Shown one piece after another: positions 1 to 46,903 of a stretch of 46,903 bases of DNA; positions within the stretch are counted from its first letter, which is position 1; every line of letters starts with the position of its first letter. The notes below the pieces were generated by a model. That model saw only the letters and a list, made by a program, of their open reading frames with translations. It was not told where the DNA came from and did no database searches. Made by a program: the position numbers and the translations under genes. This stretch comes from Acidobacteriota bacterium (GTDB taxonomy: Bacteria; Acidobacteriota; UBA6911; RPQK01; JADFOI01): contig JADFOI010000010.1 in the NCBI GenBank assembly GCA_022562935.1, positions 1 through 46,903 on the forward strand, in the 5' to 3' direction.

Positions 1-142
1 GATCAGTGATGAACACCTCGACGCATGCCTGACAACAGAAGCTGTACTGTTCACCTTCATGGCTGTAAAAGGTCGTCTCATCCTTGCTGATCCCCAGCCT
101 TACCAGGGAACAGCCACAGGTATGGCAGATAAGTGTTTGCAT
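1..142 (-). CDS. Partial small Cys-rich TRASH/YHS-like metal-binding protein, truncated by window edge
   Basis: Minus-strand reading from ATG at 142..140: MQTLICHTCGCSLVRLGISKDETTFYSHEGEQYSFCCQACVEVFITD...; CxxC..C and CCxxC pattern; downstream of merA-like gene on same strand. Confidence 0.5.
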   Translation of the reverse strand, partial: MQTLICHTCGCSLVRLGISKDETTFYSHEGEQYSFCCQACVEVFITD

Positions 143-210
143 TTTCTAATCTCCTTCTATGGGTCTCCTAAATAGTTTCTGATGTCATTCCAGAACCTCT
201 CAAGTCTCCT

Positions 211-1596
211 CTAGACCATGTAACTTATGTCGGAGGCATAGGTCGGATATCCAAAGATCATCCCTTTGATGTCTTTGGACTGCAGACCTCCGGCCATGGC
301 CATCGTCAATAGATTGATGAGCTCCTCTGCGTTGGGACCCAGTATATGGGCTCCCAGGATCCGTCCGTTTCCTTCCTCAACCAGCACCTTATAGGCAGAG
401 TATTCCTCACCGATCCGGGCCGAGGAGTACCATGAGCCAGTCCTTTCAAAGTGGGTCTCAAAATTCAGTCCCTGCTCCTGGGCCTCCGATTCCTGAAGGC
501 CTACAGAGGCCAGGGGAGGAACGGTGAAGACCAGGCTGGGAATGGGGGGATAGGACGCCTGACGTTGGTTGCCGTTGAGTAGATTAGCCGCCACGATGCC
601 CCCCTCGTGGCCGCCCACCGGAGTCAGCGGCGGACCATCGGTTGCGGCACAATCTCCCGCCGAATATACGGCAGGGTTTGAAACGCTCTGCAAGAATTCG
701 TTCACTTTCACGCCTCGCTTGTCGTGCTCAATGCCGGCCTCTGTCAGGCCGAGATCATCGATGTCTGGAACTCGGCCGGCGCCATGCACCACCAGGTCAG
801 CCTCGAAGGACCGGTTGCCATCCGAGGTGGAGGTCTGGACGGTGAGTCGTTTTCCGGACCTCTCAACCTCACAAACTTTGGCTTCAAGTTGTACATCGAC
901 GCCGAGTTTGCGCGTCCTCTCAACCAACATGCCGACTAAGTCGGGGTCAAAGCCCTTTAGCGGTTGCGCACCACGGTGAAGCAAGGTGACTTGTGCTCCG
1001 GCCCGCGCGGAGATGTGAGCGAACTCAAAAGAAATGTAACCCCCTCCTACGAATACGATCCTGGAAGGCAGCTTTTCGAGTTCAAGAAATTCGGTGCTGG
1101 TGATGACGTGCTCCTGACCCGGGATCTTGAGCTCTGCGGGTTTCGCTCCTGTAGCAATGTGGACATACTTGCTCTCCAGGATGTCGCTGCCTACTTGAAT
1201 CGCTGTTGGACCTGTGAAGCGAGCCTGGCCGTGGAACATCTCGATGCCGGCCTGGGCAAACCATTTCTCATTACTTTTGGGAACGGGATCGGTAAAGGTG
1301 CGCTTGAAGCGCATCAGTTCTGGCCAATTGATCTTGATTCGGCCGGTCTGGATGCCCTTGCCCTGCAAACGGTTCACCCAATCCAGCGCCTCCGTGGCAC
1401 CGACAAGCACTTTCTTGGGGTCACATCCGCGCAGCGCACAGGTTCCGCCATAGGGGCGAGAGTCGATGATGGCTAGGCTCCAGCCTGAATCTCGGCAGCG
1501 GCTGGCTACCCCAGCCGCTGCCGATCCCGTACCGATCACGGTGAGATCAAAACTCTTTGGCATGAGGGTTTCCTCGGTTGTGTGAGTTTGAATCAA
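211..1596 (-). CDS. merA: Mercuric reductase-like FAD/NAD(P) pyridine nucleotide-disulfide oxidoreductase
   Basis: GTGSAAAGVA FAD motif, redox-active GGTCALRGCDPKK, NAD motif VGGGYISFEFA; in mer-type operon. No N-terminal HMA domain or C-terminal CC pair seen, so the substrate is inferred from context. Confidence 0.75.
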   Translation of the reverse strand: MIQTHTTEETLMPKSFDLTVIGTGSAAAGVASRCRDSGWSLAIIDSRPYGGTCALRGCDPKKVLVGATEALDWVNRLQGKGIQTGRIKINWPELMRFKRTFTDPVPKSNEKWFAQAGIEMFHGQARFTGPTAIQVGSDILESKYVHIATGAKPAELKIPGQEHVITSTEFLELEKLPSRIVFVGGGYISFEFAHISARAGAQVTLLHRGAQPLKGFDPDLVGMLVERTRKLGVDVQLEAKVCEVERSGKRLTVQTSTSDGNRSFEADLVVHGAGRVPDIDDLGLTEAGIEHDKRGVKVNEFLQSVSNPAVYSAGDCAATDGPPLTPVGGHEGGIVAANLLNGNQRQASYPPIPSLVFTVPPLASVGLQESEAQEQGLNFETHFERTGSWYSSARIGEEYSAYKVLVEEGNGRILGAHILGPNAEELINLLTMAMAGGLQSKDIKGMIFGYPTYASDISYMV

Positions 1597-1937
1597 ACCT
1601 GTCTTGCGGGTTTAACAGCAACTGTATTCCAGATTGTTGCAACTAAAAGCAGTGCAAGCAGGAAAGAGGAGAAGTAAGCACTTACAAAAAAAGAGGGAAT
1701 CAATAATACCGCTGAGAAAATACCGAGAAAAAAGGGTAGCTGTAGTCCATGCCGCTTCCACCCTGTATGCAGGCCCCAAAGCGTGATCAGCAAGAAAATA
1801 AGGACCAGGGGTAGGAGTATAAGATCGTTGATGATAAAGCTCAGGCCTATGGCGGTCAGTGGAGCAATAACGATGGAGACGCCAAGACAGCACAAGGAAG
1901 ACAACAGTGTTCCTAAGAAACCCAGTTTATCCCTCAT
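1593..1937 (-). CDS. Small membrane protein, MerC/MerF-like
   Basis: 114 aa, hydrophobic, N-terminal LLSSLCCLG vicinal Cys pair; overlaps flanking operon genes. Confidence 0.55.
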   Translation of the reverse strand: MRDKLGFLGTLLSSLCCLGVSIVIAPLTAIGLSFIINDLILLPLVLIFLLITLWGLHTGWKRHGLQLPFFLGIFSAVLLIPSFFVSAYFSSFLLALLLVATIWNTVAVKPARQV

Positions 1938-2407
1938 GGTTCTTGTGTTATCTGCGATTTCTCACGAGTTTCCTGAATAGCCCGTTTCACACCCCCGAGG
2001 CAGCATTTTCCTGTGGGATTTCGCACCTCGCAGGCGCAATTTCCGGCTTTAATTTCTGCGCTAATACGCTCAAAGATCGTTGTATCTCCACTTGCTTTCA
2101 ACTCGTCTTCTATGTCTTGGCGGCTGTAGAGAAAACAGTAACAGACCAGATCGTTTTGGCTTGGACTTCCCTTGAAACTGGGGATCACACGCACATCACG
2201 GGTACCCAGGAGGGTTCCGTCCTCGCCGAAGTACACGACATCGCAATCCGAATCCTCGCACAACCAGAAATATTGCCGTGGCGGGACACATCTCGCAGCT
2301 AAGGCCGCAACGGTTGACCACTCTACGGGTTTACTGCGAAAGTCGCTGACCGGACAGGATCGTGTAGCGGGTGGTCTATGCGAAGTAGAGCAGCACGATT
2401 CACTCAT
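1934..2407 (-). CDS. Cys-rich CopZ-like / (2Fe-2S)-binding protein, probable metal chaperone
   Basis: 157 aa with many Cys pairs (ESCCS, LCEDSDCDV, LVCYC, NCACEVRNPTGKCCLGGV); translationally coupled in mer-type operon. Confidence 0.6.
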   Translation of the reverse strand: MSESCCSTSHRPPATRSCPVSDFRSKPVEWSTVAALAARCVPPRQYFWLCEDSDCDVVYFGEDGTLLGTRDVRVIPSFKGSPSQNDLVCYCFLYSRQDIEDELKASGDTTIFERISAEIKAGNCACEVRNPTGKCCLGGVKRAIQETREKSQITQEP

Positions 2408-2751
2408 TGAGTTAGCCCTTCCTCACTTTGCAGTTCGGCCTTGAAGCCAACTTTATCAATCGCGGCCTTGATTTCCTCCAGACTTACTGTAGAGGGTTCA
2501 TACACTACGACGGCTTTGCCCTCTTTGTAGGAAGCCTCGACTTGGTGAATCCCGTCCAACTTTCTTACCGCTAGTTTCACGGCGGCAGCACATCCACTTC
2601 AGGTCATTCCAGTCACGTAAAATACGGCCTTTTCCTGATCCCCCACAGCCTCAAGTGTCATTTCCGAGGGTGCAGTCCACAAGTCCGAAGCGGCCCAAAT
2701 ACCCAGGGCAAGAGCGCCCAGTCCAACAGCCGTAAAAATTACTCTAAACAT
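2404..2751 (-). CDS. merP: MerP-like heavy-metal-associated protein with in-frame TGA at the first Cys of GMTCxxC; candidate selenoprotein
   Basis: ATG at 2751..2749, TGA at 2601..2599, then open to TGA at 2406..2404: MFRVIFTAVGLGALALGIWAASDLWTAPSEMTLEAVGDQEKAVFYVTGMT[U]SGCAAAVKLAVRKLDGIHQVEASYKEGKAVVVYEPSTVSLEEIKAAIDKVGFKAELQSEEGLTQ; HMA fold motif; stop overlaps next ATG. Confidence 0.75.
2566..2598 (-). promoter_or_regulatory. Candidate bacterial SECIS element downstream of merP-like UGA
   Basis: RNA after UGA: AGUGGAUGUGC-UGCCGC-CGUGAAACUA-GCGGUA; 6-bp stem including one G-U pair, 10-nt apical loop starting 18 nt after UGA with G at second loop position. Confidence 0.5.
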
Positions 2752-2776
2752 TGGGAATCTCCATTCACTTCCTTTG

Positions 2777-3124
2777 TTAGATGATCCACCCCATGTAATA
2801 GGGAAAGGCCGCTACCACGACAGCCAGGATTGCCGCAATCCATACAATCATACGGTGTCGGGGCTGACCTTCGGGTACTGCACAGCTTTGTCCTGGCTCA
2901 CAGTCCTGCCTGTTTGGTTTATAAACTTGATAAAACGCGACTCCTAAGAGAAGCAGTGTCAATCCAAGGAAGAAGGGACGGATCGGCTCCAATTGTGCCC
3001 CTAGTGCAGCGGAACCCACTCCCAGTAGGACCACGGCAACTGGCACGATACAACACAACGAGGCGCCAACCGCAGCCACAACGGTGCCAACGCCAAGCCA
3101 AACCTTATTATTGATTGTTTCCAT
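2777..3124 (-). CDS. merT: Mercuric transport protein MerT-like
   Basis: 115 aa, first TM with GASLCCIVPVAVVLLGVGSA vicinal Cys pair; three hydrophobic segments; adjacent to merP-like gene. Confidence 0.8.
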   Translation of the reverse strand: METINNKVWLGVGTVVAAVGASLCCIVPVAVVLLGVGSAALGAQLEPIRPFFLGLTLLLLGVAFYQVYKPNRQDCEPGQSCAVPEGQPRHRMIVWIAAILAVVVAAFPYYMGWII

Positions 3125-3227
3125 GGACGTACCCCTTGAAAAGGTCTTTCGTTACAGTGGAAAAAACGGTACAAACCAAAGGGCCTGAGGCCTCACAGCT
3201 CTTTTTTCTCCGAATTGAAGTAAGAGT

Positions 3228-3545
3228 TTAAGATTGCTTCAGGAGCGTCGACAAAACCTTCGTGATCTTCTCCAACCGGTCATCTGCATCTCCGGTCATA
3301 CAAGTGTTCACACAGGCCTTTAACTCGTGGTCCAGGAGGACCGCTGAAAACTTGTTGATGGCAGCCTTCACAGCGGCAACCTGCAGAAGAATTTCATCGG
3401 CACAGCGATGCTGGTCCACCATACCTCGAATAAACCGTATGTGCCCCTCTAGCCTAGCTAGTCGGTTCATCAGAGCTCTCTTTGCGTCATCATCGAGATA
3501 GTCATCAACTGCCTCTGCTACCTTCTCTTTGGGTCTTCCAGCCAC
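3228..3545 (-). CDS. CsoR/FrmR (DUF156) family metal-sensing transcriptional regulator
   Basis: RLARLEGHIRFIRGMVDQHRCADEILLQVAAVKAAINKFSAVLLDHELKACV typical of the family. Confidence 0.9.
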   Translation of the reverse strand: MAGRPKEKVAEAVDDYLDDDAKRALMNRLARLEGHIRFIRGMVDQHRCADEILLQVAAVKAAINKFSAVLLDHELKACVNTCMTGDADDRLEKITKVLSTLLKQS

Positions 3546-3579
3546 TTGGTACCTCCTTCACTAGACACCGAGATATTAT

Positions 3580-3596
3580 ATCCCCCCAGGGGGGAT
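3580..3596. promoter_or_regulatory. Probable CsoR-family operator palindrome
   Basis: ATCCCCCC-A-GGGGGGAT, perfect 8-bp arms with 1-nt centre, about 35 bp upstream of the csoR-like start; G/C-tract operators are typical of CsoR-family regulators. Confidence 0.7.
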
Positions 3597-3903
3597 CTTT
3601 CAACGGATCGGCATCGGGGTGTCCGGCTGTGTCACCAGGTGATCTTGGCCTCTCCCATTGCGACCTTTGAATGCACAGTGAACGGCGCCCAAGGTGATCC
3701 CGTTGGGGTGGCAGATCCACCACGGTATGGCAAACGCAGGAAGACGCACAGTGGAAAGTTGTCTCGGACCCTTCCATTTAAACAGTCCGGCTCCCATGGG
3801 CGAGGGCTAATTCAAGAGTGAAGGGTGAGTCTTGTCGATGGTGAATGCTATAAAATGAGGTCAGTCAGAGTCAGAGATCGAACTCACAGATCACCATCTG
3901 CGC

Positions 3904-4605
3904 TTACTGGGAGAGGTTTTCGGGTGATTTCTCTCGCAGCAGGTCAACCAGTGACTTACCCGCCGAAGGAACAGAGACTTTTTGCTCCAGCACAATCTCC
4001 CGAGCGGAAATTTTCCGGCCGTAGAGATCTTCGTTGGCCCCATTGTCCTGGCGGAGAGTCGAGCCTTTCAGGGAAACCCCGGCAAAGAGCCCTTTGGAAC
4101 GTGAGTAGCTCAGAAATTCAGCCCCCATATAGGCATCGGTGGCTGCTTCGCTGGCACGGCCTTTGGGACCGGCTGCGACTATGGCGTCCGCACCGAGCTT
4201 GACCTTGCTGCTGAGCAGGGAATCGGCACCCTTCTCATTCATGACCAGCAGCACGAAATCTGTGGCTGAACCTCCCAGTTGAAAGCCGATGCTGGCCCCC
4301 TCGAGACGGTACATCGCAGGTGGGCCCCAGGGTCCCTTGAAGTCCTCTCCCGAACGACACACCATCGCCCCTTTGCCATAGCTGCCCCCGAAACCCAGGG
4401 CGAATTTTTTGACCGAGGGGAAGACGACGAGACATTCCGCCTTATCCAATAGGTTCTGAGGGAGACCATCGGGAATGTTCAAGATCTCCTTCACCACATT
4501 GGTGCAGTTGTCGAGGCGCTCCTCTTGGTCTTTGATGTCGGCAGAGACAGGCGATATTGCCAGTACCGTACTTAGAGCAAAGAGTGAAAGATGTAAGAAT
4601 TTCAT
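3904..4605 (-). CDS. Lipid-binding SYLF (Ysc84) domain protein with signal peptide
   Basis: LGFGGSYGKGAMVCR...GASIGFQLGGSATDFVLLVM...GADAIVAAGPKGR...YSRSKGLFAGVSLKGS. Confidence 0.9.
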   Translation of the reverse strand: MKFLHLSLFALSTVLAISPVSADIKDQEERLDNCTNVVKEILNIPDGLPQNLLDKAECLVVFPSVKKFALGFGGSYGKGAMVCRSGEDFKGPWGPPAMYRLEGASIGFQLGGSATDFVLLVMNEKGADSLLSSKVKLGADAIVAAGPKGRASEAATDAYMGAEFLSYSRSKGLFAGVSLKGSTLRQDNGANEDLYGRKISAREIVLEQKVSVPSAGKSLVDLLREKSPENLSQ

Positions 4606-4768
4606 AGCAGCCTAAGAGTCTTTTATGGCAGCAGGTTTGTCAACCCCTTAAGAAGTGGTGAAGGGTGATTTGTGACGGGTGAATGACATTCACGAATCAC
4701 GGGTCACAATTGAGATCATATCGGATAGAATGGAGAGTGCTCCGTTTCAAGAGCCAGGAGGTCGTACT

Positions 4769-5404
4769 ATGAGCTCAACCAAGCCAAGCATCACCCTTTC
4801 TCCCAACGGGCCCTACATGGTGAAGGATTTGCAGACCCTTCAAAACTCCAAGGGCGAACAGCTCGAGATTCAACCAACTTTTGCCCTTTGCCGTTGCGGG
4901 GGCTCGAAGAAGAAGCCCTTCTGTGATGGAACTCATGCCAAGATTGGCTTCTCCGACAAAAAGGAGGAAGGACGGACTGAGGACAGGAGGCACGATTACA
5001 CGGGTAAGGCCATCACCATACACGACAACCGCGGAATCTGCTCCCACGCCGGCCTGTGCAGCGACGGCCTGTCCGCGGTCTTTCAGCTGGAGCACGAGCC
5101 CTGGATTGACCCGGATGCAGCCCAGGCCGAAGAGATTATCGCCATCGTCAAGAGCTGTCCTTCGGGGGCGCTCAGCTATTCCGTCGACGGTGAAGAGCAA
5201 CGAGACCAGGCTCGCGAGCCTGTAGTTAGAGTATCCAAAAACGGTCCTTACCTGGTAACCGGTGGCCTTGAGTTGGTTGATGTGGGTAGGGGTGAAGGGG
5301 CCTCCACGGCACACTTTACGCTGTGTCGCTGCGGAGCCTCAAAAAACAAACCATTTTGCGATGGAAGTCACTGGTCCATCCGGTTCGAGGATGAGAAAAA
5401 CTAG
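4769..5404 (+). CDS. CDGSH - Fer4_19 - CDGSH iron-sulfur protein
   Basis: Two CDGSH motifs (CRCGGSKKKPFCDGTH; CRCGASKNKPFCDGSH) flanking a domain with ICSHAGLCSDGL...SCPSGALSY; the 4679 GTG start sits in a palindrome, so ATG at 4769 is preferred. Confidence 0.88.
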   Translation: MSSTKPSITLSPNGPYMVKDLQTLQNSKGEQLEIQPTFALCRCGGSKKKPFCDGTHAKIGFSDKKEEGRTEDRRHDYTGKAITIHDNRGICSHAGLCSDGLSAVFQLEHEPWIDPDAAQAEEIIAIVKSCPSGALSYSVDGEEQRDQAREPVVRVSKNGPYLVTGGLELVDVGRGEGASTAHFTLCRCGASKNKPFCDGSHWSIRFEDEKN

Positions 5405-5406
5405 GG

Positions 5407-6516
5407 TTAAGGACTGCCGGCAATCTCGGATTCGGGGTAGCCGCTTACCCATTCGTACCATTCGGTGAAGTAGCCATCAGCAACGGCAAGATCGCGTTTT
5501 CCGCCTGTTTCATTCACGGCTTTGCCGAATTCATCCCAAAGACCACCTGAATCATCCCCGAGTCGGAAGGGATTATTGCCAACCTGCTGATAGGTTCTTT
5601 CTTCCTGATCTTGGTTTAAACGAAGGGCCACCACCCCAAACTCGCCAATTTTTTTGAGCAGGTAAGATTCGTCGGCGAATCGGTATCTGAACAGTTGATC
5701 TTGTTTCTCGAGAAGATCCAGGGGGAAGGCGATCGATTTGTCCCCCTTCAGGTTGGTCACACCAAAAACCAAAGCGTTGCGCGCCAAACGAAGGTCATCC
5801 ATGTTGGCGACGTCAGCGAAACCCTGGGGGATGTATTCCGCTCCGATGAGGTTGTTTTCTCCTCGCCCATGTTCCCGCTCCTTGAATTTGGTGCTGGCGA
5901 ACACGACGTCGGTTTCCGGGAAGCGCTTCACCCAGTCTCCCCAGGGTTCGATAATCAGAGGAATTCGATCCATGCGAGCCGGATGCAGCTTTCCTTCAAG
6001 GGTCCGCCCTGTAAAAGGCGACCAGACGGTTTGGGTTGGATAGTCGTAAACGGTGAATGTTCCTCGTGCGATCCCATGAATCTGAAAACTGAGTGATTTA
6101 TCCTCAAACCCATCCACTACGGGACGAAAGGATGAGGCTCCACTGCAGATCTCGCAAAAAGCGAGCATGACGGGAGCACCATCGAGGGTGTCATTGACCA
6201 CGTGGTAGGCCACCAGAATCCATAGGGGATATGCTCTTGCCTTGCCGTTAACGGCCACACCTGCAATGAGATCCCCCGGCTTCATATGAGAAGCCATCGA
6301 CACAGGCACCACTCCAGGGTTATTCAGGGGAAGGTAAATATATCTTCTTCGGCCGTCCAGGGCCAGGGAACCACCCCGTGGTGGAAATTGAACTTCCAGA
6401 CTCTCTACCGAGAGCCTAGCGTCTGCACCTGACGCCGAAAACGGCGAATAGATCCCGACCGAAACTCCCAAGGCAAAAAGCACCAACAAAACGAAAGATT
6501 TTCCGAGAAACGACAT
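5407..6516 (-). CDS. DUF3179 domain-containing exported protein
   Basis: KARAYPLWILVAYHVVNDTLDGAPVMLAFCEICSGASSFRPVVDG; N-terminal signal. Confidence 0.85.
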   Translation of the reverse strand: MSFLGKSFVLLVLFALGVSVGIYSPFSASGADARLSVESLEVQFPPRGGSLALDGRRRYIYLPLNNPGVVPVSMASHMKPGDLIAGVAVNGKARAYPLWILVAYHVVNDTLDGAPVMLAFCEICSGASSFRPVVDGFEDKSLSFQIHGIARGTFTVYDYPTQTVWSPFTGRTLEGKLHPARMDRIPLIIEPWGDWVKRFPETDVVFASTKFKEREHGRGENNLIGAEYIPQGFADVANMDDLRLARNALVFGVTNLKGDKSIAFPLDLLEKQDQLFRYRFADESYLLKKIGEFGVVALRLNQDQEERTYQQVGNNPFRLGDDSGGLWDEFGKAVNETGGKRDLAVADGYFTEWYEWVSGYPESEIAGSP

Positions 6517-6773
6517 GTGAACCCCTCCATCCGGTAAGGGTTAGAATAGTGGAGTTCTCCTGAAATGACAATTCTGACTTTCTCAAGAGTGCAGAAAAAG
6601 AATAGGGGGCAGGGAAGGCTCGAAACCGTGAAAAAACTGACCCATCGTGAGCGAAAATTCACTTGGTATAGTAGGTAAAGTATAAGTTCATATAATATTG
6701 TTTAAATATCTTTAAAATAGGAGTATTGTTAAGATCATAGGAGATGCATAAAGGTCTGCTTGCCTCCTGAGCC

Positions 6774-7466
6774 CTAGGTCTTGGTTTCCCCCTCATACTC
6801 CTTGAGCTGATCGATTAATTTGAAGATAAAGTCCCGATCCCGTTGATCCAGGTCAAAGAGATCGATAGAAAGTTCAAGCCTCAGAGTCCCACCACTTTTT
6901 AGATGGACCTCCCTGGATTCGTCTCCCTGATTGGAAGCGGGCGACGGGGAAGGGGCGGCTTCCGGGGTCTTGTGATGGGCACCTCCCTTCTTTCGGGATG
7001 CCGACCTCCTTCTTCCGTGGGGCTTGATGTAGGGAGATACTGGGATTCCACCATCTTTGGCGGCGGCTAGAAAGAAGGCGATGCACCTGCGCACCGTCTC
7101 ACCTGAAGCCCCGGTCTGCTCAAAGATTTCCTGGGCCTGGTTGGAGGTAGCTGTCTCCAGGCCAAAACTCCGAGTAAAGGCAAAATCGTAGGAGCTTTGA
7201 ATCATCTCTCGCACCACTTGTTTTCTCTCAGCGCCTTCACTCTCCACCAACCTGGACAGCCTTTCGGTGGGATGGCCAGTGGCCTTCACCAGACCCAGGT
7301 AGTGAAGGGCCAGGAGGAGCTGAGACTGCACGGTTCCCGATTTGTGAGACATGACGCTCCGGTCAATCCTGGAGGGGACACCACGGCTGCGCAAATCGGT
7401 CAGGAAGTTACTGAACGTCCGATAGGAGATATAAGGAGGTATCTGCTCAGATTGTTTCCTGCCCAT
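6774..7466 (-). CDS. DUF5343-like protein
   Basis: PYISYRTFSNFLTDLRSRGVPSRIDRSVMSHKSGTVQSQLLLALHYLGL resembles DUF5343 N-terminus. Confidence 0.6.
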   Translation of the reverse strand: MGRKQSEQIPPYISYRTFSNFLTDLRSRGVPSRIDRSVMSHKSGTVQSQLLLALHYLGLVKATGHPTERLSRLVESEGAERKQVVREMIQSSYDFAFTRSFGLETATSNQAQEIFEQTGASGETVRRCIAFFLAAAKDGGIPVSPYIKPHGRRRSASRKKGGAHHKTPEAAPSPSPASNQGDESREVHLKSGGTLRLELSIDLFDLDQRDRDFIFKLIDQLKEYEGETKT

Positions 7467-7584
7467 CCCTGGGTACCGTTGTCCTTAACTAGATGATCCG
7501 AAGCTTGCCGTGCACCCCTTTAGAGTAACCATGTATATCAGTTTTATCAAGGATAAATATCACTTTTTACCGATTTTATATCAA

Positions 7585-7623
7585 TGTCCGACATTTTTTG
7601 CTTTTACCTTGTGCTGTCGGACA
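7585..7623. repeat. Inverted repeat TGTCCGACA-N21-TGTCGGACA
   Basis: Perfect 9-bp arms at 7585-7593 and 7615-7623 in AT-rich intergenic DNA upstream of a small ORF. Confidence 0.6.
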
Positions 7624-7654
7624 CGATAGAGGGCGTAGAAGGAGGATTTTGAAG

Positions 7655-7885
7655 ATGAAACAACTTAGAAGTCAGGAAACACAGAGTGCCCCTTGGTGGA
7701 GCAGGCCCTTTCAGGTGAGAGCGACTCCCATTCCGAGTCCCACCTACCTGAGTCCTCAACAGATCGCACCGGTGTCGGCGCCAAGCCCAGAGGCCTTAAT
7801 GGACCGGGACAGCTGGCAGGTGGACGAGCACTGGGTGGCCGTCACCTCTTATCTTGCTGAGATGGACTTTCCCAACGAGGGCTAG
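7655..7885 (+). CDS. Hypothetical 76-aa protein
   Basis: ATG preceded by GGAGG; MKQLRSQETQSAPWWSRPFQVRATPIPSPTYLSPQQIAPVSAPSPEALMDRDSWQVDEHWVAVTSYLAEMDFPNEG. Confidence 0.5.
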   Translation: MKQLRSQETQSAPWWSRPFQVRATPIPSPTYLSPQQIAPVSAPSPEALMDRDSWQVDEHWVAVTSYLAEMDFPNEG

Positions 7886-7899
7886 TTTAGGAGATCAGC

Positions 7900-7985
7900 C
7901 GGTGGCTGCCCCGAACCGCATGAGTGATACACTTTAACCGTGTGACTTCGGTTCTTGCCATCCGAACGGTTCGGGCAAGCCACCG
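7900..7985. repeat. Long imperfect intergenic inverted repeat
   Basis: CGGTGGCTGCCCCGAACC (7900-7917) pairs with GGTTCGGGCAAGCCACCG (7968-7985), differing by a small indel. Confidence 0.6.
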
Positions 7986-8062
7986 GGATCGCCCCTACGG
8001 GGGCCTCCCGCGAGCGCCTGTTCACTCTTTTAAATTGAAATTCCCTCTCCTGTGCGGTTAAC

Positions 8063-8578
8063 ATGCCTTTGCTGTCGGGAGGGGACCAGGTCACAAAACT
8101 TGGATCCAGGAGAGGCACTAAAGTGAATAAGAAATCAAAAGTCGGACCACTGATGGTTTGCTTTTTTCTGCTCATAGGTCTGGGTATCTCCTGTGGCGGA
8201 AATCAGGAGGCTCAGCAAAGTACGATTGAGGAAGATCGGCGACAAGGGACCGCTTTTGACAATCCTGCCACTAACCTTCAGATTTTAGAGGTGGAGAAGC
8301 CAGAGGATCTGCGTCCCATTATGCGGGCCTTCAACCGTGGGCTTGGTGTGGACTGTGAGTTTTGTCACGAGGAAGAGGATTTTGCAAAAGACACAGAACA
8401 CAAAGAGCGGGCCCGCAACATGATTGAAATCGTCCGGAATCTCAATAGTGAGGCCTTCACCTGGCCCAACGCACCCAGGGCCACCTGTTTTATGTGTCAC
8501 CGCGGCCACGAAGAGCCTGAATTTGAGCCACCGCCCGAAGAATCCGCTGACACCGACACTCGCCGGCGGTCCGGGTAA
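8063..8578 (+). CDS. Diheme c-type cytochrome lipoprotein, photosynthetic reaction centre cytochrome c subunit-like domain
   Basis: Two CxxCH motifs (CEFCHEEEDFAKDTEHKERARNMIEIV; CFMCHRGHEEPE); lipobox-like LGISCGG; true start may be a later GTG/ATG. Confidence 0.8.
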   Translation: MPLLSGGDQVTKLGSRRGTKVNKKSKVGPLMVCFFLLIGLGISCGGNQEAQQSTIEEDRRQGTAFDNPATNLQILEVEKPEDLRPIMRAFNRGLGVDCEFCHEEEDFAKDTEHKERARNMIEIVRNLNSEAFTWPNAPRATCFMCHRGHEEPEFEPPPEESADTDTRRRSG

Positions 8579-8666
8579 GAAAAGCCCTCGTCAGGGCGCG
8601 GATCCCTGGCAGGCTGTCCCCTCATTTCGCTGAAGTCCTCGAAGACTAGAGTCGGCCTTCACCGAA

Positions 8667-10995
8667 ATGCCTGTTGGTTTGTTACACTTTTCAGGCGGCA
8701 TGGCGAAAGCGAACGGGAAAAATAACAACAACACCGAAGTAGCCTTCGCACGAGATCTTGGCCTGTTTGACGCAACCATGATTGGCATCGGGGCCATGAT
8801 TGGGGCCGGGATTTTTGTCCTTACTGGGATTGCGGTCGGGGTGGCGGGTCCGGCGGCACTCCTTGCCTTCATCTTAAACGGATTTGTGACCCTTCTGACG
8901 GCCTTAAGCTATGCCGAATTGGCTTCCTCTTACCCCGAATCAGGCGGAGGCTATTCTTACATCAGAAAAGCGTTCCCCGGCCCGGTGGGCTTTGTCTCCG
9001 GCTGGATGCTCTGGTTCTGCTACGTGATTGCCTGCAGTCTTTACGCCTTGGGCTTCGGGAGTTACTTCTGGGAGTTCCTCCACAGCTACTTCCCCTTTCT
9101 TTCCCAGGCGGTTTTTGGAGCCTTGGGTGATGGTATGGCTCTTATTCTGGCGACTGTTGCCGTCAGCGTGGCTGTGATCTTGATCAACATGAGGGGCACC
9201 GCTTTGACGGGGAAACTGGAAAATTTTCTCACCGTGGCCAAGATGATCATCCTGGCCATTTTCATCTTTTATGGTCTCAAACAGATCGTGGATATTCCGA
9301 CCCAGGCGGCATCAAGTTTCCGGCCCTTTCTACCCCAGGGGTTCAGTGGCGTTGTGCTGGCAATGGGACTTACCTTTATTGCCTTTGAAGGATATGACCT
9401 GATCGCTACCGTGGCTGAGGAGATCAAGGAGCCCAAGAAAACAATTCCCAGAGCCACCATGATTGCACTGTCGGTGACCGTCGTGTTCTATGTGCTCATC
9501 GTAGTGGTCTGCATTGGGGCCATCGTTCCCGAGACGGGGAGTTCCTGGGAGTTTTTGGGCAAGTATCAGGAAACCGCCATTGTGAAGGCGGCTGAGAGCT
9601 TCATGCCCTTTTTTGGTGTGCCACTAGATCATCTTCGGAGGGTTGCTCTCAACTCTCTCGGCATTGAACGCCACCATACTGGCCTCCTCCCGAGTGGCGT
9701 TTTGCATGGGCCGGGACAAGATGCTGCCCGTATCTTTTGCCTCCATTCATGAGACTCGCCGCACTCCCCACGTAGCCATAGCAGTGACCGGGGCCATCAT
9801 GTTGGTCATGGCCGTCCTCTTTCCTATCCACATCATCGGATCGGCGGCCAGCGTCATGTTTCTGCTGACCTTTGCGCTGGTGAATCTCTCTTTGATAGTA
9901 CTTCGCCGCAAGTTTCCCGAAGTCAAAGCAGGCTTTCGCGTTCCCTGGTATCCGGTGACCCCTATTGTTGCCATTGTGCTCAATGTGCTGCTGGCCCTTT
10001 ACCAGTATAATTTTAATGCCTGGTCGTGGTACATCGCCATTGCATGGCTTCTGATCGGGCTGTTTATCTATTTTATCCATTTTGAGAAGGTGGCGGCCCC
10101 GGAAATGCCTCAGGTCCTTGAAGTCGGTCAGCAAGATCGGACCGAGGAATACGACTATCGCATCCTGATACCCCTGCATAATCCCGATCACGTCATTCCC
10201 CTGATGAAACTTGCCGCCCCTGTAGCCAAAGCACATAAAGGAGAAATTATTGTTCTGGGGGTTATCGATGTACCGCAGAATCTACCCATTCACGAAGGGA
10301 TGCGCTTTGTTCATCATAAGACCCCGCTCCTGAAACAGGCCGTCCAGTATGGCAACAGCGTGCAGATACCCACGCGATCGGCTATTCGGATCGCCCACCG
10401 CGTTTACGACGGCATACTGCGCACGGCAGAAGAGGAAAAGACCTCCTTGATTCTAATGGGATGGAAAGGGTACACGACGACGAAAGATCGGATTATTGGG
10501 GAAGTGACCGACAAGGTGGTTCGCCATGCCCCCTGTGATTTGATTACCGTGAAACTGGTGGATGATTTCTCACTGGATAAGATTCTTGTTCCCACGGCCG
10601 GAGGCTTCCATGCACAACTGGCCGCCAAGCTTGTTTCCATTTATCAAGCCGAATATGGTTCGGATGTGACGAGCTGTTATGTGGTGCCCCGAGGAGCAAG
10701 CCAGGAGGAGAAGGACCGGGCTCGTGAGTGGATCGAGAAAACCATTCAAGAGACGGGGCTGGGCTCCAGCGCCAAACGAACGATCATCGAGGCCGGGAAA
10801 GTGGCATCCGGACTTGCTCGGGCGGCAGGGGAGTATGATCTCATTGTTCTGGGGGACTCCGAAGAGGGCCTCTTCTCCAATGTCATCTTTGGCGAAATCG
10901 CCGAGAAGGTGGCCCGCTATTCCCGGGCCCCGGTGATGATTGTGAAACGGTATGAGGGTAAGGTGAAGTCGATTGTGAAAAAGGTGTTGGGCTAG
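8667..10995 (+). pseudogene. APC-family amino acid permease with C-terminal universal stress protein domains, interrupted by a frameshift near 9622-9630
   Basis: ORF 8667..9752 (DATMIGIGAMIGAGIFVLTG) continues in another frame from about 9625 as IIFGGLLSTLSALNATILASSRVAFCMGRDKMLP into ORF 9643..10995, which ends in USP domains. Real gene with frameshift or sequencing error. Confidence 0.75.
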
Positions 10996-11023
10996 GGAGA
11001 GGGAAAAGGCCGCCGATCTTCCT

Positions 11024-12196
11024 TTGAGAACACCCGATCTTGAACCGGTAAGAACATTCGAGGACAATAGAGTACCGACGTTGCTTTACGATAAGCTTGT
11101 ACGGCCCCTGCTCTTTGGTCTGGACCCGGAGTTTGTTCATAGACAGACCGTCCGGATAGGAGACACTCTTTCCCAATCTTCCCTGGCTTGTCGCCTCCTG
11201 ACTCAGATTTACCACACCCAGAGTGAAGTCCTGGACGTCAAAGTTTGGGGATTGGACTTCAAGACCCCCCTGGGCCTGGCTGCCGGATTTGACAAACAGG
11301 GCCAACTCCACGAGGTCATAGCCGCCCTGGGCTTCGGGCATATGGAGATGGGATCCATCAGTTTGCAACCCTGGCCCGGCAATCCCTCTCCGACTCTACT
11401 CAGACTTCCCCAGGATGGGGGCCTGATCAACCGGCTAGGTCTCAACAGCGAGGGGGCCCAGATCATACACAAGCGACTCCGAGACCGACAGTTTCAGATC
11501 CCTACGGGAATCAATCTGGTCAAGACGGCAGACCCTGAGATTGCAGGAGAAGAGGCCATGGAAGATTTTCTGGAGGACTTTCGCAGGTTTTACCCGTTGG
11601 CTGACTTCATTACCCTGAATCTGAGTTGTCCCAACACCGTTGAAGGAAAGACCTTTGAGGACCCGGAAGTCTTGGAGCCCTTTTTGAAGGAGCTGAAGAA
11701 GATCAGAGCCGAACAGGCAGCTCCGCAGCGGGTGACACCCGTTTTGGTGAAGCTTTCTCCGGATCTTCAGGATCGGGAACTGGACCGTCTCCTGGGGTTG
11801 GCCGAGGAGCATGGCATCGATGGGTTCGTGATCGCGAACACGACCCTAAGACGGGAGAACCTGAAAAGCCCTACCGCCGAACTGGAAAAGTTCCCCGTCG
11901 GGGGTCTCAGCGGACGGCCTCTCAAGGAGTATGCTCAGCAGATGACCCGGAAGGTCTTCCGTAGGACTGGCGGCCGCTTGCCCATCATTGCCTGCGGAGG
12001 AATAGGCTGTGATCCCCAAAAGCATCCTGCGCAGGAAGTCTGGGAGTACTTGGAGCTGGGAGCTACCCTGGTGCAGGTCTACACGGGTCTCATTTACCGG
12101 GGGCCTTCCCTGGTTCGGCTCACCAACCGGGGATTGATGCAGATTCTCAGGGAAAAGGGGATTCCAAGACTGGCCGATTTTTTACAGACGCGGTAG
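11024..12196 (+). CDS. pyrD: Dihydroorotate dehydrogenase (class 2, quinone)
   Basis: GLAAGFDKQGQLHEVIAALGFGHMEMGSISLQPWPGNPSPTLLRLPQDGGLINRLGLNS; ITLNLSCPNT; ACGGIG. N-terminal start uncertain. Confidence 0.93.
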   Translation: MRTPDLEPVRTFEDNRVPTLLYDKLVRPLLFGLDPEFVHRQTVRIGDTLSQSSLACRLLTQIYHTQSEVLDVKVWGLDFKTPLGLAAGFDKQGQLHEVIAALGFGHMEMGSISLQPWPGNPSPTLLRLPQDGGLINRLGLNSEGAQIIHKRLRDRQFQIPTGINLVKTADPEIAGEEAMEDFLEDFRRFYPLADFITLNLSCPNTVEGKTFEDPEVLEPFLKELKKIRAEQAAPQRVTPVLVKLSPDLQDRELDRLLGLAEEHGIDGFVIANTTLRRENLKSPTAELEKFPVGGLSGRPLKEYAQQMTRKVFRRTGGRLPIIACGGIGCDPQKHPAQEVWEYLELGATLVQVYTGLIYRGPSLVRLTNRGLMQILREKGIPRLADFLQTR

Positions 12197-12202
12197 CATT
12201 GG

Positions 12203-12301
12203 AGCCGGGATTATTCACGCATTTTGTCACGAAGCAGCGAAACCATCCGACCTGACTGCGTTCCGCTGCTGCAGTAGAGAATTTATGAATTGTCCCGGCT
12301 A
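12203..12301. repeat. Palindromic intergenic repeat, family E copy 1 (99 bp)
   Basis: AGCCGGGATTATTCACGC...CTGCTGCAGTAGAGAATTTATGAATTGTCCCGGCTA; matches ends and interior of copies at 25858-26337 (reverse) and 41551-41770. Confidence 0.75.
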
Positions 12302-12304
12302 ATC

Positions 12305-13003
12305 ATGGCAGAAAAGACGGCTGCTCAGAAAAAGCTCCTCAAGGAGATGGACAGGAAAATTGCTGAACTTGCCAGTCAGTTCTTATGGCGCCACCAAGCG
12401 GTTCAGGTGAACGAAGAAGAACCTTTTCGGCTCGCTTCCGGGGATTTCTCCCCCATTTACATCAATTGTCGCTTGTTGATCTCCTTTCCCAGCACCCGTG
12501 ATATTTTGATCGGATTGGCCCGCTACCTGTGTCAGGAGAGACAAATTGAATGTGACTGTGTCGCTGGAGGCGAGACGGCCGGAATTCCCTTCGCTGCCTG
12601 GCTGGCGGACAAGTTGAACAAACCCCTGGTCTACGTTCGAAAGAAGCGTAAGGACTATGGCGGTGGGCAACTCGTGGAAGGGATCGCCCAGGGCAAAGTA
12701 CTCTTGGTAGAAGATCTCATGACCGATGGAGGAAGCAAAGTTGGATTCATCGAAGGGATTCGAGAAGCCGGCTGCACGATTTCCGACTGTCTGGTGATCG
12801 TAGACCGCGAACAAAAGGGTGCCCAGAAGTTGGCCGAAATGGGTGTCACGGTTCATTCTCTGGTGGGGCTTTCCACCTGCTTGGAGATTGGACAGGCCAT
12901 GGGTCTGATCTCTGAAGCCTCGTTAGAGGACGTGAAGCACTACCTGGAGGACCCTTCTGCCTGGAACTTGAAGCGGGGTCTCTCTCCGGCCCAGGAGCGT
13001 TAA
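12305..13003 (+). CDS. pyrE: Orotate phosphoribosyltransferase
   Basis: LLVEDLMTDGGSKVGFIEGIREAGC PRPP motif; FSPIYINCRLLISFPSTRD; ATG at 12305 chosen because the upstream TTG start lies inside the repeat. Confidence 0.92.
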   Translation: MAEKTAAQKKLLKEMDRKIAELASQFLWRHQAVQVNEEEPFRLASGDFSPIYINCRLLISFPSTRDILIGLARYLCQERQIECDCVAGGETAGIPFAAWLADKLNKPLVYVRKKRKDYGGGQLVEGIAQGKVLLVEDLMTDGGSKVGFIEGIREAGCTISDCLVIVDREQKGAQKLAEMGVTVHSLVGLSTCLEIGQAMGLISEASLEDVKHYLEDPSAWNLKRGLSPAQER

Positions 13004-13069
13004 AGTTCCCCGTATTTCTCCCGTGAGATTATAGGTTTACAATGGAGTGAAGAGTCGTATAGGGTAAAA

Positions 13070-13138
13070 GTGTCTCGCTCCATAAATACGATGACCTCCC
13101 GCCGCCACAAAGGTCACCCTATTTATGGAACAAGGCAC
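13070..13138. mobile_element. Short MITE-like element M1
   Basis: GTGTCTCGCTCCATAAATACGATGACCT...AGGTCACCCTATTTATGGAACAAGGCAC, imperfect 28-bp terminal inverted repeats shared with M2. Confidence 0.55.
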
Positions 13139-13169
13139 AAATAAAACTCTACACCGATGAGGCCATAGG

Positions 13170-13766
13170 ATGAAACCCATTTCAAGACGTTCATTTCTGG
13201 AACGCAGCGGGACAGGTATGGCCGCCGCCGCAGCTATTCCGGCGCTGGAGGCGCCGACCTTCCAATCCCGCCCTCTGCCAGCCGAAGAGAGAGGCCGGGA
13301 GATCCATCTCAAGGTCAATGGTAAAGACCACCGGCTGGAGGTGGAGGATCACTGGACGCTGGCGGAAGTTTTGCGAGATCACCTGGGTCTTACCGGTACC
13401 CGAGTGGGATGCGATCGGGGTGAGTGCGGAGCCTGCACGGTTTTGCTGGATGGAAAGTCCCTTTACTCTTGTAGTTATTTAGCGGTCTGGGCTGAGGGCA
13501 AGGAGATTTCCACGGTAGAAGGGCTGGCTGAGGGAACTCAGCTGGACCCGTTGCAGGAGGCCTTCATCGAACATGACGGTCCCCAGTGTGGGTTTTGTAC
13601 TTCGGGCCAGTTGATGTCGGCCAAAGCCCTGCTCAATTCAAATCCCAATCCCACTGAGGCGGAAGCCCGTCAGGCCCTGGCTGGAAACATTTGCCGCTGT
13701 TCCAATTTCAACCGCTATCTGGAAGCTGTCCTGGCCACCTCCGGAAAGGGAGGCAGCCGTGGTTGA
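13170..13766 (+). CDS. Xanthine dehydrogenase-family [2Fe-2S] subunit, Tat-exported (PaoA-like)
   Basis: Tat-like SRRSFLERSG; CDRGECGACTVLLDGKSLYSC; CGFCTSGQLMSAKALL...GNICRCSNF. Confidence 0.92.
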   Translation: MKPISRRSFLERSGTGMAAAAAIPALEAPTFQSRPLPAEERGREIHLKVNGKDHRLEVEDHWTLAEVLRDHLGLTGTRVGCDRGECGACTVLLDGKSLYSCSYLAVWAEGKEISTVEGLAEGTQLDPLQEAFIEHDGPQCGFCTSGQLMSAKALLNSNPNPTEAEARQALAGNICRCSNFNRYLEAVLATSGKGGSRG

Positions 13767-15882
13767 GGAACTCAAGACAGTCGGACACTCGACTCCACGC
13801 ATCGATGGTCTGCAGCGGGTCACCGGACGGGCGACTTACAGCGCCGATGTTCAGCTCCCCAATATGCTCTATGCTCGGGTGCTGAGAAGCCCCCATCCCC
13901 ATGCCCGAATTCTGGGCATCGATGTGGCTCGAGCCTTGGCTGCACCGGGTGTGAAGGCTATTTTGACCCATGAGAATTGTCGGTTGGTCTGGTCCAGCGG
14001 CGATCGCGTCAACAAGCGCTATCTTTTCAACAATCCCGTTCGTTTCGTGGGGGATGCAGTGGCGGCCCTGGCCGCCACCAATCGCCATCTGGCTGAGGAA
14101 GCTCTCAAGTTGATCCAGGTCGAGTACGAGACTCTCGATTTCGTCCTGGACGCCGAAGAGGCCCTGCAGCCGGGTGCTGTGGAGATTCACCCGGGCGGGA
14201 ACCTTTCACCGATCATCAGTTTTCGGAGTACGGAGCCGGGTAAGCGAGAACCGTCCACCTATGTGCGCGGCGACCTCGAAAAAGGATTTGCCGCCTCAGA
14301 TTTTGTCTTTGAGGATCGTTATGTCTCCAAGCACGTGAACAATGCCCAAATGGAGCCTCGCGTGGCCCTGGCCCATTGGGAAGGAGATAAGCTGACGGTG
14401 TGGACCCCCACCCAGGGAATAGCCAACTGCCACAGGGATATTGCCAGAGATCTGAACCTGGCTCTGGAAAAGGTGCGTGTGGTGTGCCAGTACATGGGCG
14501 GGGGTTTTGGCAACAAGAACCAGTGCCAGGATACTGATCTGATGGCGGCGCAGCTGGCCAAAGAGACGGGGCGACCGGTCAAGCTGGAGTTGAGCCGCAA
14601 GGAAGATTTCGTCTGTGTGCACGGGCGCTGGCCGACCAGCCAGAACTACAAGGTGGGAGTTCTCAAGGATGGTACTCTGCAGGCCATTCAGATGCGCGGT
14701 TACAGTGGTATGGGGCCCTATCGAAAGAGCGGCGGAGGGATCTCGGGAGTCGAATATTTCCGCTGCCCGAACGTGAAAACAGAAATTTATCCCGCTTATA
14801 CCAACATGGCCGTATCTGCGAACTTTCGTGGTCCTCCCTATCCCCAGGGGGTTTTTGGAATCGCATCGATTTTGGATCACATTGCACACGAGCTGAAGAT
14901 CGATCCCGTGGACTTTTATTTGAAGAACGTCACCCGGAAATTCCGCGACAGTATCCCTTACACCAGTTCAGGACTTCTGGAGTGTATTCGCCAGGGAGCC
15001 AAGTTGTTCGAGTGGAAAAAGCGATGGCATCCTGCCGGATCTCAGCAGGGACCTATTAAGACAGGCATTGGTTTGGCCGCCGGGGGTTTTGGAGCCTCGG
15101 TGGGAAGAAGCAGTGCGGTTCTGCGCCTGGATAGCGAAGGTCGCCTGTGGCTTCATGTGGGAGTAACCGATATTGGCACGGGCGCCAAGACGACGATGGC
15201 CCTTATAGCGGCTGAGGCCATGGGAATCGATATGGACAAAGTGCGGGTCATCTCGGGGGACACCGACCGCACTCCGTACTCGGTAGGGGAGTCCGGAAGT
15301 CGGACCACCTCCTATACCGGATATGCCATTGTAGAAGCGGCCAAGGATCTCAAGCAGCAGCTTGCCGCAAGTGGTCCTCCACAGGGCGATGAGGTGCTCA
15401 TCGCAGAAGCCACTCCCTCGCCGCGCCTGGAGGGAAAGGTCCGATACAGTTTTGCGGTTCACTTTGTGGAGGTCGAGGTCGACACCGAACTCGGGGGTGT
15501 CCGAGTCTTAAAGTATCTGGCAGTTCATGACAGTGGGCGGATCATCAATCCGCTCACAGCCACTAGCCAGGTCCAAGGAGGAGTGATCCAGGGTCTGGGC
15601 ATGGCCCTGCACGAAGAGCTTCTGTATGATGAAAATACCGGCATTCCCCTGAATCCCGGCTACTACGGAGCTCGGGTCATGACCCACGTCGATGTCCCGA
15701 ATGTGGAGGTCCACTTCGTTGAGACCGAAGACGCGTATGGTCCTTTCGGTGCCAAGGCCGTAGGAGAACCTCCCATCGTTCCCGTGGTGGGAGCCGTCGC
15801 TAATGCCGTGTTTAACGCCATTGGAAAACGGATCAAGGAACTTCCCATAACCCGTGACAAGATCATTGGAGCCGTATCGTGA
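13759..15882 (+). CDS. Molybdopterin-binding aldehyde/xanthine dehydrogenase-family subunit (PaoC-like)
   Basis: ITYSADV-type N-terminus; YMGGGFGNKNQ; DIGTGAKTTMALIAAEAMG; AKAVGEPPIVP; GTG start overlapping previous gene. Confidence 0.93.
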   Translation: MVEELKTVGHSTPRIDGLQRVTGRATYSADVQLPNMLYARVLRSPHPHARILGIDVARALAAPGVKAILTHENCRLVWSSGDRVNKRYLFNNPVRFVGDAVAALAATNRHLAEEALKLIQVEYETLDFVLDAEEALQPGAVEIHPGGNLSPIISFRSTEPGKREPSTYVRGDLEKGFAASDFVFEDRYVSKHVNNAQMEPRVALAHWEGDKLTVWTPTQGIANCHRDIARDLNLALEKVRVVCQYMGGGFGNKNQCQDTDLMAAQLAKETGRPVKLELSRKEDFVCVHGRWPTSQNYKVGVLKDGTLQAIQMRGYSGMGPYRKSGGGISGVEYFRCPNVKTEIYPAYTNMAVSANFRGPPYPQGVFGIASILDHIAHELKIDPVDFYLKNVTRKFRDSIPYTSSGLLECIRQGAKLFEWKKRWHPAGSQQGPIKTGIGLAAGGFGASVGRSSAVLRLDSEGRLWLHVGVTDIGTGAKTTMALIAAEAMGIDMDKVRVISGDTDRTPYSVGESGSRTTSYTGYAIVEAAKDLKQQLAASGPPQGDEVLIAEATPSPRLEGKVRYSFAVHFVEVEVDTELGGVRVLKYLAVHDSGRIINPLTATSQVQGGVIQGLGMALHEELLYDENTGIPLNPGYYGARVMTHVDVPNVEVHFVETEDAYGPFGAKAVGEPPIVPVVGAVANAVFNAIGKRIKELPITRDKIIGAVS

Positions 15883-16862
15883 AGAGTTTCACAAACGTTA
15901 ATCCCAAGGATCCTCAAGAGGCAGCTGCCTTGCTCAAGAAGGCCATTGAAAAGGGTCAGACAGCATCTCTGGCCGGGGGAGGAAGTGACCTGCTGGGAAT
16001 GATCAAGGATGATCTCGTCGGCCCCGATGTTGTGGTCAATCTCAAGGGCCTGAGTGCTCTCAGGGAAATCGAATCACACTCTCAGGGGGTTCGGATCGGC
16101 GGCCTGGTGACCCTGGAGGAGTTGAGCCAACATCCTCTGATTCGCTCTCAGTACACCGTTCTTGCCGAAGCTGCCGGGACGGTAGCCACTCCCCAGATCC
16201 GAAACGTGGGGACAGTGGCGGGAAACATCTGCCAGCGGCCCTGGTGCTGGTATTTTCGCCAAGGATTTCCCTGTTTCAAGCATGGTGGCGATCGATGCTA
16301 CTCGGTGGTGGGTCAAAACCAACTCCATGCCATTTTCGGAGGGGGCCCCAGTTTCATTGTCCATCCCTCCGATACGGCACCGGCATTGATGGCGTTGGAA
16401 GCGCGCTTTAGGATTGTCGGTCCCCATGGAGAGCGGGTCGTGCCTGCCTCGGAATTCTTTATTCTGCCCCGCGAAGATGTCAGCCGGGAGAACGTCCTGG
16501 AGCCTGATGAGGTCCTGGTTGAGATTGAGTTACCCCCAGCAGTGCAGAACGGGCGGAGCACCTACGTGAAAATTATGGATCGGGAGGCCTGGACTCACGC
16601 CGTTTTGAGCGTCGCCATGGCTCTGGAGATCAATGACGGAGTCTGTAGAAAGGCCAGGGTTGTCTTGGGCGCTGTAGCGCCCATTCCCTGGCGCCTCCCG
16701 AATGTGGAGCGCATACTGGTGGGGCAGCGAATCACGGCCGATCTTGCCGGCGATGCGGGTCGAGCGGCGGTTTCGCGAGCTCAGCCACTGGCTAAGAATG
16801 GGTACAAGATTCCTCTCACGGAGGCCCTGGTGCGCAGAACCTTGCTCTCACTGGCAGGTTAA
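15879..16862 (+). CDS. FAD-binding molybdenum hydroxylase subunit with extra Cys motif (PaoB-like)
   Basis: LAGGGSDLLGMIKD; IRNVGTVAGNICQRPWCWYFRQGFPCFKHGGDRCYSVVGQNQLHAIFGGG with four Cys, as in [4Fe-4S]-carrying PaoB-type subunits. Confidence 0.92.
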   Translation: MKSFTNVNPKDPQEAAALLKKAIEKGQTASLAGGGSDLLGMIKDDLVGPDVVVNLKGLSALREIESHSQGVRIGGLVTLEELSQHPLIRSQYTVLAEAAGTVATPQIRNVGTVAGNICQRPWCWYFRQGFPCFKHGGDRCYSVVGQNQLHAIFGGGPSFIVHPSDTAPALMALEARFRIVGPHGERVVPASEFFILPREDVSRENVLEPDEVLVEIELPPAVQNGRSTYVKIMDREAWTHAVLSVAMALEINDGVCRKARVVLGAVAPIPWRLPNVERILVGQRITADLAGDAGRAAVSRAQPLAKNGYKIPLTEALVRRTLLSLAG

Positions 16863-16868
16863 ACGACC

Positions 16869-17135
16869 ATGAACAGGCGCGATTTCTTTCTACTCAGGAA
16901 GCCCGAGGAGTGGATACTGGAACTCTCCTGTGAAGAACTCTATATGCGCTACCTGGACTCTCAGTTGGATGGCACTCGGAATCAGTTTATTGAGAGGACT
17001 CGGAAGAAGTTACGGAATAGGCGCAAGATTCGGCTCTATGACGCTTTTTGGCTTGATCGGGGAGGGGTGGGGGAGGAACTGGAGCCCCTTTTGCGGGAAT
17101 TTCGTGCCCGGGGCGGATCTGTTGAGTATGTCTGA
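16869..17135 (+). CDS. Hypothetical 88-aa protein downstream of molybdenum hydroxylase operon
   Basis: MNRRDFFLLRKPEEWILELSCEELYMRYLDSQLDG...; 6 bp after the FAD subunit stop. Confidence 0.65.
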   Translation: MNRRDFFLLRKPEEWILELSCEELYMRYLDSQLDGTRNQFIERTRKKLRNRRKIRLYDAFWLDRGGVGEELEPLLREFRARGGSVEYV

Positions 17136-17171
17136 GCCCCTGAGTTGGAAAAGCAGACAGCGTTCAATTAA

Positions 17172-17197
17172 AGCCGGGATCATGCATCATCCCGGCT
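17172..17197. repeat. Minimal family E palindrome
   Basis: AGCCGGGAT-CATGCATC-ATCCCGGCT, perfect 9-bp arms. Confidence 0.75.
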
Positions 17198-17235
17198 AGA
17201 GGCTCGCTTTTAAGATTCAGTGAAAGGAAACACAT

Positions 17236-17784
17236 ATGCACAAAGGTTATCGCCAGATCATTGCTCTCGTTGCCTTCTTCTCACTTTTTCTGTTTGTATC
17301 TTGTCAGGAGGGGGCATCCCCAGCGGATGAAACCGGCAGGGGAGATATGGTCGACATGGAAAGTATGGAATCTCAGGGACAGGGTATGGAGGAGCACTCA
17401 GATCACGATCCTCAATATGGCGGTACCTTCTTTATGGCTCTGGATGAGGTGCATCATCTGGAAGGAACATTGACCTCTCCAGGAATGTTTCGGGTCTATC
17501 TATACGATGCCCTGACGATGCCCTTGAATGCTGAAGAAGTGAAGGAGACTGCGGGAACCATTCACTGGGGAGAATTTCCAGATCCTCCTGGCATTCCCCT
17601 GAAAGTTGGAAATGAGAAAGGAATGATGATGGCTGAGCTGGATCGGGAAATCGAGTTTCCTGTAACCCTCACCCTCTTGCTGAATTTTCCCGGTGCTCAG
17701 GATGGGGAGTCGGAACTCTTTAATTTTATTTTCGATGAATACTCCAAGCCCCCCGCGGATGAAGGAGGCATGAGCCACGAGTAA
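17236..17784 (+). CDS. Hypothetical lipoprotein
   Basis: MHKGYRQIIALVAFFSLFLFVSCQEGAS lipobox; acidic/Met-rich stretch. Confidence 0.75.
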   Translation: MHKGYRQIIALVAFFSLFLFVSCQEGASPADETGRGDMVDMESMESQGQGMEEHSDHDPQYGGTFFMALDEVHHLEGTLTSPGMFRVYLYDALTMPLNAEEVKETAGTIHWGEFPDPPGIPLKVGNEKGMMMAELDREIEFPVTLTLLLNFPGAQDGESELFNFIFDEYSKPPADEGGMSHE

Positions 17785-17947
17785 AGAGCGCGCTTCGCGC
17801 GCAGAAACTAGAAACTAGAAACTAGAAAAAACCCACCGATTTTGTCTGTTGTCGAAGTTGTTTGGAATTTGGAATTTCCCCCGGTCAGTCCTCACTCCTC
17901 ATCACTCAGTCCTCTCCTCCAGCTGTCAGTTGTCTGTTTCTTGCCCC

Positions 17948-18418
17948 TCACATGTCTACGAGTTGTTGAAAGACAATTTTCCGGTTCTCCTGGGTCATGC
18001 CCGGGTCATAGCCTTCAAAGGTGATTCCCGTCAAGATTCTCGCCGTGGCCAAGGAATCTTCCACGACCTTCTCCACGGTGAGTTCGAAAAGTGTTTCGCT
18101 GGGTGCATCGGGCAATGGAGAAAGGGGACGAGCCTTGCAGAAGACGTAGTAGCTCATGTTGGGATTGACCAGGACGATGGAAATCTTACCCTCCCGCTGC
18201 AAGTTTGCCGAGCTGTGAGAATTGCTGTACAGGAGAAGAAGAAGCCGTTTGGAATCTTTGGCAAACACCTCGCGAGCACTGAGGAGACCGTGGCGAGGCC
18301 AACCGTCCTCATCGGTGGTGGAGAAAAGAATCACTTGCTTAAACTTTTCGCCGGGCTCCGTGCTGGAGAGAAAATCCAGTAGGTCTTCCGGTAGAGTTGC
18401 TCCCAGGTTCTTGGACAT
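17948..18418 (-). CDS. Pyridoxamine 5'-phosphate oxidase-family FMN-binding protein
   Basis: VILFSTTDEDGWPRHGLLSAREVFAKDSKRLLLLLYSNSHSSANLQREGKISIVLVN. Confidence 0.7.
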   Translation of the reverse strand: MSKNLGATLPEDLLDFLSSTEPGEKFKQVILFSTTDEDGWPRHGLLSAREVFAKDSKRLLLLLYSNSHSSANLQREGKISIVLVNPNMSYYVFCKARPLSPLPDAPSETLFELTVEKVVEDSLATARILTGITFEGYDPGMTQENRKIVFQQLVDM

Positions 18419-18432
18419 CGGCTACTATCTCC

Positions 18433-18636
18433 TTAATGCAAAAAAAGTTTCTACTACAGTAACGAAATCATCCGCCCCCCGTTGTTTACCACGAGTGGCA
18501 CGATCATCCGGAATGTGGGAGGCACCTCAGGTGCCTCCCACATTCCGGAGGTCTTTGCAATCCTGACGGTTTCGGCGAGCCACCGGCTCGCCCTTGGTCG
18601 CTTCGTGACAAGCACCTATTGCATCATCCGGGCTAG
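18433..18636. repeat. Composite family E repeat with internal 43-bp palindrome
   Basis: Left CTACTACAGTAACGAAATCATCC and right GTCGCTTCGTGACAAGCACCTATTGCATCATCCGGGCTAG match family E ends; centre has TCCGGAATGTGGGAGGCACCT-C-AGGTGCCTCCCACATTCCGGA. Confidence 0.7.
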
Positions 18637-18712
18637 TGCCTTGGGGCCCTCATCATAGCAAATCTAGAACTTTCCGTTACAATGGCCAGGCTTTTGCGAG
18701 GACTGAAAACAC

Positions 18713-19468
18713 ATGGAACACTGGAGTAGCTATTTCTTACTTTTTGGTGTGGGTTCAGTAGCGGGTGCCCTGAATGTTGTGGCGGGTGGGGGTTCCTTCC
18801 TGACCCTTCCTGTACTGATTTTTATGGGCCTTCCGCCCACCGTGGCCAATGGGACCAACCGGGTCGCCGTCGTGCTTCAAAATGTGGGTGCGGTATGGAG
18901 TTTTCGTCGCCATGGACTGATCGATTGGAGCTACCTGCTTTGGGCAGCTTTACCGGCCTCGTTTGGTGCCATCCTGGGAACCTGGGTTGCCCTCTGGGTG
19001 GGCGATGAACTCTTTCAAAACATCCTGGCTTTTTTGATGGTTATCGTGACCCTGTGGACTCTATGGGATCCTCTAAAGAAGACCCAACTCAAGGCCTCCG
19101 GTTCTTCCCAGACGCCGGTGGTGGCTGTATTGGCAGTGGGTTTTTTTCTCTCAGGAGTTTATGGAGGCTTTGTTCAAGCGGGTGTGGGATTTGTGATTCT
19201 TGCCACGACGAGCCTAGCCGGTCTGGATCTGGTGCGGGGCAATGCGGTTAAGGTGCTCAGCGTGCTGTGCTTTACTCTGATTTCTCTGGGAATCTTTGCC
19301 TGGCAAGACAAAGTGCAGTGGTCGATCGGGCTGGCCTTAGGGACAGGCATGGTATTGGGAGGGCTTGTTGGAGTGAAACTTACAGTCCTCAAAGGACATG
19401 CCTGGATCAAGAGAGTGGTGACGGTGACCATCATTGTGTTCGCTTTGAGGCTTTGGTTCGGGGGATAA
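18713..19468 (+). CDS. TauE/SafE family sulfite/anion exporter
   Basis: GVGSVAGALNVVAGGGSFLTLPVLIFMGLPPTVANGTNRVAVVLQNVGAV. Confidence 0.9.
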   Translation: MEHWSSYFLLFGVGSVAGALNVVAGGGSFLTLPVLIFMGLPPTVANGTNRVAVVLQNVGAVWSFRRHGLIDWSYLLWAALPASFGAILGTWVALWVGDELFQNILAFLMVIVTLWTLWDPLKKTQLKASGSSQTPVVAVLAVGFFLSGVYGGFVQAGVGFVILATTSLAGLDLVRGNAVKVLSVLCFTLISLGIFAWQDKVQWSIGLALGTGMVLGGLVGVKLTVLKGHAWIKRVVTVTIIVFALRLWFGG

Positions 19469-19530
19469 GCCCGCCAGGGCTCCTCGATTTCGTATACTGG
19501 GTGTAAGGCCATTTCAGTGAGGAGCCCAAC

Positions 19531-20205
19531 ATGAAAAACAACAAGATTTCGACCCTGGGTTTGATTTTTCCGCTTGTCGCCTGTCTTACCCTCCCTCTCC
19601 TTGGAGATAAGTTCGTAGATCGAGTGGAGGAAGCCACCAACGCATACAAGGCGCTGATCAAAGCCAAGGATGGTGGTGTTCCTGCAAGCCTTTTAGAGAA
19701 ATGCCGATGTGTGGTGGTGATTCCTCACGTCATCAAGGCTGCCTTCGGTTTCGGGGGTCGGCACGGGAAAGGAATTGCCAGTTGCAAGGGAAAGAAGGGG
19801 AAATGGAGTCCACTCTCTTTTGTCAAATTGACCGGAGGAAGCTTTGGGTTTCAAATTGGTGCCCAGTCCTCGGATATGGTGTTGTTTCTAATGACCGACA
19901 AGAGCATACAGGGTCTGTTGGGGAGTAAGTTCACCTTGGGTGCAGATGCCAGTGTGGCCGCCGGACCCGTAGGAAGAAGCGTAGCAGCGGATACAGACAT
20001 TACCTTGCGGGCGGAGATATACTCCTACGCCAGGTCCAAAGGTCTCTTTGCCGGAATTTCACTGGAAGGCGCCAGCCTGAGAGCGGATAGTACTGCCATC
20101 AAGAAGTTCTATGGCCAGGAACTCGAACCCAAAGCCATTCTCATCGACCACAAGGTGCCCAAAATCCCTTACATCGCTCGGGAATTCACGAAAGTCCTAC
20201 CCTAA
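19531..20205 (+). CDS. SYLF (Ysc84) domain protein, second paralog
   Basis: FGFGGRHGKGIASCKG...GSFGFQIGAQSSDMVLFLM...GADASVAAGPVGR...YSYARSKGLFAGISLEGASL. Confidence 0.9.
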   Translation: MKNNKISTLGLIFPLVACLTLPLLGDKFVDRVEEATNAYKALIKAKDGGVPASLLEKCRCVVVIPHVIKAAFGFGGRHGKGIASCKGKKGKWSPLSFVKLTGGSFGFQIGAQSSDMVLFLMTDKSIQGLLGSKFTLGADASVAAGPVGRSVAADTDITLRAEIYSYARSKGLFAGISLEGASLRADSTAIKKFYGQELEPKAILIDHKVPKIPYIAREFTKVLP

Positions 20206-20456
20206 GCGTCACTTCGTGACGCCGTGCGTTTGTGCTTTCGTGCTGGCGCACTTCGTGCGCAAGTGCAGTTGTGAATTCGTGCCGTGGTAAAACGATAGCC
20301 TTCCTGATTGATTCTTCTCTGAAAATAGTTCCTAAGGTGTTTCTTGGTTTGTTGTCAAGAAACCCTGCGCTTCGCGATGATCCTGTCTTTCTTCTCCCTG
20401 CTTGTCGGGCACTGATGCCCGACAGCACAACAGCACCACAGCACGACCGCACGATG
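20206..20456. repeat. Dense cluster of short perfect stem-loops between convergent genes
   Basis: GCGTCAC-TTC-GTGACGC, GCGCAC-TTC-GTGCGC, GTCGGGCA-CTGA-TGCCCGAC; further GTGCTTG-TCCG-CAAGCAC overlaps the ppdK end. Confidence 0.6.
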
Positions 20457-23222
20457 TTACGAGTGCTTGTCCGCAAGCACGGCATGGGCGGCGGCTAGGC
20501 GGGCAATGGGGACTCGAAAGGGAGAGCAGGAAACGTAATCTAAGCCCAGTTGGTGGCACAGGGCAATACTTGCCGGGTCTCCCCCATGCTCACCGCAAAT
20601 GCCGATCTCCAGGTCGGGATGATCCTGACGACCCAGTTTAACGGCCATTTCCATCAATTTTCCCAGTCCAACACGATCGATGGTGGTAAAGGGGTTCTCG
20701 GGCAGGATTCCCTCCTGTAGGTAATGAATCAGGAAGCCTGACTCGGCGTCATCACGGGAGATGCCGAAAACGGTCTGAGTCAGATCATTGGTGCCAAAGG
20801 AGAAGAATTCCGCATACTCGGCCATTTCATCGGCCGTAAGGGCCGCCCGCGGCGTCTCGATCATGGTGCCGAACTTGTACTGGATCTCAATGCCCTCTTG
20901 TGCCATCACCTCTTGAGCCGTACTTTCCAGTTCCCGTTGTTGGACTTTCAACTCGTTCACGTGAGAAGTCAGAGGAATCATGACCTCCGGTTGGACGTCG
21001 ATTCCTGCCTTGGCGCATTTGCAGGCAGCTTCAAAGATGGCCCGAACCTGCATCTTGGTGAGTTCAGGGATCAGGATGCCCAGGCGAACGCCGCGCGTTC
21101 CCAGCATGGGGTTCACTTCCCGAAGGGCCTTCACTCTTTCCAGGTAGGTGGATTTTTCATCAATCTGACTTTGGATCGAGTCTTTTTCCCCGGGTGCCTT
21201 CAGAGTGTAGAGCTGGATCTTCAAATCCGCCAGGTCCTCAATCAACTCATCGTAGGAGGGCAAAAATTCGTGCAACGGCGGGTCCAACAGGCGGATCACG
21301 ACGGGTAGCCCGTCCATGGCCTTGAACAGTCCTTCAAAGTCCTCCCGTTGCAGGGGCAGGAGACTGTCGATGGCCTCCTTTTGTTCCGCTTTGTCCTTGG
21401 TCATGATCATCCGCTGGACGATGGGCAGGCGATGGGACTCAAAAAACATATGCTCGGTTCGGCACAGGCCAATCCCCTGGGCTCCGTATTTGCGGGCCCG
21501 CTCGGCGTCACGGGGGTAATCCGCATTGGTCCAGACCTGAAGTGTGCGAATTTCGTCTGCCCACTCCAAAATCTTCAGCAGATAGGGATTGCTAAAGTCG
21601 GGAATCTCCGTAGATAGCTGGTCCAGGAACACTTCACCCGAGGCCCCGTCCAGTGAAATCCAATCTCCTTCTTGAATCAAAAAATCACCGACTTGCATTT
21701 TTCGGGCTTCCAGGTCGATCTCCAGTTCGATCACGCCCACTACGGCGGGTGTGCCAAACTGACGTGCCACCAAGGCAGCGTGACTGGTCCGGCCGCCCCG
21801 GCTGGTGAGGATACCTTTGGAGGCCAGCATCCCGTGCACATCATCGGGCTTGGTTTCGGGCCGCACCATGATGACATCCTTGCCCTCCTGGGTCGCCCAA
21901 CGTTCGGCGGTATCCGCGTCGAAAGCGACGACGCCCACGGCTGCTCCTGGGGAGACATTGAGACCTGTGGCAATGAGCTGGCTCGTTTCGCGGGCAGCCG
22001 GGTCGAACTGAGGGTGCAAAAAGGTGTCGACCTGGGAGGGCTGCACCCGCTTAACCGCCTCTTCCTTACTGATCAGTCCTTCCTCGACCATGTCCACGGC
22101 AATGCGCACCTCGGCCTGGGCGGTGCGTTTACCGTCCCGGGTCTGGAGAAGCCACAGCTTGCCCTTTTCAATGGTGAACTCCATGTCCTGCATGTTGCGG
22201 TAGTGATTCTCCAGTTGCCGCGAGATGGCCTCAAACTCGGCATAAGCGTTCGGCATCAGCCTTTTTAGCTCACTCAGCGGCTCGGTCTGACGAATTCCAG
22301 CCACCACGTCCTCACCCTGGGCATTGATCAGAAAGTCTCCCTCCAGTTCCGGCTCTCCGGTAGAAGCGTTGCGAGACATGGCCACCCCCGTCGCGCAGTC
22401 GGCCCCCATGTTTCCGAAGACCATGGTTTGGATAGTCACGGCTGTCCCCAGGTCATCGGGAATGCAGGCTGCTTTGCGATAGTCGATGGCTCTTTTGCCC
22501 CTCCAGGACCGAAAGACCGCCTCGGTGGCCAGTTTCAACTGCTGATAAGGATCAACGGGGAACTCTTTACCTGTTTGAGTCTGAATAATGTCCTTGAACT
22601 CTTTCGTTGTAGCGATCCAATCTCGCGCGGAAAGTTCGGCATCGCTACGGACTCCGGCACCTTCTCGCCGTTCGGTGATAACACTTTCAAAAGACTCATC
22701 CGGCACGTCCCATACCACGCTGCCAAACATCTGAACCAACCTTCGATAGGAGTCGTAGACAAAGCGCTCGTCGCCCCCTCGCTTGACCCACGCCTGGGCC
22801 ACCTCATCGTTCAAGCCGATATTGAGAACGGTGTCCATCATGCCGGGCATGGAGAACTTGGCACCCGAGCGGCAGGAAACCAGCAGGGGATTGGCGGAAT
22901 CAGTAAATTTTTTCCCGGTGGCCTCTTCGACGTCAGCGATGGCGGCCAGTTGTTGCTTCCACACTTCATCGGGGAAAACATTCCCAGAGAGGTAGAGGTT
23001 ACAGGCCTCTGTGGTGACGGTAAAACCAGGACAGACCGGGACCCCCAGTCGGGTCATATCAGCCAGGTTGGCACCTTTACCACCCAGTAATCCCCGCACT
23101 TTGTCCCAGTCACCGCCCACCTTTTTCTCCGCCTCCTCCACTTGGTTAAAGCGATAGACGTAGCGGGTGCCCTTGTGCGAGGATTTTCGGGAGGATGCCC
23201 GCTGTTGGGTGGAAATTTTCAT
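20457..23222 (-). CDS. ppdK: Pyruvate, phosphate dikinase
   Basis: GGKGANLADMTRLGVPVCPGFTVTTEAC; GGRTSHAALVARQFGTPAVVG; GTRGVRLGILIPELTKMQVRAIFEAA; SFGTNDLTQTVFGISRDDAE; start set at MKISTQQR to avoid overlap with upstream gene. Confidence 0.95.
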   Translation of the reverse strand: MKISTQQRASSRKSSHKGTRYVYRFNQVEEAEKKVGGDWDKVRGLLGGKGANLADMTRLGVPVCPGFTVTTEACNLYLSGNVFPDEVWKQQLAAIADVEEATGKKFTDSANPLLVSCRSGAKFSMPGMMDTVLNIGLNDEVAQAWVKRGGDERFVYDSYRRLVQMFGSVVWDVPDESFESVITERREGAGVRSDAELSARDWIATTKEFKDIIQTQTGKEFPVDPYQQLKLATEAVFRSWRGKRAIDYRKAACIPDDLGTAVTIQTMVFGNMGADCATGVAMSRNASTGEPELEGDFLINAQGEDVVAGIRQTEPLSELKRLMPNAYAEFEAISRQLENHYRNMQDMEFTIEKGKLWLLQTRDGKRTAQAEVRIAVDMVEEGLISKEEAVKRVQPSQVDTFLHPQFDPAARETSQLIATGLNVSPGAAVGVVAFDADTAERWATQEGKDVIMVRPETKPDDVHGMLASKGILTSRGGRTSHAALVARQFGTPAVVGVIELEIDLEARKMQVGDFLIQEGDWISLDGASGEVFLDQLSTEIPDFSNPYLLKILEWADEIRTLQVWTNADYPRDAERARKYGAQGIGLCRTEHMFFESHRLPIVQRMIMTKDKAEQKEAIDSLLPLQREDFEGLFKAMDGLPVVIRLLDPPLHEFLPSYDELIEDLADLKIQLYTLKAPGEKDSIQSQIDEKSTYLERVKALREVNPMLGTRGVRLGILIPELTKMQVRAIFEAACKCAKAGIDVQPEVMIPLTSHVNELKVQQRELESTAQEVMAQEGIEIQYKFGTMIETPRAALTADEMAEYAEFFSFGTNDLTQTVFGISRDDAESGFLIHYLQEGILPENPFTTIDRVGLGKLMEMAVKLGRQDHPDLEIGICGEHGGDPASIALCHQLGLDYVSCSPFRVPIARLAAAHAVLADKHS

Positions 23223-23226
23223 AAGA

Positions 23227-25761
23227 TTATGTTCCCACCAGTTCTTCAGGTGCGACACGAGAAACGGTTCGCTTGGAAACGAATTCAGAGTCGGTGGCCG
23301 TGATCCGGGCCAGAGTCTGAGCCAGAGGATAGGATTGCTCGACTTTTGAACTGCCCACTCCCACCGGGATAAAGTTGCCTCCCTGCGCATCCCAGATGGC
23401 TTTGTTGAGCTCATAAGCACGATCTCGTGCTGTTTCATAGATGGGATCGGCGAACTCGTCGTGGAATCCTCTGATTTCGCCGGAAGTATCCATCGTGATC
23501 CAGGCGGCTACCGCCACGGCACGGCTATTAATGGTGGCAATGGCATCCTGGAAGCCTAACGGTGTCGGGAACATGAAGTGTGAACCCCGGCCGTCGCCTT
23601 GAGTCAGATAGAAACGGTCGCGCATGAAAAGGTTCAAGGCTTGCGCCAGCGGCTCCACGGCCAGCAAGACCGGATCATCCTTGCCCCGGTACTCTCCGCC
23701 CGTAATAACGGACAGCTTCTCTGTTGAGGCGGCCAGCAAGATCTCTTCCAAAGATTCTTGAGTACGTGCAGGGTCCCATTTTTCGGAGGTTCTACTCCAA
23801 ATGCGTTTGACGTTGAACCTTTCAATAGCTCCCAGGAGATTTTGAATACTCAGTGTCTCGGATTCCAGATCCAGAAAACCTCGTTTATGGTGCTCCACAT
23901 CCCAGATTTCTATGACGACTCCCTTGCCGCCTGTTTTCTCAATATGTCTCCTCAGACTTCCGTCCTTGTGCGCGTGGTTAAGGCTCCACCAGATGGGCAG
24001 ATTGAAGGCGGATGGACCGGTTTTGTCCATCGCCAGCAGCCCGATTCGACCGGCTCCCATCAGGGGTAGCTCTGCGAAACCTGGACCCTGTCCGGAGACG
24101 TTTCCGGAAAAAACCTCAAGGGGCTTGTGCCCTTTTCCTTTGCCGCCCTTCCATTCTCGATAGGCTTCTTTCAATCGATCGACCTGACGGCGCTCCGCCT
24201 CTGGGAGAGCTCCTTCCAGGAGTTCCATGAATTCATCGGTGAGATTGGCGAGTTCTTCGGTCGTACTTCCGGCCGATGCCTCTCCTACCAGATCCTGCCC
24301 CAGCCCGTACCACTTGTAACCCAGGATCTCAGCCACCCAGACCTGGCGGAAGAAAGTACGATAGGCAAAAAGATGGATCTCGTTGTTGTCGACTCCTTTG
24401 GAGTGACTCATGAGGAGGTGACCATCATCCCCCACCTCGATGAGTTCTGAGGTGCCATGGATCAACTTCAGGGCCTTGGCCTCCTGAAGGCTGGCTTCAG
24501 CAACGGAACGAAAGTGGTTGGGCGGGCTGGTGTGGCCGACTTTGCCGCCACTGTCCGCTTTAATATCAGAAAGGGTAAAGGAGGCGCGTTGGTTGGTTGC
24601 TTCCAGCAGTCCATCCGGCTCCGGGATGGTTTCAAAGCGTCCCTTCAGCCGTTCCATCTCCCCTACCGCGCATTCTCCAGCCGCTCCGGGATTCAAGTAA
24701 GGTTCGAATCGCTCATGGCTCACCATGTGTTTGATGAGTCTTGTGGCCTCCCGCTGTACGCGGGAGGTTTCCGCTCTGTTTTGGGCAAAAACGTCCACCA
24801 CGTCTTTTTCACTCGGAATACGACCGTGGTCATAGGATTGATAGGCATAGGCCACAACTCGTGCGGCCCCGGGCGAGGAGGAGAGGGTGCGGGCTTCCTG
24901 GAAGGAAGCGGGCATCAACCCCACTCGGTAGTGTCCGTTCTCGCCACCTGGTGCGAAGAAAAACTCTCCGGTTGCCTGAGTGAATTCGCCAATAGCTGGC
25001 AGCCCCGATTGAGATCGTCCAATCAGCACCGGGTCCACACTGCCCGACACGGCGGCGGCCGGTTCCTCGGAGAGCTTACCCTCTCCGAATTTGCCCCGGA
25101 CCGCGAAAACGCGACTCAAACGCCACTCATCAGCATCGGCGATCAGAGCGATCATTTCATTCACGTAGCCCGGTGCGAATTCAAAGGTCCGCACCTCGGG
25201 CTTGTTGGTTTTCAGGTCTTCAATGGATTCAACGATGGCCAGGAAGTCATTTCCTTCGATACGGCGTCCGGAACCCTTATCAGGATTAAAAAATAGGTTA
25301 AAGAGTCCCCGATTAAAAAATCCCCAACTGGCATTGATGGCCTTGGCCACGAAGATGGGTTCTGCTCCTCGTTCCGTGTACGGGAAGTTCAAGCTGCGAA
25401 GATTCAGGGCCGTGGCCTGGTTGTGGGGAGGAAGGCTGGAGATTTTCTCCGCCTCGGCAGAGCCCAGCCCCATGGCCTGAGCTTCTTCCAGAGCCTTGAG
25501 TCCCGCCGCCAGGGCCGCCTGGCCTGACAGGGTGAGGGAATCGGTTTGCTGAAGATCTCCGTTGTAGGTGGACAGGTGCATATGAAGATCTCGACCAAAC
25601 CCCTGAACGAAAGCTCCCCGCAGTAGCCCTTCCTCAATTTTCTGGTCCAGCACCTCACGAGCTACATCGATAATCTGAGCCGGCAACTCTCCGGCCAGGA
25701 AACTTCCCAAATCAAGAGAAATTATATCGATGTTGGATTGCTCCAAAGAACGGTCTTTCAT
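23227..25761 (-). CDS. Tandem-domain fructose-1,6-bisphosphate aldolase/phosphatase-like protein (844 aa)
   Basis: C-half: TLSDIKADSGGKVGHTSPP...VGDDGHLLMSHSKG...WYGLGQDLVGEA...FSGNVSGQGPGFAELPL...MDKTGPSAFNLPIW...GKDDPV; N-half: SLDLGSFLAGELP...GFGRDLHMHLSTYNG...VDPVLIGRSQSGLPAIGEFTQATGEFF; both resemble FBPA/P. Confidence 0.72.
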   Translation of the reverse strand: MKDRSLEQSNIDIISLDLGSFLAGELPAQIIDVAREVLDQKIEEGLLRGAFVQGFGRDLHMHLSTYNGDLQQTDSLTLSGQAALAAGLKALEEAQAMGLGSAEAEKISSLPPHNQATALNLRSLNFPYTERGAEPIFVAKAINASWGFFNRGLFNLFFNPDKGSGRRIEGNDFLAIVESIEDLKTNKPEVRTFEFAPGYVNEMIALIADADEWRLSRVFAVRGKFGEGKLSEEPAAAVSGSVDPVLIGRSQSGLPAIGEFTQATGEFFFAPGGENGHYRVGLMPASFQEARTLSSSPGAARVVAYAYQSYDHGRIPSEKDVVDVFAQNRAETSRVQREATRLIKHMVSHERFEPYLNPGAAGECAVGEMERLKGRFETIPEPDGLLEATNQRASFTLSDIKADSGGKVGHTSPPNHFRSVAEASLQEAKALKLIHGTSELIEVGDDGHLLMSHSKGVDNNEIHLFAYRTFFRQVWVAEILGYKWYGLGQDLVGEASAGSTTEELANLTDEFMELLEGALPEAERRQVDRLKEAYREWKGGKGKGHKPLEVFSGNVSGQGPGFAELPLMGAGRIGLLAMDKTGPSAFNLPIWWSLNHAHKDGSLRRHIEKTGGKGVVIEIWDVEHHKRGFLDLESETLSIQNLLGAIERFNVKRIWSRTSEKWDPARTQESLEEILLAASTEKLSVITGGEYRGKDDPVLLAVEPLAQALNLFMRDRFYLTQGDGRGSHFMFPTPLGFQDAIATINSRAVAVAAWITMDTSGEIRGFHDEFADPIYETARDRAYELNKAIWDAQGGNFIPVGVGSSKVEQSYPLAQTLARITATDSEFVSKRTVSRVAPEELVGT

Positions 25762-25857
25762 TCTATAGCCTCCCTGGGAAAGTCAAATCATAACATGGTG
25801 CTATAGTTCGTCTTCATTGTAAATGTGGAGCGCTCAATTTTGTGCATTCCTGGTCTT

Positions 25858-26337
25858 CCCGGACTATGCATGAGTTCTCTACTGCAGCGACGAGATCATT
25901 CGCGCCGGCGTGCGGCACCCGCCCGTGTGAGCCGCAGCGGGTGCTCCCGGCCTCCTTAGTGCCTCGTTTCATAGATAGGATGGTGTTTGTGGCGAGCGCG
26001 ACGGCGTCGAGTTCGCGAAGCGATGACGACGCGATGCCAATGTGTATCGCGGAGGAGGAGCGACAAAGAAATTGATGCCGTCCCGCCGCCACCCTTCGGG
26101 CTGATGAGGGTTGCGGGCGACCTCTGTGTCGCTGGTCGTTGTCGATGTCCCTGCATCGCCTTCTCCTTGCTCCTTGATTTCCCTTCGCAAGCCCCGCGAA
26201 CGTCACCCTATCTATGAAGCGAGACACTGAACGTACCGTACAGTAGGTTTGCGGCGGTTTTTGTCGCGCGTCGCGGAACGCAGTCAGGCCGGCGCTTTCG
26301 TCGTTTCGTGACAAGAACCTATGCATAATCCGGGCTA
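25858..26337. repeat. Family E repeat interrupted by insertion
   Basis: Left CCCGGACTATGCATGAGTTCTCTACTGCAGCGA and right GCGGAACGCAGTCAGGCCGGCGCTTTCGTCGTTTCGTGACAAGAACCTATGCATAATCCGGGCTA together reconstitute the reverse complement of copy 1. Confidence 0.65.
25959..26227. mobile_element. MITE-like element M2 (about 269 bp)
   Basis: GTGCCTCGTTTCATAGATAGGATG ... CACCCTATCTATGAAGCGAGACAC terminal inverted repeats; same ends as M1; no transposase ORF. Confidence 0.6.
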
Positions 26338-26483
26338 GTGTCGTGACCTCGTGCTAGGATTCTGTCTAGGGAACAGGTAAGATAGCTTGGACAGGGCAAC
26401 CTCCCATTGACAAAACTGGGCTTTACGGGTAGGTTTGTACCGAGGCAGATGGCCCTAAGGAGCGGCCCGAAGAGGGACTAAAG

Positions 26484-27521
26484 ATGAGAATTCTGAGTAT
26501 TTCCTACGCTCTCCCCAGTCGGAAAGTTTCCAATGAGAGCCTGATTGAGGAGATCATCGAGAAGAATCGAGGAAATCTCTCTCCTAAAGAACTGGACAGG
26601 GTCGAAAACCAAATGAGGAAGTTCTTCAAGATGTCGGGAACCGTGACCCGCTTCCACAGGGGGATTGGAGAACGGGCGCTGGACTTCGCGGTGAAGGCTG
26701 GAAAGGCCGCTCTCAAGAAGGCGGGAGTCAAGCCGGAGGAGGTCGATCTGCTCATCTACGCCGGAGTGGCCAGAGGATGGATGGAACCCGCCACCGCTAA
26801 CCTGTTTCAAAGTGAACTAGGACTGACATCCGCCACCTGCTTTGATGTGATGGATGCCTGCGCCAGCTGGATTCGAAGTTTGGCCATCGCCAAGAGCTTT
26901 CTGGCCCAGAAGGCCTATAAGTTGGTCATGATCTTGAACTGCGAGTTTATTTTCCGAGAATACGCGAACTTCGAATTCAAGAGCAGCGACGAAGTGGAGA
27001 ACGCTTTTTCGGCCTTTACCATCGGCGAGGCCGCAACGGCTACCCTCCTGGCCTCAAACGGCGCTGAGGACGATTCCTTCTTCTCCTTCAAGACCTGGGG
27101 AGAAAAGCACGGGTTGTGCAAGATCCCTCTCCCCAATGCGGATGACTTTTCACCTCAAAATGTCTCTGATGGCCTTAAACCCATGTCTTTTTTTACCATG
27201 CCTGGAGAATTGCTTTCTTTCACCGTCAGAAAGCTGGTGAGTCATTTCAGAGAAAGTCAGGCCATCGCCAGTAAAGTACATCAAATTGTCATTGGTCATG
27301 CCGTCAGTGTGGCCTCCACCTCCAGAGTGATTAAACTGCTGGGTCTCGATCCGAGCAGTGTTTTTGAAACCCATTCCCGATTTGGCAACACCGTAGCGGC
27401 ATCTCTTCCGCTGGCACTGGCCGTGGCCGAGGCGGAAGGCAAGCTTGTGCGAGGCATGAGGGTATTGCTGCTCATGGGAAGTGCAGGTGTGAGCACGGCT
27501 GTAGGTTCCTTTACCTATTAG
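26484..27521 (+). CDS. oleA: OleA-like thiolase-superfamily condensing enzyme
   Basis: CFDVMDACASWIRSLAIAKSFL catalytic-Cys region; VIGHAVS and FGNTVAASLPLALA; followed by oleB, oleC and oleD homologs. Confidence 0.82.
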   Translation: MRILSISYALPSRKVSNESLIEEIIEKNRGNLSPKELDRVENQMRKFFKMSGTVTRFHRGIGERALDFAVKAGKAALKKAGVKPEEVDLLIYAGVARGWMEPATANLFQSELGLTSATCFDVMDACASWIRSLAIAKSFLAQKAYKLVMILNCEFIFREYANFEFKSSDEVENAFSAFTIGEAATATLLASNGAEDDSFFSFKTWGEKHGLCKIPLPNADDFSPQNVSDGLKPMSFFTMPGELLSFTVRKLVSHFRESQAIASKVHQIVIGHAVSVASTSRVIKLLGLDPSSVFETHSRFGNTVAASLPLALAVAEAEGKLVRGMRVLLLMGSAGVSTAVGSFTY

Positions 27522-27548
27522 ATTTCTCCCACCACTCATGACTCACAG

Positions 27549-28442
27549 ATGAGCTTTTCTGTGGATCAAGTCAAGCACCTCTACGATTTTCAATCCCACT
27601 ACCTCAACCGCCGGGGGTATCAATATCATTACCTGGATGAAGGGCAGGGTGCGCCTCTGGTGATGCTTCACGGAAATCCCAGTTGGTCCTTCATGTATCG
27701 GGAGCTGGTTCGAGCTTTTCGAGATACCCACCGTACCGTGGTGCCCGATCACATGGGTTGCGGACTTTCCGACAAGCCTCCCAGTGGGGCATATCACTAT
27801 ACGCTGGAGGAGCGGGTCGCTGATCTGGAAGCACTGATGGATGAAAGGGGCATCCACTCCAACATCACCCTGATCATGCACGATTGGGGCGGTGCCATCG
27901 GAATGACCTATGCCGCCCGTCACCCCTCCAGGATTGGAAGGCTTATCGTCCTCAACACAGCGGCCTTTCTTCTGCCTCCGGGAAAGTCTCTTCATTGGTC
28001 CCTTTCCCTGTGTAGAAACTCCCGGGTGGTCCAGTTCTTCATCCTTAGATTCAACGCCTTTGCGCGAATGGCCGGGTATTGGGGTTGCCGGCAGCCGATG
28101 CCCAGAGAGATTCGCCGTGCCTATCGGGCTCCTTATGACTCCTGGCAGAACAGGATCGCCACGCTGCGCTTTGTCCAGGACATTCCCCTTACTTCTACGG
28201 ATCATTCCTATGGGCTGCTGCAGCAAACCCAGGAAAATCTCTATCGGTTCCGGCAAACACCGATGCTGATTTGCTGGGGAGAACGGGATTTCATCTTCGA
28301 CGGTGACTTTCTCAGGGAGTGGATCAGGCGTTTTCCCAAGGCCCAGGTCCATCGGTTTCCAGGGGCGGGACACTATGTTTTGGAAGAACTGCCCGCGACT
28401 ATCGTCCCGTTGATCCGCGATTTTCTGGCAACTCACTCATGA
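27549..28442 (+). CDS. oleB: OleB-like alpha/beta hydrolase (haloalkane dehalogenase superfamily; beta-lactone decarboxylase)
   Basis: LVMLHGNPSWSFMYRELVRAFRDTHRTVVPDHMGCGLSDKP; MHDWGGAIGMTYAARHP. Confidence 0.85.
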   Translation: MSFSVDQVKHLYDFQSHYLNRRGYQYHYLDEGQGAPLVMLHGNPSWSFMYRELVRAFRDTHRTVVPDHMGCGLSDKPPSGAYHYTLEERVADLEALMDERGIHSNITLIMHDWGGAIGMTYAARHPSRIGRLIVLNTAAFLLPPGKSLHWSLSLCRNSRVVQFFILRFNAFARMAGYWGCRQPMPREIRRAYRAPYDSWQNRIATLRFVQDIPLTSTDHSYGLLQQTQENLYRFRQTPMLICWGERDFIFDGDFLREWIRRFPKAQVHRFPGAGHYVLEELPATIVPLIRDFLATHS

Positions 28443-30064
28443 GCAGCCCCACCAATTTCGCCGCCCATCTTTCTATCCTGTCCATCCAGCGGCCCTCCCA
28501 GCCGGCTCTTCTCTCCCGGCACGGCGTTCTCACCTTTCGTGAACTGGAGGAAAGGAGCAACTGTTGTGCGCAAGGGCTCAAAGAGATCGGAATTCAACGG
28601 GGTACGCGCACCGTGTTGATGGTCACTCCAGGTGTCGAGTTTCTGGTTTTGAGCTTTGCCCTCATCAAAATCAATGCGGTGCTTGTTTTGGTGGATCCCG
28701 GCATGGGATGGCAGAACCTCAAGAAGAGTTTGGAACAGGCAAAGCCTGAAGCGTTTGTGGGTACCCCTTTGGCCCAGATGGCCCGCATCTTTTTTGGGTG
28801 GGGCCGAGGCAGCGTGAAGACTTTTCTTACCGTGGGGAGATTCCGACCCTGCAGCGGGTATTCCTTCACTCAGGTGATGCATTTGGGTGCTGGTGGCGGG
28901 GAATTTGCTGCTGAGCCTTCAGAAAGTGATGATCTGGCTGCCATTGTGTTTACCTCAGGCAGCACCGGCAGACCGAAAGGAGTCGTTTATACCCATGGGA
29001 TGTTCTCCTCCCAGGCGGCCCTTATGCGAGATTCCTTCCAGATCGAAGCCGGTGAGGTGGACCTGGCTACTTTTCCGCTCTTTGCCCTTTTCGATCCGGC
29101 GCTACAGATGACCACGGTGTTCCCCGAGATGGATTTTACCCGGCCAGGTCAAGTCGATCCCTTGAAGATCATTTCTCCTATCCAGGAATATAAAGTCACC
29201 CATATGTTTGGGTCCCCGGCTCTACTGGACCGAGTTTCTCGTTACGGAAAAGGTCGGGGAATCAAGCTCCCCACACTGCGGCGCGTTCTCTCGGCCGGGG
29301 CGCCGGTGCCGGCCAAGGTTCTTGAGCGCTTCGCCACTTTGCTGGATCCGGATGCGGAGATTCACACTCCCTATGGAGCTACGGAAGCGTTGCCGGTGTG
29401 CTCGATCACGAGTCGTGAGTTATCCAGCCAGGTCGACAACCGACCCGGCCGGGGGGTTTGTGTCGGGCCTCCCCTTGCGGGAATCCATTTGGCTGTCATT
29501 AGAATCGATGACGGACCCATCCCTCTCTGGTCCGAGGACCTTCGGGTGCCGGCGGGTGAAATCGGGGAACTGGTGGTGTGGGGCCCGAATGTTTCCACCG
29601 AGTATTTCGGCATACCGGAGGCCAATGACCTGGCCAAAATTCAGAGCCCCGAAGGAATTCGCCACCGGATGGGTGACCTGGGCTATAGGGACGAGGAGGG
29701 CCGAGTCTGGTTCTGTGGCCGCAAGTCCCAGCGGGTGATTACTCCACAGGGAACGCTGTTTACGGTAGCCTGTGAAGGCATTTTCAATGAGCACCCAAAG
29801 GTTTATCGAAGCGCGCTAGTGGGGGTGGGAGAGCCGCCCCAACAGAAACCCGTGCTGTGTGTGGAATTGGAAAATGATGGGAAGAAAAAAGACAAAGGAT
29901 CACCACAGCTCAGGAAGGAGATTTTGGAACTGGGGGCCCACGATGCCCAGACCAAGCAAATCCGGACACTCCTGTTTCATCCCTCCTTCCCGGTTGATGT
30001 GAGGCACAACGCCAAGATTTTTCGCGAGCAACTGGCTCGTTGGGCTAGCAAGAAGGTTTCATGA
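28439..30064 (+). CDS. oleC: OleC-like AMP-binding beta-lactone synthetase
   Basis: FTSGSTGRPKGVVYTHGMFSSQ; LFALFDPALQMTTVFPEMDFTRPG; TPYGATEALPV; ATG overlaps oleB stop. Confidence 0.87.
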   Translation: MSSPTNFAAHLSILSIQRPSQPALLSRHGVLTFRELEERSNCCAQGLKEIGIQRGTRTVLMVTPGVEFLVLSFALIKINAVLVLVDPGMGWQNLKKSLEQAKPEAFVGTPLAQMARIFFGWGRGSVKTFLTVGRFRPCSGYSFTQVMHLGAGGGEFAAEPSESDDLAAIVFTSGSTGRPKGVVYTHGMFSSQAALMRDSFQIEAGEVDLATFPLFALFDPALQMTTVFPEMDFTRPGQVDPLKIISPIQEYKVTHMFGSPALLDRVSRYGKGRGIKLPTLRRVLSAGAPVPAKVLERFATLLDPDAEIHTPYGATEALPVCSITSRELSSQVDNRPGRGVCVGPPLAGIHLAVIRIDDGPIPLWSEDLRVPAGEIGELVVWGPNVSTEYFGIPEANDLAKIQSPEGIRHRMGDLGYRDEEGRVWFCGRKSQRVITPQGTLFTVACEGIFNEHPKVYRSALVGVGEPPQQKPVLCVELENDGKKKDKGSPQLRKEILELGAHDAQTKQIRTLLFHPSFPVDVRHNAKIFREQLARWASKKVS

Positions 30065-31059
30065 AAGCACTGGTGACGGGTGGAGGTGGCTTTCTGGGGG
30101 GAGTCATCGTGCAGCAATTGCTCGAGCAGGGCTACGCAGTGCGGAGTTTCTCCCGGGGAAGCTACCCTCTGCTTGAGGCCCTGGGTGTGGAGATCTCTCG
30201 AGGAAATCTGGCTGAGGCGGAAGCCGTCCAGGAAGCCTGCCAGGATTGTCAGATTGTTTTTCATGTCGCGGCCAAAGCGGGAATCTGGGGGAATAAGGAT
30301 GCCTACTATCGGACGAACGTCACCGGTACGGATAACGTCATCTCCGCCTGCAGGGCTTTGGGGATTTCACGGTTGGTCTATACCAGTACGCCGAGTGTGG
30401 TCTTTGACGGACGGAACCTGGACGGAGTGGATGAGCGGGTACCCTATGCTTCCGACTACAAGTCGGCTTACCCGGCCACCAAGGCTACTGCCGAACGGAT
30501 GATTCTGGCTGCCAATGATGAACGGCTGGCCACCGTAGCACTGCGGCCCCATCTCATCTGGGGGCCTGGGGATACCCATCTGGTTCCCGGCATCCTGGCG
30601 CGAGGACGGGCCGGCAGGCTGCGCAGAATCGGGAAGGTCTCCAATCTGGTCGACTTTACCTATGTTGAGGATGCAGCCCAGGCCCATCTTTTAGCGGCTG
30701 CTCGCCTTTCACCCGGTTCACCGATTGCGGGAAGGGTATTTTTCATTTCACAGGATGAGCCGGTTCCTCTTTGGGACTTTGTCAATCGTATCCTGGAGGC
30801 AGCCGGCCTTCCCCCTGTGACCGGGACGGTCTCTCCCCGTTTGGCCTATGCGGTCGGCTGGCTGTGCGAGGTCCTCTATGGGAGACTGGGACTCAAGGGC
30901 GAGCCTCCCATGACACGCTTTCTGGCCGAGGAACTGGCCACCAGCCACTGGTTTGACATCAGTGCTGCCCGGCAGGAACTGAGTTACCAACCCAAGGTCA
31001 GCGTCGAAGAGGGGCTCGAACGGCTCAAAGCCTGGCTGGATGCCGAGGGTCAGTCCTAA
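30061..31059 (+). CDS. oleD: OleD-like NAD(P)-dependent reductase (3-beta-HSD/epimerase family)
   Basis: KALVTGGGGFLGGVIVQQLLEQGYAVRSFSRG; FHVAAKAGIWG; YASDYKSAYPATKATAERMIL; ATGA overlap with oleC. Confidence 0.87.
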   Translation: MKALVTGGGGFLGGVIVQQLLEQGYAVRSFSRGSYPLLEALGVEISRGNLAEAEAVQEACQDCQIVFHVAAKAGIWGNKDAYYRTNVTGTDNVISACRALGISRLVYTSTPSVVFDGRNLDGVDERVPYASDYKSAYPATKATAERMILAANDERLATVALRPHLIWGPGDTHLVPGILARGRAGRLRRIGKVSNLVDFTYVEDAAQAHLLAAARLSPGSPIAGRVFFISQDEPVPLWDFVNRILEAAGLPPVTGTVSPRLAYAVGWLCEVLYGRLGLKGEPPMTRFLAEELATSHWFDISAARQELSYQPKVSVEEGLERLKAWLDAEGQS

Positions 31060-32822
31060 TCCAAATAGGAAGTACGGGCCGGATATCGATAATATTCTAC
31101 TTTTTGATCGGGATCCTGATTGGGATTAACGTAGACCAGCTTGCCGCCCGTGATGGTCATGAGCACCGGAATGTCTTTGATCTCCATGGGATCAACGGTC
31201 AAAAGATTTTTGCCCAGGACGACCAGGTCAGCAAACTTCCCAGCCTCAATGGAACCCTTCACATCATCTTCAAAGAAGGTCCAGGCTGAGGTGATGGTCA
31301 CAGCTCGAATGGCCTCCTCCAGAGTCAACCTCTCCTTCGGCTGATACACCTTCTTTGATTTACGTACCCGGTTGACCGCCTCCCAGATGGTAAAGAGCGG
31401 ACCGACCGGGGCCTGGTCGCTGCTTAAGATCACCGGGATGCCGGCATCTCGATAGGTGGCCACCGGCCTGGAACCCAGATGGGGCCGGCTGGGATCGACA
31501 CTCTCCCTCTCCTCAGCGTCATCGGGCAGGTGGTAGATGCGGTTCACCTGCAGATCAGCAATAATGCCCAACCGTTTCATGGTATCGATATTCTCCTGGG
31601 TTGGGTAAGGGATATGGGTGAAGACATGCCGGGCATCTTCTCGAGGATAGAGCCGGTAGGCTTCTTCCAGAGCCGCGCTCACATAGTCGAAAGTCTCTGG
31701 AGTGGTGATGTGCACATAGAGTTGCCATCCCGCTTTGTGGCCCTCGATGAGGACCTTTGTTCCTTTTTCCTCCGGTACGATGTAGTGCTTGGCGCCGGGG
31801 TAAAACTTATCCATGCTCAGCTTGAAGGTACCCACCCGGAAGAAATCGTTTTTAAAGGGTGGTTCAAAGAGAAGACCTCGGATCAGTTCAAGACACGCTT
31901 CAGTGGAGAGGGCCCGAACAGGAATTCGGATCATTAAATTGACCCGAGCAGGCAAGCCTTCCTTGCGATTGGCCACCCGTTGAAAGGCGTGTTGAATGGG
32001 TTGATTGTTGCTGGCCATGGCCGGATCCGAAAAGCTGGTGATCCCATAGGGGATAACATCGGCCTCAAGGGATCGAGCAATATTCTCCTCTAGAATGTCT
32101 GTCGACCAGACTCCTAACGGCTCCCGCAGCAAATGGGCAGCAGAACGTCCCTTCATGACTCCCGTGGGGTTTCCCCTTCCATCAATCTCAAACTCACCCA
32201 TCAACCCACTTTTGTAAGGCTGGGGAGTCCGCCGATTGATGTTGGCCTGGGCCAGGCCAAGGCTGTTGGTGACGTACACGCCATCGGCCGCGAAGGTCAC
32301 AATGACCGGGTTGTCGGGAGAAACCGGGTCCAAGTCATTCTTGTTGGGCCAGCGCTTTTCCTTAATTTGAATGGTCATGCCCGGGCCAAAGGGAATCCAC
32401 ACCAGCTCGCCGGGCGAGGCTGCTTCCACCTCTCGACGGACAATGTCCACAATCTCACCAATGGAACCAGCCTCACCCAGTTCCCGGATGGCAGGATTGG
32501 GAGCCTCCCCAACCGGCCAGGCCAGGTGAAGATGAGAGTCATTGAAGCCGGGTAAAACGGTTTTCCCTTCAAGATCCATTCTCTCGGTACTGGAACCGGC
32601 CAGGGCCAGAACCTCACTATTTGATCCCACCGCAACGATGAGCCCATCTTTGATGGCCACCGCCTCAGCAATGGAAAAGTCCTCATCCACGGTGACGATC
32701 GTTCCGTTGTGCAGTACCCTATCGGGCGCCAAAACATCGGGCACATTCGATGAACAGCTGCTCAATACGAAAAGGCCCAGAAGGACGAATAAACGGCTGA
32801 CCGTTACTTGTGCAAATTTCAT
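31056..32822 (-). CDS. Amidohydrolase-family (YtcJ-like) lipoprotein
   Basis: VLPGFNDSHLHLAWP; LFVLSSCSS lipobox; VILSSDQAPVGPLFTIWEAVNR; KFADLVVLGKNLLTVDP. Confidence 0.9.
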   Translation of the reverse strand: MKFAQVTVSRLFVLLGLFVLSSCSSNVPDVLAPDRVLHNGTIVTVDEDFSIAEAVAIKDGLIVAVGSNSEVLALAGSSTERMDLEGKTVLPGFNDSHLHLAWPVGEAPNPAIRELGEAGSIGEIVDIVRREVEAASPGELVWIPFGPGMTIQIKEKRWPNKNDLDPVSPDNPVIVTFAADGVYVTNSLGLAQANINRRTPQPYKSGLMGEFEIDGRGNPTGVMKGRSAAHLLREPLGVWSTDILEENIARSLEADVIPYGITSFSDPAMASNNQPIQHAFQRVANRKEGLPARVNLMIRIPVRALSTEACLELIRGLLFEPPFKNDFFRVGTFKLSMDKFYPGAKHYIVPEEKGTKVLIEGHKAGWQLYVHITTPETFDYVSAALEEAYRLYPREDARHVFTHIPYPTQENIDTMKRLGIIADLQVNRIYHLPDDAEERESVDPSRPHLGSRPVATYRDAGIPVILSSDQAPVGPLFTIWEAVNRVRKSKKVYQPKERLTLEEAIRAVTITSAWTFFEDDVKGSIEAGKFADLVVLGKNLLTVDPMEIKDIPVLMTITGGKLVYVNPNQDPDQKVEYYRYPARTSYLD

Positions 32823-33165
32823 GACTCCTCCCCCACAATCAATAACTCACCCGGCACCAGAGCGACCTACCAACCCTCTGAGACTCTTCAAAACAGAATC
32901 TTGAGAGCCAGCTGAATCTGCCGCGAGGTTGTGGTGGTTTGGGTGATGATGCCTGAGCTGGGATACTCACTCTCACGTTCAGCAAAGCATAGCACAACCC
33001 CAAAAGTGAAAAAACCACTTTTCGTGACAAGGAATATGGAATTTTCCACAACGGAAGTCGGTCTGCTGGGTTCTCGTTAAGGGAGCAAGTTATTCTTGAA
33101 ACAAAGGGTTATGAGCCGCGTAGGTGAAAAAGGGATAGGTTCCCATAGATCCAGGGAGGTTCAAC

Positions 33166-33726
33166 ATGTTAGTCATCGTGAAAAAAATGCTTCTGTTTTT
33201 GACTGTGGCAGTCTTTGTGAATCTGGCTTTAGCTATTCCGGCCCAGGAAGCTGAGCCAACAGACTTTTCCGGTACCTGGAAATTGAACCCGGAGAACAGT
33301 GATGCCATGCCTGGGATGGGCCGCGGCGGCATGGGCGGAGGCCGTAGAGGCGGAGGCGGCAGAGGAGGAGGCGAGGGCAGCCAGAGGCGAGAGATGACCA
33401 TGGTCGTTTCTCAGGAGGGCAATGTGGTCAAAATTGCTCGAGAAGGGGGACCGCAGGGTGGGCAGATGGAAATGGCCCTCATACCGGGCGAAGGTCCTCA
33501 GGAAGTCTCTATAGGAGGCGGAACCGCCACCGTTCAAGCATGGTGGGAAGGAAGGGAACTAGTGGTTCAGCAAATCCAGGAACGCCAAACCCCCCGTGGC
33601 AGCATGACCATCGAACAACAGCAAATCTGGTCACTCTCTGAAGATGGGAATACTCTCACTCAGCGGGTCAAACTGAAAACGCCCAGAGGCGATTTTGATA
33701 TGAATCTAGTCTTTGACCGGCAATAA
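33166..33726 (+). CDS. Hypothetical secreted protein with Gly/Arg-rich tract
   Basis: Signal peptide, DFSGTWKLNPENSDAMPGMGRGGMGGGRRGGGGRGGGEGSQRREM. Confidence 0.8.
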   Translation: MLVIVKKMLLFLTVAVFVNLALAIPAQEAEPTDFSGTWKLNPENSDAMPGMGRGGMGGGRRGGGGRGGGEGSQRREMTMVVSQEGNVVKIAREGGPQGGQMEMALIPGEGPQEVSIGGGTATVQAWWEGRELVVQQIQERQTPRGSMTIEQQQIWSLSEDGNTLTQRVKLKTPRGDFDMNLVFDRQ

Positions 33727-33755
33727 CCTGTAACGGCTGCCCGCAGGTATCTTGT

Positions 33756-33783
33756 GTAGGGGCGCACAGCCGTGCGCCCCTAC
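33756..33783. terminator. Perfect 12-bp stem hairpin between convergent genes
   Basis: GTAGGGGCGCAC-AGCC-GTGCGCCCCTAC. Confidence 0.65.
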
Positions 33784-33793
33784 GAAAAAAGAT

Positions 33794-35218
33794 TCAGATA
33801 ATTCTTTCTTCAGGAATGGTCATTTCCTCGTCACACTCCGGGCCGCGTCGCAGCGAGGGTCTTTCCTTTGTCTTCCAGCTGTCCTTCTCCTGGGCCTTGC
33901 TGAGCCGCTCTTTGATTTGACGAAAAGCCGTGGAGTCGATAATGAGATCTCTCTTGGGAGGCAGATACTCGATTTCGCTAAAGGTACTCACGATGCGCTC
34001 GAAGAAGGGGGGATGTGTTCTAAAGAAGCTGGCTGATTGGACATAGCCCTTTTCGCTGGCCATCTTATCGAAAAAACTGACAAATCCTTTCGGATCGTAG
34101 CCGGCGTTCCAGGCGTATTGGGCCCCCAGCTGATCCGCTTCCTCCTCATAGTCGCGGCTCACTCCCAGCAGGGTCAGATTCAAGACCATACCCAGACCGA
34201 AAAAGCCGTACTGCAAGGCGTAATAGGCCCCAACTCCAACCACACCTCCGGTAAAAATCATGGCCGCTACCTGTGCAGCCTGGAAGAAGATGTTGGCGAT
34301 GGTGGCCTTTTTCATCAGCCGGGCTCCATGGCGCGCTGTCACATGAGCAATCTCATGGGCAATGACGCCTGCCAACTCGGATTCCGTCTCCGCTTTGGCA
34401 ATCAGGCCGGTATTCACGAACAGGAAGCCGCCGGGCATGGCGAATGCATTGATCTCGTCACTGTCCAGTACCGTCAGACGCAGAGGAACCTGCAGATCGG
34501 AATGGTCGGCAATTCTCTTAGCCAACTGGCTGACGTAAGCAGTCAACTCCTCATCCTCCAGCTCGGGGGGCATCATCCTGGACGCTCGCATCTCGCGAAT
34601 TGCTTCTTCGCCTGTTTTGATGTCCTTTTCCTGTCCCTCCTTCAGCACTCGGATGCCGATGTCCTCCACATCCCCAAACCGGCGTTGGCGAGCCTCTCCT
34701 GACTCCAAAGCCAATAGGATCTCTGCCTTTTGGGCGGGCCACTTCTCGATAAGATCCACCTTGGCTTGTTTGTTGTCATAGATAACGGGAAGCCCGTGTT
34801 CACGCTCTGCCTTTTTGGCGTTCTGGGCTTGTTCAAGGGGGAGGATCTGGCAATGGAGCTCACTCCTTTTCAGCGTCATTTCCGAGGTGTCCCGGGACCT
34901 GTTCTTGTTGAGCTCATCCAGCTGCTTTCGCAATTCCTTGACCTGCTGCTTCAACTTCTTTTCTTCCCGCTCCAGCCTCTTCTTTTCCGCTTTTTCTTCC
35001 TTTTTGAGGTCCTTCCGGAACGCATCCAGTTCTTTTTTGGAGAATTGCAACTCCTCTGCCTGTTCGAGAAGGACCAGATAAGGCTCCTGGACCAGATCCG
35101 TCAAGGGCGGAACAGTCGCCGTATTGGCGGGCCAGGAGGCCCAAAGGTTGGTCCAAACGAGAAGCCCAGAGAGTCCTACAGCGAAAATTTTCCTTCGATT
35201 AGAGTTTGTCTCTCGCAT
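33794..35218 (-). CDS. M48-family zinc metalloprotease with coiled-coil N-terminal region
   Basis: [20 protein letters not shown] (HExxH); [35 protein letters not shown]. Confidence 0.9.
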
Positions 35219-35248
35219 CGTCCAATTTCCTCTCTACACTTGAAGGAA

Positions 35249-35746
35249 CTAACATTCGCCCGTTCGAGAAGAACCGTTCCGACTCCTACGGAAACCTCGC
35301 CGAAAGCCTCGGCGCGAATGCCGGTTGGATTTGAACTCCTCCAGTGCTGTCAACTGTTCGGGTGTCAGGATTAATTGAAATTGTTGGCGGAAACTCTGCC
35401 GAGTGGTGCGGATATCCTCGCCCACACTGTGGCCCGAGAGGACGGCGTTTCCAACATCTGTCGGGTCAGGAGCCTGCAATTCCAACAGGGTCCTGAGCTG
35501 TTTACGGTATTCTCTTTGTTCCTCCTGAAGGAAGCCAAGGGTTGTCTTCGCTTCTTCTCTCAGCTGGTTAATCTGCTCCAGCTGCCCAGGATCGGTGATT
35601 CCCAGATGTTCCAAAACCCTCTTTGGCGGGACCAGGAAACCGCCTGCGCGACCGCCAAAGTCTTGGGCTGCTGCCAGACCAGAACTCAGAAACGCTGCTG
35701 CCAGCAGCAGGATAACGTTCATGGGCCTTGCTGTTCTTCTTTTCAT
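35249..35746 (-). CDS. CpxP/Spy-like periplasmic protein
   Basis: Signal peptide, helical LEQINQLREEAKTTLGFLQEEQREYRKQLRTLLELQ ... LTPEQLTALEEFKSNRHSR; divergent from cpxRA. Confidence 0.6.
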   Translation of the reverse strand: MKRRTARPMNVILLLAAAFLSSGLAAAQDFGGRAGGFLVPPKRVLEHLGITDPGQLEQINQLREEAKTTLGFLQEEQREYRKQLRTLLELQAPDPTDVGNAVLSGHSVGEDIRTTRQSFRQQFQLILTPEQLTALEEFKSNRHSRRGFRRGFRRSRNGSSRTGEC

Positions 35747-35873
35747 GTTGAGTCCTCCATTTCCAGTTTACTTCTTCGCTCGCATCTTGTGTTGTCGCCC
35801 GATGCGCTCACATCGAACATTTACTAAGACGAACAACTGACAGAAATGTGTGTCAAGAGTTGGTAATCCTTTC

Positions 35874-35888
35874 GTAAAGGTTTGTAAA
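35874..35888 (+). promoter_or_regulatory. CpxR box
   Basis: GTAAA-GGTTT-GTAAA, exact GTAAA-N5-GTAAA; additional GTAAT at 35863-35867. Confidence 0.6.
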
Positions 35889-35953
35889 GTTGAAGTCCTC
35901 TGAATTGACACTTTTATACGTAAGGTGCAAAAGGTTGGCGTAAAATAAGGCGG

Positions 35954-36697
35954 ATGACGGCAAAACCGATGAACTCAAGAGAACCCGAGGAATCCGTCCT
36001 GATTATCGATGACGATGTCGAATTGTGCGAGTTGGTCACCGAATACCTGGAAACGGAGGGCTTCGGTGTGGAGGTGATCCACGATGGTACAGATGCTGTA
36101 GAGAGAGCGGTCTCCGGATCCTACAGGCTGATCATCCTGGATGTCATGTTGCCGGGAGTAAACGGGTTTGAGGTTTTGCGCCGAATTCGCTCCCAATCCC
36201 AGATTCCTGTGCTCATGTTGACGGCTCGCGGTGAGGAGGTGGATCGAATCGTCGGTCTGGAAGTGGGGGCCGATGATTACCTGCCCAAGCCCTTTAATCC
36301 ACGCGAACTGGTGGCGCGGATTCGTGCCATATTACGACGCACCCATTCGGATGGCTCCCAAGCGACGCCTCCTCAACCGAAAAGCCTTTCTCTAGGGGAC
36401 ATCGACCTGGATACCGGCACCCGGATGGTCCACCGAGCAGGGCAGGCTTTGGAATTAACCACGGTGGAGTTCGAACTTCTGGAGGTATTCTTGCGGGCGC
36501 CTGGATCGGTCATGAAGCGAGAGGAACTGGTGGAGCGGGTTTTGGGCCGCAGCTTCTCTCCCTTTGACCGCAGCATCGACATGCACGTGAGCAACTTGCG
36601 CAAGAAATTGGGCCCGAACAAGGACGGAAGTGAACGCATCAAGTCGATCCGAAGTGTCGGCTACCTGTATTCTTTTGACCCGTCAGATAAGGGTTAA
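35954..36697 (+). CDS. cpxR: CpxR-like OmpR-family response regulator
   Basis: LILDVMLPGVNGFEVL; MLTARGEEVDRIVGLEVGADDYLPKPFNPRELVARIRAILRR; LGRSFSPFDRSIDMHVSNLRKKLGPNKDG. Confidence 0.88.
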   Translation: MTAKPMNSREPEESVLIIDDDVELCELVTEYLETEGFGVEVIHDGTDAVERAVSGSYRLIILDVMLPGVNGFEVLRRIRSQSQIPVLMLTARGEEVDRIVGLEVGADDYLPKPFNPRELVARIRAILRRTHSDGSQATPPQPKSLSLGDIDLDTGTRMVHRAGQALELTTVEFELLEVFLRAPGSVMKREELVERVLGRSFSPFDRSIDMHVSNLRKKLGPNKDGSERIKSIRSVGYLYSFDPSDKG

Positions 36698-36705
36698 ATC
36701 CTGGA

Positions 36706-38097
36706 ATGCAAAGCAGTCTTTTTCTCAAGATCTTCCTCTGGTTTTGGTTGGCCATGACTATGGTAGCAGGGGTGCTGGTGATCTCGGGTGAAATGACCCG
36801 TTCCTTCCCTCAAATTCCTACCTTTCGCGAATTCACCAGGAGAGCCATGTCCTTTGCCCGAAGGAGTACCCAAGTCCTTGAGCGCGGCGGCCTACCCGCG
36901 CTGGAGGAATACCTGGAGCAGTTGGAGCGAAGTTCCCGAATTCGCGTTGTTGTTTTTGATTCTCAAGGCCGGGAGATTTCCGGGCGCGCCGCTTCAGCCG
37001 GTGCCGGAGCTCTGGCAGCTCGCGCTCTGCGCAGCAGTCGAGTGGAGGTTCAACCCGAAGGAAGAATGCTGCTGGTGGCGCAAAGCGCTAGAGCTCCGGG
37101 AGGAGAAGGTTATACCGTGGTGGGCCAGATTCCTGGTCCTCGCATCGGTGGTGGTGCTCAACCTTTGGCACTGGCACTGAGGCTGCTGTTGGTGGTGATG
37201 ACGGGTGGAGTGGTTTGTTATGGGCTTGCCCGTTACCTGACCTCTCCCGTGGCTAGGTTGCAGAAGGCAACCCAGCAGTTGGCGGGAGGTGACCTTACCA
37301 CGCGGGTGGGGTCGGTTTTGGAAAAGCGGGGAGACGAATTTTCCGATCTGGGACACGACTTTGATCTCATGGCCGAGCGAATCGAAGGGTTGATCAACTC
37401 CCAGCGTCGTTTATTGAGTGACATTTCTCACGAATTACGTTCACCCCTGGCACGGCTGAATGTAGCCCTGGAGCTGGCCCGTCAGCGAGCGGGAGCAGAG
37501 GCCGGTGCCTCTCTGGATCGGATCGAACGTGAGGCGGGGCGAATGAACGAGTTGATCTCTCAGCTGCTGGGACTTGCTCGATTGGACGGCGACGCTGAAT
37601 CGAGACAAGAGGAAAGCATTCCCCTGGCAGACCTGGTGCAGGAGGTGGCAGCCGATGCTGATTATGAGGCCACCAGTCAGAATCGACGAGTGTCAGTCAT
37701 GGAAAGCGAAAATTGTATCGTCTCAGGCTCACCGGAACTTCTGCGCAGCGCTATCGAGAACATCGTCCGTAATGGTCTGCATTACACGGCTAAAGATACC
37801 CGGGTGGAAGTTCGCCTCTCCTGTTCACAGATCGATGATCAGGGGTATGCCGTGGTTGTGGTCCGAGACCACGGTCCAGGTGTTCCAGAGGGCTCTCTGA
37901 AGGAGCTCTTCCGCCCCTTCTACAGAGTGGAGGAAGCGCGTGACCGACTCTCGGGAGGAAGCGGTTTGGGGCTGGCTATTGCCGAGAGAATTATTCGTCT
38001 CCATGGAGGTACGGTGACGGCAACCAACGCTTCAGAGAAGGGCTTGCAGGTGGAAATCAGAATTCCCCTTAGGAAAGTACCCAATCCCAAATCTTAA
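36706..38097 (+). CDS. cpxA: CpxA-like sensor histidine kinase
   Basis: INSQRRLLSDISHELRSPLARLNVALELAR; SAIENIVRNGLHYTA; FRPFYRVEEARDRLSGGSGLGLAIAERII. Confidence 0.88.
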   Translation: MQSSLFLKIFLWFWLAMTMVAGVLVISGEMTRSFPQIPTFREFTRRAMSFARRSTQVLERGGLPALEEYLEQLERSSRIRVVVFDSQGREISGRAASAGAGALAARALRSSRVEVQPEGRMLLVAQSARAPGGEGYTVVGQIPGPRIGGGAQPLALALRLLLVVMTGGVVCYGLARYLTSPVARLQKATQQLAGGDLTTRVGSVLEKRGDEFSDLGHDFDLMAERIEGLINSQRRLLSDISHELRSPLARLNVALELARQRAGAEAGASLDRIEREAGRMNELISQLLGLARLDGDAESRQEESIPLADLVQEVAADADYEATSQNRRVSVMESENCIVSGSPELLRSAIENIVRNGLHYTAKDTRVEVRLSCSQIDDQGYAVVVVRDHGPGVPEGSLKELFRPFYRVEEARDRLSGGSGLGLAIAERIIRLHGGTVTATNASEKGLQVEIRIPLRKVPNPKS

Positions 38098-38152
38098 GTT
38101 CCAAACATATTCAAATCCTAAGTTTCTAATGCTATAGTCCGAAGGGAAGACT

Positions 38153-38722
38153 TCATTTCTTCGATGAGGATGTCACTTCCGGTTCCAGTTCCAAGTCGAA
38201 AACATCGGCCAAACGCACCAGATAGTTAAAAATGCCGATGATGTGGGTGGCTAGAAAAATATCCTCGTCGTTCAAACCGGTCTGGCGCAGTTGGTTTAAA
38301 TCTTCATCCACGACTTTATAAGGCGTTAGCGACACCTTTTCGGCAAACTCCAACAGGGCGCGGGTTTGGGAATCCAAGTCGGCTCTACGGAAGTCGGTCT
38401 GCACCTGCTTGACCAACTCGGGAGCAGCGCCCTCAAAGCGGAGAAACTCTCCGTGAAGTTGAGTTCAGTAATGGCATCGGTTGGCTCCGGAGGCCACGAT
38501 GGCAATCATTTCCCGTTGAGTTCGGGTCAGTCCACCCGGTTCCACCATCAGAACGCCGAACAATTCCCCGAAAGGAACACCGATTTCGGGCCGGATCGAG
38601 AGTAAACGGCCCATGTTGGGGACAAACTGAGTGTAGGCATCGGCTCTGCTCACCCCACGCTCAGCCATCCTGGAATTTCTGACCGCGCATTCCTCATCTG
38701 AAGCTAAACGAATTCTTGCCAT
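38153..38722 (-). CDS. AhpD-like carboxymuconolactone decarboxylase family protein with in-frame TGA at second Cys of CxxC; candidate selenoprotein
   Basis: ORFs 38465..38722 and 38153..38416 are in one frame and join across a TGA at 38467..38465: ...REMIAIVASGANRCHY[U]TQLHGEFLRFEGAAPELVKQVQTDFRRADLDSQTRALLEFAEKVSLTPYKV...; CxxCxxxH motif position. Confidence 0.85.
38432..38464 (-). promoter_or_regulatory. Candidate bacterial SECIS element downstream of ahpD-like UGA
   Basis: After UGA: A-CUCAA-CUUCA-CGGAGA-GUU-UCUCCG-CU-UUGAG; 6-bp perfect upper stem, 5-bp lower stem, GUU apical loop starting 18 nt after UGA with G first. Confidence 0.7.
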
Positions 38723-38907
38723 TCCGACTCCTTACCCTTGTGTTTGAGAAACCGGGAAGAGGTGAGTCTACCATAGAGCGACTCTAGGGCCTTTGTGTCA
38801 CTTGCTCTGAGCCAGGAAAATTGCCTAATATGAAGATGTAGAGTCCATGAAAAGGCGGTATAACGCCCTGTCGGGATTGAGTTTCCCAAGTTGGGGAAAG
38901 GTCGCTT

Positions 38908-40461
38908 ATGAAGACGCCGACCCACGATCGAACCTATGCTCTGGTCAACCCTATCTGCGCTATCGTGGAGAAACCTCGCACCGAGCTCAGCCGAGCCGAT
39001 CTGGTTCGAGTGATCGAAGAAAAACAGATCGAGAAGATCACCTTTCACTACACCGGCCTGGATGGAAAGTTCAAAGAGTTAAGACTGCCGGTGACCAATC
39101 GCTATCAGACGGAACTGATTTTGGGAGAAGGGGAGCGAGTGGATGGATCCTCCCTCTTCAAAGGGCTGGTGGATGTGGCTCTCTCGGATCTTTATGTAGT
39201 CCCTGTTTATCGTACCGCTTTTCTGAATCCGTTTGACAAAGGCAGCCTGGACTTCATCTGCCGCTATTTGACCCATGAAGGGGAACTCGCACCCTTTGGA
39301 CCGGATAATATTCTCCACAACGCCTACGAGCTATTTAAGAAGAACACCAACCTGGAACTCTATGCATTAGGAGAATTGGAGTTTTTCTTGCTGCACGAAC
39401 CGAATGGATCGAGTTATCCAGCAGTGAAACAAAAGGGCTATCAGGCTTCGGCGCCGTACGTCAAATGCGGCGAGATACTCAACGAAATGGTGCATCACAT
39501 CGCGCAGATTACGGGAGCCGTGAAGTATGCCCACAGCGAGGTAGGCAGTGTCAAAAGTGTGCGCAGCAACCTGGAGGAAATTAAGGGTAAACAGGCGGAA
39601 CAATTCGAAGTGGAATTTCTTCCCACTCCCATCGAGGAGGCGGGGGACAATCTCATCCTGGCACGCTGGTTGATACGGAACATCGCCTATAAGTATGGCT
39701 GTGTGGCCACTTTCGCACCTAAACTGGAAGAGGGAATTGCCGGCAATGGGCTTCATGTCCATTTGAAACTGATGCAAAATGGCCAGAATGTCATGACGGA
39801 TAAGACTGGGGAGCTTTCGAAGCAGGCCAAAAAACTGATCGGTGGCTTGTGCACCTATGCGGATTCCCTGACCGCTTTCGGGAATACCGTATCTTCCGCT
39901 TACCTCAGACTGGTACCGAATCAAGAAGCACCTACCCGCATCTGCTGGAGTGACTTGAACCGCAGTGCCATGATCCGCGTGCCTCTGGGATGGTCCAAGA
40001 CGAGTAATCTGGCCAGCAAGCTCAACGGTCAGGAAGACTCAGGTTTGAAAGAACCGGTAGATCGACAAACCATTGAATTCCGCAGTCCAGACGGCAGTGC
40101 CATTATTCACTTGTTGATGGCAGGCATCACCCTAGCGGCGGAATGGGGACTGACCCATCCCGAGTCGTTGAAGATTGCAAGGGAGCGCTACGTTTCGGGA
40201 AACATTTTCAAGAACGACAAACTCTTGCAAAAGTTGGCCGCTTTGCCGGGGAGTTGCGTCGAATCCGCCCGAATCCTGCTGGAAAAAAGGGGGCTCTACG
40301 AAAGAAAGCATATCTTTCCGAAAAGCATCATTGAGCACGTCGCCGAATCGCTTCGAGCCGAGAATGATGAGCACATGAACGAGTTTCTGGTGGATTTACC
40401 GGCCGATGATCGCTTGCAGGAAACCCGCAGAATCATGCACAAGGATTTGCACCGGAACTAA
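38908..40461 (+). CDS. Glutamine synthetase family protein
   Basis: ERVDGSSLFKGLVDVALSDLYVVP; ALGELEFFLL; GNGLHVHLKL; RLVPNQEAPTRICWSDLNRSAMIRVP; TIEFRSPDGSAIIHLLMAG. Confidence 0.9.
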   Translation: MKTPTHDRTYALVNPICAIVEKPRTELSRADLVRVIEEKQIEKITFHYTGLDGKFKELRLPVTNRYQTELILGEGERVDGSSLFKGLVDVALSDLYVVPVYRTAFLNPFDKGSLDFICRYLTHEGELAPFGPDNILHNAYELFKKNTNLELYALGELEFFLLHEPNGSSYPAVKQKGYQASAPYVKCGEILNEMVHHIAQITGAVKYAHSEVGSVKSVRSNLEEIKGKQAEQFEVEFLPTPIEEAGDNLILARWLIRNIAYKYGCVATFAPKLEEGIAGNGLHVHLKLMQNGQNVMTDKTGELSKQAKKLIGGLCTYADSLTAFGNTVSSAYLRLVPNQEAPTRICWSDLNRSAMIRVPLGWSKTSNLASKLNGQEDSGLKEPVDRQTIEFRSPDGSAIIHLLMAGITLAAEWGLTHPESLKIARERYVSGNIFKNDKLLQKLAALPGSCVESARILLEKRGLYERKHIFPKSIIEHVAESLRAENDEHMNEFLVDLPADDRLQETRRIMHKDLHRN

Positions 40462-40546
40462 GTCGCTAACCTCACCTGCCTCTCCCAGAAGGCCTCTATA
40501 GCTCAGATTCGCTTAGAAGGACTGCCTGTCATACAATGAGAGCGAC

Positions 40547-41458
40547 ATGCAGCTGGATTTGAGGCTTTTGGAAATATTTTGCCGAGTCTACGAGGAAAGA
40601 AGTTTTTCCCGAGCAGGCGAGAAACTATGGATCTCACAGCCCACGGTCAGTGGGCATATCAAAAATCTTGAAGAAGCACTGGAAGTTAAGCTCTTTGAGC
40701 GGCTTCCTCGTGAAGTGGTGCCCACTCAGGCAGCACGGATTATCTACCGGCACGGGGAAATCATCCTGAAACAACGGCAAATCGCCTTGCAGGACCTCAT
40801 GGCGTTTTTAAATCGGCTGGAAGGGTCCCTCAGTCTGGCGGCCAGTACCATACCGGGAGAGTATCTGCTGCCTCAGGTCCTGGTGGCTTTTAGGGCCCAA
40901 TTCCCTAAGGTCGATGTGAGGTTGACGATCTCGGATTCTAAAGAGGTCTGTGATCAGGTGGTCAAGCGTCAGGTTGAATTGGGTTGTGCCGGCGCTCAGT
41001 TGGATATAGTGGGTTTGCAGTACCACCACTTCGCCTCGGACAGCCTGGTCCTGGTTGTGCCCCAGAACTCAAGGTGGCGAAGCGTGACCACAATTTCCGT
41101 AGAGGATCTGCGCCGTGAACCCTTCCTGGCCAGAGAGAGTGGCTCGGGAACCCGCCTCAGCTTTGAAAAACAAATTGGCCGCAGCCTTGATGAATTTAAT
41201 GTCCAAGCCGTGCTCAGCTCAACCAACGCGGTAAAGGAAGGCGTCAAGGCGGGCCTTGGAGTTTCGGTACTCTCCCTTCTGGCTGTTCAGACCGAACTGG
41301 CCCATGGGGTGCTCAAAACGGTAAGAATCGAAAATTGCGAAACACTTCGCCGAGACTTTTTCGCGGTCTTCAACAAGAGACTCACACTCTCCCCCATTGC
41401 AAAAAGTTTCCTCGACGCTTTGGAAAGCCAGGCCGAAGAGCTGGGCTTAACTGCCTAA
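40547..41458 (+). CDS. LysR-family regulator resembling selenium-metabolism-associated LysR
   Basis: HTH RLLEIFCRVYEERSFSRAGEKLWISQPTVSGHIKNLEEALEVKLFER; effector domain LAASTIPGEYLLPQVLVAFRAQFPKVDVRLTISDSKEV. Confidence 0.85.
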   Translation: MQLDLRLLEIFCRVYEERSFSRAGEKLWISQPTVSGHIKNLEEALEVKLFERLPREVVPTQAARIIYRHGEIILKQRQIALQDLMAFLNRLEGSLSLAASTIPGEYLLPQVLVAFRAQFPKVDVRLTISDSKEVCDQVVKRQVELGCAGAQLDIVGLQYHHFASDSLVLVVPQNSRWRSVTTISVEDLRREPFLARESGSGTRLSFEKQIGRSLDEFNVQAVLSSTNAVKEGVKAGLGVSVLSLLAVQTELAHGVLKTVRIENCETLRRDFFAVFNKRLTLSPIAKSFLDALESQAEELGLTA

Positions 41459-41550
41459 GCCCCTTAAGCTCCCAGGTTTTCCGATGACTCGAGGCGCTCA
41501 CCATCGGAATTACCTATTGGCCCAATCTTCCCCCGATCCGGTAGGCTTCT

Positions 41551-41770
41551 AACCAGGATGATTCGCAGGTTCTTCCGGTATGTGGGAGGCACCTCAGGGT
41601 GCCGAATCCGAAAAGAATGGGGAAAGAATAGGCGAGAGTTATCTGGTGTTCCACGGTGGGAGCTATTTTAGGGCTCGAGCTGTTCGGCCTGAGGTGCCTC
41701 AGTCCGGAGGGTCTCTGCCGTATTTCTGAAGCTCCTGCTGCAGTAGAGGAATTATTAATGATCCCGGCTA
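41551..41770. repeat. Composite family E repeat
   Basis: Left AGGATGATTCGCAGGTTCTT, right CTGCTGCAGTAGAGGAATTATTAATGATCCCGGCTA; interior TATGTGGGAGGCACCTCAGG shared with 18433-18636. Confidence 0.65.
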
Positions 41771-41774
41771 AAGC

Positions 41775-42587
41775 ATGATGTGGTCTGTTAATGAGGGCAA
41801 CAGGAAGAGTCAGGGAAGGACGTCTTCGTCCCGAGGCGCGAGCTTTACGCTTCGGAAGTCATCGGTTGTATTTGGATCGACAGTAGCTCTGGACTCTGTC
41901 GATCTGCATATTGGCTCAGGTGAAGCGGTGGGATTTGTCGGGCTCAGCGGAGCGGGGAAGACCACCCTGCTTTGCCTTCTCAATGGGACGGTAAGACCTA
42001 CGGGGGGGACGGTCCAGGTGGATGGACGCGACCTGGCCACGCTCTCCTTTGAAGAACTTCGGAAAGTTCGCTCCGGCATAGGATTTGTCCACCAGGATCT
42101 GAGCCTGATTCCCAACCTACGGGTTCTTCACAATGTGCTGGCCGGCCGGCTGGGAAAGCTTTCCTTCTGGGGTGGAATGCGAGCCTTCCTGTTTCCCCAA
42201 CGCCGGTATGTGCACCAGATCCACGAGATCCTGGAGCGAGTGGGAATACCGGAGAAGATCTACGAACGAACCGATAGACTATCGGGCGGTCAACGGCAGA
42301 GGGTGGCTATTGCGCGGGCCCTTTTCCAAGAACCTGTGGGGCTGTTAGCGGACGAACCGGTTTCCAGTGTCGACCCGGCTCGTGCTCGATCTGCGGTATC
42401 CCTTCTCACCGAGATCTCCCGAGAACAGGGACTGACCCTCTGTGTAAGTTTGCATAATCTGCACCTGGCACGAGAGTTTTTCCCCCGTCTGGTGGGCCTG
42501 AGAGCTGGGCGCGTCGTTTTCGATCGGGCCACTGAACAGGTCACAGAGGATGAATTTGAGGCTCTTTACGACTTAAACGGCGTGTAA
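41775..42587 (+). CDS. PhnC-like ABC transporter ATP-binding protein
   Basis: GLSGAGKTTLLCLLNG Walker A; DRLSGGQRQRVAIARALFQEPVGLLADEPVSSVDP. Confidence 0.92.
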   Translation: MMWSVNEGNRKSQGRTSSSRGASFTLRKSSVVFGSTVALDSVDLHIGSGEAVGFVGLSGAGKTTLLCLLNGTVRPTGGTVQVDGRDLATLSFEELRKVRSGIGFVHQDLSLIPNLRVLHNVLAGRLGKLSFWGGMRAFLFPQRRYVHQIHEILERVGIPEKIYERTDRLSGGQRQRVAIARALFQEPVGLLADEPVSSVDPARARSAVSLLTEISREQGLTLCVSLHNLHLAREFFPRLVGLRAGRVVFDRATEQVTEDEFEALYDLNGV

Positions 42588-42588
42588 A

Positions 42589-43485
42589 ATGAAAATGACC
42601 CGATCCTGGGATAGGGCCTTTCTTCACAAAGGCCTGGGAGTGCGCAGAATTCTCATTCTAGCCATCCTGTCCGGAGGAATCTGGGCCTTTGTTCAGCTCG
42701 ATCTCAATCCAGCCGATCTGGTTCCCACTTCCGGGGGAGTGCAGGTGGCCTGGGCCTTTTTCAGTCGTGCCCTGAGTCCGGCAATCGTCTACGAGGCGGA
42801 ATTCGTTCCCAGCGATACTCCTCCTTTGTTGTGGAAGGCTCTCCAAGCGGCCGGCACCACCGTCGTCTTCGCCTCAGCGGCCATGAGCCTGGCCCTGATC
42901 TGGGGACTCCTTTTAGGTTTCCTGGCTTCGAGTTCCTGGTGGGTCGGTGATCCTGCCGGTGGAGCAGGTAATGTGACAGCATTCGTACGCCGCAGCATCG
43001 CGCCTGTCGTCTATGGAAGTACGCGAGTCTTGATCGCCTTCATGCGTTCGATTCATGAGCTGATTTGGGCTGTGCTCTTCCTGGCCGCCTTTGGCCTCAG
43101 CCATCTCAGCGCCGTGATTGCTATCGCCATTCCTTTTGGGGGGACACTCGCTAAAATCTTCTCCGAGATGATTGACGAAGCCCCGCGGGATGTGGCCCAT
43201 GCTTTTCGTGGCAGCGGTGCTTCGGCGACTCACGTCTACTTATTTGGCTTGGTACCCCGGGCTCTGCCCGACATGACTGCCTATTCCTTCTACCGCTTCG
43301 AGTGCGCTTTACGTTCTTCAGCAATCCTGGGCTTCTTCGGCTATCCCACCCTAGGCTTTTATATCGCTGCCTCCTTCGAGAATCTTCACTACGGCGAGGT
43401 CTGGACCTACCTTTATACACTGTTGGTGCTGGTGATCCTGGTGGACTGGTGGAGCGGTGCTCTTCGAAAGAGGTTTGTGGTATGA
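42589..43485 (+). CDS. PhnE-like ABC transporter permease
   Basis: STRVLIAFMRSIHELIWAVLFLAAFGLSHLSAVIAIAIPFGGTLAKIFSEMIDEAPRDVAHAFRGSGAS EAA loop. Confidence 0.9.
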   Translation: MKMTRSWDRAFLHKGLGVRRILILAILSGGIWAFVQLDLNPADLVPTSGGVQVAWAFFSRALSPAIVYEAEFVPSDTPPLLWKALQAAGTTVVFASAAMSLALIWGLLLGFLASSSWWVGDPAGGAGNVTAFVRRSIAPVVYGSTRVLIAFMRSIHELIWAVLFLAAFGLSHLSAVIAIAIPFGGTLAKIFSEMIDEAPRDVAHAFRGSGASATHVYLFGLVPRALPDMTAYSFYRFECALRSSAILGFFGYPTLGFYIAASFENLHYGEVWTYLYTLLVLVILVDWWSGALRKRFVV

Positions 43486-44399
43486 GTGATCGGGAGCTTA
43501 AGCTTCGGTACCTGCGCAGCCAACGTCCGCGCAGCCGGTTTGCCTACTGGAGTGCTCTTTTACTGCTGGTCGTGATGATCGGTTCGTGGTTCGTGGGAGA
43601 TTTTCAAGTGGAGGATTTTCTTTCTGAACGACGACTGCAGAACTTGACTCGGTTCCTCCATGAACTCATCCCCTATCCCCTTCAAGAAAGAGATTTTAAC
43701 CTCGGGATCGCTCTGAAGTGGGCAGGGGAGATTCTTGCTGAAAAAGGCTGGTCGGCAATGGTGGTGACGCTGGCCATCTCTGTGGCCGCGATTGTCCTGG
43801 CCGGGTTTGGAGGAGCCTTTTTCTCCCTTCCTGCTGCCCGCAACTTCACTTCTCCCGAGCCTTTTCTCCCTTCGCTGCGAAATCCCCATTGGGCCTGGCG
43901 CTTTCTCTGGCGGGCACTGGTGTGGATGACGCGTTTATTCCTCATCTTCGTGCGTTCCATACCCGAATATATGTGGGCTTTCCTCCTCCTGGCCGTCTTG
44001 GGTCCCACTGCATGGCCTGCTGTGCTTGCTCTGGCCTTGCACAATCTAGGAACCCTGGGGAAACTGGGGGCGGAGGTGGTGGAGAACACCGAACCTTCTC
44101 CCCTCTCCGCGCTTCGCGGCCTGGGGGCTTCTCACCTACAGATCGCTTTCACAGGGCTTTTCCCATTGACCTTTTCCCGTTTCCTACTCTTTCTGTTTTA
44201 CCGTTGGGAGACCTGCGTGCGGGAAGCCACTGTCCTGGGAATGCTGGGGATTGTCTCTCTCGGTTACTGGATTCAGGACTCCCGAGCCCGTAATCATTAC
44301 GATGAAATGTTCTTCCTAGTGCTCTTGGGAGCGGCTTTGGTGCTCATCGGGGATCTGCTTTCATCCCTGGCGCGTGAGACTATTCGCCGCTTCTCCTGA
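43482..44399 (+). CDS. PhnE-like ABC transporter permease (second)
   Basis: RLFLIFVRSIPEYMWAFLLLAVLGPTAWPAVLALALHNLGTLGKLGAEVVENTEPSPLSALRGLGAS; ATG overlaps previous stop (ATGA). Confidence 0.9.
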   Translation: MSDRELKLRYLRSQRPRSRFAYWSALLLLVVMIGSWFVGDFQVEDFLSERRLQNLTRFLHELIPYPLQERDFNLGIALKWAGEILAEKGWSAMVVTLAISVAAIVLAGFGGAFFSLPAARNFTSPEPFLPSLRNPHWAWRFLWRALVWMTRLFLIFVRSIPEYMWAFLLLAVLGPTAWPAVLALALHNLGTLGKLGAEVVENTEPSPLSALRGLGASHLQIAFTGLFPLTFSRFLLFLFYRWETCVREATVLGMLGIVSLGYWIQDSRARNHYDEMFFLVLLGAALVLIGDLLSSLARETIRRFS

Positions 44400-44510
44400 G
44401 GCGCTGAGCCAGGAGGCACAGTACTTAATCTGTTTGATAAGATGAATCATTTTAAACATTGTTAATAAGTAGTATTCATATGGATAGTCCGAATCGTTTC
44501 ACCCTTGTTT

Positions 44511-44540
44511 CTAGCCCGTATTATGAATCATCCGGGTCAG
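44511..44540. repeat. Degenerate family E palindrome
   Basis: CTAGCCCGTATTATGAATCATCCGGGTCAG. Confidence 0.45.
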
Positions 44541-44596
44541 TATATGGTTTGACAAAAATTAAGAAGGCGTGTATTGATCCAGCGAGGGATCAGTGA

Positions 44597-44623
44597 TAGC
44601 CGGATGATGCATCGTCCAGGCTA
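44597..44623. repeat. Minimal family E palindrome
   Basis: TAGCCGGATGATGCATCGTCCAGGCTA. Confidence 0.6.
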
Positions 44624-44709
44624 GATTCTAAGCAGAGTTCAACGAGGCTGGATTGGGCACCTCACCGGTCGTCTGAACCACCTGACAGGAAGATCGGTCG
44701 CGCGGAGGG

Positions 44710-46176
44710 GTGGATATGGAGCGCAAGTACAGTTTGTTACCGACGCTTGATCGCCGGAAGTTTTTCTTAGCTCTTTACGCAGCAGGTGGAATCCTGGCCA
44801 GTACAGGTTTGGCGCGGGCTGCATCTCCTCTGCAGCGTCAGGATCTCCCGACAGGGGCCAAACCAGGAGATTGGCCTCTGACGGGCTGTGATCTGCGCGG
44901 CACCCGGTCCAATGTCCACGAGACGATTATTGGTCCTTCCAATGTGGGAGGCTTGAAGGTGAAGTGGACGTTTGAGGGGGCTGGAAACTTCAACCAGGCC
45001 ACCCCTGTGGTGGTGGGCGACACCCTCTACTTTACCGCTTGGGATGGCTATGTCTATGCCCTAAACGCTGGCTCGGGGGCCTTGAAGTGGAAATTCAATG
45101 CCTGGGAAGGCATCCAACCCAACCCGCCTGGAGAAACGCGACCCGATATCAACATTGACCCTCTCGGGGAGATGCGGGGCGGAGTGGCCTATGGGGACGG
45201 ACGGATCTTTTTCGGTGCCGGGACAGGCCGGGTCCACTGCTTGAATGCCGATACAGGCAGAGAAATCTGGCACACTCTCATCGATCCTCAATCGGGCACC
45301 ACCCGGACCCGAGTGAACTCAGATCCCATCTACTATGACGGAAAGGTCTTTGTGGGGCTCTCGACCTCAGCGGGCGATGGCCAGGCCGTTTGTCTAGATG
45401 CCGGAACAGGTGCCATACGGTGGAGTTTTGATACCGTTCCCGATCCCAAGGCCCTGGCCGGTGGCTCGATTTGGTCCGCAGCGGCCATAGATGTGGAATA
45501 CGGTGTTGTTTACAACGCCACGGGCAGCCTCAAGGGACACGTAGCGGGGCCGATGCTCTTTAGCGAAAGCATGATCGCCAACGACATGGAATCAGGCGAG
45601 TTATTGTGGTACAACCAGCTCAGGGCCAATGATCCCTTTGATCTGGATTATAGCTGCCACCCTATGCTATTTGAAGCGACTCATCCCACCCGCAGTGGAG
45701 GCCGCCGCAGCTGTGTGGGTGCTGGCAGCAAGACCGGCTTTCACACCTTTGACCGCTATACGGGAGAGCACCTGTGGACGGCTGGAGTAACCAACGGGGG
45801 CCCGGTTCTCAACAGTACTGCCTATGGCCACGATAAAATCTATATGGTTTCCACCTCCTCAGCCAACCACCGTCGCATCGCTGAAACCGCCACCGTGGCA
45901 CTCCACGCCTACACCGGAGAAGTCCTGTGGTGGACACCCAATGCGTCCAGGATCCAGGGAGCAACGGCAGTGGCCAATAACCTTTTCTACCAGGGTTTCA
46001 ACGACGGTACTCTGCAGGCACTTCATGTGGAAACGGGAGAACCCCTGTGGACCTATCAGCTGCCTGCGGCCCGGAGAGGAGGAATCACCATCTCCAATGG
46101 AACGCTATACACATCCTGCGGCGTCCAAAGGTCGCCGCCTTATTCACTCTACGCATTCAGTATCGAGGGTCGTTAA
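44710..46176 (+). CDS. PQQ-binding-like beta-propeller protein with Tat-like signal
   Basis: Repeated blades with LYFTAWDGYVYALNAGSGALKWKF, RVHCLNADTGREIWHT, LQALHVETGEPLWTYQL; N-terminal DRRKFFLALYAAGG. Confidence 0.88.
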   Translation: MDMERKYSLLPTLDRRKFFLALYAAGGILASTGLARAASPLQRQDLPTGAKPGDWPLTGCDLRGTRSNVHETIIGPSNVGGLKVKWTFEGAGNFNQATPVVVGDTLYFTAWDGYVYALNAGSGALKWKFNAWEGIQPNPPGETRPDINIDPLGEMRGGVAYGDGRIFFGAGTGRVHCLNADTGREIWHTLIDPQSGTTRTRVNSDPIYYDGKVFVGLSTSAGDGQAVCLDAGTGAIRWSFDTVPDPKALAGGSIWSAAAIDVEYGVVYNATGSLKGHVAGPMLFSESMIANDMESGELLWYNQLRANDPFDLDYSCHPMLFEATHPTRSGGRRSCVGAGSKTGFHTFDRYTGEHLWTAGVTNGGPVLNSTAYGHDKIYMVSTSSANHRRIAETATVALHAYTGEVLWWTPNASRIQGATAVANNLFYQGFNDGTLQALHVETGEPLWTYQLPAARRGGITISNGTLYTSCGVQRSPPYSLYAFSIEGR

Positions 46177-46764
46177 ATGATGAGGACGGCACAATACAAA
46201 ATCAATCGAAGGAATTTCCTGGGCACGACCGCTGGAGTCTGCCTGGCAGGCATCAGCCAAGCTTGGGCCCAGAAACCCGATGCCGAAGTTCGAATTGTTC
46301 TGAGCTACGATCGAGGACTTTGGTATTACGATCCGGTGGGGCTCTACATCCAACCGGGAGAAACAGTGCAGTGGACTGCCCTCCGCTGGACACCCACCGT
46401 GACCGCTTTTCACCCGGACAACGACAACCATGAACTGCGCATCCCTGAGGGAGCGGAGCCTTTCGACTCGGGGATATTAGCCACCATGCAGACCTTTCGA
46501 TGGACCTTTAAGGTAGCAGGGACCTACGATTACTACAGCAAGTATCATGAAGGAGCTGGACTGATCGGTCGAATTGTGGTGGGGACGCCGGGAGGTCCCG
46601 CTGAGAAACCTCCACGCTATGGAGGTGCAGAAGGAAGAACCCCCATCTATGCCAAGGGGATACGCGTCTTTGAGGTTCTCGACTCCCGGGAGATTGTGGA
46701 GAAAAAGAGCGTCCCCTTTCCGGTGGAGCAACTGGCTTACGGACGCTTCAGACGCAGACGTTAG
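46177..46764 (+). CDS. Cupredoxin-like protein with Tat-like signal, Cu ligands partly lost
   Basis: NRRNFLGTTAGVCLAG; IQPGETVQWTALRWTPTVTAFHPDN; TFRWTFKVAGTYDYYSKYHEGAGLIGRIVVG. Confidence 0.8.
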   Translation: MMRTAQYKINRRNFLGTTAGVCLAGISQAWAQKPDAEVRIVLSYDRGLWYYDPVGLYIQPGETVQWTALRWTPTVTAFHPDNDNHELRIPEGAEPFDSGILATMQTFRWTFKVAGTYDYYSKYHEGAGLIGRIVVGTPGGPAEKPPRYGGAEGRTPIYAKGIRVFEVLDSREIVEKKSVPFPVEQLAYGRFRRRR

Positions 46765-46903
46765 GATAGAGAAGTCTGACCCGAACATTTTAGCCCGACC
46801 TTTTTCAAGGAAGAAGTGTGAGCACTCGCTACCCTTGACGAGACATCCTTGTTACGAAACACGGCTTTGAAGGATTGCTCAGCACGGAGTCTCGACTCGT
46901 TGA

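Follow-up and report, generated by a model that had tools for sequence, protein, structure and literature searches.

A small HMA protein beside a MerT-like transporter very probably carries selenocysteine at its metal site in an Acidobacteriota bacterium

The window, that is the whole stretch of 46,903 nucleotides that was analysed, holds near its start a metal operon of which the identified genes lie on the minus strand. In the order of reading, the first is a CsoR/RcnR-family metal-sensitive repressor (PF02583, 3228..3545), whose ligands follow the C-H-C pattern of copper CsoR. It is followed by a MerT-like membrane transporter (PF02411, 2777..3124) in which helix 1 bears a CC pair and a C-x5-C motif provides a second Cys pair. 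After the gene that is the subject of this study come a CopZ N-terminal type protein (CopZ-N, 1934..2407), which scores above the cut-off of NF047645 and is a predicted Zn and [2Fe-2S] metallochaperone, a MerC-like membrane protein with a CC pair (PF03203, 1593..1937), and a pyridine nucleotide-disulphide oxidoreductase (211..1563), a flavin protein that has a CALRGC redox pair and lacks the C-terminal CC of MerA. The latter reached 285 bits against a MerA cut-off of 454 and ends in GYPTYASDISYMV. At the end of the operon, the start of a small Cys-rich ORF on the minus strand (2-142, CHTCGCSLVRLGIS) runs off the window; it gave no family matches. Elsewhere in the window, an amino-acid permease-like gene (8667-10995) is split over two overlapping frames, where a frameshift or assembly error is likely, and OleA-, OleB-, OleC- and OleD-like genes stand in a row (26484-31059). 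Judged by ORF starts alone, the latter form an olefin synthesis cluster, in which ~120 bases are shared by the B and C frames; these may perhaps represent a fused gene with a frameshift.

Between merT and the CopZ-N gene, conventional calling placed no ORF of at least 80 aa in the interval 2408-2776. Reading the minus strand from 2751 to 2404 yields MFRVIFTAVGLGALALGIWAASDLWTAPSEMTLEAVGDQEKAVFYVTGMT-U-SGCAAAVKLAVRKLDGIHQVEASYKEGKAVVVYEPSTVSLEEIKAAIDKVGFKAELQSEEGLTQ-stop, with a TGA at 2601-2599 (codon 51) as the single internal stop. The predicted product (2404..2751, minus strand) counts 115 aa and comprises a hydrophobic N-terminus and one HMA domain (PF00403, residues 43-104, 60.9 bits, E 1.6e-16, against a Pfam gathering cut-off of 24.8). 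Its metal-binding loop reads GMT-U-SGC, as compared to the usual GMTCxxC: the TGA (2599..2601), read as selenocysteine (Sec), occupies the first metal-binding position, and codon 54 (TGC, 2590..2592) provides the second metal-binding Cys. The terminal TGA (2406-2404) shares the letters ATGA with the start codon of the next gene (2407-2405), and merT lies immediately upstream, the position in which a merP gene is found. The original prediction, which had proposed that a gap without a called ORF hides an intact MerP-like HMA gene, read through one TGA at the first metal-binding Cys and overlapping the next ATG with its stop, was thus borne out on all these points. Among proteins of solved structure the best relatives are the HMA domains of copper ATPases, and MerP (1afi, 1osd) was found as well; a search of the named genome collection found no relatives. 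The empty interval between merT and the CopZ-N gene implies that gene callers miss genes of this kind.

The assembly to which the window belongs (188 contigs, 3.44 Mb, 89% complete) encodes the complete Sec set, namely SelA (574 bits), SelB (362 bits), SelD (374 bits) and tRNA-Sec (71 bits), the last of which is also called by ARAGORN as tRNA-SeC with anticodon TCA. The selD gene has an in-frame TGA of its own, located in SCAGUASK at the site that is usually Cys or Sec. There are therefore grounds independent of the HMA gene to conclude that the organism decodes UGA as Sec, and the lack of such machinery, which had been put forward beforehand as one of the observations that would count against the prediction, does not apply. 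The bin contains two near-identical selB copies (G000:C19 and G000:C24; L001 and L002), the second of which is partial; perhaps two strains were merged in the assembly. The same search did not find selA in four genomes that have a TGA-containing HMA gene (G001, G023, G111 and G319), where three of the bins are 75-88% complete and that of G319 is 93% complete. The presence of selA as a discriminator was considered and rejected, as the gene is common in the phylum (251/396).

A direct comparison is offered by the closest relative, a member of the same family (G004, locus L062) in which the gene order CsoR - MerT - MerP is the same as in the window. MerT and CsoR are 65% and 71% identical between the two. 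The ortholog of the HMA gene occupies the slot directly after MerT and is a Cys form, with TGT at the codon that is TGA in the window. The alignment with Cys homologs that had been suggested earlier thus pairs the in-frame UGA with a Cys codon in a syntenic gene, and what the closest relative has in this operon slot is a Cys ortholog rather than the disrupted copy that had been named as counter-evidence. The identity between the two proteins is 36% before the TGA and 59% after it, and the HMA domains are 70% identical. For the part after the TGA, dN is 0.26 and dS 1.5 (dN/dS about 0.17), which is the mark of purifying selection, and this portion is therefore maintained as protein. The frame, which had been described as clean on both sides of the TGA, is indeed open, and its downstream part is conserved.

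The same substitution recurs in related genes. A profile HMM was made from Cys-only HMA domains and every stop was masked as X, and the fetched loci contained 148 distinct HMA domains. In-frame stops were found 22 times, always as TGA and never as TAA or TAG; 17 of these stops fall in the column of the first ligand Cys, five in that of the second and none elsewhere. Some loci had been fetched for a TGA inside the match, but irrespective of its position, and this choice therefore does not account for the concentration of stops at the two Cys columns. The absence of TAA and TAG is partly affected by this manner of fetching; in the unselected match list, TGA occurs in 12 matches and TAA or TAG in none. 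The Sec-HMA proteins come from many lineages and occur as UxxC, UxxU and CxxU forms, with motifs that include GMTUGGC, GMTUGAC, GMTUEGC, GMTUDSC, GMTUTGC, GMTUAGC and GMDUAVC, as well as GMTUNAU, GMIUGLU, GMVUSGU, GMTUGGU and GLFCPLU. In a genome of the same genus (G001; L060 / L113) a homologous operon was found (identity to the window: oxidoreductase 92%, CopZ-N 77%, CsoR 74%, MerT 70%). Its Sec-HMA is not that of the window but one with two TGAs and the motif GMVUSGU; it lies between repressor and MerT, and the slot from MerT to CopZ-N is devoid of an HMA gene. More UxxU or CxxU HMA proteins, most with a signal-like N-terminus, are encoded at five other loci (L057, L106, L063, L118 and L135). 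Two HMA-domain trees were made, with the window protein present in the second and absent from the first. Their use as a count of Sec gains was rejected since they are too poorly resolved: the best trees have 10-12 Cys/Sec changes, of which only 1-2 are forced by supported branches.

The original prediction included a SECIS-like hairpin 12-33 nt downstream of the TGA. A candidate bSECIS hairpin is present in that place (2566..2587, minus strand), formed by a 6-bp stem, UGCCGC/GCGGUA (2587-2582 with 2571-2566), and a 10-nt loop, CGUGAAACUA, that begins with CGU 17 nt after the TGA. The fold check that had been recommended does find the hairpin, yet with -6.6 kcal/mol it is only as stable as its synonymous-codon shuffles (z -0.08), and a 53-nt fold starting at the TGA is no better than shuffles either (z 0.07). 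Moreover, the loop of 10 nt compares with 3-9 nt in the bSECIS model quoted in PMC13188914. A scan of the window with Rfam gave no matches. A stronger hairpin (CCUGGC-CGUGC-GCCAGG) occupies the same place in several other Sec-HMA genes, and at bSECIS-like positions the Sec genes form more stable hairpins than their Cys homologs do (p 5e-5 by Mann-Whitney test, a value that ignores relatedness and the slightly higher G+C of the Sec genes). As a SECIS the window hairpin is plausible, and on its own it is within chance.

The weakness of this predicted SECIS, and the fact that the gene is known from one draft assembly of a metagenome bin, would both suit the alternative of an ordinary Cys MerP gene that was either broken by a nonsense mutation or given its TGA by an assembly error. 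Such an accident, however, would have had to strike one of the two ligand codons out of 115, in a genome with Sec machinery, and to leave a frame that is intact and conserved past the TGA. In addition, all 22 stops in the related HMA genes are TGA and lie at ligand Cys columns, a pattern that neither a pseudogene nor a sequencing error would yield. We consider this alternative extremely unlikely. As far as can be judged from sequence, the bacterium very probably uses Sec in place of Cys at the metal site of a small HMA protein.

Selenoproteins of this general kind have been predicted before. The Global Ocean Sampling survey of 2008 lists 'Mercuric transport protein MerP' as a selenoprotein family with two sequences, and 'putative mercuric transport protein' as another (PMC2398784); the former is likewise a MerP-type selenoprotein, although from marine samples and in a table without the Sec motif, where the likeness is one of family name. 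Reviews list MerT-type selenoproteins, a P-type ATPase with UxxC and the UxxU metal-binding proteins of NF041115 (PMC9312934, PMC13188914). The suggestion in the original prediction that Sec-containing metal-transport proteins may have been reported is supported by the ocean survey and the reviews, and also by the NCBIfam entry NF045683. NF041115 (UxxU_metal_bind) describes small proteins of the HMA type whose CxxC metal motif contains Sec, as it does in the window protein, and is the best-scoring NCBIfam model for the latter; nevertheless, the score of 74.3 bits stays below the cut-off of 95, and the window protein is UxxC, whereas the members of NF041115 are UxxU and are named 'putative mercuric reductase' in the reviews. 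The HMA proteins of the three loci compared with this model (L057, L135 and L060) score below its cut-off as well. NF045683, a MerT/CopZ fusion-like heavy metal transport selenoprotein, is made of the same parts, MerT and a CopZ-like HMA domain, but in the window these are two neighbouring genes, each of which matches part of the model and remains far below its cut-off. Classical MerP (TIGR02052; 1afi, 1osd) has the HMA fold, the GMTCxxC loop and the hydrophobic N-terminus in common with the window protein and also adjoins merT; the window protein differs in having Sec for the first Cys and in the adjacent regulator, which is of the CsoR type and not of the MerR type. The cation-transporting P-type ATPase selenoprotein (ABB15669.1) is likewise a UxxC metal transport protein, but a large ATPase instead of a small separate HMA protein. 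Judged by the ocean survey and the two reviews, metal-binding selenoproteins were thus already predicted, and the window gene is a well-supported further case, of a stand-alone UxxC type. What is new here is the syntenic Cys twin, the consistent placement of the TGAs (22 of 22) and the occurrence of Sec-HMA proteins throughout the Acidobacteriota. The window also encodes a DUF3179 protein (5407-6516) in its Cys form, CEICSG; Sec-containing relatives of DUF3179 are listed in the same reviews (PMC9312934, PMC13188914).

With respect to the metal, MerT and MerC favour mercury and the CsoR ligands and CopZ-N favour copper, and the chance that mercury is the metal is therefore about even. A broader reading of the Sec-HMA site as a soft-metal ligand is highly probable. 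The window protein reaches neither the cut-off of any mercury-specific MerP model (37.3 bits against 92.55 for TIGR02052) nor that of any copper chaperone model (59 bits at best), whereas the MerTP fusion model matches it at 68 bits, that is, better than any copper chaperone model. Of the Sec/Cys mercury site that was originally proposed, the Sec part is supported by the machinery, the Cys ortholog and the recurrent TGAs, and mercury is plausible only, the MerP models being below cut-off. Alternatively, the protein might be a Sec copper chaperone, where the HMA protein and CopZ-N form a split CopZ under a copper-type CsoR. The C-H-C ligand pattern of the repressor, the CopZ-N protein that passes its family cut-off and the copper ATPase domains as best relatives of solved structure fit this alternative, as does a bin in which the MerA-like proteins examined do not bear the C-terminal CC. 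In contrast, the gene adjoins a MerT with both Cys pairs, a MerC-like protein is also present in the operon, and the MerTP fusion model outscores the best copper chaperone model. In this reading the MerT- and MerC-like proteins would move copper or another soft metal. We regard a copper chaperone as possible but somewhat doubtful; it differs from the best overall explanation given below as to the metal, and the confidence placed in the one overlaps with that in the other. The idea that the genome encodes a canonical MerA at another site was rejected for want of support: all 12 MerA-like matches in the 89%-complete bin remained below the cut-off, and the C-terminal CC is absent from the operon oxidoreductase and from the five best-scoring other MerA-like proteins that were examined. 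A more far-reaching proposal, namely that small HMA proteins in the Acidobacteriota repeatedly swapped a ligand Cys for Sec (giving UxxC, UxxU and CxxU), with selenium itself as Hg(II) ligand in a selenium-dependent capture route for soft metals that is free of classical MerA, seems unlikely as it stands.

The Sec might also be a redox centre, in the fashion of thioredoxin-like UxxC selenoproteins, and serve for example to reduce or protect the Cys pairs of MerT. Most bacterial UxxC selenoproteins are oxidoreductases (PMC2398784) and a disulphide oxidoreductase is encoded in the operon. Nevertheless, the fold is that of HMA and not thioredoxin-like, the motif is a metal-binding loop, and UxxU and CxxU forms occur too, which renders a redox centre quite improbable. 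The best overall explanation, in which we have high confidence, is that of an exported or membrane-anchored, MerP/CopZ-like HMA protein with Sec at position 51 that binds a soft metal and hands it over to MerT. In this scheme codon 51, UGA, specifies Sec, and outside the cytoplasmic membrane a soft metal ion, most likely Hg(II) and next Cu(I), would be bound by the selenolate of Sec51 and the thiolate of Cys54. MerT would accept the ion on its Cys pairs and take it up, and once inside it may be handled by CopZ-N and the flavin disulphide oxidoreductase under control of the CsoR-type sensor. With selenium, the site would bind soft metals more strongly and faster than in the Cys form.

In nearly all selenoproteins that are understood, Sec serves redox chemistry. 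Sec at the exact position of a metal ligand, and a Cys twin that a relative carries in the corresponding operon slot, constitute a clean natural pair. Such a pair would allow one to test whether biology uses selenium as a metal ligand, and the Hg-Se bond gives a test with mercury its meaning.
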